From a virus, in IMG/VR virus record IMGVR_UViG_3300002180_000006, positions 1 through 42,997 of that record: DNA of 42,997 nt; one strand, 5' to 3'. The notes under the pieces were generated by a model. It did no database searches and was not told the DNA's origin. It saw only the letters and a program-made list of their open reading frames with translations. Positions 1-42,997 of this stretch are shown piece after piece (positions within the stretch are counted from its first letter, which is position 1; each line of letters starts with the position of its first letter). The position numbers and the translations under genes were made by a program.

Positions 1-79
1 TTTCATAGTTATCCCATGCAGGTTGTCTTATTTTTTCATGGTTATCCCATGCAAATTGTATTACTTTTTCATAGTTATC
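1..79. repeat. Left copy of the 79-bp terminal overlap
   Basis: Bases 1-79 are identical to 42919-42997. The overlap exceeds two 33-bp repeat units and includes the diagnostic variants (cccatgcaaattg, tcttatttt), so it is a specific match and not just any repeat unit. It is best read as the overlap of a circular or circularly permuted assembly; a true short terminal repeat is less likely because the large terminase is of the Sf6/P22 headful type. Confidence 0.9.
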
Positions 80-415
80 CCGTGCAGGTTGTCTTACTTT
101 TTCATATTTATACCATGCAGATTGTTCTAAAAGTTCTGGAATAATTGCTATTTGACTAAATTCACCAAGTATAATCTTTTTTACAATTTCTTGTGGAAAG
201 TTATTTATATCTGAAAAATCAGTACATTCCATTCTTTTTCCTTGTTTACTTGATAACCCAAAATATTCACGAATGGCTCCATGTCCTTTTATTTCTTCAT
301 AAAAATTATAATTCAGTTTTCTACAAAGTTCTTTACCATCCGGGGTATTTAATTCATAATTAGAAATATACAAAAGTTTACCTTTATATTCTATCCAACT
401 TATAAATTCACACAT
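1..415 (-). CDS. N-terminal part of an 11-residue-repeat protein that crosses the circular join
   Basis: Starts at ATG 413-415 after AAAGGAG and 2 bp past the stop of the 75-aa gene. The frame stays open to base 1 and continues in the same frame from 42918 to a TAA at 42773-42775, giving 186 aa on the circle. Residues 1-100 are unique sequence (MCEFISWIEYKGKLL...). Residues 101-166 are six copies of an 11-residue unit of the type WDNYEKVRQPA, with the 33-bp DNA repeat visible at both window ends. Short Trp/Tyr/Lys-rich repeats of this type occur in many uncharacterised phage proteins; function is unknown. The repeat number may vary or be mis-assembled, because the contig ends lie inside the array. 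It belongs to the minus-strand string of tiny early genes. Confidence 0.8.
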   Translation of the reverse strand, partial: MCEFISWIEYKGKLLYISNYELNTPDGKELCRKLNYNFYEEIKGHGAIREYFGLSSKQGKRMECTDFSDINNFPQEIVKKIILGEFSQIAIIPELLEQSAWYKYEKVRQPARDNYEKVIQFAWDNHEKIRQPAWDNYE

Positions 416-417
416 TT

Positions 418-645
418 TTACTCCTTTACAAAATCTTTAAGAATTTTACGAACTTCTTTGGCTTCCTTACCTCTCCAATAAACTATGTTGTTTAAAACAT
501 AAAGACATTGTACTTTAAGTGAATATCCTGTCATAGCCAATCCTGTTTCTGCATAATTAATGGCATAGTTTAAAGCTTTAGCCTCTTTGTTTTTCACAAT
601 AACTTTTAATGCTTCACGAACTACATCTTCATGAGCTTTTCCCAT
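418..645 (-). CDS. Small helical protein, unknown function (75 aa)
   Basis: ATG at 645 follows a good GCGGAGG site. The product starts MGKAHEDVVREALKVIV and is predicted by eye to be mostly alpha-helical and charged, with no recognisable motif. Its stop lies 2 bp before the ATG of the repeat protein, and a non-ATG reading frame overlaps its start, so it is one of a tightly packed run of small early genes on the minus strand downstream of the promoter at 959-987. Function not recognised. Confidence 0.75.
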   Translation of the reverse strand: MGKAHEDVVREALKVIVKNKEAKALNYAINYAETGLAMTGYSLKVQCLYVLNNIVYWRGKEAKEVRKILKDFVKE

Positions 646-763
646 TAGTTTGTCCTCCGCTTATCCAATTTTGCTTGAAGTTTCTTAGCTTGTTTTTAAG
701 AATTGCCAATGGGTTACTGGCAAACTCTTTCTCCAACCTTCTAAGTTTCTTTTCTAACTCAAT
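629..763 (-). CDS. Possible small coiled-coil ORF lacking a standard start codon
   Basis: Between the 43-aa gene (stop 771-773) and the 75-aa gene the minus strand is open in the +1 frame to a TGA at 629-631, coding for IELEKKLRRLEKEFASNPLA and on to a C-terminus ending GKSS. The amphipathic, Lys/Glu-rich character looks like real protein. There is no ATG, GTG or well-placed TTG; AAGGA at 775-779 would only serve an ATT or ATC start near 763-766. It could instead be a +1 frameshift extension of the 43-aa gene at GAA-TAA-A, a decayed gene, or chance. The end fits the dense packing because it overlaps the next ATG by 17 bp. Confidence 0.25.
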   Translation of the reverse strand: MELEKKLRRLEKEFASNPLAILKNKLRNFKQNWISGGQTNGKSS

Positions 764-770
764 GATAAAT

Positions 771-902
771 TTATTCCTTGTTTAACTCAATTTTAGCCAA
801 TCTTCCAAGTTCTTCTCTATCTTCAGATGATAATTCTTTAAGCTCTGGTAAACTTACTTTTCTTCCAGAATCTCCTGCCCCTACATTTGAAATTGTTGCC
901 AT
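771..902 (-). CDS. Small acidic protein, unknown function (43 aa)
   Basis: ATG at 900-902 sits 7 nt after a strong AGGAGGG site. The product starts MATISNVGAGDSGRKVSLPE and continues with a charged helix (LKELSSEDREELGRLAKIELNKE). It is the first gene after the TTTACT-17-TATAAT promoter at 959-987, so it leads a transcription unit that runs across the circular join. Short length, clean leader and RBS argue that it is real; function is unknown. Confidence 0.65.
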   Translation of the reverse strand: MATISNVGAGDSGRKVSLPELKELSSEDREELGRLAKIELNKE

Positions 903-958
903 GTTTCATCCCTCCTGTTTGGTAGTTAATAGTTAACTTATTTACCTTCATATAATTC

Positions 959-1003
959 ATTATACTAAGTTTTCAGCTAAAAGTAAACACATAATATCAA
1001 AAG
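959..1003 (-). promoter_or_regulatory. Minus-strand promoter of the TTTACT family with 20-bp-spaced upstream motif
   Basis: Reading the minus strand: -35 TTTACT (982-987), 17-bp spacer, -10 TATAAT (959-964). The CTTTTAG overlapping the -35 downstream edge (977-983) is preceded by CTTTTGA exactly 20 bp upstream (997-1003). The same layout occurs at 4755-4799 and 40747-40791. It would drive the 43-aa gene and the genes across the join. Confidence 0.75.
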
Positions 1004-1020
1004 AAAAGAAATAATTCTAT

Positions 1021-1233
1021 TTATAATGAAGCTAAATGGTGACATAATTCTTTTGCTGCTATTGTAGCAGCATTACCACAATTTTCACAAAAAACTACAG
1101 TTTGTTTTAATCCTTTATCTTTAAAATATATATTATTATGAGTTATTATATCTTTAAAACTAATTGATAATCCATAAAATATATCATGACCTAAAATTAA
1201 TTCTTTTTGGCAATTGAAACATTTATATTTCAT
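1021..1233 (-). CDS. Small zinc-ribbon-like protein (70 aa)
   Basis: Start chosen at ATG 1231-1233 because AAGGTGG lies 5 nt upstream; a GTG at 1242 lies inside that ribosome site. Two Cys pairs frame the protein, CFNC near residues 5-8 and CENC near residues 49-52, which is the pattern of a zinc ribbon. The C-terminus is a short helix with paired His (CHHL). It is the last gene before the promoter at 959-987 and follows the 71-aa membrane-anchored gene by 16 bp. A role in nucleic-acid or protein binding is an inference only. Confidence 0.75.
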   Translation of the reverse strand: MKYKCFNCQKELILGHDIFYGLSISFKDIITHNNIYFKDKGLKQTVVFCENCGNAATIAAKELCHHLASL

Positions 1234-1249
1234 AATATCCACCTTTTTC

Positions 1250-1465
1250 TTATTTACTTGTATAGAGAAAACAACTTATTACTTTACAGTTATTACCTGT
1301 GACATTAACTCCACACTTAGCTGACTGTATTCTAATAGTACAATTTTTAAGTGTTGAATTAGGTCCAACTAATTTAACAGCTGCTATAATAGGCCGTTCT
1401 AATAATAGCCCAGTCAACCAACATATAATACAATAACAACAAAAAAGTAAAATCCAAGGAATCAT
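1250..1465 (-). CDS. Small N-terminally anchored protein (71 aa)
   Basis: ATG at 1465 follows AAAGGAGGATAAAA. Residues 2-22 (WILLFCCYCIICWLTGLLL) form one hydrophobic segment with four Cys, likely a membrane anchor. The rest, GPNSTLKNCTIRIQSAKCGVNVTGNNCKVISC, reads like two or three turns of a parallel beta-helix with regularly spaced Asn/Cys. Function unknown. It lies between the 49-aa coiled-coil gene and the zinc-ribbon gene in one operon. Confidence 0.75.
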   Translation of the reverse strand: MIPWILLFCCYCIICWLTGLLLERPIIAAVKLVGPNSTLKNCTIRIQSAKCGVNVTGNNCKVISCFLYTSK

Positions 1466-1478
1466 TTTTATCCTCCTT

Positions 1479-1628
1479 TTATTTAATATTTATTCGGTAT
1501 ATATCGTCTCTTAATTCATCAACATCTTGATTTAATTCATCCAATTTTTCTATTATTTTATTGATAGTTTCAATTATAGTAGGAACATAAGTATTGTTTG
1601 TATAAATTGGCATATCAATTTTTTTCAT
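1479..1628 (-). CDS. Small coiled-coil protein (49 aa)
   Basis: ATG at 1626-1628 follows AAAGGAGGACAAA, which itself begins in the stop codon region of the primase-helicase gene. The product starts MKKIDMPIYTNNTYVPTIIE and then forms a heptad-like helix (IIEKLDELNQDVDELRDDIYRI). It is too short for standard gene calls but has an excellent RBS and close coupling to both neighbours. Function unknown. Confidence 0.7.
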   Translation of the reverse strand: MKKIDMPIYTNNTYVPTIIETINKIIEKLDELNQDVDELRDDIYRINIK

Positions 1629-1640
1629 TTTGTCCTCCTT

Positions 1641-4004
1641 TTATTCAAAGTCTGTATTCTTTGGTGGCATGACATATTTAACCCATTGTCCTTGTGTGAT
1701 TATCCCATTTTCAATAGAACCTTTGTATCTTCTGAGGGGTTTCATTCTGTTTGTAGTATGTGTATAATTGCCACACAACCGTTTAAGCAAGTGTTTTAAT
1801 TCTGCAGGTTTAATTTGAAGAGTGGGGTATCTTTGTTTTATGGCACCAAGTATTTCACTCATCTTTGAAAGCTCTTTATTACGTTGAATACTTATATTTT
1901 CATACTCAGCAGGTTTACTGTGAAAGTTCATATCAAAATCAAAAACATCTCTAAGTATGATTTCCATATTAGATTGAGCTCTAAATTCTTCATTTACTTT
2001 ATATTGTAGTTTTATAGTTTCTTTAGATAGTTTCCAGGGATGAATGCCATTAGTCATAGCCTTTTTTCCTTTAGCTATATATTCTTTGTAAAAGTGATGC
2101 CAATTAATATTTTCCATTGCAGTTGTATTAATATATCTCACATCTATCATAGCCAATCTTCTATTACTATCTTGTTCAAATGCTAAACTTCTTCTGTTTG
2201 TTGTTCCTGCCAAAACAGCATTCTTGAATTCTTTCCTCATAGACTTCTCATAAATGGGGACATAGTCAATTACATCTGAGGTTACATAAGTCTTAAACAG
2301 TGAGTCATTCTTTTTATTGTAGAAGATTTCAAATTCATCTGTGACAACAAGAGCAGACGTTACCAAAGAAGTTGCAAAGTCTCGTATGGATTTGGCTCCT
2401 CCAAGTGTTTCTGTTGAGTTAGTAACAAATTGTCTCCTTAAATTAGGTGGAAACAGCATCGAGAAAAAGGTAGTTTTTCTACAGTTTTCTGGTCCTGTCA
2501 TAACAAGCATAAAGCTTCGCTGAGAGTATTTCCTTTCTATATTATAAAGGGGCATCATCATTTCAAAAAAGAAAGTATCAAAATAGTTTTTGGCTAATTC
2601 AATGTCTTGTGTTACATTGAACTTTATACACGACATCAGAAAATTTAAATTTGATTTCTTAATATCTGTTTTTTTTTCAATCATATCCTTTGACAACTCT
2701 TCCTCAGGAGTATCCAACCACAACTTGAGCATATTTACTGTCTTTACATTATCCATTAAATATGCACTAAACAATGGTGATATAGTTGAGTAGGTCACAT
2801 TGGCATATCCATTCTTTTGTGCAATCACCCAAAATTTAAATTTAAGTTCCTCAACTGAATAAGGTCCTATCATCCCAAAATAGTCTGATATATTTTCTTT
2901 ACCAAAGAAAAACTTATTTAGTATGTCTTCGTCTGCTTTGACATAAAAGCTACCATTAAATATATCCTGACACAAATGAATATTAAAGTAGTTCATCATA
3001 TATTCAAAGTTTTCACATGAATTTATCATGGGCTTTCCAGTAGGATTGCCTTGTTTGTCATAGGCTTCTTGTGGCCATTGAAACTTCAACATTTGAGCAA
3101 ACTTGAACAATGTGTGGAATGTTATACCTGATTCCTTTTGGGATAGTGAGGACCAATGTTTTATTACATCTTCTTCACTTTCAAAGGATTTATTATCAGT
3201 TTGAGACCATTCTACAACGGCAGATACTATTCTGGTCATCTGGTTTGATTTAACTGCATAATCATGACAAGCTGATAGAATCTTTAACCAATAGTCATAA
3301 TGATTGTAGTCTTGACCCGTGATAGTTTTGTAAACTGTTTTAACCCTAGTTCTTTGGTCCAAAAAGCATGTATTCAGTGCATCAAGAGCTAAATTCAATG
3401 GTGGAGTATCAGATTCAACAACCTCAGCTTTCTTAGTTTCTTCGGTTATATACCACTGTTTTAACTTTTCAGGTTTTATAGTTGCAATACCTTCACCTGC
3501 TACTTGATTCCCAGTAATGGTAACATATCCAGAGTTTATATACAACTCACCACCAATGCATAAATCTTTAGACAGACTAGCTCTACCAGGAAGACTATCT
3601 TTATTTTCACAGTGCATTAATATCCTGACACCACATCCCGATGGTGATATCTCCGCATATGAATTATGTTTTGCCATAAACTCTTGAAACTCTTTTGACA
3701 ATCGTGACATATCAAAGGCTCTTTTGCCAAGTTTGGCATCTTTGTCATCAACATCAAACGCTACCAAGTCAGTATGTTTATTTATCTTAATCCCAGGATA
3801 CCCATCTTTAATGGCTTCTTCAAACGTCACACCCCATTGATCTGCATCTACAGAATGGCCTTGCTGAGCACAAGGTGGTTTGGAGAACGTACCATCTTTA
3901 TTAGGGCGAAAATAGTAAGCCAACCAAATTTTTGATTCTCTGATTTCTTTTGGAATATTTGCAGTTATTTGATTTATGACATCAGTTTTATTCAGTTTTG
4001 GCAT
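1641..4004 (-). CDS. Primase-polymerase / VirE-SF3-type helicase (787 aa)
   Basis: Bifunctional replication protein that likely makes primers and unwinds DNA at the fork. The N-terminal domain has PrimPol-type motifs of the NrS-1 kind: FDVDD (83-87), SPSGCGVR (120-127) and GGELYIN with a following TG (151-165). A PriCT-2-like helical region lies around 210-310 (WSQTDNKSF, HWSSLSQKESG). The C-terminal ATPase belongs to the VirE/DUF5906 group: Walker A TGPENCRKTTF (503-513), Walker B ALVVTDEFE (about 551-559) and a GTTNRR...DSNRRLAMIDV sensor block. The Walker A has Cys-Arg where Gly/Ser is common. The start at 4004 overlaps the HTH gene by 17 bp with a weak GGAT site, suggesting translational coupling. 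NrS-1-like function is inferred from motifs, not from an alignment. Confidence 0.9.
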   Translation of the reverse strand: MPKLNKTDVINQITANIPKEIRESKIWLAYYFRPNKDGTFSKPPCAQQGHSVDADQWGVTFEEAIKDGYPGIKINKHTDLVAFDVDDKDAKLGKRAFDMSRLSKEFQEFMAKHNSYAEISPSGCGVRILMHCENKDSLPGRASLSKDLCIGGELYINSGYVTITGNQVAGEGIATIKPEKLKQWYITEETKKAEVVESDTPPLNLALDALNTCFLDQRTRVKTVYKTITGQDYNHYDYWLKILSACHDYAVKSNQMTRIVSAVVEWSQTDNKSFESEEDVIKHWSSLSQKESGITFHTLFKFAQMLKFQWPQEAYDKQGNPTGKPMINSCENFEYMMNYFNIHLCQDIFNGSFYVKADEDILNKFFFGKENISDYFGMIGPYSVEELKFKFWVIAQKNGYANVTYSTISPLFSAYLMDNVKTVNMLKLWLDTPEEELSKDMIEKKTDIKKSNLNFLMSCIKFNVTQDIELAKNYFDTFFFEMMMPLYNIERKYSQRSFMLVMTGPENCRKTTFFSMLFPPNLRRQFVTNSTETLGGAKSIRDFATSLVTSALVVTDEFEIFYNKKNDSLFKTYVTSDVIDYVPIYEKSMRKEFKNAVLAGTTNRRSLAFEQDSNRRLAMIDVRYINTTAMENINWHHFYKEYIAKGKKAMTNGIHPWKLSKETIKLQYKVNEEFRAQSNMEIILRDVFDFDMNFHSKPAEYENISIQRNKELSKMSEILGAIKQRYPTLQIKPAELKHLLKRLCGNYTHTTNRMKPLRRYKGSIENGIITQGQWVKYVMPPKNTDFE

Positions 4005-4185
4005 TTATCAAATCCATTCTATCATATTTTTCAATTCCTGCAAATTCAAATCCTCTCCAAAGATTGCGAAGAGTAGCGTAACCAAAGGAAAAGAAATTAG
4101 CTGCTTCCTTTGCAGTATAATGGGCTTTAAATAATTCTAATGCTTTTTGTTTGTCTTCTATAGACATGTAATTTTTTGTTGACAT
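3988..4185 (-). CDS. Small helix-turn-helix protein (65 aa)
   Basis: Start set at ATG 4183-4185 because AAGGAGG lies 5 nt upstream; a farther upstream ATG overlaps the -10 box of the promoter at 4220-4248 and cannot be the start. The product starts MSTKNYMSIEDKQKALELF and contains a helix-turn-helix-like stretch, YTAKEAANFFSFGYATLRNLWRG broken here as residues about 25-47. It is the promoter-proximal gene ahead of the primase-helicase and overlaps it, so it could be a replication or transcription regulator. Specific DNA target unknown. Confidence 0.75.
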   Translation of the reverse strand: MSTKNYMSIEDKQKALELFKAHYTAKEAANFFSFGYATLRNLWRGFEFAGIEKYDRMDLINAKTE

Positions 4186-4219
4186 CTGTACCTCCTTGAT
4201 TGAATTGTTTAATAAAATC

Positions 4220-4248
4220 ATTATAGTTTGTTTTTATAAAAAAGTAAA
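4220..4248 (-). promoter_or_regulatory. Minus-strand promoter for the HTH / primase-helicase operon
   Basis: Minus strand -35 TTTACT (4243-4248), 17-bp spacer, -10 TATAAT (4220-4225). The core is identical to three other early promoters in this genome, but the distal 20-bp-spaced TTTTGG motif is not clearly present here. The leader to the ATG at 4185 is short and carries AAGGAGG. Confidence 0.7.
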
Positions 4249-4428
4249 CAAAAAAAGAGCTGGGTTAACAAATAAGTCTGGATTGGTTAGTATTATTTAT
4301 TTATCATTTATTTATGCACAATTTGAGTTTTATAAATAGCTGGAAGTATTGGCAAGAGTATTGAGGGACATAATGATAAAGAAGTATTTTCTAATAGTCA
4401 AGATAAAAACAATGCCAAAGAAGTTGAT
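4249..4428. other. Short gene-free leader region
   Basis: About 180 bp without a convincing gene. On the minus strand TTGACT (4396-4401), a 17-bp spacer and TATCAT (4373-4378) make a weak candidate promoter. A further AATGCCAAA copy lies near 4412, like the operator-like motif at 4788. TTTATCATTT-TTTATG-ACA near 4306 resembles a stretch near 5580. A 35-codon plus-strand ORF from about 4372 exists but overlaps the minus gene and is not accepted. Confidence 0.4.
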
Positions 4429-4704
4429 TTATTTTGTTAAAAAAATAAATAAATCATATTTACTTAAATCATCTAAATAAATATAATCTTCACCACATTC
4501 GCATTTATTACATCTATACTCATTTAAAAGATTAAAAGTACTGAATCTACAATTTTCTATATTTACAGCATCAGTACAATTTATACAAGTTATACAAAAT
4601 TCATTAGGTTCACCAAATTTATCTTGAAAAATTTCTATATCAGTATCTTCATTTGTTACAAAAACAGCTTTACAATTTGGACAAAACATTATAACATCTT
4701 CCAT
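4429..4704 (-). CDS. Cys-rich zinc-ribbon-like protein (91 aa)
   Basis: Start set at ATG 4702-4704, which follows CTGGAGG; an upstream ATG at 4746 is in the promoter leader. The product starts MEDVIMFCPNCKAVFVTNED. Cys pairs CPNC, CITCINC and CNKCEC suggest at least one zinc site; the rest is acidic. It is alone between two promoters and is driven by the TTTACT-type promoter at 4755-4799. Function unknown; other small Cys-pair proteins occur in the same early unit. Confidence 0.8.
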   Translation of the reverse strand: MEDVIMFCPNCKAVFVTNEDTDIEIFQDKFGEPNEFCITCINCTDAVNIENCRFSTFNLLNEYRCNKCECGEDYIYLDDLSKYDLFIFLTK

Positions 4705-4754
4705 AATTTTACCTCCAGTGTTAATTGTTAATTTATCTACTTTCATATAAATAT

Positions 4755-4799
4755 ATTATATTAAATTCTTAACCAAAAGTAAATATATAATGCCAAAAG
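4755..4799 (-). promoter_or_regulatory. Minus-strand promoter with two CTTTTGG motifs 20 bp apart
   Basis: Minus strand -35 TTTACT (4778-4783), 17-bp spacer, -10 TATAAT (4755-4760). CTTTTGG overlaps the -35 (4773-4779) and an identical CTTTTGG lies 20 bp upstream at 4793-4799 within CTTTTGGCATTA. The leader after the -10 also matches that of the 43-aa gene (TATATGAAGGTAAATAAGTTAAC-like). Confidence 0.75.
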
Positions 4800-5648
4800 A
4801 AAACAAAAATAAGTTTAGTAAAATGTGATAATGCTGAGTCTTTTTTAAAAAATAAAATAGCAACGCCGGGTAATTCGTGTGCTGAGGAAAATGAAGGAAT
4901 TGGCTAAAAAAGTGCTGAATTTTTGCTGATTTCATCTGGCTACGCAAAAATTGGTATCTAAAAATAAATTGATAAAACTGGATAATTTTATGACTGAGGA
5001 AAAGCTCTTTTCAGTAAGAAAATATGGTTAAAAATAGTGGAAGTGATTGGGGGAAGAGGCTAAAATTTCGTTTTCATTATTTCATTTTATGTAATAAAAT
5101 CAAGTACTTATAGGCTGGAAATGGCTAAAAAAAGTGAATAGTGAAAGAGTGACAAATTCTAAAAACCTCGCATGTATATAATAGGGCCTTTTACCAACCT
5201 TGTTTTAATATAGTATACTTATCATTTTCATTTAAAAGATTATATAAGTACTTGAATTTATTAAATAAAAGAAAAGAATGACGGAACGATGGGGTAATGA
5301 TAATTTGTCAAAAATTGGTTATAAATTTTTCTGGTACTGCTATTTTTTGGTGCACGAAATAATGGAGTAGTGTGGGAAAATACCGGTACACATAAGTACT
5401 TGAATTTATTAAGTAAAAAAAATAGTGGCTGGGCTTTCTGTCAAATTCTTGAGTGCTGGATTTTTTTACCTATTTGGCTGGGTTTTGCTATACAATTTGG
5501 CTGGATTGGATAGTTAAAACATCATTTTTTTCGCGTATAATTATGTGCCAGTGAATAATTGGTGATGCTGGACTTAATTTATCATTTCTTTATGTACAGT
5601 TTTGTGCTAATAAATGGTTAGTGATGCTGGAAGAAAAAAGTGAAGAAA
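4800..5648. other. Gene-free region with dispersed repeats; origin, operator or ncRNA candidate
   Basis: About 850 bp lacking a credible gene on either strand (the one minus ORF of 63 codons has no RBS and low-complexity content). It holds three copies of a 27-bp element, and many plus-strand GCTGG/GCTGA motifs, for example GGCTAAAAAAGTG near 4902 and 5123, TGGCTGG near 5427, 5476 and 5500, and GATGCTGGA near 5564 and 5624. A loose plus-strand promoter (TTTACC-18-TATACT, about 5190-5219) could give a transcript ending at the two-way terminator at 5649-5684. It lies next to the regulator and primase genes, as an origin would. Confidence 0.45.
5085..5418. repeat. Three copies of a 27-bp element with palindromic core AAGTACTT
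   Basis: Copies at 5244-5270 and 5392-5418 are in the same orientation and differ at one base; a third at 5085-5111 is inverted and differs from the first at two bases by eye. Each contains ATAAGTACTTGA followed by an AT-rich arm (ATTTATTAA). The near-identity over 27 bp in non-coding DNA suggests protein-binding sites, for instance of a replication initiator or regulator. Confidence 0.75.
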
Positions 5649-5684
5649 AAAAAATCCAGAAACTTTTCAGTTTCTGGATTTTTT
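5649..5684. terminator. Strong two-way intrinsic terminator
   Basis: A perfect 15-bp stem (5649-5663 with 5670-5684; core ATCCAGAAAC / GTTTCTGGAT) with loop TTTTCA. T-runs follow on both strands (TTTTTTCTTTTT on plus, TTTTTTTTTCTTC on minus). On the minus strand it ends the 117-aa regulator gene 15 bp past its stop; on the plus strand it could end any transcript of the gene-free region. Confidence 0.9.
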
Positions 5685-5698
5685 CTTTTTAATAAATG

Positions 5699-6052
5699 TT
5701 ATTCAACTTTTTCAAGTGATTCAAGAAACTTTTCAGTTTTCTTAAGTTCTTCAGATTTTTCAACTTCTTGAAGCAAAAATTTTCTTCCAGATTCATTTGT
5801 ACAGATTTTATAACCGTCAGTTCTAAGATAAGTTAATTGACTTGAAACATTTTTTGTTGAAATGTTTAATTCTTTTGAAAGTTCAAGAATTGAAATTGAT
5901 TCATTTGATTTTAATAATTCAAGAACTTGACTTTTTCTACCAGATTGATTATTTGAACTTTCTAATTTGATTTGCAAATCTAAAATAATTTGATCTTGAT
6001 CTTCAATTAATTTAATCAATTGTTTTTTGTTTAATTCATTGTAATTTGTCAT
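5699..6052 (-). CDS. Winged-helix DNA-binding regulator candidate (117 aa)
   Basis: Start set at ATG 6050-6052 with AGGTG upstream; the longer frame to a TTG at 6097 runs through a good promoter (6069-6097) and is rejected. Residues 1-40 form a coiled coil (NKKQLIKLIEDQDQIILDL). Residues about 45-95 look like a winged helix: SISILELSKELNISTKNVSS then QLTYLRTDGYKICTN and a beta-wing. The QLTYLRTDGY block resembles QFTYMRMMGNC in the 192-aa protein at 40104-40682, so the two may be paralogues. The gene has its own promoters and a strong terminator and lies beside the repeat-rich control region, which suits a regulator. Target unknown. Confidence 0.8.
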   Translation of the reverse strand: MTNYNELNKKQLIKLIEDQDQIILDLQIKLESSNNQSGRKSQVLELLKSNESISILELSKELNISTKNVSSQLTYLRTDGYKICTNESGRKFLLQEVEKSEELKKTEKFLESLEKVE

Positions 6053-6068
6053 AATAGCACCTATAGTA

Positions 6069-6097
6069 TATTTAAATTTTAAAAGAGCATTTGTCAA
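6069..6097 (-). promoter_or_regulatory. Proximal promoter of the winged-helix gene
   Basis: Minus strand -35 TTGACA (6092-6097), 17-bp spacer, -10 TAAATA (6069-6074); an alternative TATACT lies 4 bp further on. It lies just upstream of AGGTG and the ATG at 6052, which decides the start codon. Confidence 0.6.
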
Positions 6098-6119
6098 TTA
6101 GAATTTCTCAGGTTCATAA

Positions 6120-6148
6120 TTGACTTTATTGTTTAACATAATTTATAT
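6120..6148 (+). promoter_or_regulatory. Rightward promoter into the repeat region
   Basis: Plus strand -35 TTGACT (6120-6125), 17-bp spacer, -10 TTATAT (6143-6148). It would transcribe the 37-bp repeats and 15-bp array, and possibly the late genes. Its -10 box touches the -10 of the leftward promoter at 6148-6176. Confidence 0.5.
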
Positions 6149-6176
6149 ATATATCATAAGAAAAACACTTTGTAAA
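6148..6176 (-). promoter_or_regulatory. Leftward distal promoter toward the winged-helix gene
   Basis: Minus strand -35 TTTACA (6171-6176), 17-bp spacer, -10 TATATA (6148-6153). It is back-to-back with the rightward promoter at 6120-6148, so polymerases at the two sites would compete, a typical layout for a regulatory switch. Confidence 0.5.
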
Positions 6177-6232
6177 CAGTTATTTTTTATAATTGAATTC
6201 TTTTTTATTACTTATGATATAAAATAAATAGC

Positions 6233-6306
6233 ATTCATTGAGTAAAGATAGTAATAACTTATGAATGATATTCATTGAGTAAAGATAGTAATAACTTATG
6301 AATGAT
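6233..6306. repeat. Two perfect 37-bp tandem repeats with operator-like palindromes
   Basis: Unit 6233-6269 is repeated exactly at 6270-6306, followed by a partial third copy (ATTCATT, 6307-6313). Each unit starts with ATTCAT and ends with ATGAATGAT, so each junction makes ATGAAT-GAT-ATTCAT, a 6-3-6 inverted repeat. A looser relative, ACTTATGATATAAAATAAAT, lies at about 6210. They lie downstream of the divergent promoters and may be operators or iterons. Confidence 0.85.
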
Positions 6307-6318
6307 ATTCATTAGATT

Positions 6319-6529
6319 AGTTTCAACAGAAATTATATCTATTGAAGTAATATCTATTGAAATAATGTCTATTGAAATAATATCTACTGAAGTAGTTTCA
6401 ATAGAAGTAGTTTCAATAGAAGTAATATCTACTGAAATAGTTTCAACAGAAGTAATATTTACTGAAGTAGTTTCAACAGAAGTAATATCAACAGAAGTAA
6501 TATCAACAGAAGTAGTTTCAACTGAAACA
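6319..6529 (+). repeat. 15-bp tandem array, about 14 units (possible pentapeptide-repeat ORF)
   Basis: Fourteen GAA-anchored units of the type GAAGTAATATCAACA or GAAGTAGTTTCAACT. On the plus strand the frame from ATG 6302 to a TAG at 6548-6550 would code for 82 aa of (S-T-E-V-V/I)n; GAA is invariant and third positions of Ser and Thr codons vary, which hints at coding. There is no ribosome site before that ATG, and the minus strand is also open through most of the array, so coding is uncertain. The end holds GTTTCA-AC-TGAAAC. It may equally be a DNA-level array upstream of the terminase operon. Confidence 0.75.
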
Positions 6530-6570
6530 AAGCCCCTATGCTCCTTTTAGTAAAAACATTTGTATAAAAA

Positions 6571-6696
6571 TCATAAGGTCAAGCAAAAATATTTCACCAT
6601 TTTATTTTTACCAGCTATAAACTGATAGTCCAGCATTACTATGTCCACATTTACAGCTATAAACTGATAGTCCAGCATTGCTCTCATCAATACCAC
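6571..6696 (-). CDS. Possible 41-aa peptide encoded by a 42-bp duplication
   Basis: Minus-strand frame from GTG 6694-6696 (or ATG 6685-6687), preceded by ATAGGAG, to TGA at 6571-6573. It reads VVLMRAMLDYQFIAVNVDIV then MLDYQFIAGKNKMVKYFCLTL (given in two parts), so the DNA duplication gives two in-frame copies of MLDYQFIA. It has an RBS and an intact frame through both repeats, but no close promoter and it opposes the late promoter. It could be a chance ORF over operator-like repeats. Confidence 0.3.
   Translation of the reverse strand: MVLMRAMLDYQFIAVNVDIVMLDYQFIAGKNKMVKYFCLTL
6607..6682. repeat. Direct repeat, 26 bp exact, spaced 42 bp
   Basis: CAGCTATAAACTGATAGTCC and the adjoining AGCATT occur at 6612-6637 and again at 6654-6679, each preceded by TTTAC and followed by (A/G)CT. 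TCCAGCAT is the reverse complement of the ATGCTGGA motif scattered through 4.8-5.6 kb, linking the two control regions. Confidence 0.8.
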
Positions 6697-6747
6697 TAAT
6701 ACTCCTATCAAACCCAAACAAATCTGTATCCCGTCATCACTTTTTTA

Positions 6748-6776
6748 TTTACAAAGACTCAAAACTATGATACAAT
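6748..6776 (+). promoter_or_regulatory. Rightward promoter of the terminase/late operon
   Basis: -35 TTTACA (6748-6753), 17-bp spacer, -10 TACAAT (6771-6776), with a second TATAAT 5 bp further. The small terminase ATG is at 6811 after AAAGGA. This is the last promoter seen before a 24-kb run of plus-strand genes. Confidence 0.65.
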
Positions 6777-6810
6777 ATAATTAGAAGATATTATTAGATA
6801 AAGGACGATT

Positions 6811-7314
6811 ATGCAAGATACAAATTGGGACTTGGTACAGTTTAAATACGAATTCTTGGGGTTTTCGTTAGAAGATTTAGCTAGTGAACACTCAATCTCG
6901 TTCGCCGTCTTAGAGTACAATTCCAAAAGCTGGAAACAAATTTCTTTGGGACAGGATACTCTAGTAGACATGAATGATGTTAAGTCTCTTGATGATGTAC
7001 TAGAAAAGTTAAGCACACAAACCATAAATCAAGCACAGGCTTTCCTAATCCTCAAACAAAAGTTTCTTGGTTCAAAGTATGTTGAACTAGAAGCCATACT
7101 CCTCCAAAAAGCAATTTCTTTAGCAGCTAATATAAAAGATGATGATCCACGATCAGCAGCAATACTGAAATCGCTGACTGAGACACTGGTGAACTTAATA
7201 AACCAAAATCCACTACTGAAGTCTAAGGAAGTTGGCGGGGCCAGTGAAGGAGATAAGGTCTGGGAGGTTAGGGTTGTAAGTGCTGAACCAAAACAAGAAA
7301 AGGAAGATGAGTAA
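6811..7314 (+). CDS. Terminase small subunit candidate (167 aa)
   Basis: Called by position: it abuts the large terminase (its stop TAA is at 7312-7314 and the next ATG at 7315) and opens the late operon. The N-terminus (LEDLASEHSISFAVLEYNSK) reads as a helix-turn-helix; the middle is helical, with a C-terminal acidic/basic tail ending KQEKEDE. Small terminases bind the packaging site and regulate the large subunit; in P22-type phages the pac site often lies in this gene. Sequence itself is not diagnostic. Confidence 0.75.
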   Translation: MQDTNWDLVQFKYEFLGFSLEDLASEHSISFAVLEYNSKSWKQISLGQDTLVDMNDVKSLDDVLEKLSTQTINQAQAFLILKQKFLGSKYVELEAILLQKAISLAANIKDDDPRSAAILKSLTETLVNLINQNPLLKSKEVGGASEGDKVWEVRVVSAEPKQEKEDE

Positions 7315-8802
7315 ATGGCGTTGCAGTTACAGATACCTGAGAAACTAACTCCCTTTGTGAGTAAACCTAAGAGGTATAAGGTTGCTTATGGTGGGAGAGG
7401 TGGTGCCAAATCAATGTCCTTTTCGGATATGTTGTCTATGAAGGCTCAAACTGAAGGGGCCTTGGTAGGCTGTTTACGTGAATACCAAAATTCAATTGAA
7501 GACAGCGTTTTTGCGCTTCTCAAATCAGAGATTAATAAACTCAAGATTCCTGGATTTAAACATTACAACAATAAAATAGAACATGCAAACGGTGGTGGAT
7601 TTCGCTTTCGAGGACTTGCAAGGTCTATTGAAGCTATTAAATCCATGTTTGGTTTTAAATACTTTTGGCTAGAAGAGGGTCAGTTTATCTCTGAAGAAAG
7701 TCTCCGAATTTTAACTCCTACCCTCCGGGAAGCAGATTCTGAGCTATGGATCTCCGCCAATCCTATGAGTGAAGCTGACCCCTTCTCCCAGCGATTTATA
7801 GTTCCCTTTCAAAAAGAGTTAGATAAAAATGGCTTTTATGAAGATGACTTACACTATGTTGTAAAAATTAACCATAGTGATAATCCTTGGTTCCCCATTG
7901 AACTTGAAGCTGAAAGACTCAACGACTATCAGTCTCTATCTAGAGCTCTTTATGACCACATCTGGGAAGGTAAATACAATGATTCAGTAGATAATGCTCT
8001 AATAGATGCCAAATGGTTTGATGCATGTATTGATGCTCATATAAAGTTAGGATTTGGACCTTTAGGGGTAAAAATATCTTCACATGACCCCTCTGATGAA
8101 GGAGAAGATTCTAAAGGTTATGCCTTTAGGCATGGTTCTGTGGTTCTTCAGATTGAAGAAAAAGTTACTGGAGATATTAATGAAGGATGTGATTGGGCGA
8201 CTGGACTCGCCATACAAAATGAATCAGATGCCTTTACATGGGATTGTGATGGTGTAGGAATTGGCCTTAACAGGCAAATCAGTAAAGCATTTGGTGGGAA
8301 AAGCATAAGATTGATGCAGTATAAAGGATCTGAAAGTGTTGAGGGTCCAAATTCAATTTATGAACCAATAAATGCTGAAGGATCAGATATATTCTCAGTT
8401 CAGAATCAAAAAACAAATAAAGAAGTCTTTAAAAATCTTAGGGTTCAAAAGTACTTTGAGCTCAGGAATAGAATTTACCGAACTTTTGAAGCAGTTGTAA
8501 AAAAGAAATACCACGATCCGGAAACACTAATATCTTTTTCTTCTGGCATCGTTGAACTTACTAAACTTAGAGCAGAATTATGTAGAATACCAAAGAAACC
8601 TAATGCAAATGGGATGTTGGATTTATACCCAAAAGATGTTATGAAATCTAAGTTTAAAATTGCTTCACCAAACTTAGCGGATTCTGTTAAAATGTTGTGG
8701 AAAGTTCCAAAAGTTATAGTTGTAGGTGGCGCTAGAAGACCACAATCTATTAAACCAATAGGTTCTACTTATAGGGACCAAAAGAGAAGAGCGAGTCATT
8801 AA
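7315..8802 (+). CDS. Terminase large subunit, Sf6 gp2-like (495 aa)
   Basis: Motor and nuclease that packages DNA into the prohead. Walker A GRGGAKS (27-33), Walker B KYFWLEEGQ (115-123), and the RNase H-like nuclease with HDPSDEGEDSKGYA around 257-270 (Asp258) and WDCDGVG around 309-315. The block HDPSD-G-D-KGYA-RHGSVV and the downstream NEG-DWAT-LAI match Shigella phage Sf6 gp2 as remembered. Length equals the family norm. Sf6-type terminases use headful packaging, which predicts circularly permuted, terminally redundant virion DNA. Confidence 0.96.
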   Translation: MALQLQIPEKLTPFVSKPKRYKVAYGGRGGAKSMSFSDMLSMKAQTEGALVGCLREYQNSIEDSVFALLKSEINKLKIPGFKHYNNKIEHANGGGFRFRGLARSIEAIKSMFGFKYFWLEEGQFISEESLRILTPTLREADSELWISANPMSEADPFSQRFIVPFQKELDKNGFYEDDLHYVVKINHSDNPWFPIELEAERLNDYQSLSRALYDHIWEGKYNDSVDNALIDAKWFDACIDAHIKLGFGPLGVKISSHDPSDEGEDSKGYAFRHGSVVLQIEEKVTGDINEGCDWATGLAIQNESDAFTWDCDGVGIGLNRQISKAFGGKSIRLMQYKGSESVEGPNSIYEPINAEGSDIFSVQNQKTNKEVFKNLRVQKYFELRNRIYRTFEAVVKKKYHDPETLISFSSGIVELTKLRAELCRIPKKPNANGMLDLYPKDVMKSKFKIASPNLADSVKMLWKVPKVIVVGGARRPQSIKPIGSTYRDQKRRASH

Positions 8803-10949
8803 TGGCACTTGAACTAAAACAACTTAAACAAATGCATGAAAAAGCTTATGTAGCTAATCAGATTCCCAGAGAACGATCTTCTAATGATTTGGTATTTTAC
8901 TGGGTAACACAATGGGATGATGAAGTTCTTCAGTCTTCTCAATTAGCATATCGTGGTGAATTTGATGTATTACGTAAAGCTGGAAGGCAGATTTTATCAG
9001 ATCTTGCCTCAAACCCTGTTCAAGTAGATTTTACTCCTCTAAATGAAACTAGACAAGATTCAGCAGAACTGGCAGATGGTTTATATAGATCTGGTCTTCA
9101 AAAAAATACCTCTATAGAAGCGTTTGAGAATGCTGAAACAGAGAATGTAGTTTGTGGGATAGGAGCTTGGTTACTCTATACAAAGTATGAAAGTCAAAAT
9201 GTTGACAATGATAAACAAGTAATACTTCGTAAACCCATTTTTGAGGCTAACAATACAGTATACTGGGATCCAAATTCAAAACTTTTAGATAAGTCTGATG
9301 CGAAGTATTGTTCAGTTTTAACAGCATATACAGAAGAAGGTTATAAAAATTTAGTTGAAGAACTTACTGGAGAAGAACTTGAGAGTATAAATGTAGAATC
9401 TTTTAAACTACCTGAGCATTCCTATACATTTCCATGGCTAGGGGGAGAAGGTAAAAAGATTTATATAACAAGCTTCTATCATGTAGAAGAGATTGATGAT
9501 GTCATTCTTACAATGGAGGATCCGTTTGGTGAAACTCTTGATTTACAAGAATCTGATCTAATGGGCATAATGGATGATATGCTTGATGGGGGTTATTCAA
9601 TAGTTTCTGAAAGAAAAATCAAAAGAAATGTTGTTACAAAATATATAGCTTCTGGAGCAGAAGTGCTTAAAGAAGAAAGAATAGCGGGTCAATATATTCC
9701 AGTTATACCTTGTTATGGAGAACATGCAGTAGTTGAAGGAGAAGAATACTGGGAAGGTATAACAAGACTCGCCAAAGATCCACAACGTTTAAGAAACTTT
9801 GCTTTTTCTTATATGGGTGATATACTTTCAAGATCACCGCGTCAAAAACCTTTGTTCTGGCCAGAGCAACTCCAAGGATTTGAAGATATGTATTCCGAGA
9901 GTGGTATTGATAATGCATACCCATATTTACTCTTAAATAGGAAGACAGCAGATGGTGAAGAGTTACCATCAACTCCAATAGGAATTATGCCAGAACAACC
10001 TATGCCCACTGCTCTTCCTTTGGTACTGGGTTTAACTAAAGAAGCAGTTACTGATGTAGCTAATCCTGGTGTTCCTGATAAGGTTGCTGAACCAGATATT
10101 TCAGGAAAAGCTGTTCAAAAGTTGGAAGCTAGAATTGAACGCCAGTCTATGAGATTTCAAATTCATATGAAGCACGCGAAACGCAGGGATGGTGAAGTCT
10201 GGATTTCCATGGCATCTGAAGTTATAGATACTCCTAGAAAAGTTATGGTTGAGTTAGCTGATGGTACCAAAAAAGAAACTCAGGTAATGGATACTATAGT
10301 AGATAAAGAAACCGGTGACCTTATTACTGTTAATGACTTACGAAGAGCTGAGTTTGAGGTTTTTTCTAAAATAGGTCCAAGCTATTCAAGTCAAAAAGAA
10401 CAAACAATTGACAGGTTAGAAACAATGATGGTTTTAATGGACCCACAAGATCCTGTAAGAAAAGCTCTACAACTTAAAATACTTGCTCTTACTGATGGTG
10501 TTGAGTTTGATGATATTAGAGATTATGTAAATAAACAATTAATGATAATGGGTATTAGGAAGCCACAAACACCAGAAGATGAAGCCTTCATGAAACAATC
10601 ACAAGAAAAACCAAAAGAGCCTGATGCTGCTACAATGATAGCTATTGCGGAAAATAAGAAAGGGGATGCTGATCTACTTGAACAAAAACGTAAAGGCATT
10701 GAGATGCAGTTAAATGCACAAAATGATGAGAGACAAGCAGCTATTGATGCTTTTAATGCTGAGACAAAACGAATGGATATTTTAGCAGATATAAGGGAAA
10801 CTAATGCAAAAATTGATATGACAAGTATAGAAGCTTTTGGTAAACAAGTTGATAATGCTACTAAACTCATTGATTTAAAAAGTATAACTAAAAGAATAAA
10901 TAATGGATCCCATGAGAGTAGGGGTAGACAACAGAAGCAAACTGGTTAA
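8802..10949 (+). CDS. Portal protein, P22 gp1-like (715 aa)
   Basis: Forms the dodecameric portal at one vertex, through which DNA enters and leaves. Start overlaps the terminase stop by 1 bp (TAATG). Recognisable P22 gp1 blocks include VTQWDDEVLQSSQLAYRGEFD near 33-53 (split reading), WDPNSKLLDKSDAKYC near 158-173, FPWLGGEG, RLRNFAFSYMGDI, PRQKPLFWPEQLQGFE and RDYVNKQLMIMGIRKPQTPE. Length is close to the 725 aa of P22. The C-terminal 100 residues are a charged helix (barrel-like), as in P22. Confidence 0.96.
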   Translation: MALELKQLKQMHEKAYVANQIPRERSSNDLVFYWVTQWDDEVLQSSQLAYRGEFDVLRKAGRQILSDLASNPVQVDFTPLNETRQDSAELADGLYRSGLQKNTSIEAFENAETENVVCGIGAWLLYTKYESQNVDNDKQVILRKPIFEANNTVYWDPNSKLLDKSDAKYCSVLTAYTEEGYKNLVEELTGEELESINVESFKLPEHSYTFPWLGGEGKKIYITSFYHVEEIDDVILTMEDPFGETLDLQESDLMGIMDDMLDGGYSIVSERKIKRNVVTKYIASGAEVLKEERIAGQYIPVIPCYGEHAVVEGEEYWEGITRLAKDPQRLRNFAFSYMGDILSRSPRQKPLFWPEQLQGFEDMYSESGIDNAYPYLLLNRKTADGEELPSTPIGIMPEQPMPTALPLVLGLTKEAVTDVANPGVPDKVAEPDISGKAVQKLEARIERQSMRFQIHMKHAKRRDGEVWISMASEVIDTPRKVMVELADGTKKETQVMDTIVDKETGDLITVNDLRRAEFEVFSKIGPSYSSQKEQTIDRLETMMVLMDPQDPVRKALQLKILALTDGVEFDDIRDYVNKQLMIMGIRKPQTPEDEAFMKQSQEKPKEPDAATMIAIAENKKGDADLLEQKRKGIEMQLNAQNDERQAAIDAFNAETKRMDILADIRETNAKIDMTSIEAFGKQVDNATKLIDLKSITKRINNGSHESRGRQQKQTG

Positions 10950-10953
10950 AATG

Positions 10954-10981
10954 CAAGTACTTGTGCTTTCACAAGGTACCT
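10954..10981 (+). terminator. Weak intercistronic hairpin between portal and scaffold genes
   Basis: GTACTTGTG and CACAAGGTAC pair with one bulged G around a CTTT loop; there is no T-run. More likely a processing or attenuation stem than a full terminator. The following AAGGAGG serves the scaffold gene. Confidence 0.35.
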
Positions 10982-11000
10982 TACATCAAGGAGGAATATG

Positions 11001-11993
11001 ATGGTTGAAAGTAATCTGGATGACACAGTTGTTGATGGCATAGTTATTGATGACACAGTTGTTGATGACACAGTTGTTGATGACACAGTTGTTGATGACA
11101 CAGTTGTTGATGATACAGTTGTTGATGACACAGTTGTTGATGACACAGTTGTTGATGACACAGCTGATTGGATGAAGGAGGATGATGACCAGACATTATC
11201 TGATAGTATGCCTGTTAGTGCACACATACGTGCAAAACGTAAGCTAAAGGGGAAAATCGAGGATAGAGATGCTGAGATTGAGAAACTCAAGAAGGAAAAT
11301 GAAGGCCTTAAAAAACAAGGTTCAGCAACTCCTATTCGAGATAAAATCCTGGTAAGACCTAAACAGGATGAATTTGAATCCTTTGAGGCTTACCAAACTG
11401 CTCTGGATGAGTATGAAGACAAACGACTTGATTCTAAAATTTCTGTTATACATGGGCAAAATCAACTTCGTGATACACAAGCGAAGGCAATTAAAAAACT
11501 TAATTCAGCAGTAGACGACCATTATCTACGGGCTGATAAGTTGATTAAAGACAGTGGTATTTCAGCAGAAACTTATAAACAAGCGGATGAGATAGTAAGA
11601 AGTGCCATAGAGGCAATTAGGCCAGGGCAGGGCAACATAGTCGTTGATCAAATAATTTCTCTCTTAGGGAAAGGCTCTGAGAAAGTTATATATAAACTAG
11701 GAAGGAGCAATGCTCTTAGGGGTGAATTAATAACTCTTCTTTCAGAAGACCCCCATGGTTTGAGAGCAACTGCTTTCTTAGGTGAACAGAAAGCAAAACT
11801 ATTAAGTACCACAAAAAGAAGATCAACTGCACCTGCACCTGCAAATGAATTAAATGGAGACGCTTCTTCTTCTAATAAAGAGCGAGTTTTCAAAAAGAAG
11901 TATGATAATGCTCACTCTAAAGGCAATTCTCAAGCTGCCTATAATGCTAAAAAAGAGGCAAAAGCTGCAGGTATTAATACTTCTAAGTGGTAG
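11001..11993 (+). CDS. Scaffolding protein candidate with acidic DDTVV repeats (330 aa)
   Basis: Position between portal and coat, length near the 303 aa of P22 gp8, and charged helical content point to the scaffold. Two ATGs lie side by side (10998 and 11001); the second has the better 7-nt spacing from AAGGAGG. Residues about 6-55 are roughly ten units of DDTVV, giving a very acidic start. A coiled coil follows (RKLKGKIEDRDAEIEKLKKE), then an ordered-looking middle and a basic C-terminus (KKEAKAAGINTSKW), as expected for a coat-binding tail in P22 scaffold. Function is inferred from synteny. Confidence 0.75.
   Translation: MVESNLDDTVVDGIVIDDTVVDDTVVDDTVVDDTVVDDTVVDDTVVDDTVVDDTADWMKEDDDQTLSDSMPVSAHIRAKRKLKGKIEDRDAEIEKLKKENEGLKKQGSATPIRDKILVRPKQDEFESFEAYQTALDEYEDKRLDSKISVIHGQNQLRDTQAKAIKKLNSAVDDHYLRADKLIKDSGISAETYKQADEIVRSAIEAIRPGQGNIVVDQIISLLGKGSEKVIYKLGRSNALRGELITLLSEDPHGLRATAFLGEQKAKLLSTTKRRSTAPAPANELNGDASSSNKERVFKKKYDNAHSKGNSQAAYNAKKEAKAAGINTSKW
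11019..11166 (+). repeat. In-frame 15-bp tandem repeat in the scaffold gene
   Basis: About ten units of GATGACACAGTTGTT, seven of them almost identical at DNA level (one has GATGATACAG). The second unit is degenerate (DGIVI). Near identity including third codon positions means recent expansion. Confidence 0.9.
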
Positions 11994-12008
11994 AAAGGAA
12001 TATAAATT

Positions 12009-13286
12009 ATGGCTTCCTCAACAGGTAAAGTCGCTGAAGTAATGTTTGAAAAATTTAAGGATACTTATGAACACCAACTATCTCTCCTTGATTTAGTTGA
12101 TTTTCATGAACCAAACCAGAGTATGATGCAGAATGCCAGTAATGTGATTTGGTATCCTGTACAACAGCATGCCCCTGTAATTGCAGGTTGGGATCTTACA
12201 GGTCTCGAAACCGGAATCATAGAAGAAACTTATCCAGCTGTTCTTGGAACTCCTAACAACGATTTTGTACAGATGAGAGCAGATGATTTAAGGAGTATGC
12301 GTTTCTGGGAACGTCGAGCTGAAACATCGGGCAAACGCCAAGCTACTGAGTTGAACTCAGATATTGCAAGTGCAATTGCTACTCAAGCTGCTATGTTTTA
12401 TAGATCTAATGCAACAAGTGGTTATGAGTTCATTGCTGAAGCCCAAGCAATGATGAATGAACGACAAGCTAATCAATCTAGTAGGTTTTTCTGTATTAAT
12501 GACAGAGATAACCTCATTTTTGGAAGTGATTTAGCTGCTCGTCAAACTGTTCAAGGTAGACCTGCAGAAACTTGGAAAACAGGACAAATTGGGAAAAATG
12601 TAGCTGAATTCGATGTTTATGTCGGCTCTTTTCTGCCCAATATTACAGGGGGCGCTGATCCAGCTGTAACAATTACAGGTGATCAACTTTTTGTACCTTC
12701 AGGTGGTTCTGTAAATGCTACTACACGAGTTGTAACAAATGTTGATTATCGTGAAGCAGATTTGGTAGTTAATAACTCTGCCCTTCTTACGGTTGGAGAT
12801 AAATTTACTATCCAAAATGCTGCAGTCGACATTGAGTCAATCGGCCTCGCAGATAAAATTTCTACAGGTCAAGCAATGATTTTCACAGTAATTGAGTTAA
12901 CAGATGCAACTCATATTAAAATTTACCCAAAACCAATTGCAGCAGATCAAGCAGGGATTACAACGCTTGAAGCAGCTTATGCTAATATTGATACAGCTAT
13001 TCTTGATGCAGCTACTATTACTCGTATTAATATTGATGCTACCAAAAAGACCAATCTCTTTTGGGATCGGGATGCTGTTGAAGTAATTGGTGGTACAATT
13101 CCTGGTGAGCTCTTTAAACAGTATGATGGTATGAGAGTTATTACAGATACTATGTCAAATGGTCTTACACTTTATATGGTTTATGATGGTGATATTTCTA
13201 CTATGAATTTCCGGTTCAGACTATTTACTTGGTATGGAATTACTGTTAACAATCCTGGGAATTGTGGTGTTGCAGTTTCTTTCTAA
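12009..13286 (+). CDS. Major capsid protein, P22 coat-like (425 aa)
   Basis: Builds the icosahedral shell. It follows the P22 gp5 pattern closely: SNVIWYPVQQ near 47-56, GWDLTGLETGI, NNDFVQMRADDLR near 88-100, an inserted beta-domain in the middle, then THIKIYPKPIAADQ, AYANIDTAILDAATI, KKTNLFWDRDAVEVIGG and a C-terminal RLFTWYGITVNNPGNCGVAV. Length 425 versus 430 in P22. RBS GAAAGGAATA upstream of ATG. A stable hairpin follows the stop, as often seen after highly expressed coat genes. Confidence 0.96.
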   Translation: MASSTGKVAEVMFEKFKDTYEHQLSLLDLVDFHEPNQSMMQNASNVIWYPVQQHAPVIAGWDLTGLETGIIEETYPAVLGTPNNDFVQMRADDLRSMRFWERRAETSGKRQATELNSDIASAIATQAAMFYRSNATSGYEFIAEAQAMMNERQANQSSRFFCINDRDNLIFGSDLAARQTVQGRPAETWKTGQIGKNVAEFDVYVGSFLPNITGGADPAVTITGDQLFVPSGGSVNATTRVVTNVDYREADLVVNNSALLTVGDKFTIQNAAVDIESIGLADKISTGQAMIFTVIELTDATHIKIYPKPIAADQAGITTLEAAYANIDTAILDAATITRINIDATKKTNLFWDRDAVEVIGGTIPGELFKQYDGMRVITDTMSNGLTLYMVYDGDISTMNFRFRLFTWYGITVNNPGNCGVAVSF

Positions 13287-13316
13287 ATTTAACCTTTAAA
13301 TAAGGTATAAAAACCT

Positions 13317-13344
13317 TTGGGCAGGACTTAAAAGTCCTGCCCAA
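13317..13344 (+). terminator. GC-rich hairpin after the coat gene
   Basis: Perfect 13-bp stem TTGGGCAGGACTT / AAGTCCTGCCCAA with a 2-nt minimal loop. No T-run follows, so it is probably an mRNA-stabilising stem or partial terminator that separates coat from distal late genes. In AT-rich DNA this stem stands out. Confidence 0.7.
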
Positions 13345-13364
13345 TGAATAAGGAGAAATTAAAA

Positions 13365-13733
13365 ATGGCAAATGCTAAATTTCTTGAATTTGTGCATCAT
13401 AATTTGGTAACAGAAAATGAGGCAGATCTTACTTCAACTGTTGCTGCTGATGTACTTGTTATTCCGACTTCTCAACCTTATGTTTCTAAGACGACAGGTG
13501 CTGATGCTGAAGCTCTTACTCTGGCAAATGGTGAACCAGGGCAGATTTTGGTTGTTAATCTTGTAACAGATGGTGGAGGAACAGGAACACTTACCCCGGC
13601 TACTTCAACAGGATGGGCAACTATTGCTTTTGCTGATGCTGGTGATCAAGCTGTGTTACTATATGTTAATGATACAATGGGTTGGATTATTTTGAGTACA
13701 TTTGGTTTAACTGCTCAACCAACTGTTGCTTAA
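13365..13733 (+). CDS. Small beta-rich virion protein, decoration or head-fibre candidate (122 aa)
   Basis: Start set at ATG 13365 because AATAAGGAG lies 7 nt upstream; an in-frame ATG at 13344 overlaps the hairpin. The product starts MANAKFLEFVHHNLVTENEA and is rich in Thr, Ala, Val and Gly (GEPGQILVVNLVTDGGGTGT), like single-domain beta-sandwich proteins encoded directly after coat genes. No family recognised with certainty; role in the capsid exterior is inferred from position. Confidence 0.7.
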   Translation: MANAKFLEFVHHNLVTENEADLTSTVAADVLVIPTSQPYVSKTTGADAEALTLANGEPGQILVVNLVTDGGGTGTLTPATSTGWATIAFADAGDQAVLLYVNDTMGWIILSTFGLTAQPTVA

Positions 13734-13785
13734 CATTCTACCTGGTAAGTTTAATAACTTGCTATGAACAAGGAGAATAAAAACT

Positions 13786-14667
13786 ATGGCAAAAGATTTT
13801 TATCATACAGGTTTAAAAACCTCTAGAAGTCAACTTAAAGGTTTGGTGGATATGCAAAATCCATCTGATAAAATTTATGTTGCTCCTTGGGGATCTAATG
13901 GGTATGATGGGGCTAATTGGGAAAAACCTCTTTATACAATTGTTGAAGCAATCAGAAGAAATAATTTAGCAATTGACTGGAGTGCAAGTCCATGGGCTCC
14001 AAATTGGGAAATTCATATTGCTCCAGGAAAATATACAGATGCTATAACATCTATGCCTTATGGTTCTGCATTAATTGGTCATGGAGATGCTTTTGATGCG
14101 GATGGTGAACGTAGTGTTCGTATTAAACCTGCTTCTGGTGGTGCAATTGCTTGTACTTCTATTATTAATACAGCAATGGTTAATCTTAATATTCAAGTAG
14201 CTGATGCTTCTAAAATTATTGAAGCAACTAATTTCAATAATAATCAGATGATTCATTGTTCTATCCAAGGTCCACCTGAAGCTACTACAGCTACTTGTGG
14301 TTTGAGTCTTACAGATGCTGTTTCAAATCTTATCCGTGATTGTCAGTTCTATTATATGGATTGTGGCATAGATTGGACTGCTGGTGGCGGTCCCACTTCT
14401 GTAAGAAATTGGATTGACCGCAATGTTTTTTCTTTTATTTCTGAAGCAGGTATCAGATTCCATTCAACTACTGTTTGCCCTTCAACTATGATTACCGAGA
14501 ATTTTATTGATGGTGGTTCAGGTACTCTGGCAATTGGAATTGATATTAATATGGGTACTCCTACTGTTAGTTGTTATCGTAATACTATTTCAGCTACAGA
14601 CGGTATTGAAGGTGATACTACCGGCAATTTCATTGGTGGCAATTACTGTAATGGAGTATTAGAATAA
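13786..14667 (+). CDS. Right-handed beta-helix protein (293 aa)
   Basis: Starts MAKDFYHTGLKTSRSQLKGL after CAAGGAGAATAAAAACT. From residue about 30 (KIYVAPWGSNGYDGANWEKP) it shows the pattern of pectate-lyase-like parallel beta-helices: IHIAPGKYTD, then repeated strands with Asn and Gly at turns (NNQMIHCSIQGP, NLIRDCQFYYMDCGI, RNVFSFISEAGIRF, ITENFIDGG, CYRNTISATDGIEG). Such proteins serve as spikes, fibres or polysaccharide-binding heads. Placement between coat and neck genes suggests a head-attached fibre. Catalytic residues cannot be assigned. Confidence 0.75.
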   Translation: MAKDFYHTGLKTSRSQLKGLVDMQNPSDKIYVAPWGSNGYDGANWEKPLYTIVEAIRRNNLAIDWSASPWAPNWEIHIAPGKYTDAITSMPYGSALIGHGDAFDADGERSVRIKPASGGAIACTSIINTAMVNLNIQVADASKIIEATNFNNNQMIHCSIQGPPEATTATCGLSLTDAVSNLIRDCQFYYMDCGIDWTAGGGPTSVRNWIDRNVFSFISEAGIRFHSTTVCPSTMITENFIDGGSGTLAIGIDINMGTPTVSCYRNTISATDGIEGDTTGNFIGGNYCNGVLE

Positions 14668-14668
14668 A

Positions 14669-14845
14669 ATGGCAGATAACCTCAATGTTTATAAGTATTG
14701 TGAACGTTGTAAGGGAACAGGAGAAGTTGTTTCAAATCAACCTCCGCAAGAAGGACTTTATACACCAGTAATGGTTACTTGCAATCGCTGTGATGGTGAA
14801 GGAAAACATTTATGGGGAATTATGTTAGAAGAGGAAGATGAATAA
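14669..14845 (+). CDS. DnaJ-type zinc-finger mini-protein (58 aa)
   Basis: A short gene starting 1 bp after the previous stop. The product starts MADNLNVYKYCERCKGTGEV and has two CxxCxGxG elements, CERCKGTG (11-18) and CNRCDGEG (38-45), the paired signature of the DnaJ central zinc domain. The end is acidic (LEEEDE). Small proteins with this pair occur among phage structural genes; a chaperone-like or assembly role is only a guess. Followed by a hairpin. Confidence 0.8.
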   Translation: MADNLNVYKYCERCKGTGEVVSNQPPQEGLYTPVMVTCNRCDGEGKHLWGIMLEEEDE

Positions 14846-14856
14846 CCTTTTAATTT

Positions 14857-14880
14857 AAGGGGAGCATTTTTGCTCCCCTT
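14857..14880 (+). terminator. 10-bp perfect hairpin after the zinc-finger gene
   Basis: AAGGGGAGCA-TTTT-TGCTCCCCTT, with no long T-run after it. The next gene's RBS (AGGAG) starts right after the stem. Likely a partial terminator or mRNA processing signal in the late operon. It shows that an ATG at 14870 in the loop is not the start of the next gene. Confidence 0.7.
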
Positions 14881-14893
14881 AGGAGTAGTAATT

Positions 14894-15643
14894 ATGGCAG
14901 TTGGTGATACTAAAGGAGATATTTTAAATAGAGCTTTTTCAGCTCTAAGAATTTCAGGAATTACTGCTGATCCTTCTCCTGAGGATTTAGAGTTAGCTAT
15001 AACCAAGCTCGAAAACATGGCTGCTGAATTTTCGGGAAGAAATATGAGTACTGGCTATGCTTTTGAGGATGACCCTGACCCTAATTGCCCACATAATTTA
15101 GATAGAAAATTCTGGCATTCATTTGATGTTAACCTAGCTGTTAGATTAATGCCAGATTATGGTAAGGGGTTTAAGCCTGATGTTAGTCTAATAAGGCAAG
15201 CTTCAGCAGGTATTTCTTTTTTGGCATCAGCAACTGCTTTAGTTAAACAAGTTCAATACCCCGGTAGAATGCCTATGGGAAGTAGGTCAAAACTGGGTCA
15301 AAGATGGGGTAAATTTTATCGAGTGCAAAGTGAAGCTCCTAATTCATATTTGACTAAGACAATGTATATTGGGGACATAAATGATTTTGTAGAACATTTT
15401 GACTCATACCTTAATACTGGTGAAGATGTTTCTTCTCATACAATTGAAGCAGAAACAGGACTCACAATAAATTCAGATTCTCTTGTTACTCCTGATGTTT
15501 TATATAATATAACTGCTGCAGGGACTTCTGATGGGACATCAGTTAGTATGATAAAAGTTAAAATTGTAGCAACAACTTCAGATGGTAGGGTGGAAACAAG
15601 AATTATTAATTTTAGATTACTTGAGTCAGAAATAGATGATTAA
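14894..15643 (+). CDS. P22 gp4-like tail/head completion adaptor with extra C-terminal domain (249 aa)
   Basis: Start at ATG 14894 after TTAGGAGTAGTAATT. Residues 1-150 follow P22 gp4: DLELAITKLENMAAEF, TGYAFEDDPDPN, HNLDRKFW, then YPGRMPMGSRSK. In P22 gp4 forms the ring below the portal. P22 gp4 has 166 aa; here about 85 more residues follow (VEHFDSYLNTGEDVSSHTIE ... VKIVATTSDGRVETRIINFR), an Ig-like or fibre-adaptor-like beta domain found fused or separate in other phages. The fused domain probably holds a neighbouring fibre. Confidence 0.88.
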   Translation: MAVGDTKGDILNRAFSALRISGITADPSPEDLELAITKLENMAAEFSGRNMSTGYAFEDDPDPNCPHNLDRKFWHSFDVNLAVRLMPDYGKGFKPDVSLIRQASAGISFLASATALVKQVQYPGRMPMGSRSKLGQRWGKFYRVQSEAPNSYLTKTMYIGDINDFVEHFDSYLNTGEDVSSHTIEAETGLTINSDSLVTPDVLYNITAAGTSDGTSVSMIKVKIVATTSDGRVETRIINFRLLESEIDD

Positions 15644-15654
15644 GGGGGTTTGGT

Positions 15655-15966
15655 ATGAGCAACACAGTTAAAACTACAAATAGAACTATTGAAGTAAGTG
15701 CAATAGATGAGGATTATATGATGGATCCAAATATCAATGTTCAGTCTGTTGTTTTTATACCAGGTGCAGCTAATGATGTAGTAGATATTATTGAAAATAG
15801 TATTCATGCTGTTAATCCTGTGAAAGTTAGATTAGTAAGTGGGGATGGTGAACCAAGAGGTTTGGTACTCAATCAACGATTGCAGTTGGGCTTTACTTTT
15901 GCTAATGGAACATTCTCTGGAGGATCAAAAGTAATTTTTAATATTGGTGAGTTAAAAGGGCAGTAA
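15655..15966 (+). CDS. Tail accessory protein, first member of a tandem pair (103 aa)
   Basis: Starts MSNTVKTTNRTIEVSAIDED after GGGGGTTTGGT. It aligns by eye along its whole length with the next gene: TNRTIE-S-ID-DYMMD-NI-VQSVV-IPG, IIENSIH, NQRLQLGF and KVIFNIGE are shared. Beta-rich, no known family. Position after the adaptor suggests a small virion protein, perhaps forming a hetero-oligomer with its duplicate. Confidence 0.75.
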   Translation: MSNTVKTTNRTIEVSAIDEDYMMDPNINVQSVVFIPGAANDVVDIIENSIHAVNPVKVRLVSGDGEPRGLVLNQRLQLGFTFANGTFSGGSKVIFNIGELKGQ

Positions 15967-15967
15967 T

Positions 15968-16351
15968 ATGGCTAATACAATTAAAATCACAAATAGAACT
16001 ATTGAAATAAGTGATATAGATTCTGATTATATGATGGATCAAAATATTGATGTTCAATCTGTTGTTCTTATACCTGGTACAGCAGCTAAACTAGATAATT
16101 ATGTAAATATAATTGAGAATAGTATTCATGATACTGATCCTGTAAAAGTCTTATTAATTTCTTCAATAAGTAAAGCTGAATCAAGAATGTGGATATTTAA
16201 CCAACGATTACAGTTGGGTTTTGTTTATAATAACTGTGTTTTTGAAACAGGAGCAAAAGTAATTTTTAATATTGGTGAAATTAAATTTGGTAATAATTAT
16301 AGTACTACTCAAATGAAAATGCAATTTAGTGCAGAGAACGTTATACTATAG
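15968..16351 (+). CDS. Tail accessory protein, second member of the tandem pair (127 aa)
   Basis: Starts MANTIKITNRTIEISDIDSD only 1 bp after the previous stop. Same core as the 103-aa protein, plus a short insert near 38-43 (AKLDNYV), and a C-terminal extension (KFGNNYSTTQMKMQFSAENV). The pair is a clear gene duplication followed by divergence. Function unknown; likely a minor structural protein. Confidence 0.75.
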   Translation: MANTIKITNRTIEISDIDSDYMMDQNIDVQSVVLIPGTAAKLDNYVNIIENSIHDTDPVKVLLISSISKAESRMWIFNQRLQLGFVYNNCVFETGAKVIFNIGEIKFGNNYSTTQMKMQFSAENVIL

Positions 16352-16448
16352 AGCTAAACAGACTGATAAAATGGCAATTTTCAGTAACGAGAAACAATGA
16401 CGGATTTATTAAATAAATATTAGCAGAGAAGGCGTAAAAGAGGATATA

Positions 16449-16790
16449 ATGGCAATAACAGCAGAAAAAGAACTGGACTATCCGGAAGCTGCAGATTCAG
16501 ACATTAAGAAAATGGAATACCTTTACAGTCTAAAGGATAAGCTAAAAGATTTGTACAATCTATTTAGTAAGTGGGCGAGCGTCGGGATAACGAAAGCCGA
16601 ACATGGTACTATCCCTGACAGGTTAAAGGCCAGTTACCCTTACACTGAGAAAATTACCAGCGAGACTTTTAAGAAATATCTAGCTGAAGAAGCTGAAGAA
16701 GTCGAGACAGTTATTTTTGCGGACATAAATGCCATCAAAGGTAGGTTTCTGGCAAGCACGACTTATGAACTAACCACAAAGGACGTATAG
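16449..16790 (+). CDS. Phage protein of unknown function with foreign composition (113 aa)
   Basis: ATG follows AAAGAGGATATA. The product starts MAITAEKELDYPEAADSDIK and looks alpha-helical and charged. Codon use differs from upstream genes (GCGAGCGTCGGG, ACGAAAGCC), and a 97-bp gap with no gene precedes it, marking the left edge of a more GC-rich block running to about 18.4 kb. It may have been acquired with the next two genes. Its last base is the first base of the next GTG start. Confidence 0.65.
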   Translation: MAITAEKELDYPEAADSDIKKMEYLYSLKDKLKDLYNLFSKWASVGITKAEHGTIPDRLKASYPYTEKITSETFKKYLAEEAEEVETVIFADINAIKGRFLASTTYELTTKDV

Positions 16791-17506
16791 TGGCTACAGA
16801 AGATTTTACAACTTATACTGAACAAGACCACGCTGCCAATGCAATTAGCATTGATGATGCTAACACAATAACCGTTACTGAACATCAGCGTGATTATCAA
16901 GACGAAACATGGGTTGTGAAAGATAAAACCGCCGATCATTTTTCCAGTGATTTTACTCATACGATCAAACTTATGATAACGGCTAAAAGCGGTGAATTCC
17001 CGTTGTTTATGCCCTGGCTGATAGCAAACCAAGTGGATAGTTGGGATGATATTCGTTCAGAAAGTGATGACGACCAAGATTTAAGTATCTATAACGATAA
17101 ATTCAGAATAGGTGTTGTTGAGAATGGCGGGTATACTCACAGTGACACGGCTAACAGCTATACACAGGATGTCCAATATTATATAACCGTTGAGCGTGAT
17201 GATGACGGTGGAGTGAATAATACAGGCCGACTTACAATGCGGATTCATACCGTTAATTATTACGGAGAAGCCGGTTCTGTAGAATTGGAGACTGAGACTG
17301 TTGATTGTGCGGCAGGACAGCAAAACGATTTCCAGTACATATATGCTGTTAATGGATATTATGCTGTGGCAAATACATCTTATTACTCTTACGTTGTTGA
17401 AGATTTAGACTTGAATGAAGGTGCACCATCAGGTGCAATCCCCCTACTTGTAGGTGGCGGAATGGGGCAAACAATGGGAAGTAACTGTAATTTAATGACA
17501 GGATAA
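16790..17506 (+). CDS. Beta-rich virion protein, lectin-like candidate (238 aa)
   Basis: Starts with GTG overlapping the previous TAG by 1 bp (VATEDFTTYTEQDHAANAIS). The chain shows alternating beta strands with aromatic and Asp-rich loops: DETWVVKDKTADHFSSDFTH, RTLTMRIH-like strand (GRLTMRIHTVNYYGEAGSV) and FQYIYAVNGYYAVANTSYYS. This resembles a jelly-roll / concanavalin-type fold. The Gly-rich end (GGGMGQTMGSN) is typical of virion-associated proteins. GC-rich codon use relative to the backbone. Possible glycan-binding role is inference. Confidence 0.65.
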   Translation: MATEDFTTYTEQDHAANAISIDDANTITVTEHQRDYQDETWVVKDKTADHFSSDFTHTIKLMITAKSGEFPLFMPWLIANQVDSWDDIRSESDDDQDLSIYNDKFRIGVVENGGYTHSDTANSYTQDVQYYITVERDDDGGVNNTGRLTMRIHTVNYYGEAGSVELETETVDCAAGQQNDFQYIYAVNGYYAVANTSYYSYVVEDLDLNEGAPSGAIPLLVGGGMGQTMGSNCNLMTG

Positions 17507-17510
17507 AACT

Positions 17511-18728
17511 ATGAAACAGGAAGTCAAGCAAGGACAAACAGATTATACAACATTTGTACTTGTAAGAGATACCTCTGGTAATGCAAAGACAGGACTTGCT
17601 TTTGGAGATATTGATCTTGCATATGCCAGGGTTGAGACTGACAACGACGTAACGACGACTGATGTAGCTCCAGCAGATTTAACAACTCCGGCTCTTACAG
17701 ACCCACATCTTGACTGGGGTTTTCTTGAAGTAAGTTCAGGCGATCACCCAGGACTTTACAGACTTGACTATGCTGATGCTGTGTTTGCTTCAGGAGCTTG
17801 GAGCGCTGTTGTTACGCTAACGGGGACAGGACTTGAGCCCTCTCATATGGAATTTGTGCTTGTGCCAGAAGCCCCTTATGATGGTGTTCATGTTAATACT
17901 CTTTCCGCAGATTCAATTACAGCAGCAGCCATAGCTAATGCTGCCATTGATAATGCCACCTTTGCGGCTGATGTTGGTTCCACGGCACATGGCACAAATA
18001 TAATAGCTCTTGCTTGCCGGAAAATTCTTGAAGAACTTAACCTTGACCATTTGCTTAAAGTGGATACAACTGTTGCCGCTGATGGAGATTTAGAAGATTA
18101 TTGTGTAGCTGGAACAATATTTGCACATCTTCTTGCTGCGAGTGCAGATGCAACAGATTATAAGGCCTCTACTGATTCACTTGAGAAAATAGGGACAGAG
18201 ATCGCTAAGATCGGAACCATACCAGCATTAGACGGAGGGGCACAAACAATAGGTGCTGCCATAGGAAAACTTGCTGATGACAATGGTGGAGCTACGTTTA
18301 ACGCAGGCGAAGACAGCCTTAATAAAATAAGGGATGATAGAACACTTGCTGCTGCTGATTATGTTGTGGTCGGTGACACAATAGCAGGTGTTACGCTTTG
18401 TGGGACTACTACTACTAATACAGATATGAGGGGTACTGATGGAGCAAATACTACTGTTCCTGATGCAGCTGGTACTTTAGCTGCTTATGATCCACCAACA
18501 AAAACTGAAATGGATGCAGCTCATGCATTATTAGCTACTGAAGCCAAGCAGGACATTATAGATACAATTCTAGATAGAATAACCATTGCTTTAGTCAATA
18601 AAATGATTATTACTGAGGCCAATGGAAATACAGAACAATTTAATGATGCAGATGGCTCTCTTGGATCCATAGCAGCAGCCTTTAGTTCTGATGGGACATT
18701 TACAACAAGAAAACGGATGGTGATATGA
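17511..18728 (+). CDS. Fibre-like protein (405 aa)
   Basis: Starts MKQEVKQGQTDYTTFVLVRD. Residues 1-125 look like an Ig/BppU-type N-terminal beta domain (DTSGNAKTGLAFGDIDLAYA, HPGLYRLDYADAVFASGAWS). Then come Ala/Asp/Thr-rich repeats including DSLEKIGTEI, DSLNKIRDDR and QTIGAAIGKLADDNGG, typical of phage fibre stalk proteins. The end (NKMIITEANGNTEQFN, DGTFTTRKRMVI) is a short beta module. GC-rich up to about 18.4 kb and AT-rich after, so the gene may be a mosaic. Role: tail or neck fibre by inference. Confidence 0.65.
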   Translation: MKQEVKQGQTDYTTFVLVRDTSGNAKTGLAFGDIDLAYARVETDNDVTTTDVAPADLTTPALTDPHLDWGFLEVSSGDHPGLYRLDYADAVFASGAWSAVVTLTGTGLEPSHMEFVLVPEAPYDGVHVNTLSADSITAAAIANAAIDNATFAADVGSTAHGTNIIALACRKILEELNLDHLLKVDTTVAADGDLEDYCVAGTIFAHLLAASADATDYKASTDSLEKIGTEIAKIGTIPALDGGAQTIGAAIGKLADDNGGATFNAGEDSLNKIRDDRTLAAADYVVVGDTIAGVTLCGTTTTNTDMRGTDGANTTVPDAAGTLAAYDPPTKTEMDAAHALLATEAKQDIIDTILDRITIALVNKMIITEANGNTEQFNDADGSLGSIAAAFSSDGTFTTRKRMVI

Positions 18729-19246
18729 ACTATAAAGAATTATTTAAGCCTTATACTCGTGATGGACATACATTAGAAGCTTCTATAGCTTACCTTAAGA
18801 AAACTGCTGCGACTAGTAATATACCAAAGGAAGTAGTAGAAGAAGCTATTTATGATATATTTAGTCGCGTATCAAAGGGAGAAAAATTTTCATTAACTAA
18901 GTGCCCTTGTGGTTGTGGGATTGATAAGGCTGGTACAGCTATTGTTCATGCCATGCGTGATCGAATGTTTGAGATACTGTATGAAAGAATTAAAATATAC
19001 TATAAAACTATAAACAAAGTACAAGGAGAAGAATTACAAATAGAAGAAGACTTATTTGATTTGCTCAATTTAATTTATGAAAAGGTGGATACTCAGAAAG
19101 ATAGAGAAATAAGGCAGATACAGTTTGAGCAAAATAGATCTTCTTTGAGGCATCCAATAAAAGTAGGGTGGCCTAAATTAAAAAACAAATTGCCTGAATG
19201 GCCTAAAATAAAAACTGCATTAACTAGACAAATTAAATGGATTTAA
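18725..19246 (+). CDS. Conserved-looking phage protein with CPCGCG motif (173 aa)
   Basis: ATG overlaps the previous stop by 4 bp (ATGA). The product starts MNYKELFKPYTRDGHTLEAS and is alpha-helical with KCPCGCGIDKAGTAIVHAMR at about 58-77. The Cys triplet with Gly looks like a metal site or a short knuckle. A helical middle is followed by a basic C-terminus with repeated WPKLK/WPKIK. No family name can be given. Located between the fibre-like protein and gp10. Confidence 0.65.
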   Translation: MNYKELFKPYTRDGHTLEASIAYLKKTAATSNIPKEVVEEAIYDIFSRVSKGEKFSLTKCPCGCGIDKAGTAIVHAMRDRMFEILYERIKIYYKTINKVQGEELQIEEDLFDLLNLIYEKVDTQKDREIRQIQFEQNRSSLRHPIKVGWPKLKNKLPEWPKIKTALTRQIKWI

Positions 19247-19249
19247 ACA

Positions 19250-19414
19250 ATGGATTTTTTTGCAATAGCAAGTTTAGGAAGCTATCCTACTCCTACTCCT
19301 ACTGATAGCGAACGGATGGCTTTTGCAGTTTCTTACGGTCTTTTAGATACTTTAGAAGAAGTTGTTTTTACGTGCAGTATTTTTAAATTCTGTCTTACAT
19401 TAGACTTAGGTTAA
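19250..19414 (+). CDS. Small hypothetical protein (54 aa)
   Basis: Frame from ATG 19250, 3 bp after the previous stop, to TAA at 19412-19414, filling the gap before gp10. It starts MDFFAIASLGSYPTPTPTDS and ends with a hydrophobic stretch (VVFTCSIFKFCLTLDLG). PTPTPT is a short low-complexity linker. There is no strong RBS of its own, so translation would rely on coupling. Probable but not certain gene. Confidence 0.45.
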   Translation: MDFFAIASLGSYPTPTPTDSERMAFAVSYGLLDTLEEVVFTCSIFKFCLTLDLG

Positions 19415-19423
19415 GAGGTTTAA

Positions 19424-20839
19424 ATGCCAATAGCACCTATTACATTAATAAAAGGGGATAAAGTAAGCTCTTTAATAGATTATAGAGATGCTTTATCAGT
19501 AAATATGTATGCAGTTGAAAAAAATATTTTAGGAGCTCAAGGGTATATGTTAGCGTATCCAGGACTCACTTCTTTTGGTACTAGTTTAGGTGTGGATCGT
19601 GGAGCAAATTATAATGAAAGATTTAGCAACCATTTTAGAGTTTCTGGAACAAATTTAATATCTGTATCTTCTGCAGGTATAGTTACTAATTTGGGCACAG
19701 TTCCCGGAATTTCTCAATGTCGTTTACAAGATTTTTATAGTTTTAATACTCAAGGTATAATAGCTGATGGAAAAATGTTTTTGTATGATACTGTTGGTGG
19801 TTTTAGAGAAGTAATTGATGCTGATCTTGGAAATCCTATTGATGGAGTTTGGGTTGATGGTTATTATTTTTTAACAGATGGTGAATATATTTATCATACT
19901 GATATTGCCGATGAAGAGTCTATTGATCCTTTAAAATTTGCTACAGCAGAATTTATGCCAGATCCTTCTCTTGGTATTGGAAAAACATCAGATAATAAAG
20001 TTATAGTATTTGGAAGATATACAATAGAATATTTTTCAAATGATGCTTCTGTAAATTTTGCTTTCACACGAATAGTTACTAGAGCTCAAAAAATTGGCAT
20101 AGTAGCTACTCATGCTAAATGTGAATCTAAAAATGTTTGGTATATTACAGGTGGAAGAAGAGAGGATGCTATATCAGTTCATAGGTTAGCACATAGTATT
20201 TCTGAAAAAGTATCTACACGTGAAATCGATATATTGCTTAAACAGTATACAGAACCTGAATTAGCAGATATAAGAATGGAAGTACGAATGGAAGATAATA
20301 TAACTTTTATACTTATTCATTTACCAAATGAAACACTTTGTTTTAATGAAACTATTTCATCAGTGATGGGTTTACAATATGCATGGTCTATTTTAAAAAC
20401 TGATATAGATGGCAATGCTCCATATAGAGCAATTAATGGAGTACTCGATGCTAGAAATTCTTTATGGATATATGGTGATAAAGTAGATACACATCTTGGA
20501 AAATTAGATGAGTCAGTAGTAACCCATTACGGTGATAAAGTTGAATGGATATTATTTACCCCCTTTTTAAATTTAGATGGGATGTCAATTGATGAGGTAG
20601 AAATAGCAATTATCCCGGGATTTAACATAATCGATGATGCTACTATAGCTATTTCACTTACAAATAATGGTTTAACTTATGGAAGAGAGTATTTGTTAAA
20701 ATATAGTGAACCTTTAGATTACGGTAAAAGGTTTTTTATTAGACGTCTTGGGTATATAAGAGATTATGTTGGTTTTAAACTTAGAGGTATTTCTACATCT
20801 AAAATGGCATTTGCATTAATGAAGGTTACTTATGACTGA
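19424..20839 (+). CDS. Packaged-DNA stabilisation / tail hub protein, P22 gp10-like (471 aa)
   Basis: Closes the tail channel after packaging in P22. Near-identical length to P22 gp10 (472 aa) and same motif order: SVNMYAVEKNILGAQGYML (26-44), YPGLTSFG, VWVDGYYFLTDG, YTIEYFSNDASVNFAFTRI, QKIGIVATHAK, ILIHLPNETLCFNET, LLFTPFLNLDGMSIDEVEI-like block and a C-terminal GKRFFIRRLGYIRDYVGFKLR. RBS AAGAGG. Overlaps the next gene by 8 bp. Confidence 0.94.
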   Translation: MPIAPITLIKGDKVSSLIDYRDALSVNMYAVEKNILGAQGYMLAYPGLTSFGTSLGVDRGANYNERFSNHFRVSGTNLISVSSAGIVTNLGTVPGISQCRLQDFYSFNTQGIIADGKMFLYDTVGGFREVIDADLGNPIDGVWVDGYYFLTDGEYIYHTDIADEESIDPLKFATAEFMPDPSLGIGKTSDNKVIVFGRYTIEYFSNDASVNFAFTRIVTRAQKIGIVATHAKCESKNVWYITGGRREDAISVHRLAHSISEKVSTREIDILLKQYTEPELADIRMEVRMEDNITFILIHLPNETLCFNETISSVMGLQYAWSILKTDIDGNAPYRAINGVLDARNSLWIYGDKVDTHLGKLDESVVTHYGDKVEWILFTPFLNLDGMSIDEVEIAIIPGFNIIDDATIAISLTNNGLTYGREYLLKYSEPLDYGKRFFIRRLGYIRDYVGFKLRGISTSKMAFALMKVTYD

Positions 20840-21626
20840 GCTATATTTACCAGAACTTCCTAGTTCTTCCATGTTTGTCGGATCACAAGAAGTAATGACA
20901 ATAGAATGGCAAGAGTTTTTTAGAGCACTTTTTAATAGAGTTGGTGGTACAACTAATTCTAATTCAGATGATATTTTTAAATTTATAATTGCAGAATTAT
21001 ATTCAATTCCAAAAAATTATGAAAAGCGGATAAACAAATTAGAAAAACAATTACTTTCTAATCTTTTTTGGACTAATGAGTCATTTAAGTATTATTTACC
21101 CCATACAGTATGGGATGATTTACGTTTTCCAGCAAGTTCAGTTAAAGGAGGAGGGGCTTTTGATACAACTAAAACAGCATATAGAGGCGGCATAGTTGAA
21201 GCATTTAGTACAGGTCCTAATGATGAAAGTGTACAATTTATAGGACAATTACCACATTCATATAAAGAAGGTTCTGATATTAATTTTCATATTCATTGGG
21301 TAATACCGGTAGCCGGCGCAGGAGCTGGTGTAGAGAATGTAAAATGGGATTTTACTTATTCTTGGGCTAATATTGATGACTCTTTTCCAGTAGAATCTAG
21401 TACAACTATAACTATTGATGTGCAAAGTATAGCTGCTCATAAACATATGTTAACTGATATTATTGAAATGGATGGTTCTGGAAAGAAAATAAGTTCAGTA
21501 ATAATATGTTCTTTAACTCGTGATGTTAGTGTAGCAAATGATTATGCTAATGATGCGTATTTTGTAGAAGCAGATTTTCATTTTGAAAGTGATACTATTG
21601 GGTCAAGACTAGAAGTTGAAAAATAA
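20832..21626 (+). CDS. Tail needle / knob candidate (264 aa)
   Basis: It takes the place of P22 gp26, directly after gp10, with similar length. The N-terminal 80 residues include a helical coiled coil (YSIPKNYEKRINKLEKQLLS). A beta domain follows with WDDLRFPASSVKGGGAFDTT and GSDINFHIHWVIP near 145-158, then KWDFTYSWANIDDSFP, a module common in phage hypothetical proteins. A trimeric needle with a C-terminal knob is plausible, but it is not recognisably P22 gp26 in sequence. Confidence 0.6.
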   Translation: MTELYLPELPSSSMFVGSQEVMTIEWQEFFRALFNRVGGTTNSNSDDIFKFIIAELYSIPKNYEKRINKLEKQLLSNLFWTNESFKYYLPHTVWDDLRFPASSVKGGGAFDTTKTAYRGGIVEAFSTGPNDESVQFIGQLPHSYKEGSDINFHIHWVIPVAGAGAGVENVKWDFTYSWANIDDSFPVESSTTITIDVQSIAAHKHMLTDIIEMDGSGKKISSVIICSLTRDVSVANDYANDAYFVEADFHFESDTIGSRLEVEK

Positions 21627-21637
21627 AGGAGAATAAT

Positions 21638-21973
21638 ATGTCAGTAATAATAAAAAATGTTTATATGGCCCAACCAGCAGCAGCAAATACTACATTATAT
21701 ACTTGTCCTGCTAATACTCAAGCAAGGATTCTTAAATGCACTGTTACTAATGATACTATCACTGCTGCTACTATTAGTTTTAATAAAGTACCGTCTGGTA
21801 GTGCAGTAGCAGCTACTAATTTAATATTAAATCTTAAAGCCATTGGAAATAAAGAGACTTATGAATGTCCAGAAGTAGTAGGACAAGTATTAAATGCTGG
21901 GTACTTAATTAGTGCAATCGCAAGTATAGTAGATCAATTAACAGTAGCTCTAGATGTGGTGGAAATTGTATGA
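21638..21973 (+). CDS. Small beta-rich structural protein (111 aa)
   Basis: Starts MSVIIKNVYMAQPAAANTTL after AAAGGAGAATAAT. The sequence is Thr/Ala/Val-rich (CTVTNDTITAATISFNKVPS) and reads as a single beta-sandwich, similar to small virion proteins next to fibre genes in many phages. Overlaps the next gene by 4 bp. Function not known; likely a minor tail component. Confidence 0.65.
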   Translation: MSVIIKNVYMAQPAAANTTLYTCPANTQARILKCTVTNDTITAATISFNKVPSGSAVAATNLILNLKAIGNKETYECPEVVGQVLNAGYLISAIASIVDQLTVALDVVEIV

Positions 21974-22308
21974 CGAATTTTATATTATATTACGGGCCTA
22001 CTTATGGTCTGAGAACAAATGAGAATTATTTAAATTTTAGGTGGTTACTTAAAGATACTTTAATGTTAGCTTCAATAACACAACAAGGGAATGCAGCTGT
22101 TTGTCATTTTTATTCTGATAAAAGAGGTCTTAAGTATTTGAAACAAGCTGTTTCAGAATGGTGTGAGTATGTATTTAAAACCTGTGATTGGTGTAAAATG
22201 ATGTTAGGCGTTGTTGAAAAACCAAGTGTTGAAAAACTAATGAAGAGTTGTGGTTTTAGAAAAGTGGCTTATACAAAAAATAAAGCACTTTACATGAAGG
22301 AGAAGTAA
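21970..22308 (+). CDS. GNAT-like or unknown small protein (112 aa)
   Basis: ATG overlaps the previous stop. Starts MTNFILYYGPTYGLRTNENY. The C-terminal third (VEKPSVEKLMKSCGFRKVAY then ALYMKEK) resembles the end of GNAT acetyltransferases: an alpha helix, GF, then a strand with Tyr. The acetyl-CoA loop (Q/R-x-x-G-x-G/A) is not visible, so activity is doubtful. Similar GNAT-like proteins lie among ejection-protein genes in other P22-type and marine podoviruses, so a virion or assembly role is possible. Confidence 0.5.
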   Translation: MTNFILYYGPTYGLRTNENYLNFRWLLKDTLMLASITQQGNAAVCHFYSDKRGLKYLKQAVSEWCEYVFKTCDWCKMMLGVVEKPSVEKLMKSCGFRKVAYTKNKALYMKEK

Positions 22309-22309
22309 A

Positions 22310-23245
22310 ATGGGTGGAGATGGAAGTGGAGAGGTTTGGGAACAAGTATTAACACCTGGAAGACAAGTAGAATGGTTTGGCATGGGTGGTGATGGTGGTG
22401 ATGGTGGTAGTGAAGCTGCTGATGCCGCGGTAGAATCTGCAGATATTTATTCTGATGCCGCTATTGATGCTGCAAAAATTCAAGCAGGGTCTCAAAAAGA
22501 AGCTTTAGATTACCTCAAAGAAAGAGAAGAACTTCCCCAGAAACTCAGAGAAGGAGCTTTAATATCACTAGGTAGATTGCAAGGATTTGGTGGAGAATAC
22601 GGAGATCAAGAAAAAATGATTCAACGTTCAATTGATTCTCCATTATACCAAAGCATTATAGAAGGTAAAGAAGCCGGTGAAGAAGCTATTTTAAGATCAG
22701 CATCAGCGACAGGGGGTTTACGATCTGGAGATACAAGTTATAATTTATATGATTATAATACACGATTACAAAATAGTGCTTTGTTAGCATCATATAATGA
22801 ACAACTTATGGGACTTCAAGGGCTAGCAGGATTGCCTTCTAATTCAAATACAATTGCTAGTTCTATGGAGGGTATTGGTGTGACAAAAGCTGGGGGGACT
22901 CTGGAGTCTGGTAGAGCAACATCCCAGGGAATTACTGCTGCTGCTCAAGCAAATATTATGGCTGAACAAGCAGCAACAAATAACTTAATGGGGTTAGCAA
23001 GTTTAGGCATTTCAGCAGTTGGTGCATTTTCAGACCGAAGACTTAAATCTAATATAAAGAAAGTTGGAACAGTAAGAGGGTTTAATTTTTACTCATTTGA
23101 CTGGAATTCTGTTGCAAATATGTTAGGGCTTGAGGGTTCTACATACGGTTGTATGGCTGATGAAGTTTTCCAAGTTGCCCCAAAAGCAGTCACATTAAGA
23201 AATAACTTTATGTTTATTAATTACTCAGCAATAGGAGTGTTATAA
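22310..23245 (+). CDS. DNA-transfer (ejection) protein with C-terminal S74 chaperone domain (311 aa)
   Basis: Begins with a Gly-rich tail (GMGGDGGDGGSEAADAA) followed by helical segments typical of phage DNA-transfer proteins: AAIDAAKIQAGSQKEALDYL, LPQKLREGALISLGRLQGFG, ATGGLRSGDTSYNLYDY, GLQGLAGLPSNSNTIASSME, then AAAQANIMAEQAA. From residue 241 comes SDRRLKSNIKKVG...FNFYSFDWNS...YGCMADEV, the intramolecular-chaperone (peptidase S74) signature; Ser241 and Lys246 have the spacing of the self-cleavage dyad. The domain is short, about 71 residues. By order it corresponds to P22 gp7/gp14-type proteins. Confidence 0.85.
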   Translation: MGGDGSGEVWEQVLTPGRQVEWFGMGGDGGDGGSEAADAAVESADIYSDAAIDAAKIQAGSQKEALDYLKEREELPQKLREGALISLGRLQGFGGEYGDQEKMIQRSIDSPLYQSIIEGKEAGEEAILRSASATGGLRSGDTSYNLYDYNTRLQNSALLASYNEQLMGLQGLAGLPSNSNTIASSMEGIGVTKAGGTLESGRATSQGITAAAQANIMAEQAATNNLMGLASLGISAVGAFSDRRLKSNIKKVGTVRGFNFYSFDWNSVANMLGLEGSTYGCMADEVFQVAPKAVTLRNNFMFINYSAIGVL

Positions 23246-24960
23246 TGATGGAAGGAAATCCTTATTTTGTTAATCCAATGGGAGACTATTCTAAAGGTCT
23301 TGCTGGTCTAACAGGAGCTATAAATCAATTTGGCAAAGAAAGAAAAGCAGATCAAGCCAAAAAAGATAAAGAAACCATTTTTGAAGGAGCTGCAGAAGTT
23401 TATAAGAAAGGTGATCCTGAAGCTATAGCAGAGTATTCTTTAAAGTATCCTGAAGTTAGAAATAGTCTTATATCAGCTGTCAACTTTAGAGACCAGTCAA
23501 CCAAAGAAAACTTTATAAATTCATCATTTAAAATTATACAAAATGCAGATAATCCTGAAGAAGTTGCTAATATAGTAAAATCGCGACAAGCTTTCCTCAA
23601 AGCCAAAGGGATTCCTCCTGAAGAAACGAGAGCAACAGATTCTTTTTTAAAAGCGTATGAAGCAAACCCAGAAAATGCCATTAAAAAGTTAAAAGGAACA
23701 GTTGCTGCCATGGCTCCTGAAAGATATAAAGCTTATAGAGAAACTTTAGGAACTGCTGATACTAAAAAGACTGGTGATGTAAAGAATTTTGAATATTATC
23801 AAAACCTTAAAGAAACCCATCCTGATTTAGCAGATAGTTTTGGTATAAAAACAGGATTTAAGAAAGATGATAAAACAGCAGCAGTAAAAAACTTTAATAC
23901 TTTTATAAACCTTTTAAATACTGATCCAGAAAAAGCTAAATTATTTGGTGACTCCATTGGTATTAATAGAACTACACCTTATACTGATATGGCAAAGTTA
24001 AAAACTGATTTAAACAATGGCCTTATAACAGAAGAAGATTACCAATCAAGAAAAGAAGCTTTACTAAACCCAACAATGAAAAACAAAACAGAGTTAACTA
24101 TGGCAGCTCTTCGCGGTAATGAAGAAGCTAAAAATGTTTTAAAAGCTTTAGCATTAGATGATGTTACAACAGCTGGTAAAAGAAGTCAAGCTTCGACTGA
24201 AGGAAAACTCACAGCATTATATGCAGCCATGGATTTAGATGGAGTAGCTCAAGCTGTTTTAGAAGGCAAAGAAACTATAGACAACGTGCGCAATACTTTT
24301 GGTGTTCCAATTCAAGAGGTTGTCCGGGAGAAAATTTTAAGTTCAGAACCAGATTTTAATTTTGTACAACCGAGAGCCATCCAAAAATCTCTTTCATCTT
24401 CTTTGGCACAGCAACAGAAAAATAGAGGTGCAATGGGTAGTTTTGTTAAGAATATAAATGGCCAACTTAGTAAAGTTGAAGATATAATGCGAAAAGTTAT
24501 TAATAGAGTTGGTGTAAGAGCCTTAGATTACCCCTGGAGAGAACTACATACAAGGTTTAAAGGTTCAGGTCATGAACGAGTTCTTGAAGCTTATATGAAG
24601 GAAATAAGTGTTGAAATATATAAATTATCTCAAGGTTCAACTGCATCAGTTGCACTGCTTCCTGAAAAAGGTAGAATAGAATGGGAAGGAATTCATGATG
24701 TTACTTTATCTTACCCAGAACTTAAAAAAGTTCTTGTAGGCACAAATGATATGGCTAATATTCGTTTAAAATCTGTAAATGACGAAATAAAAGAAACTAT
24801 TGACAGACTTGGGAATATCCGAGAACTTAAAAACGTTTATACAGCTGGGCCAGGAGAAGCAGGAGCTGAATTTGAAGATTCGAATACCATAACAGTTACA
24901 AATCCTGATACAGGTGAAGAAGAAGTCTGGGATACAGTAACTGAAAAGAGGATTAAGTAA
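23245..24960 (+). CDS. Ejection protein candidate (571 aa)
   Basis: Starts at ATGATG overlapping the preceding TAA by 1 bp. Long, mainly helical, Lys/Glu/Ala-rich: MMEGNPYFVNPMGDYSKGLA, then GAAEVYKKGDPEAIAEYSLK, NADNPEEVANIVKSRQAFLK and a second half with LYAAMDLDGVAQAVLEGKET. Position between the S74 ejection protein and the 953-aa protein corresponds to P22 gp20. Such proteins leave the virion with the DNA and line a conduit across the envelope. No enzymatic motif seen. Confidence 0.7.
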   Translation: MMEGNPYFVNPMGDYSKGLAGLTGAINQFGKERKADQAKKDKETIFEGAAEVYKKGDPEAIAEYSLKYPEVRNSLISAVNFRDQSTKENFINSSFKIIQNADNPEEVANIVKSRQAFLKAKGIPPEETRATDSFLKAYEANPENAIKKLKGTVAAMAPERYKAYRETLGTADTKKTGDVKNFEYYQNLKETHPDLADSFGIKTGFKKDDKTAAVKNFNTFINLLNTDPEKAKLFGDSIGINRTTPYTDMAKLKTDLNNGLITEEDYQSRKEALLNPTMKNKTELTMAALRGNEEAKNVLKALALDDVTTAGKRSQASTEGKLTALYAAMDLDGVAQAVLEGKETIDNVRNTFGVPIQEVVREKILSSEPDFNFVQPRAIQKSLSSSLAQQQKNRGAMGSFVKNINGQLSKVEDIMRKVINRVGVRALDYPWRELHTRFKGSGHERVLEAYMKEISVEIYKLSQGSTASVALLPEKGRIEWEGIHDVTLSYPELKKVLVGTNDMANIRLKSVNDEIKETIDRLGNIRELKNVYTAGPGEAGAEFEDSNTITVTNPDTGEEEVWDTVTEKRIK

Positions 24961-27821
24961 TGCCATTGCCAAAATATGTTCAAGATGCTTTTGACAGTAA
25001 AAATCTTTTTGCAGAAACTCCTCCTATGGAGAGTGGTATAGCAGAAACTCCTCCTATGGAGAGTGATATAACAGAAACTCCTCCTATGGAGAGTGATATA
25101 ACAGAAACTCCTCCTATGGAAAGTGGTATAGCAGAAGATACTGTTCCTTTGGGTAGCCAAAGCCCTTTTCCACGAGGGAGTATTCCCAAAACAGAAAGCA
25201 GTCTTCCTGATTATGTTCTTAAGGAAATGGGAAAAAGAGAACAACCTGAAGAATGGGGCACTGACTGGATGAGAGAGAACCCAACTCTTGCAGGTTTATA
25301 TGGTGCAGGTAAGGGGTTACTTGAACAAGCAGTTGTTCCGACTATTGAAACTATAGGAATGATTGGTGGGAGTGCGGGTTCTCCTATTGTTGGGACAGCT
25401 CTTGGTTATGGAATGGCAAGACAACTTAGTGACTATCTTGTAGATTCATATAAGCGTCTTGGTGGAGAAGATATTGAAAATAAAACAGTTGGCGAAGAGA
25501 TGCTTCAAAGTGCTGCAGATGTTGGTACAGTTTTAGTTATGGGTAAAGCCATGGATATGGGGGTTAAGGCAGCGCCTTATATTGAAGATTACTTATTTAA
25601 AGAGTTGCCAAAGAGATTATATGCAAGAGCAATTAAAACTCCAATGTCTAAAAAGTGGATACAAACTCTTCCTAATGAAATAGTTTCAAAACAAACAGCT
25701 GCTATTGAAGAAGGACTTAGATCTAGGATTCCACCAAGTAAGTATGGACTTTCAAAGATAAAAAATCTTGAGAAAGAAGTATCGGGGTATATTGATGACA
25801 TTACTAAAATACTTTCTGAGGACCCTAGTAAAGTTATTAACAGAGAAGATATTCTTAAAGAGGGTTTAAAGAAAGCTTATGCTAAAGCTGCTACTAGTAG
25901 TGATCCAAAAGGAGCTAAAGGAATTGTTGATGCTATAGCTGACAGATTTAGAGCACACCCTGGTAGTTTAACTCCAGCAAAAGCAAACCAAATTAAACGT
26001 CAATTGTATAAAGAAGTAAAGTATGGGGCTTCAGAACCTGGAGCAATTAAAGCTCAAATGGATATAGTTGGAAAGAAGGGTGTGGCTAGAGAAATAATGC
26101 TAAACCTAGAAAAAACATATCCTGCATTGGCAGAACTTAATGCAACTGATGCCGCAAGAATAAGTTTAACCGAAGCTATTGAAAAATCATATGCCAGGGA
26201 AGCTCAAAAAAGCATGGTTCCCTTGGGAGCAAAAATATTATTACGTCCCAAAACTTGGCCACTATCTTTATGGGAATCGACTATTGGGCACCCACAGATA
26301 AAAACAAGATTAGCTTTTGCTTTACATAAAGCTAATCCTGTTAAGTACCCAGCTAAGCCTTCAAAATATACTCCACCAGTTACTCCAAAAGCTGTTTCAT
26401 TAACCACAAAACCTCCTGAGTCTCTTATTGGTTTAAAGGGTAAAGCTCTACCCGAAGGAACTTATACATCAAGCCAGTTAAACAGAATGCTTAAGTCAAA
26501 AGATGTTATTAAAGTAGATACAGCTTTAGAAAGCATCATTGAAAAAAGAATGGCTGATCATCTAGAAAGACAAAAGCATGTTACAACTGTTAATAAAATG
26601 CTGGGAATTCTTAAAAATGAAAAAGGTGCAGTTGGCCGTGACATAGGAAAAAAAAAATTAATTAAACCAGAGGTTAAATTAACTACTAAATCAGTTGTTA
26701 AGCCAGTTGTTAAACCAAAAATTAAGTTAGCTAAACTATTAGAAAAAGAAGATTTAGGTTATAAAAACTTTCTTGAAAAAATGATTAAAAATGCTCCAAA
26801 TAAAATAATTAAAGCAGAATTAGAATCAGTTAGAGAGTTTATCCATCCTAATAGCATAGATAAAGTAACAAAAGCAGCAATAAAACACAGTGGAGGCAAA
26901 ATAGCAAAGGGTAAAAACCATGCTGAAATATATAAAGCTTTAGAATTAAAAGGCATACCTTTTAAAAATACTGAAGATATAGGTTTTGTAACAAATAAAA
27001 ATAAATTTATGACTAGAGATCAAGCTGAAATTTTATATAAGTCTTATTCTGCTGATGAATTTTTTAATCCAGCTATTAAAAATATGATAAATGAAAAAGC
27101 AGTAGAAACTATTCTCAAAAAAGGTTCAGTTAAACCAGTTGCTAAACCAACTGCTAAACCAAAAGAACCATTTGCTAAACCAGAGGTTAAACCAAAAGAA
27201 AAAATACTTTATCATACTTCTCATAAACTTTTAAAAAGTGGTAAACCAGTTAAAGATGCTTATTATGGAAATAAAGATTGGGCAAAAATGCATATAAGAG
27301 GTCGTACTGAAGAAACTCATAATTTTGGCGGTTATACTTATAAAGTAAAAGTACCTTCTAGTGCTAAAATTTTAGATTTAAGAAGTGGTTCTAAAGAATC
27401 TCGTGAACTTATGGCTAAATTTAATCATCAAGAGTATTCTTCGAATCCAGAATTTGCTAAAGATCTTTTAGCAGGTGATAAAATAGCTTTAGATGTTTTT
27501 TATGATGATTGGGCTGAATCAGCAAATAAGATTCTTAAACTTGCTAAATCTAAAGGGTACGATGGAATAAAATTTAATGATGAATATTTTTTATCTAAAG
27601 GTTTAGTTAAAGAAATTCATGAAGTTGGACAAAGAACTTTAAAACCAATTGCTAAATCAGTAGCTGAACCAAAAATTAAAATTTCTATTAAAGAGGAGCT
27701 TAAAAAATTAAAGGCAGATCTTAAAGAATTCAAAGAATTTGGAGATGATCTTGAATATATTGAAGATCTCAGTAAAGAAATTAAAAAGTTAGAAGCACTT
27801 GAAAAGAGGAGTAAGAAATGA
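24960..27821 (+). CDS. Large ejection protein with ADP-ribosyltransferase-like C-terminal domain (953 aa)
   Basis: By order equivalent to P22 gp16, the largest ejection protein. Residues 18-57 are four 10-residue units (ETPPMESDIT type). Residues about 110-170 are Gly/Ala/hydrophobic (AGKGLLEQAVVPTIETIGMI), possibly membrane-active. Helical middle; Lys/Pro-rich linkers (KPVVKPKIKL near 580; KPVAKPTAKPKEPFAKPEVK near 726-745). From 749 an ART-like module: ILYHTSHKLLK with His752, GGYTYKVKVPSSAKILDLRSG near 793-813, and KSKGYDGIKFNDEYF near 863-877. H...Y...GYDGI layouts are seen in ART domains of polyvalent phage proteins. Catalysis is inferred; the final acidic residue (Glu875 or a nearby Glu) is not certain. 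Confidence 0.75.
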   Translation: MPLPKYVQDAFDSKNLFAETPPMESGIAETPPMESDITETPPMESDITETPPMESGIAEDTVPLGSQSPFPRGSIPKTESSLPDYVLKEMGKREQPEEWGTDWMRENPTLAGLYGAGKGLLEQAVVPTIETIGMIGGSAGSPIVGTALGYGMARQLSDYLVDSYKRLGGEDIENKTVGEEMLQSAADVGTVLVMGKAMDMGVKAAPYIEDYLFKELPKRLYARAIKTPMSKKWIQTLPNEIVSKQTAAIEEGLRSRIPPSKYGLSKIKNLEKEVSGYIDDITKILSEDPSKVINREDILKEGLKKAYAKAATSSDPKGAKGIVDAIADRFRAHPGSLTPAKANQIKRQLYKEVKYGASEPGAIKAQMDIVGKKGVAREIMLNLEKTYPALAELNATDAARISLTEAIEKSYAREAQKSMVPLGAKILLRPKTWPLSLWESTIGHPQIKTRLAFALHKANPVKYPAKPSKYTPPVTPKAVSLTTKPPESLIGLKGKALPEGTYTSSQLNRMLKSKDVIKVDTALESIIEKRMADHLERQKHVTTVNKMLGILKNEKGAVGRDIGKKKLIKPEVKLTTKSVVKPVVKPKIKLAKLLEKEDLGYKNFLEKMIKNAPNKIIKAELESVREFIHPNSIDKVTKAAIKHSGGKIAKGKNHAEIYKALELKGIPFKNTEDIGFVTNKNKFMTRDQAEILYKSYSADEFFNPAIKNMINEKAVETILKKGSVKPVAKPTAKPKEPFAKPEVKPKEKILYHTSHKLLKSGKPVKDAYYGNKDWAKMHIRGRTEETHNFGGYTYKVKVPSSAKILDLRSGSKESRELMAKFNHQEYSSNPEFAKDLLAGDKIALDVFYDDWAESANKILKLAKSKGYDGIKFNDEYFLSKGLVKEIHEVGQRTLKPIAKSVAEPKIKISIKEELKKLKADLKEFKEFGDDLEYIEDLSKEIKKLEALEKRSKK
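25011..25130 (+). repeat. Four 30-bp in-frame tandem repeats in the 953-aa ejection gene
   Basis: Units start (G/A)CAGAAACTCCTCCTATGG and differ by a few bases (GGTATA or GATATA ends), coding for ETPPMES(G/D)I(A/T). The very low divergence points to recent expansion. Confidence 0.9.
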
Positions 27822-29974
27822 ATATTCTCAGCAAAATGTTAAGGATTCTTAAGAATGAAGGTGGCTATATTAAAGTTGAATTAGGACCTACTTATTTTCC
27901 ACAAAGAACAATTGGTAGACCAATCTCAAATGCACAAATTTATGTTGGGGATCCTGATACTGATCCTGAAGTTGTTGGGAATCAAATATCATTATTTGTA
28001 CAGGAAGAAGATGGAACTATTGTTGAGGTAACACAGCCTATTAGAACCAATGCAGGTGGTACTCCAATATATGATAGTTCTCCTGTTACTTTATTAGTTG
28101 CAAGCAACTACTCACTTAAAGTTTTAGATTCTACTGGAGTACAAGTATATTATATTCCAAGTACAGATGTAAGTACTTATAACACTATTCTTAACCATTG
28201 TACTCCTAATTATCTTGCAACTGACCAAGGACTTACTGGTGAATCAAACACTGTAAAATTTTGTGTAGATACAATAAACACAAGTGAAGGAACAATTTTT
28301 TTGCGTCATAATTCTGGTGGAGCAACTACAACTTATACTTTTTCTACAAACGAAACTATACCTGTTAACATTAATCTTGAAATAGAAAAAGGCGCAAAAA
28401 TGTCTATTGATGCTGGAGTAACTCTTACTATTGAGGGTTTTTTTGGTCCAGGGTTATATCAAGTAGTTACTGGTGATGGCAATATACAAGTAGGTACAAG
28501 AGTAAAAGAAATTCATCCACATTGGTTTGGAGCTGTAGTAGATGGTTCTACAAATGACGCAGCAGCATGGAATAAGGCTTTTGGATCAGTTGATGTATCT
28601 GATGCGAATGAAAGTGGAGCAACAATAATTGTTCCAGCAGGCACAAGTGTGGTTAATGACTCTATTGATGTACCCGGGAATGGAAGATGGATAGTAAGAG
28701 GCCATGGTGATGTGTCAATAATAGAAGCTAATGGTCCTGATGCATTTACATTAGCTAGTGATGGTAATACTCACAGTGTTTTTGAGCATTTTAGAATGCA
28801 AGGAGATAATACAGCTGGAAAAGCAGCATTTAACTGTACTCCTGATGATCCTTTAACTGAAGTATGTACTGGAGTAAAATGGCAGCATTTGAGAATAACA
28901 GGTTTTAAAATAGCATTCAATGTCCCAAATACTCAATTATGTTTTTGGGAACATATTTCTATAGCTTTTACTGTTACAGGATGTTCAGTATTTTATATGA
29001 ATACAAGTGGGGTGTATAGTCAAAGTAATTCTAATAACGTTACTGAATCTCAATTTACTGGTGCAGATGCACAAGTATATGATTTTACTTTTACCGCAGG
29101 TCAAAATAGAGCTACAACATGGGTACTTAAAGATACTGAAATTCAATTCTCAGGCACAACTATCCCAATTACTATTCAAGATGTTGGTTATATAGTAGAC
29201 AATTGTGGGTTTGAGAATAGTACAGCTGATAATCTTATAGACATTGTTTGTACTGATGATTTTGTACCTCACAATATAAGGATTGAAAATAATACTTTTA
29301 CTTTTACTCCTACAGGAGCTACAGCTCCTGTTAATATCAGACGAACTGGAGCAGTTCAATACCCTGCTATAATAAATATTAATAATAATAGTTGGAATCC
29401 TGCTCTTAATATTGTTGATATAGGAGATGCCCTTCAAATTCATATTGAGGGTAATCAAGGTAAGGTTAATAATACAGGTGGAAGAGTTATTACTGAAATA
29501 AACAACAGTGATACTTTAGGGACTGTTAGAATGAGTTCTGTTAATACAGCTTCTGACATGCTTCTTGTGGGTACAGAAATAGTTGCTGGTGCTAATACTG
29601 GAGGTTATACTAGAGTATTTGAGAAAGCTTTTTATTACCAAACTACTAATGCCAATGCTACAAATTTTATAATACATAATCTAGCTGAAGGCGAAGTTGC
29701 CACTGTTTTTGTTACAGCATCTGCTTGGAATACTACAGATGATAATGCTTGGGCTGGCTATATGAAAAGGGCTACAGCTTATAGAGCTGTAGCTGGTGCT
29801 GCCACATTACTTGGAACTGATGAAGATATTGGCACAGATAATGAAACTACTGTTGGATGGGATTTGGGTATAGGAGTTAATGGAAATGATATAATAGTTA
29901 TAATGACAGGAGAAGCAGCTAAAGATATTAACTGGGGCTTTAGCGTAAAATTAGTAGTGGTTAATGATAGTTAA
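27818..29974 (+). CDS. Tailspike with P22-type head-binding domain and beta-helix (718 aa)
   Basis: Residues about 28-120 match the P22 tailspike N-terminal domain: RPISNAQIYVGDPDTDPEVV, GNQISLFVQEEDG, VTQPIRTNAGGTPIYD, YSLKVLDSTGVQVYY. This domain fixes the spike to the tail hub. Residues about 220-560 form a pectate-lyase-type parallel beta-helix (WFGAVVDGSTNDAAAWNKAF, ATIIVPAGTSVVNDSIDV, GNGRWIVRGHGDVSIIEANG). The C-terminal beta domain (about 600-718) likely trimerises the spike. Such spikes bind and often cleave surface polysaccharide, which is the basis for inferring a Gram-negative host. Catalytic residues cannot be assigned by eye. Confidence 0.92.
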   Translation: MNILSKMLRILKNEGGYIKVELGPTYFPQRTIGRPISNAQIYVGDPDTDPEVVGNQISLFVQEEDGTIVEVTQPIRTNAGGTPIYDSSPVTLLVASNYSLKVLDSTGVQVYYIPSTDVSTYNTILNHCTPNYLATDQGLTGESNTVKFCVDTINTSEGTIFLRHNSGGATTTYTFSTNETIPVNINLEIEKGAKMSIDAGVTLTIEGFFGPGLYQVVTGDGNIQVGTRVKEIHPHWFGAVVDGSTNDAAAWNKAFGSVDVSDANESGATIIVPAGTSVVNDSIDVPGNGRWIVRGHGDVSIIEANGPDAFTLASDGNTHSVFEHFRMQGDNTAGKAAFNCTPDDPLTEVCTGVKWQHLRITGFKIAFNVPNTQLCFWEHISIAFTVTGCSVFYMNTSGVYSQSNSNNVTESQFTGADAQVYDFTFTAGQNRATTWVLKDTEIQFSGTTIPITIQDVGYIVDNCGFENSTADNLIDIVCTDDFVPHNIRIENNTFTFTPTGATAPVNIRRTGAVQYPAIININNNSWNPALNIVDIGDALQIHIEGNQGKVNNTGGRVITEINNSDTLGTVRMSSVNTASDMLLVGTEIVAGANTGGYTRVFEKAFYYQTTNANATNFIIHNLAEGEVATVFVTASAWNTTDDNAWAGYMKRATAYRAVAGAATLLGTDEDIGTDNETTVGWDLGIGVNGNDIIVIMTGEAAKDINWGFSVKLVVVNDS

Positions 29975-29993
29975 AATAGAATAGGAGAACAAT

Positions 29994-30287
29994 ATGCCAT
30001 TAGGTGTAACAGAAGTCCAAATAACGAACATAGAAAAAAGTATTAGCTCTATTGAAGAAAAGCTGGGCATAATGCAAGAAACCTTAACGAAAGTCGCTGT
30101 CCAGAAAGAACGGCTTGACACCGTTGAAAAACGAGTTGATGGGCTATGGAAGAAATGGGATGACGATATTGTACCAGTACTGAAAACTTGTCCAAAAGCT
30201 CAGATAAAATGGTTGTGGTTCATTGTCATTCCGCAAGGGCTAACTTTAATAGCAATGTCAATAGCACTGCTAGTGAACAGGTATTAA
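29994..30287 (+). CDS. Coiled-coil, C-terminal membrane protein of the lysis cassette (97 aa)
   Basis: Starts MPLGVTEVQITNIEKSISSI after ATAGGAGAACAAT. Residues 8-60 form a coiled coil (IEEKLGIMQETLTKVAVQKE), then one C-terminal transmembrane segment (WLWFIVIPQGLTLIAMSIAL, 72-91) and a short basic tail. The layout resembles XhlA-like haemolysin/holin-accessory proteins. It lies directly before the endolysin. Codons are more GC-rich than neighbouring tail genes. Confidence 0.65.
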   Translation: MPLGVTEVQITNIEKSISSIEEKLGIMQETLTKVAVQKERLDTVEKRVDGLWKKWDDDIVPVLKTCPKAQIKWLWFIVIPQGLTLIAMSIALLVNRY

Positions 30288-30288
30288 A

Positions 30289-30666
30289 GTGGGTAATTTA
30301 ACAGAAAACTTTGACTCAAGCGAGATGAAATGTGCTTGTGGATGTGGTATTTGTAATGTATCACCACAATTTATTGATAAATTGCAAACCACAAGAATGT
30401 TAGCTGGTATTAGATTTATAATAGTGTCCGGATGCAGATGCCCATCACATAACCAAGTTGTTGGAGGCAAGCCAAATTCAGACCATATCACTACAGATAG
30501 TATCCCATGCGAAGGTGTTGATATAGCTTGCCGTGAATCAATCCAAAGATTTAGAATAATCAACGCTGCTATACATGCGGGGTTTAAAAGAATAGGCATA
30601 GGCAAAACATTTATTCATTTAGGAATGTCAAATGAAAACCCACAAAATGTAATATGGTTATATTAA
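30289..30666 (+). CDS. Endolysin, M15-family D-Ala-D-Ala peptidase (125 aa)
   Basis: GTG start 1 bp after the previous stop with AGG upstream. Peptidase M15_3 features: FDSSEMKCACGCGICNVSPQ (8-27), IIVSGCRCPSHNQVVGG (44-60), then zinc-ligand candidates His66 (NSDHIT), Asp78 (GVDIA) and His110 (FIHLG). The spacing SDH to VD is about five residues longer than the usual SxHxxGxAxD. Small Zn peptidases of this family cut the peptide part of peptidoglycan. No signal peptide, so it needs the holin. Confidence 0.9.
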   Translation: MGNLTENFDSSEMKCACGCGICNVSPQFIDKLQTTRMLAGIRFIIVSGCRCPSHNQVVGGKPNSDHITTDSIPCEGVDIACRESIQRFRIINAAIHAGFKRIGIGKTFIHLGMSNENPQNVIWLY

Positions 30667-30673
30667 AGGAATT

Positions 30674-31087
30674 ATGAGCTTATTCACAAGCATAAAAGCA
30701 CTGTTTGCAACGCCTAAAACAATTGATAAAGCTCTTGATGTAGGCGAGAAAATAACAAATGGTGTTATATCTGGGCTTGATAAACTATGGCATACCGAAG
30801 AAGAAAAGTCAGATGCAAGACAAAAAGGAACTGAAACTTTGCTTGAGTTTTGGAAGGTTATCGCAAACGAAAATACAGAGCAAAGCAAAGCTCGCAGAGA
30901 ACTTGCAAAAATGACATTTAAAGTTTATTTCTTTCTTCTTTTGGCAGGGGTAACTGTTTATAAATTTGACTCAGAATATTCAAAGTTTATATTTGAGGTT
31001 GCTGGAACTTTAACAACACTTGTTATGGGTATAGCTGCCATCTATTTTGGACCAAACCAAATATCAAAAGTATGGAAGAAAAAATAG
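30674..31087 (+). CDS. Holin of the 3TM / GTA type (137 aa)
   Basis: Starts MSLFTSIKALFATPKTIDKA after AAAGGAATT. It has an amphipathic N-terminal half (GLDKLWHTEEEKSDARQKGT) and a C-terminal membrane part with FKVYFFLLLAGVTVYKF and FEVAGTLTTLVMGIAAIYFG, ending basic (KVWKKK). This matches the 3TM holin family (GTA_holin_3TM) in layout. It is the last plus-strand gene and ends 5 bp from the stop of the convergent helicase gene. Confidence 0.8.
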   Translation: MSLFTSIKALFATPKTIDKALDVGEKITNGVISGLDKLWHTEEEKSDARQKGTETLLEFWKVIANENTEQSKARRELAKMTFKVYFFLLLAGVTVYKFDSEYSKFIFEVAGTLTTLVMGIAAIYFGPNQISKVWKKK

Positions 31088-31092
31088 TATTT

Positions 31093-32439
31093 TTATCTCC
31101 TTAAAGCATTTAATAATTTTGATTGTGAAGCATCTTTATCCTTTAAAACTTTAACAACTCTTTCATCGATAGTATCTTTCATAATCAAGTGGTTTATAGT
31201 TACACTTGCACTCTTTTGCCCCTGCCTAATCAAACGACCATTTAACTGTTTATAGTGTTCTAAACTCCAAGTTAACCCAAACCACAACATCATATGCCCC
31301 CCAGCTTGTAAATTGACACCGTGCCCTAAACTAGCCGGGTGGCATAATAGTAATGGGAGTTCACTGTTATTCCATGCTTTTATAAAACTGTTAGAATCTG
31401 CATTACTTGTACCTCCAGCAATACATGGAATTGATTTGTCAATAAACTCACGAATCATCTTCAATTCAAACTTAAACTGTATAGGGCACAGAATTGGCTG
31501 GCCAGCAGATGTTTCCAGAAGTTCCTTAAGAGCATTTATCTTGATCTGATGTAAAGGATAAAAACTACCGTCTTTTAAATCAGTATATACCGCCCCTTGA
31601 ATAAACTGTCGTAGCTTCATAGAAAGTGCTGCAGCATTAAAAGCTGTAGCATCTGCACCAACAAATTCAAGAAAAAAATTCTTCTCAAGCTCTTTATACT
31701 TATCTCGTAAAGACACAGGTAATACCAAAGAAATATCATTATAAATAGTTTTTGGCATTTTCAGATAATCATTAGCATCTAACCTATAAGTTATTGGCTT
31801 AATCAAATCACGTATTAATTCATATGATCCTTGGCGTAAAGTGGTTTTATACAATGGTGGTCCAGTATAATGAAAAAATGTATTACGAAAATGGTAAAAA
31901 GTACTGAATAAACTTTTACCTTTGTCAAGCATATAATATTGTGTCCACAATTCGTAATATCCATTTGGTGAAGGAGTAGCAGATAAACAATATCTATATT
32001 TACTCCATAATGGCATCATCTTTTTGAGAAGCTTAAATCTTTTAGTTGTTGGTGATTTAATCATAGATGATTCATCGAGAATAAGAATTCTCTTTTGCCA
32101 CTTAACACCAGGTTCAAGGACTTGTTTAGAAAACCACTTTAGCCCATCAAAATTTATCAAAAGTATATCTGCCTTCGACCTTCTAAGGACATTTCTTTTA
32201 TCCGAACCATGTATAATATCATAAGTTAATTTAGGTGTCCACATCTTAATTTCATTTGGCCAAGTATTATAAATGACTCTAAGTGGCGCAAATACAATTG
32301 CTTTCAGCTTTAACTGTTGTATTATTTTCAAAGCTACTGCAGTTTTGCCAAGCCCCAAATCCATAGCAAAGAAAACAGCTTTATGCTTTATTCCAAACTT
32401 TATTGCTTTCTTTTGGTACTGATGCAACTGAAATTTCAT
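31093..32439 (-). CDS. SNF2-like DEAD/H helicase (448 aa)
   Basis: Superfamily 2 ATPase acting on DNA. Q-like N-terminus (LHQYQKKAIKFG), Walker A MDLGLGKTAVAL (26-37), Walker B ILDESS (120-125), motif III SATPSPNG (153-160), and C-terminal motifs ILCPIQFKFE, LLLCHPASLGHGVNLQAGGH, and GRLIRQGQ (about 396-403) with the arginine finger. The size and pattern match the phage SNF2 helicase that co-occurs with VRR-NUC, DUF2815 and DUF2800 proteins. RBS TTGGAGG. Last gene of the minus unit. Confidence 0.92.
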   Translation of the reverse strand: MKFQLHQYQKKAIKFGIKHKAVFFAMDLGLGKTAVALKIIQQLKLKAIVFAPLRVIYNTWPNEIKMWTPKLTYDIIHGSDKRNVLRRSKADILLINFDGLKWFSKQVLEPGVKWQKRILILDESSMIKSPTTKRFKLLKKMMPLWSKYRYCLSATPSPNGYYELWTQYYMLDKGKSLFSTFYHFRNTFFHYTGPPLYKTTLRQGSYELIRDLIKPITYRLDANDYLKMPKTIYNDISLVLPVSLRDKYKELEKNFFLEFVGADATAFNAAALSMKLRQFIQGAVYTDLKDGSFYPLHQIKINALKELLETSAGQPILCPIQFKFELKMIREFIDKSIPCIAGGTSNADSNSFIKAWNNSELPLLLCHPASLGHGVNLQAGGHMMLWFGLTWSLEHYKQLNGRLIRQGQKSASVTINHLIMKDTIDERVVKVLKDKDASQSKLLNALRR

Positions 32440-32624
32440 TGATGTACCTCCAATACCAAGTTCGTTTATGGTCTTATAAAGTCCTTAAAGCATCTTTAAA
32501 ATTCAAGTATAGGACTATATAGACCTCTTATATAAAGTCGTTTATGAACGTCTCAGTATATCAATTTGATTTGTGAGAGTCTTAAGTATCGTTCAAAAAC
32601 AATATCTGAGACTTTTTAAAACTT
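32440..32624. other. 185-bp gap upstream of the helicase gene
   Basis: No gene seen. On the minus strand GAACGA / AAACGA motifs recur (TTTTTGAACGATAC, CATAAACGACTTTATA, CATAAACGAACTTGG), and GTCTCA / TGAGAC form short inverted pairs around TTGATATAC. It probably holds a separate promoter or control site for the helicase, but no clean -35/-10 pair can be set. Confidence 0.35.
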
Positions 32625-32870
32625 TTATTTTGACTCAGCAAGTTCTTTGCCAAAGAAAGAAATAGGGCGATTTTCTAGATACCCCATAACATCATCAATG
32701 TGGTAAAGGATACATTTACTTGTTGGCTTGATATGGTTAATGAACTTGTGTTTACCGGTTATATGGTTACTACGAAGATCGCGAACTCTTTTGGTATCGA
32801 CGTTTAAGAACTCTGCTAACTCACCTTCAGTTATAAACTCTTCTTTAATTTTATCAATCGCTTTTGTCAT
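32625..32870 (-). CDS. Excisionase/MerR-like helix-turn-helix protein (81 aa)
   Basis: Starts MTKAIDKIKEEFITEGELAE after GAGGGGG, its ATG sharing one base with the stop of the 55-aa gene (TAATG). Residues 11-35 form a HTH of the type found in HTH_17/excisionase proteins: ITEGELAEFLNVDTKRVRDL, followed by a wing and YHIDDVMGYL. No integrase is present, so excisionase activity is unlikely; a regulator or DNA-bending role is more plausible. Confidence 0.75.
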   Translation of the reverse strand: MTKAIDKIKEEFITEGELAEFLNVDTKRVRDLRSNHITGKHKFINHIKPTSKCILYHIDDVMGYLENRPISFFGKELAESK

Positions 32871-33037
32871 TATACCCCCTCCTCTTGTTCTATAATTTCA
32901 AGAGCCACTTCATAATCTTCTTTTGGTGGCATGCTAACACATTTCATACATGGTGGGTTGCCTAAATGACAAGAACAAGAAGCATATTCAAGATATTCAT
33001 ATGCATTTACTATATCTATTGCTTGAGCTAATGTCAT
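32870..33037 (-). CDS. Small Cys-rich protein (55 aa)
   Basis: Coupled at both ends by 1-bp overlaps (TAATG). RBS AAGGAGG. Starts MTLAQAIDIVNAYEYLEYAS, then CSCHLGNPPCMKC at 21-33, a compact Cys/His cluster likely to bind zinc, and an acidic tail (ALEIIEQEEGV). Too short for routine calls, but packing and RBS are convincing. Function unknown. Confidence 0.7.
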   Translation of the reverse strand: MTLAQAIDIVNAYEYLEYASCSCHLGNPPCMKCVSMPPKEDYEVALEIIEQEEGV

Positions 33038-33186
33038 TATTTATCCTCCTTATATTTTTCTGGACATTGTCCCATTTCATATAATCTACAAATCTTTATC
33101 CCATTACCAATAAATGGAGTAAAACATTCCCTATTATAGCATTCAGTTTCTCGTACTTGATACTTTTTTCTTTCCTTTAACTTCAT
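33037..33186 (-). CDS. Small basic Cys-containing protein (49 aa)
   Basis: ATG overlaps the ligase stop (ATGA) and the TAA overlaps the next ATG. Starts MKLKERKKYQVRETECYNRE with Cys at 16, 21, 33 and 41 (ECYNREC...KICRLYEMGQCPEKY), suggesting a single zinc knuckle. RBS GGGAGG lies inside the ligase end. Function unknown. Confidence 0.65.
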   Translation of the reverse strand: MKLKERKKYQVRETECYNRECFTPFIGNGIKICRLYEMGQCPEKYKEDK

Positions 33187-34382
33187 TTATCCTCCCTTAT
33201 TTTTTGTTTACCCATACGAGCGTGCCTAAAATTCATATCGTCAGTAAACTCAGTAACAACTACATGAATAGTTTTACCTATTATTGTTTCTGGTTTATTC
33301 CAGAAAGTAAGTCTTTCTTGATCCGAGAACCCTCCTCCTACTTTTTGGCCTGATCTATTAAATTTGGTGGGTATTGGTTCTTTACACATATATTTAACAA
33401 TAACCCCGCCTAAACACTTTTCATATTTTTTTCCATCTTTGCCCTTATATACATCAATTACTTCGAGGTCTAGGTCTACAACGTTTTTAACTTTTTGCCA
33501 ATTATAAGTTCTTTTACTTTCATATGGGTAATCTATTGGTCTAAGTATTAACCCTTCATGCCCAGCTTTTCTGACTGATTTAAAAAGATCAAATACTTCA
33601 TCATGACTATGAACTAATTTATGATGAATTTCTAAAAGATGTTCCCCTAAATAAGATATTTCTTTCATAAGTTCAAGTCTTGTTTCAAAGTCTTCTTTTA
33701 CAGTTGGTAATTCAATTATATGAGCTACAGCATCTGGAGTTTTATTGTGATCCCTGATTTTACCAGAACCCCATTGAAATTTACCCCCTTTAACAGCTAA
33801 CTCAACATCAATTTTTACTTCTATACCGCCACTAGTTATCTCATCTACTATATGGTTCAGCCCAAAGTATTCATGACCATTGCGTGAGTAAAACTTTTTA
33901 GTAATAGGGTTATATATTCCTCTGACACAATCTATTTTTAGACCAGCATAACACGGAAACCTAATTCTATCAGGGTCATAAGTTTCTGCAAGCATTACAT
34001 CATGAGTTGGTATTAATCCAGGAAATACCTTATTAATAGTTTTTACACCCATACCCATTCGTAAATCTTTATTAAGAATCATAAGAAATAGTTTATTAGA
34101 CTTATATGATAATTCACTTGTATGTATATTAATGGCAATTTGAGCTTCATCGCCTGTTACTTTACGAGTAGATAATGCATCCAAAAGAAACCAAGTATCT
34201 TTGTCAAATTCTTTAAAACCTGCACTATTCCAACCTTTAGTTGCATAATACATAGTAAAAGGGTCATAAGTAGCTAGTAGGTATGGTTTAACATCTTGCC
34301 CTTTTAAAAGGTGCTGTTTACTATTTCCACTTGTATTAGCAATTCTAGTAAATAAGTCAAAAGCTTTATCACTTGACAGCAT
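33183..34382 (-). CDS. ATP-dependent DNA ligase (399 aa)
   Basis: Seals nicks in replicating phage DNA using ATP. Nucleotidyltransferase motifs: I LKIDCVRGIYN (about 148-158, adenylated Lys), III DVELAVKGG, IV GHEGLILRPIDYPYE (about 273-287), V WQKVKNVVDLDLEVIDVYKG, then an OB-fold with GGVIVKYM and GKTIHVVVTEF. Motif I has Cys in place of the usual Gly (K-x-D-G). Length fits T7-type phage ligases. GGAGGAATTAA precedes the ATG, which overlaps the VRR-NUC gene by 14 bp. Confidence 0.93.
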   Translation of the reverse strand: MLSSDKAFDLFTRIANTSGNSKQHLLKGQDVKPYLLATYDPFTMYYATKGWNSAGFKEFDKDTWFLLDALSTRKVTGDEAQIAINIHTSELSYKSNKLFLMILNKDLRMGMGVKTINKVFPGLIPTHDVMLAETYDPDRIRFPCYAGLKIDCVRGIYNPITKKFYSRNGHEYFGLNHIVDEITSGGIEVKIDVELAVKGGKFQWGSGKIRDHNKTPDAVAHIIELPTVKEDFETRLELMKEISYLGEHLLEIHHKLVHSHDEVFDLFKSVRKAGHEGLILRPIDYPYESKRTYNWQKVKNVVDLDLEVIDVYKGKDGKKYEKCLGGVIVKYMCKEPIPTKFNRSGQKVGGGFSDQERLTFWNKPETIIGKTIHVVVTEFTDDMNFRHARMGKQKIREDK

Positions 34383-34665
34383 TTAATTCCTCCCTCCATA
34401 TATTAATTAAAATGTCAACTTTTTCTTTGGTATCAACAACAAATACTTCATGACCAAGACTTCGTAAGTACTTGATTACTTTAGCCTGTAAGGGTGTTGG
34501 TTCTTTCCATGGAGCTTTGCATTCGACATACTTTGTCAAGCCTCGCGGGAGACAACAAATTCTATCAGGAATAGACCGATTTGATGGAGATGAAAACTTA
34601 TAAGCTTTACCCCCGAGCTTAGCCACTTGTTTAACCAGATATCCCTCTACATCTCTTTCTAACAT
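34369..34665 (-). CDS. VRR-NUC domain nuclease (98 aa)
   Basis: Stand-alone PD-(D/E)XK-like nuclease. Features: GGKAYKFSSPSNRSIPDRIC (18-37), CLPRGLTKYVECKAPWKEPT (38-57; catalytic D at PDR and E-x-K at VECK), PLQAKVIKYLRSLGHEVFVV. This matches the minimal VRR-NUC proteins found beside phage SNF2 helicases. Likely acts on branched DNA in replication or recombination. Start overlaps the previous gene by 7 bp. Confidence 0.92.
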   Translation of the reverse strand: MLERDVEGYLVKQVAKLGGKAYKFSSPSNRSIPDRICCLPRGLTKYVECKAPWKEPTPLQAKVIKYLRSLGHEVFVVDTKEKVDILINIWREELNAVK

Positions 34666-34976
34666 GTTCCTGATTCCTTTGCTATTATAATACCTGAAGT
34701 AACTTGTAGGTAAAGTTTTTCAAGTTTAGACATCCTTTTAACAGCCATAACTTCAACAATACAGTTCGATTGAATAACAATTGGTAAGTCAAAGAAAGTA
34801 TCTAATGATAAATCAAATAGTTGTGTACCTTGTTGCCCATTTTGTGACATTATACCTTTAATAACACAACCTTTTTTAAGTTTATAAACTTTTGACTTAT
34901 GGAATTCATCTATGTTATCTTCACGAGTTATATAAATATTTCCATTAGACAACCTAATCTGAAATAATTTACTCAT
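34659..34976 (-). CDS. Unknown small beta-rich protein (105 aa)
   Basis: Starts MSKLFQIRLSNGNIYITRED after AAGGAGGTAGTAA. Beta strands (YKLKKGCVIKGIMS, TFFDLPIVIQSNCIVEVMAV) and a short helix. It lies within the replication operon between the 83-aa gene and VRR-NUC. No domain recognised; could be a small accessory or inhibitor. Confidence 0.7.
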   Translation of the reverse strand: MSKLFQIRLSNGNIYITREDNIDEFHKSKVYKLKKGCVIKGIMSQNGQQGTQLFDLSLDTFFDLPIVIQSNCIVEVMAVKRMSKLEKLYLQVTSGIIIAKESGTC

Positions 34977-34992
34977 TTACTACCTCCTTTAC

Positions 34993-35244
34993 TTATAGAT
35001 TGTGAGTTCCTTTCCATGCATCCATTTTCTCTTTAGATCCACGACACAACATTGGAGCTTCTAAATACATAAATTTGGCAATACTAAACATGCAAGCAGT
35101 ATTAGTTTCATCAGCTAACATAAAACTATCTACAAGTTTGTCACAAATAACCGCTGTTAAAAAACTACCCGGATGCACACCTTCCTCAATATATTTTCTC
35201 ATGCCTCCTCTAATGTGTTCTGGTAATAAATCATAATTAATCAT
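34993..35244 (-). CDS. Unknown small helical protein (83 aa)
   Basis: Start set at ATG 35242-35244 with AAGGAGG 6 nt upstream, 10 bp after the polymerase stop; a longer frame would run back into the polymerase gene. Starts MINYDLLPEHIRGGMRKYIE, then GVHPGSFLTAVICDKLVDSF. This resembles small phage proteins with the pattern PxHmr-gm-ryie-G--PGsFL-Av--Ndl, seen beside replication genes. Function unknown. Confidence 0.75.
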   Translation of the reverse strand: MINYDLLPEHIRGGMRKYIEEGVHPGSFLTAVICDKLVDSFMLADETNTACMFSIAKFMYLEAPMLCRGSKEKMDAWKGTHNL

Positions 35245-35254
35245 TGCTACCTCC

Positions 35255-37258
35255 TTATCCTTTGCGGTATCTTTTTTCAATGAATCCCTCTGCACCAAGA
35301 GGAAGACCTGTTGCCCATTGGGGCACATCACACATTATCCTGAAAATATCTTTTAGTGTTTTTTCTTTATTGCAATCCTTAGAAACTTCAAAAATAATCT
35401 CATCATAGACTGAACCTATAATTTTGTATCCCTGTTTTTCTAAAGCTTCTTCACCATAAAATAATAAATCTCTTGACATTGCTTGAACTATATTCTCAAC
35501 GAGTCTTCCAGGAATTATACTTAGCCTCATCCACTTTTTTGTATATGGATTTATTCCAAATGCGGAAGGTTCAGGTCCAAACTTACCTTCTCTAATAAGT
35601 GGTTTGTTATAATACATATTTCTTCCTGATGGTAAAGTTAACTGTAGCCACCTAGTTTTATTTCTATCAAGAACCACTTTGTATGAGGCACATGATGCTT
35701 CAAATTTAGTTCCTGGGTGTGTTATAGCATTTATTGCAGCATTTTTACACCTATACCACAACTTAACTACTTTATGATACTTAGTTCTGTATGCTTCAAC
35801 TGCCTTACGTGCCTGTTCATCAGTAACTAGTAAGTCATTAGCTTCTGCATAGCCTATAAATCCTTTCCATCCAAGGCCATACCCGCAGCCAAGAACTAAT
35901 TGTTTACCAAAGTACCTTTGTTGACTATCTATATCATCATATGGAACCCCATACAAGTCAACCGCCATATCAATATATTGATCAAGATCTTCACGAAATA
36001 ATTGTAAAGTCTTTTCGTCTTGGGCAAGCCATGCAAGACCACGATTTTCTATTCCTGTATAATCAACTGCACATATCAGTTTTCCTTTGGGAGCTTTAAT
36101 CATGGCTCTAACCAAAGATTTTGCAACATTTACAGGATTCTTTTCAATAATACTTAAATCAAAAAACCCTTGTATAAGTTCAACAGCTTCAGTTTCAGAT
36201 TTGGCACCAACCTTTGACCTAGGTAAATTATATAACTGAAAACTCATACCTGCATCTCTGCCAGTATTAGCTCCATAATAACGGATATTGTCAAATATCC
36301 TACCTTTATGCTCAAGTTCTATAATTTTTAAATATTTGGCAGTTGAAGACCTACCAAGTTCTTGCCTAAGTTCTAATACAGTTTTAGCTCTATTTAAAAA
36401 ATCAAGTCTCCTTAAACTTTTTTTCTGAGCTGTATGAGAAGGGTCATCAGCTTTAAGTTTCAAAAAAGGAATTTCTACTTCCATGTTTTTCATTATTTTA
36501 GGTATAGTTTCAGCTTGTAAATTTGGAACTGTTATACCATAAGATCTAAGCCATTTAACTATACGTTGGTTTTGAGTAGCTTTAGTTATCAAACCATCTG
36601 TTAAATCAGGTAGCAATCGATTTTGTTCTTCTTTATAAACTTCAGTTACTCTATAAATTTGTTTTGCAGATTCAATATCAATAGGCAACCCACGATTATT
36701 TTTTAAAACTGTTCGTTCCCAATGCCTTTGTTCTTCATCTGATAATTTAGAAGCAGGTAAAGCATTAAGCATCTCATACATTGTATCAACATCACGTTTA
36801 CAATATTCGTGTAACTCTATTAAATCTAAATGAGTATAAACAAATGGTGGACAACATATTAATTGGATTAATGCTTTACCTCTTGGATTTTTTTGAATTT
36901 TAAGTTTGAGGTCTTCACCTGCATTAGCAAGAGACTGATGATATGTAAATCTTCCACAAATAGCCATAACATCAATCCACTGACTAATAGAGGATTGTGG
37001 AAATTTATACTTAACACCAAGCGTATTCCATACAGCTAAGTCAAACTGCGCATTAAAAGCATAAAATTTATGGGAGTTAATAGATTTCATAAACTTAGGA
37101 AGTGGGTTACCAGGAATCCAAAGTTGAGTTGGTTCATCATCAATTTTATACCCCATACAGATTATATCTGCTTCTTTGCCATTCAAATAATTCATTCGTC
37201 CATGCTTAACTAAAGCAACTTCACTTTTAGTTTCAAAGTCAATTCCTATTAGTGACAT
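35255..37258 (-). CDS. Family A DNA polymerase with 3'-5' exonuclease (667 aa)
   Basis: Replicative polymerase. Exonuclease motifs: ExoI IGIDFETKSE (4-13), ExoII FYAFNAQFDLAVWN (about 97-110), ExoIII EYCKRDVDTMYEM (about 155). Polymerase motifs: A ICAVDYTGIENRGLAW (about 395-410), B RYFGKQLVLGCGYGLGWKGF (about 443-462), C GSVYDEIIFEV (about 612-622). Motif C has Tyr where the usual His of HDE stands, and motif A has DYTGIENR in place of DYSQIELR; both are known types of variation in phage polymerases. No 5'-3' nuclease domain. RBS AAGGGAAGA; overlaps the zinc-finger gene by 20 bp. Confidence 0.95.
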   Translation of the reverse strand: MSLIGIDFETKSEVALVKHGRMNYLNGKEADIICMGYKIDDEPTQLWIPGNPLPKFMKSINSHKFYAFNAQFDLAVWNTLGVKYKFPQSSISQWIDVMAICGRFTYHQSLANAGEDLKLKIQKNPRGKALIQLICCPPFVYTHLDLIELHEYCKRDVDTMYEMLNALPASKLSDEEQRHWERTVLKNNRGLPIDIESAKQIYRVTEVYKEEQNRLLPDLTDGLITKATQNQRIVKWLRSYGITVPNLQAETIPKIMKNMEVEIPFLKLKADDPSHTAQKKSLRRLDFLNRAKTVLELRQELGRSSTAKYLKIIELEHKGRIFDNIRYYGANTGRDAGMSFQLYNLPRSKVGAKSETEAVELIQGFFDLSIIEKNPVNVAKSLVRAMIKAPKGKLICAVDYTGIENRGLAWLAQDEKTLQLFREDLDQYIDMAVDLYGVPYDDIDSQQRYFGKQLVLGCGYGLGWKGFIGYAEANDLLVTDEQARKAVEAYRTKYHKVVKLWYRCKNAAINAITHPGTKFEASCASYKVVLDRNKTRWLQLTLPSGRNMYYNKPLIREGKFGPEPSAFGINPYTKKWMRLSIIPGRLVENIVQAMSRDLLFYGEEALEKQGYKIIGSVYDEIIFEVSKDCNKEKTLKDIFRIMCDVPQWATGLPLGAEGFIEKRYRKG

Positions 37259-37448
37259 TAATCTTCCCTTTTTTATTTAATAATTTTTTTAGTTCATCAT
37301 GTTTTTGTTTATTACAATTTTTACATCTTCTAGGATAACCAGGAGGATTTTTGAAAATATTTAATTTTTTATTAAAAACCTCAGGCATCCAAACACCACA
37401 TTCTTGACAACAAATTCCGTTTAAAACATCTTCACTCACTTGCCCCAT
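37239..37448 (-). CDS. Small zinc-finger protein coupled to the polymerase (69 aa)
   Basis: Starts MGQVSEDVLNGICCQECGVW after TATAGGAGG. Cys pattern CCQEC (13-17) and RCKNCNK (41-47) forms a probable zinc knuckle; the C-terminus is basic (KKLLNKKGKINVTNRN). It overlaps the polymerase start by 20 bp, so translation of the two is probably coupled. It follows a G-rich hairpin leader. Confidence 0.75.
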   Translation of the reverse strand: MGQVSEDVLNGICCQECGVWMPEVFNKKLNIFKNPPGYPRRCKNCNKQKHDELKKLLNKKGKINVTNRN

Positions 37449-37465
37449 TATATTTCCTCCTATAA

Positions 37466-37511
37466 GATAACAACCATACCCCCCGGATGTAGCCCCATAC
37501 CCCTTGTTATC
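37466..37511 (-). promoter_or_regulatory. G-rich stem-loop leader before the zinc-finger/polymerase genes
   Basis: An 8-bp stem (GATAACAA / TTGTTATC) encloses about 30 nt that on the minus (mRNA) strand reads GGGGTATGGGGCTAC then ATCCGGGGGGTATGG. GGGGTATGG occurs twice. Three runs of 4-6 G plus GG make a possible G-quadruplex in a genome that is otherwise about two-thirds AT. It lies between the ssDNA-binding gene and the RBS of the zinc-finger gene. Confidence 0.6.
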
Positions 37512-37520
37512 ATTTAAGGT

Positions 37521-38084
37521 TTATTCTAACTCATCTGAAGTTTCTTCAGTTGATTCTGCAGTAAAATCTGCAAAAGCATCTTCAGCTTTTTGACGACCAT
37601 CTAGACGTTCACCTTCTTTAACCATCAGAAGGTTATTAAGTCCAACACCTACACCTCTATTACCTGCTTGGTTGTAAGGAAAGAAATTGATATCTGCTCG
37701 TCCATAGCAACCACTAAAAAAATCTTCTGGATCAAAAATAGGGGCAGGTGGTCCATCTACTTGAACTTTAACTACACCTGGTTTATTTACAGATGAAGAG
37801 TTTAAAAAGAAACACCCTTGATACTCTGCTCCTCTATTTCCGCTATCAAATTCCTCATCACCATCACGAAGAGGAAGACGAAGTCCTTTAATTTGAGCTT
37901 TTGTAAATTTATTAGTATCTAAGCCCTTCTGAACAGCCAAGTTAATCACTGCTTGTATGGCTTTAATTCCAGCTTTATCCTCCTTTGGAATAAGAATGGA
38001 AGCTGAATACTTAAGATCTCCTGAAGGGTTTGCCTTTGGTTCAAAACAATTTAAATAACTGAATCTTACTAAAGTTGTTATCAT
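37521..38084 (-). CDS. DUF2815 single-stranded DNA-binding protein (187 aa)
   Basis: Start set at ATG 38082-38084 after AAGGAGACAAAAAGAC; upstream frame extension has no RBS. DUF2815 pattern: VRFSYLNCFEPKANPSGDLK (6-25), YSASILIPKEDK, LPLRDGDEEFD, YQGCFFLNSSSVNKPGVV, FFSGCYGRADINFFPYNQAG, NRGVGVGLNNLLMVKEGERL, and an acidic tail (TAESTEETSDELE) as in SSBs. It coats ssDNA and co-occurs with the polymerase, DUF2800 nuclease and SNF2 helicase in many phages. Confidence 0.92.
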   Translation of the reverse strand: MITTLVRFSYLNCFEPKANPSGDLKYSASILIPKEDKAGIKAIQAVINLAVQKGLDTNKFTKAQIKGLRLPLRDGDEEFDSGNRGAEYQGCFFLNSSSVNKPGVVKVQVDGPPAPIFDPEDFFSGCYGRADINFFPYNQAGNRGVGVGLNNLLMVKEGERLDGRQKAEDAFADFTAESTEETSDELE

Positions 38085-38109
38085 GTCTTTTTGTCTCCTT
38101 AACTTTTTG

Positions 38110-38304
38110 TCATTCATTTCTAAGTATGTTGGCAATTTTATCTTTAATATATTGCCTAAGGCCATTTACAGATTTATCAACTTCTTCCAATAGATTGGCA
38201 CTATCTTCAACCTCTTTTTCTATTGCCACATCTAACCGGATACTTTCGTATGGAGCAGGCTGACAAGTCCGGCCATAAGAAATTTTTACTCTTCTATTAG
38301 CCAC
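38110..38304 (-). CDS. Small helical protein, unknown function (64 aa)
   Basis: GTG start at 38302-38304, sharing a base with the previous stop (TAGTG), with AGGGGGTGG 5 nt upstream. Starts VANRRVKISYGRTCQPAPYE, a beta segment of the kind SYGxTxqp.pYesi found in small phage proteins, then a long acidic helix (VAIEKEVEDSANLLEEVDKS) and a C-terminal helix. The conserved-looking N-terminus suggests a known but unnamed family near phage SSB genes. Confidence 0.7.
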   Translation of the reverse strand: MANRRVKISYGRTCQPAPYESIRLDVAIEKEVEDSANLLEEVDKSVNGLRQYIKDKIANILRNE

Positions 38305-38675
38305 TAATACCACCCCCTATCCTCCTCTTTATTATTATATCCTTCTGTTATTCTTAAATAATTGTTTTTTTCTACAGCAATAAACATTTCATTAATTTCT
38401 CCTGGAGAAATATTTAAAATTTCACAGATTCCTCCTAGAAAGAATATACAATCTATCACTTCTCTGATCACATTACAAATGTTATATTCTTGATCTTCTA
38501 TTGCTCTCCAAGGTTTCCAAGGAGTACTGTTTACTATTTCTGCTACTTCTTGATTTAATGCTAATGCAAAATCTCGAAAACTTCTCATCTTTTCTTCAGA
38601 AGTATATCCATCAAAATTATACCCCAACTTTTTGTGATAAGTTTTAATTCTTTCAAACATCTCAATTACATCCAT
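38304..38675 (-). CDS. All-alpha NTP pyrophosphatase, dUTPase/MazG-like (123 aa)
   Basis: Helical metal-dependent nucleotide pyrophosphatase. Motif-like blocks: ALNQEVAEIVNSTPWKPWR (38-56, E-x-x-E plus Trp as in dimeric dUTPases), NVIREVIDCIFFLGGICEIL (66-85, E-x-x-D), then a helix with KNNYLRITEGY. The substrate is probably dUTP, which would feed dUMP to ThyX, but other dNTPs are possible. Overlaps the dCMP deaminase gene by 14 bp. Confidence 0.75.
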   Translation of the reverse strand: MDVIEMFERIKTYHKKLGYNFDGYTSEEKMRSFRDFALALNQEVAEIVNSTPWKPWRAIEDQEYNICNVIREVIDCIFFLGGICEILNISPGEINEMFIAVEKNNYLRITEGYNNKEEDRGWY

Positions 38676-39093
38676 ACTTAATCCAAGCCTTTCCCCATAG
38701 CTCTTTTGCTTCTAGGTGTTTATGTTCAGTTAAAAATATAATTCTTTTACAAGGTGTATTCATTATCATTTTGATACAAGCCACACAGGGACTTAAAGTT
38801 GTATATATGGTGTGTATCTGTTCTGGAACTCTACATTGTATAAGTGCATTTTGTTCTGCATGAGCTGAAGAACATTTGGCTGGATTATTGGTTTCCAGTT
38901 TTATACAATGTCCAAGTTCAATACAGTGTTCATACCCTCGTGGAGCTCCATTATAGCCAGTTGCAATAATTTCATTTCTACTATTTATAATAACACAACC
39001 TACTTGCTTATCTAAACAAGTACTTCTTTCTGCAAGAGCTTGAGCTATTTTCAAGTAGCATTCATTTTTTGAGATTCTTGCTTTGATTATCAC
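38662..39093 (-). CDS. dCMP deaminase (143 aa)
   Basis: Zn enzyme that makes dUMP from dCMP. Motifs: TGYNGAPRGYEHC (45-57), HAEQNAL (78-84; His78 zinc, Glu80 catalytic), SPCVACIKMI (101-110; Cys103 and Cys106 zinc). Length and motifs match phage/T4-type deaminases. GTG start (VIIKARISKNECYLK) with GGGAGAATGGCTT upstream, lying 32 bp inside the ThyX gene end. Together with the dUTPase-like enzyme and ThyX it forms a dTMP pathway. Confidence 0.93.
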   Translation of the reverse strand: MIIKARISKNECYLKIAQALAERSTCLDKQVGCVIINSRNEIIATGYNGAPRGYEHCIELGHCIKLETNNPAKCSSAHAEQNALIQCRVPEQIHTIYTTLSPCVACIKMIMNTPCKRIIFLTEHKHLEAKELWGKAWIKYGCN

Positions 39094-39748
39094 AAGCCAT
39101 TCTCCCTTGCTTACAATTGCCAGTCATAAAACAATCAGGACCAACTAAATTAAATAAATTAGGCCACCAACCTTTAGCTATAGTAGACATAGCTTTTGCA
39201 AACAAAAGCATCTCAGTAACATTGCGTTCACACATGCGAAGGTTGAGAAAGTTTATTAAAGACCTAGCATTTACTGTCCACATAATATTAACCGCTTTAG
39301 CATTGGGAAGAATTTGTCTAGCTTCCTCTTTTGGTATGCCTCTATTAATGAGGCTTTTATAATACATATCCAAATCATCAAGTATTCTTTTAGCATCTAA
39401 GTTATCAACCATATTAGGATGAAGTATATTTGGGTATTCATCATATTCTTGATAATGCTGACTTGCTGAAGTAAATGACCCCATACGATGACGGGTTATC
39501 TGTGCCAAAAAAGACCTCGATACATTTGATATAATAACTGTTATATAACAATGCTCAAAGATTGAGGTATGATTTGCTTTAAGCAAATATTTAACCAGTC
39601 GTTCTTTTTTTTCTGGGCTATTATAAACGGCATAATTTTTCTTTTGAGTCAGATTGCTTGCTGCTACACATGTCCAATCTGGAGTTGGAGTTTTATAAAC
39701 AATATTAATTTTGCAGTCCTCATAAGACTTAAATCTCTTCTTTGTCAT
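39062..39748 (-). CDS. thyX: FAD-dependent thymidylate synthase (228 aa)
   Basis: Makes dTMP from dUMP. Signature RHRMGSFTSAS fits RHR-x7-S exactly, preceded by NVSRSFLAQITRHRMGSF and followed by QHYQEYDEYP. Start set at ATG 39748 because AAAGGAGGG lies 3-4 nt upstream; the frame extends 5 codons to a TTG that overlaps this RBS. The C-terminal LINFLNLRMCERNVTEMLLF (contains R-x-C-x-R-N like pattern) and FNLVGPDCFMTGNCKQG match the family. Confidence 0.94.
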   Translation of the reverse strand: MTKKRFKSYEDCKINIVYKTPTPDWTCVAASNLTQKKNYAVYNSPEKKERLVKYLLKANHTSIFEHCYITVIISNVSRSFLAQITRHRMGSFTSASQHYQEYDEYPNILHPNMVDNLDAKRILDDLDMYYKSLINRGIPKEEARQILPNAKAVNIMWTVNARSLINFLNLRMCERNVTEMLLFAKAMSTIAKGWWPNLFNLVGPDCFMTGNCKQGRMACDNQSKNLKK

Positions 39749-40025
39749 TTTCCCTCCTTTCAAACCAAAATAAAAACATTAAATTACATGCAGCATGAAG
39801 TAAATGAGATAGTCCTGATTCTTTATCCATAAGTGAACCAGCCCTCCATTCCATTAAATGCCTCATAACCGCTCCATAATATCTGTCTTGTGGATCTCTT
39901 AAAGTTTGCCAGTTATATGGCTTATATTTTTTAGCACCAAACGTCAAAACTTTTCCAATTCCACTGATAAAAGTAGGGTTAATTAAATCTAGCCTATTTT
40001 TATCGTTATCTAACTTTTTACTCAT
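39729..40025 (-). CDS. DUF5664 protein, dATP/dGTP diphosphohydrolase-like (98 aa)
   Basis: Family pattern: NDKNRLDLINPTFISGIGKV (7-26), LTFGAKKYKPYNWQTLRDPQ (27-46), YYGAVMRHLMEWRAGSLMDK (49-68), ESGLSHLLHAACNLMFLFWF. Conserved KY..NW, RHL.W..G, D.ESG..HL are those of DUF5664, annotated as a dATP/dGTP diphosphohydrolase N-terminal domain. It may shape the dNTP pool. RBS ACTGGAGG; overlaps ThyX by 20 bp. Confidence 0.85.
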   Translation of the reverse strand: MSKKLDNDKNRLDLINPTFISGIGKVLTFGAKKYKPYNWQTLRDPQDRYYGAVMRHLMEWRAGSLMDKESGLSHLLHAACNLMFLFWFERRENDKEEI

Positions 40026-40041
40026 AGATTATCCTCCAGTT

Positions 40042-40072
40042 AAAAAGGCCGTGTATTATACACGGCCTTTTT
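40042..40072. terminator. Strong two-way intrinsic terminator
   Basis: Perfect 14-bp stem AAAAAGGCCGTGTA / TACACGGCCTTTTT with a 3-nt loop; U-runs on both strands. On the minus strand it ends the 192-aa gene's transcript before the nucleotide-metabolism genes. Confidence 0.9.
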
Positions 40073-40103
40073 TGGAATTACTTAAGTGAGGAGCCAGGGA
40101 TTA

Positions 40104-40682
40104 TTATTTATTTTTTCCTTTCTTATTTTTTTTACCCTTGGTTATTTCATAGGGAACTTCATAAATTGGAACTTCATCAACTGGAGCTTCATCAACTGGA
40201 GCTTCATCAACTGGAGCTTCATCAACTGGAGCTTCACCAACTGGAGCTTCACCAACTGGAGCTTCAGCAAGAATTTTTTCGGCTGCACCAAGCTCAAGTT
40301 CCGCAATCTTAAATTCCGCATCAGCTTTGATAAATTTTAACTCGTTCAGTTTGTTTGCTTTATCAGCTTCATGACGTTTCTTTGCATTGTCAAATGCGGA
40401 TGCCGCTCTTGTGGATCTTTTTTCAGCACGTTCAACACGTTGGGCAGGTGTAAGGTTTTTTGTAACTGCAGTTCCTGACTCTGCCTTGTGTGCATCCCAC
40501 TCCTCCCCGGTAACAATCTTAAATGTGCCATCTTCTTGCTTCATAGGGCAGTTACCCATCATCCTCATATAAGTGAATTGTGATGCAAGACCCTTTTCAG
40601 TAGTTCCTGTTAATAAAAGCAACGATTCTTTTGTTGCTCCACCCTTTTCAATTGCAATCTTAATGTCATCTCTCATTGCCAT
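40104..40682 (-). CDS. Winged-helix protein with acidic repeat and Lys-rich tail (192 aa)
   Basis: Start set at ATG 40680-40682 with TGGAGG upstream; an upstream ATG lies in the leader. Starts MAMRDDIKIAIEKGGATKES; residues 15-65 read as a winged helix: KESLLLLTGTTEKGLASQFT, YMRMMGNCPMKQEDGTFKIV. A long helix follows (ERAEKRSTRAASAFDNAKKR), then about eight EAPVD/EAPVG units and a basic end (KGKKNKKGKNK). Own promoter (40747-40791) and strong terminator make it an isolated, probably highly expressed gene. Candidate nucleoid-like DNA-binding protein or regulator; resembles the 117-aa protein at 5699-6052 in its QFTYMR block. Confidence 0.8.
   Translation of the reverse strand: MAMRDDIKIAIEKGGATKESLLLLTGTTEKGLASQFTYMRMMGNCPMKQEDGTFKIVTGEEWDAHKAESGTAVTKNLTPAQRVERAEKRSTRAASAFDNAKKRHEADKANKLNELKFIKADAEFKIAELELGAAEKILAEAPVGEAPVGEAPVDEAPVDEAPVDEAPVDEVPIYEVPYEITKGKKNKKGKNK
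40155..40270 (-). repeat. 15-bp in-frame tandem repeat in the winged-helix gene
   Basis: About eight units; plus-strand unit ACTGGAGCTTCATCA, four of them identical. Minus-strand product is EAPVD repeats with variants EAPVG and EVPIY at the edges. Confidence 0.9.
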
Positions 40683-40746
40683 AAATAAAATCCTCCATGT
40701 TAAAGGTTCATGTTGCTTAATTGCCATATGCAATTACTTATAAATA

Positions 40747-40791
40747 ATTATATAGTTTTTAATGCCAAAAGTAAATGCGTAATACTAAAAA
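40747..40791 (-). promoter_or_regulatory. Promoter of the winged-helix gene with 20-bp-spaced motifs
   Basis: Minus strand -35 TTTACT (40770-40775), 17-bp spacer, -10 TATAAT (40747-40752). CTTTTGG at 40765-40771 (in CTTTTGGCATTA) is preceded by TTTTTAG 20 bp upstream at 40785-40791. Third member of the family also seen at 959-1003 and 4755-4799. Confidence 0.78.
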
Positions 40792-41955
40792 TTATTCAGA
40801 TATATCTGCAAACACATCAATCGCTTTGGAATCAGTTTGTATTGCTGGACGGCCATCTGATTCAGGAACCATAGAAATCTTACCATCTGGAGTTTCAAAA
40901 AGCTGTTTAAATGCATCATTTTTCTTGAGAGTTCTAAGTTCCTTTTCAAGTTGACTGGGTGAACGAAGTTTAGATGTGAACAACTCTTCAATAGACGTAT
41001 TCTTGGCCAACCAAGTAATAGCAGCATTTTCATCTACCCATTTTCTATTAGCTCTACCTCTAATCAACTTCATCCCTGGAACATCATTTCCCTTTGTTAG
41101 TTCTGTCTGTAAGTACAACCTTATACTCTTAATAGCATCTTCTACCAAAGGAGCCAATTTAATCAATTCAACTAAACTCTCCATTGACGAGCATGTAGCA
41201 AGCTTTTCTTTGGCATCAAAGAGCTTAACTGCTGTTTCTTCTGCAAATCTCATTCGTGCTTCACAATGGTTCTTAGCTTCACACCACCTACATTGATCTA
41301 TTCCAGGATTGAACTTATCAATTCCTGAAGATTGGCATTTATTTAATGCAATAGCAAGAACACCATGGACCCAATCATACAATTCATGAATTGAGAGTTC
41401 CCATGTATCATAATGATCAATAGCTGGTTGCACAATATGTAGAGTTATTGTTTGGACACCTGTAGGCCAACTAAGAACACCCGCTGCATATGCTAACAAC
41501 TGAGGATTTTCTTTGGCATAGACTGTAATACCCGCGCCAAATTTCCAATCAATAATATCTGCATGCCGTTTAATAGGGTTTATAATGCTATAATCAAGAG
41601 TACCCCAAACATCACGGATACCCCAGGATGATAAATAAACAATTAATTCTGATTTTATTATTAAATTAGAATGCCCAATACTTTTGAAAACTAAATCTAA
41701 ATACTCTGTAGCATCCTCTATAAGAACTCTATCATCTAACTCTAACCCATCAAGAGCTTTAACATTGTGATTTCCAGGACTAATATAATGTTTTTCTATA
41801 ACACTATGAAGCATAGTCCCATGAGCTGCATCTACACTAGCTTTTTTCTCTGCTATTGTAGATGTAATCATAAGATTTTCTATTAACTCAACTGACCCCG
41901 GACAAGCAATAATCCTGGACAATCTAGACGGGCTATAATTTGAATGTTGTGCCAT
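40792..41955 (-). CDS. DUF2800 Cas4/RecB-like nuclease (387 aa)
   Basis: PD-(D/E)XK exonuclease fold. Starts MAQHSNYSPSRLSRIIACPG; Cys18 in ACPGS plus CRWCEAKNHC (about 222-231) give the four Cys of a Cas4/AddB-type Fe-S cluster. Catalytic blocks: HGTMLHSVIEKHY (about 45-57), VWGTLDYSIIN (about 114-124), IIDWKFGAG (about 134-142, D-x-K), ENPQLLAYAAG (about 150-160). Matches phage DUF2800 proteins that travel with DUF2815 and family A polymerase, probably in recombination-dependent replication. RBS AAAGGAGG. Confidence 0.92.
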   Translation of the reverse strand: MAQHSNYSPSRLSRIIACPGSVELIENLMITSTIAEKKASVDAAHGTMLHSVIEKHYISPGNHNVKALDGLELDDRVLIEDATEYLDLVFKSIGHSNLIIKSELIVYLSSWGIRDVWGTLDYSIINPIKRHADIIDWKFGAGITVYAKENPQLLAYAAGVLSWPTGVQTITLHIVQPAIDHYDTWELSIHELYDWVHGVLAIALNKCQSSGIDKFNPGIDQCRWCEAKNHCEARMRFAEETAVKLFDAKEKLATCSSMESLVELIKLAPLVEDAIKSIRLYLQTELTKGNDVPGMKLIRGRANRKWVDENAAITWLAKNTSIEELFTSKLRSPSQLEKELRTLKKNDAFKQLFETPDGKISMVPESDGRPAIQTDSKAIDVFADISE

Positions 41956-41961
41956 TACTTT

Positions 41962-42147
41962 TTACCTCCTTTTTCTTTTAACTTCAGAAATTTCTGTTAT
42001 TGTATATGGTAATTTTGTAAGTTTAGTATAACCACAATCACACCTTAATAAAAAATCATATTTATTTGTGCTATGAGGAGTAAAAATCAAAAGTGTTCTA
42101 AATTTATGTCTATGGAATAACTCTTTTAATTTGTTTTTTATACTCAT
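41962..42147 (-). CDS. Small basic Cys-containing protein (61 aa)
   Basis: Starts MSIKNKLKELFHRHKFRTLL after ATGGAGGGAAT. A CDCG pair (37-40) and many basic residues (end VKRKRR) suggest nucleic-acid contact or a half zinc ribbon. It lies between a strong hairpin and the DUF2800 gene, 6 bp before the latter. Function unknown. Confidence 0.7.
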   Translation of the reverse strand: MSIKNKLKELFHRHKFRTLLIFTPHSTNKYDFLLRCDCGYTKLTKLPYTITEISEVKRKRR

Positions 42148-42167
42148 ATTCCCTCCATTTTGAGTAA

Positions 42168-42210
42168 AAATATTCCAACCAGTTTTCTCATAAAACTGGT
42201 TGGAATATTT
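42168..42210 (-). terminator. 19-bp perfect hairpin, terminator inside the minus unit
   Basis: AAATATTCCAACCAGTTTT pairs perfectly with AAAACTGGTTGGAATATTT around CTCAT. On the minus strand the stem runs into TTTTTA, fitting an intrinsic terminator after the 64-aa gene. The genes beyond it have no obvious promoter of their own until 40791, so read-through or antitermination may be used. Confidence 0.85.
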
Positions 42211-42266
42211 AATTACTATTAAAATTCTTACAATAATTTATTATATTATATTGTATTCTACTACCA

Positions 42267-42461
42267 TTATTTAATTACCTCCTTTATTTGAAAATTGTCC
42301 CTCATACCTCCAAAATAATATTTTATTGAAGCATGATTCACTTCTAATTTTGCAGCAAGTCTTTTTGTCATCAAAAAGAATGCTTTGTTAATGGTTGAAG
42401 CATGTCTAAAGAAATTATGAAGTTCACCATAATAATTGAATTTTCCCTCATATAGTGCCAT
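42267..42461 (-). CDS. Small protein, unknown function (64 aa)
   Basis: Starts MALYEGKFNYYGELHNFFRH after ATAGGAGTATAA. Middle part KAFFLMTKRLAAKLEVNHAS looks like an amphipathic helix, then KYYFGGMRDNFQIKEVI. Phage and conjugative proteins with similar short helix-strand layout exist but no family can be named. Last gene before the 19-bp hairpin. Confidence 0.7.
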   Translation of the reverse strand: MALYEGKFNYYGELHNFFRHASTINKAFFLMTKRLAAKLEVNHASIKYYFGGMRDNFQIKEVIK

Positions 42462-42476
42462 TTATACTCCTATAGC

Positions 42477-42659
42477 TTATGTTGGTAGTCCAGTAACTGG
42501 ATCTATAGTAATTCCTCTCCAATCTTTTTTTATAAAGAAACGTCCATTTTGATAATCAAAAATTAATTCATCAGTTGTTTTAGATTGTTTGATATTAGTT
42601 GCACCTATTATTTTTAACTTTTTTAATAAATCTTTAAAAATTTTAAGATCTTCAGCCAT
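42477..42659 (-). CDS. Small protein, unknown function (60 aa)
   Basis: Starts MAEDLKIFKDLLKKLKIIGA after TATAGGAGGATAATATT, i.e. inside the end of the preceding 35-aa gene. Helix followed by beta strands (DELIFDYQNGRFFIKKDWRG). Clean RBS and close packing support it. No domain recognised. Confidence 0.7.
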   Translation of the reverse strand: MAEDLKIFKDLLKKLKIIGATNIKQSKTTDELIFDYQNGRFFIKKDWRGITIDPVTGLPT

Positions 42660-42663
42660 AATA

Positions 42664-42771
42664 TTATCCTCCTATAGCTTTAAAACACCAAAAGTAACCA
42701 AATATTGTGCCAAGAAAAAAGAAAAATAAAAACATAATAATATAATCTAATGGTTCTGTAAATAGTTTCAT
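42664..42771 (-). CDS. Single-pass membrane micro-protein (35 aa)
   Basis: ATG at 42769-42771, just after the TAA of the repeat protein, with AAGGAG inside that gene's last codons. MKLFTEPLDYIIMFLFFFFL then GTIFGYFWCFKAIGG: one hydrophobic segment (about 10-30) spanning a membrane. Short but tightly coupled at both ends and with a strong RBS. Could be a small holin-like or host-envelope factor; function unknown. Confidence 0.6.
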   Translation of the reverse strand: MKLFTEPLDYIIMFLFFFFLGTIFGYFWCFKAIGG

Positions 42772-42772
42772 T

Positions 42773-42997
42773 TTACTCCTTTATGTTTTTCCAATTTGGT
42801 ATTCTATTTAAAGGATTAGAAAATAATTCCCAAAAAACAGGTTGTATTACTTTTTTATAGTTATCCCGTGCAAGTTGTCTTACTTTTTCATAGTTATCCC
42901 ATGCAGGTTGTCTTACTTTTTCATAGTTATCCCATGCAGGTTGTCTTATTTTTTCATGGTTATCCCATGCAAATTGTATTACTTTTTCATAGTTATC
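42773..42997 (-). CDS. C-terminal part of the 11-residue-repeat protein
   Basis: Continuation of the gene that starts at 415; on the unit circle it runs 42918 down to TAA 42773-42775 (42919-42997 duplicate 1-79). This part adds the last repeat units (WDNYEKVRQLA, RDNYKKVIQPV) and the unique end FWELFSNPLNRIPNWKNIKE. The frame is kept because 42,918 is divisible by 3 and both sides agree, which supports the circular join. Confidence 0.8.
   Translation of the reverse strand, partial: DNYEKVIQFAWDNHEKIRQPAWDNYEKVRQPAWDNYEKVRQLARDNYKKVIQPVFWELFSNPLNRIPNWKNIKE
42919..42997. repeat. Right copy of the 79-bp terminal overlap
   Basis: Identical to 1-79; see the left copy. One copy should be removed when the genome is circularised. 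Confidence 0.9.

Follow-up and report, generated by a model that had tools for sequence, protein, structure and literature searches.

The DNA analysed here (the window) is one entire IMG/VR virus record of 42,997 bases. Its late genes encode a 953-aa protein that is fairly likely to be an ejection protein in the position of P22 gp16, with an N-terminal core for DNA delivery and an exchangeable C-terminal half carrying a phrog_839-like mini-domain and a divergent domain of the ADP-ribosyltransferase (ART) superfamily; the protein would be packaged and injected, and would ADP-ribosylate a host target. Residues 748-897 are probably an ADP-ribosyltransferase-type domain. The fold and the delivery are both likely, and ART activity is predicted; we infer packaging, injection and catalysis from the position of the protein and from its relatives.

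A second contig of the same phage (L002) was 100% identical to the window over 16.5 kb and 99.99% identical over 13.4 kb. The ends of the window (1-125 and 42838-42997) lie in an array of ~33-bp tandem repeats, and both are bridged by L002/L101. Because L002 crosses the two ends via the tandem repeat, the genome is probably complete and self-closing. Also encoded were DNA polymerase A, an Enc34-type ssDNA-binding protein, a VapE-type primase, a SNF2-type helicase and Thy1, and no integrase was found among ten ORFs scanned. The virion module was of the P22 type, with a coat protein (PF11651, 219 bits), Terminase_3, members of the portal and Hc3 families, and a tailspike head-binding domain. Short in-frame tandem repeats (VVDDT) were present at the 5' end of the scaffold gene (10998-11993).

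The genes ran in the order coat, Hc3, gp7-like, gp20-like, 953-aa ORF and tailspike, and both ends of the 953-aa ORF overlapped the adjoining ORFs in a late operon without breaks:

22310..23245, + strand: gp7-like ejection protein with a C-terminal Peptidase_S74 chaperone domain (phrog_598 'DNA ejection', 2e-6; PF13884, 1e-7)
23245..24960, + strand: gp20-like ejection protein (phrog_2534 and phrog_917, 'released from the phage upon host infection')
24960..27821, + strand: 953-aa protein in the P22 gp16 position, the largest of the ejection cassette (synteny gp7-like / gp20-like / 953-aa ORF / tailspike)
27818..29974, + strand: tailspike with P22 head-binding domain (PF09008, 8.7e-19)

With its coat, portal, Hc3 and the order gp7-gp20-gp16-tailspike, this is a P22-type ejection cassette, and the placement like P22 gp16 that the first-pass annotation had given to the 24960-27821 ORF was borne out, the ORF lying after the gp7-like and gp20-like genes and before the tailspike. 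No Pfam, PHROG or phage tblastn match assigned the 953-aa protein to the P22 gp16 family. Family searches with the whole protein and with the ART-like domain returned weak matches to NDK, LAMB1 and ATP-grasp, which are unrelated and were put down to chance. In several related phages the gp7-like protein (22310-23245) was kept at 50-60% identity as far as its intramolecular-chaperone Peptidase_S74 end; this domain is chiefly familiar from tail fibres and spikes. Adjoining the gp7-like gene was a small acetyltransferase-like ORF (21970-22308; phrog_1249 weak, E 0.09), which was kept at 33-63% identity in many related phages. Within the ejection protein, short in-frame tandem repeats of the ETPPMESDIT type were found at 25014-25130.

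Relatives were sought in loci fetched via the neighbouring Hc3 gene, 50 and then 80, and the gp16-position protein was read wherever a locus reached it. The nearest relative, in locus L010, is a full-length homologue of 977 aa, 43% identical overall and ~74% identical over residues 101-450. The 953-aa protein divides as follows:

25188..26399, + strand: conserved N-terminal core, residues 77-480 (72% identity with the aligned part of L010; DNA 78% identical over 25261-26387)
26388..27821, + strand: apparent C-terminal cargo half (no DNA similarity to L010; DNA on either side 71-79% identical)
26889..27059, + strand: small domain, residues 644-700 (HAEI...GFVTNKNKFMTRDQA), resembling stand-alone phage proteins of phrog_839 (function unknown)
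27129..27200, + strand: K/P-rich linker, residues 724-747 (from sequence)
27201..27650, + strand: ART-like domain, residues 748-897 (homologues in L010 and L029/L030; ART profile; model and fold search)

The most hydrophobic glycine-rich stretch of the core, by hydropathy, was residues 119-153. When the window was compared with the L010 late genes by blastn, the aligned parts were 71-79% identical; similarity ended at 26387 and returned in the tailspike at 27866, so that the C-terminal half of the protein looks like a cargo slot. Residues 644-700 were 38% identical over 50 aa to WOZ57317.1, which belongs to phrog_839 at 5e-17, and their direct match to phrog_839 was weak (E 0.04). This mini-domain, with the pattern GFVT..F.TR..A, is fused into the ejection protein in the place where L010 has a different module.

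Two independent relatives of the ART-like domain were found, both via synteny. One was L010; the other was L029/L030, two near-identical copies of an otherwise different gp16-position protein of 1,218 aa, with an N-terminal SLT transglycosylase and a domain of the window type at residues 696-860. No further homologue was found in viral contigs, bacterial genomes (GTDB contigs), or phage and plasmid records. Weak matches (E 0.02-0.5) in 277 genomes from the class of one relative's MAG were partial and were not accepted as homologues.

The motif elements ILYH (749-752), DAYYGN (766-771, with Y768/Y769), GYDGI (866-870) and DEYF (874-877) occur in the order found in ARTs. The predicted functional residues are:

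27213..27215, + strand: H752, predicted NAD-contacting histidine of strand 1 (invariant in 3/3 homologues; model strand 748-754)
27261..27266, + strand: Y768/Y769, predicted strand-2 aromatic (YF in L010, FF in L029)
27561..27563, + strand: D868 of GYDGI, matching the strand-5 aspartate of the ART-PolyVal layout (invariant in 3/3; layout from PMC5512222)
27579..27584, + strand: D874-E875, an acidic pair like D146/E147 of AcrIF11Pae2 (E875 invariant; D or E at 874 in homologues)

The H...Y...GYDGI motif that the first-pass annotation had read within residues 749-880 was present just as described, and the catalytic glutamate it expected would be E875; H752 and E875 were kept in 3/3 homologues. 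In the three-way domain alignment, H752, D868 and E875 were invariant at 30-36% identity. The ordered pattern LYH..YY..GYDGI occurred in four of 1,407 ORFs (407,351 aa) from the window and related phage loci and in none of five shuffled sets; the four were the window ORF, the L010 domain recognised by Pfam as ART-PolyVal, and L029 and L030, each with a member of the domain family found in the window. In L010, the homologue of the window domain has GYDGI replaced by DIDVI and scored -1 bit against an ART profile.

The L010 protein carries a recognisable ART immediately before its homologue of the window domain. Residues 616-775 matched ART-PolyVal (PF18760) with 33.7 bits, above the cut-off of 31.2, when the cut-out domain was the query; the whole L010 protein gave no ART match. 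The counterpart of this module in the window is the different small domain at residues 644-700. The window domain itself had no Pfam, PHROG or PDB sequence match, and neither it nor the second L010 domain nor the L029 domain matched PF18760 at E<=10. When 20 related virus records were searched directly with Pfam ART-PolyVal, there was no match. ART-PolyVal-like domains were seen in related P22-type phages on ORFs lying between the portal and scaffold genes (L004:4724-5704, L005:5335-6303 and L065:1-1158), with a weaker one at L064:2264-3778.

Profiles were built from phage ARTs around the virion RNA polymerase of Roseovarius Plymouth podovirus 1 (RPP1) and others, with the window's family left out. 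With a 12-member ART profile, the L010 module scored 44 bits, and the window domain beat 600 shuffles yet was not significant (E 0.15). With a 15-sequence profile, the 953-aa ORF was the sole significant match in the six-frame proteome of the window (E 0.0021). Against 2,925 sequences, mostly natural segments from related phages, the 15-member profile matched the window domain at E 0.0094, which ranked it directly under ARTs or parts of proteins that bear ARTs by motif. When a three-row profile of the domain was compared with the ART profile, 0 of 100 column shuffles reached the real score, and a pairwise profile comparison with the first L010 module alone was uninformative. The profile evidence is supportive rather than proof because the local match is mostly the GYDGI segment. 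The layout of H in strand 1, Y in strand 2 and D in strand 5 was found in the domain, with H752 and D868 invariant, Y768/Y769 present, and the model strands at or adjoining these residues.

An AlphaFold model from the three homologues only had a pLDDT of 44.5 and no confident fold, and its fold search, which served as a control for alignment bias, matched nothing. With the L010 ART-PolyVal module added as a fourth row, the model reached a pLDDT of 68.2 and a pTM of 0.64. The added row was one sequence, 25% identical in the alignment; it matters and could bias the fold, because the model without it finds nothing. Strands in the model were 748-754 (with H752 inside), 768-770 (Y768/Y769), 792-798, 804-806, 869-872 (after D868) and 875-878 (from E875). 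The best Foldseek match of this model in the viral library was a PolyVal ART (E 6e-5). In the PDB it matched a cyanophage A4 pre-ejectosome chain (9k3a_B, E 0.009), AcrIF11 (6kyf, prob 0.98) and an Xre-RES complex (prob 0.57), with no PDB fold match at E 0.001 or better. The ART-type domain first annotated on the largest ejection protein is partly supported, by the L010 ART-PolyVal module, the profile match, the ART-like model and the invariant H752, D868 and E875, but it lies below the Pfam cut-off and its model needed one ART row: AlphaFold gave ART-type neighbours with that row (pLDDT 68) and no fold without it.

The domain may have the ART fold and yet no longer be an enzyme, a decayed ART-PolyVal module that serves the ejection protein in structure or binding, as would fit the distance of the window domain from the ART-PolyVal profile, the missing tyrosine in L029 and missing GYDG glycines in the L010 copy, a strand 5-6 connection shorter than in canonical ARTs, and the fact that in L010 the domain adjoins a canonical ART, as if doing another job. 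We consider this unlikely, since the invariance of H752, D868 and E875 at 30-36% identity would be unexpected were catalysis lost, and F or W at the strand-2 position also occurs in other phage ARTs. It is more improbable still that residues 748-897 form some other alpha/beta domain, not related to ARTs, where chance or convergence produced LYH, YY and GYDGI. Such a domain would account for the absence of a family match and of a confident fold without the ART row, but not for an ordered motif that is absent from shuffled sets and found elsewhere solely in the L010 ART-PolyVal module and the domain's homologues, for its place as the top ART-profile match of the window and the profile-profile score that no column shuffle reached, or for the ART-type neighbours of the second model.

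If the domain is an active ART, a course of events can be proposed from better studied phages. In P22, the DNA is accompanied into the cell by gp7, gp16 and gp20, whose release is quantitative, with ~12 copies of gp16, and ejection proteins are thought to cross the tail at least partly unfolded and then refold (PMC8402733); the C-terminal part of T7 gp16 has been assigned to the cytoplasm (PMC8954989). From these two systems a C-terminal ART would be expected to be delivered before transcription. By analogy, some 12 copies of the 953-aa protein would be packaged in the head and would exit through the tail together with gp7 and gp20, and the C-terminal part would end up in the cytoplasm, a fate also proposed for T7 gp16-C. 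Since ejection proteins would pass the tail at least partly unfolded, a small domain behind the K/P-rich linker (724-747) is a plausible passenger. The ART-like domain would refold in the cytoplasm, H752, Y768/Y769 and D868/D874/E875 would bind NAD+, and ADP-ribose would be passed to a host target ahead of any phage gene expression; this target might be a defence complex, as for AcrIF11, or RNA polymerase, as for Alt. That the ART instead works in the virion or in morphogenesis, or remains in the periplasmic conduit without ever encountering a target in the cytoplasm, is very doubtful, for although position shows co-expression with virion genes rather than ejection of the 953-aa protein, in which the P22 gp16 family is unrecognisable by sequence, the order gp7-like, gp20-like, 953-aa protein and tailspike is that of P22, whose gp7, gp16 and gp20 are released (PMC8402733), and the C-terminal part of T7 gp16 is cytoplasmic (PMC8954989).

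Other gp16-position proteins also showed variable segments. A second lineage (L029, L032, L079, L020 and L069) had common flanks of ~23-41% identity with non-aligning segments between them; in L029 the slot held an ART-like domain of the window type, in L032 a weak DUF3990-like insert and in L079 an unrelated one. The RPP1 ART also touched the DUF3990 model. The L079 insert (L079:15773-18871, residues ~455-660) had no Pfam match and occupies the same slot as the ART-like domains of L029 and L032. In a third lineage an insert was present in L015 and missing from L023, L038 and L096. Among 34 other complete or near-complete gp16-position proteins, a firm or homologous ART-type domain was found in L010 and L029/L030 and a tentative one in L032; in most of the others no ART was apparent by motif. 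The L015 insert was not accepted as an ART, with nothing in support past a YH motif, nor was that of L032, on a weak DUF3990 match alone. If these proteins are injected, their combinations would resemble those of polyvalent proteins: phrog_839-like and ART-like in the window, ART-PolyVal and ART-like in L010, SLT and ART-like in L029. An N-terminal SLT transglycosylase was found on the gp16-position proteins L029:16773-20429 and L065:12629-14899 (62 and 88 bits), whereas a review says that P22-like phages lack that module. It is quite possible, and we put it forward tentatively, that one group of P22-type podoviruses uses the gp16-position protein to carry effectors in an exchangeable slot, where different ART types and other inserts replace one another between conserved flanks. 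The DNA conduit would then itself bring enzymes against the host, perhaps defence inhibitors like AcrIF11, into the cell before phage gene expression.

The P22 proteins gp7, gp16 and gp20 are usually described as builders of the conduit, and we know of no effector domain in P22 gp16. In the literature searched, largely without subscription papers, no report of an ART on a P22-type gp16-position protein was found. If exchangeable enzymes ride on the largest ejection protein, effectors of P22-type phages have a way into the cell at time zero, as T4 Alt and the N4-type virion RNA polymerases (vRNAPs) do, and metagenomic gp16-position proteins would be worth searching for new enzymes that counter host defence. 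In a survey from 2022, ARTs were present in just ~3% of siphoviruses and podoviruses (PMC9503650); domains of such divergence, under Pfam detection, may escape surveys of that kind.

ARTs on injected phage proteins are known from T4 Alt, from N4-like vRNAPs and other polyvalent proteins, and from MuF fusions (PMC5512222, PMC9503650, PMC5576092). The window domain shares the strand-1 histidine, the strand-2 aromatic residue and the GYDG aspartate with ART-PolyVal (PF18760; Tox-ART-HYD2 clade), for example that of the RPP1 vRNAP, and the layout including the strand-5 aspartate has been described for polyvalent phage ARTs (PMC5512222). The RPP1 ART is on a large podovirus-ejected protein, as the window domain probably is, and ART-PolyVal recurs in multidomain injected proteins (PMC5512222). 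In contrast to the first L010 module, a true member, the window domain goes undetected by Pfam and joins strands 5 and 6 by a very short connection, and its carrier is a P22-type gp16-position protein rather than an N4-type vRNAP. P22 gp16 has the same gene order and cassette, but it is 609 aa long (PMC8954989) and no sequence similarity to the 953-aa protein was detected. The cyanophage A4 chain that was the best PDB fold match and Phormidium phage Pf-WMP3 gp26, a strong match in the viral library with no Pfam ART match, are both large ejectosome or internal-type proteins; neither is P22-type, and their likeness to the window domain is by fold match.

T4 Alt, an ART carried inside the head, enters the host along with the DNA (PMC5512222, PMC9503650), and the first-pass annotation had likened the window domain to it. 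The comparison holds for timing only: Alt belongs to the R-S-E clade and is a separate internal head protein of a myovirus, whereas the window domain is H-Y-D/E, as in ART-PolyVal and AcrIF11, and is fused to a podoviral ejection protein. Membership in the Alt/VIP2 (R-S-E) clade, and with it T4 Alt-type chemistry, was ruled out, as strand 1 has His, not Arg, in all homologues. The MuF polymorphic toxins are similar to the 953-aa protein in being virion proteins with an exchangeable C-terminal effector, of which ART is a common type (PMC5576092), but there the carrier is a portal-associated protein of temperate phages. AcrIF11, the second-best PDB fold match of the model, is an ART that silences CRISPR-Cas, and its homologue AcrIF11Pae2 is inactive with H20A/Y46A or D146A/E147A (PMC12421852). 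No AcrIF11 chain was among the PDB sequence matches, and the likeness is one of fold and residue layout only, with H20, Y46 and D146/E147 forming the same H...Y...DE layout as H752, Y768/Y769 and D874-E875 in the window. AcrIF11 is a small free protein made after infection, whereas the window domain is a module of an ejection protein.
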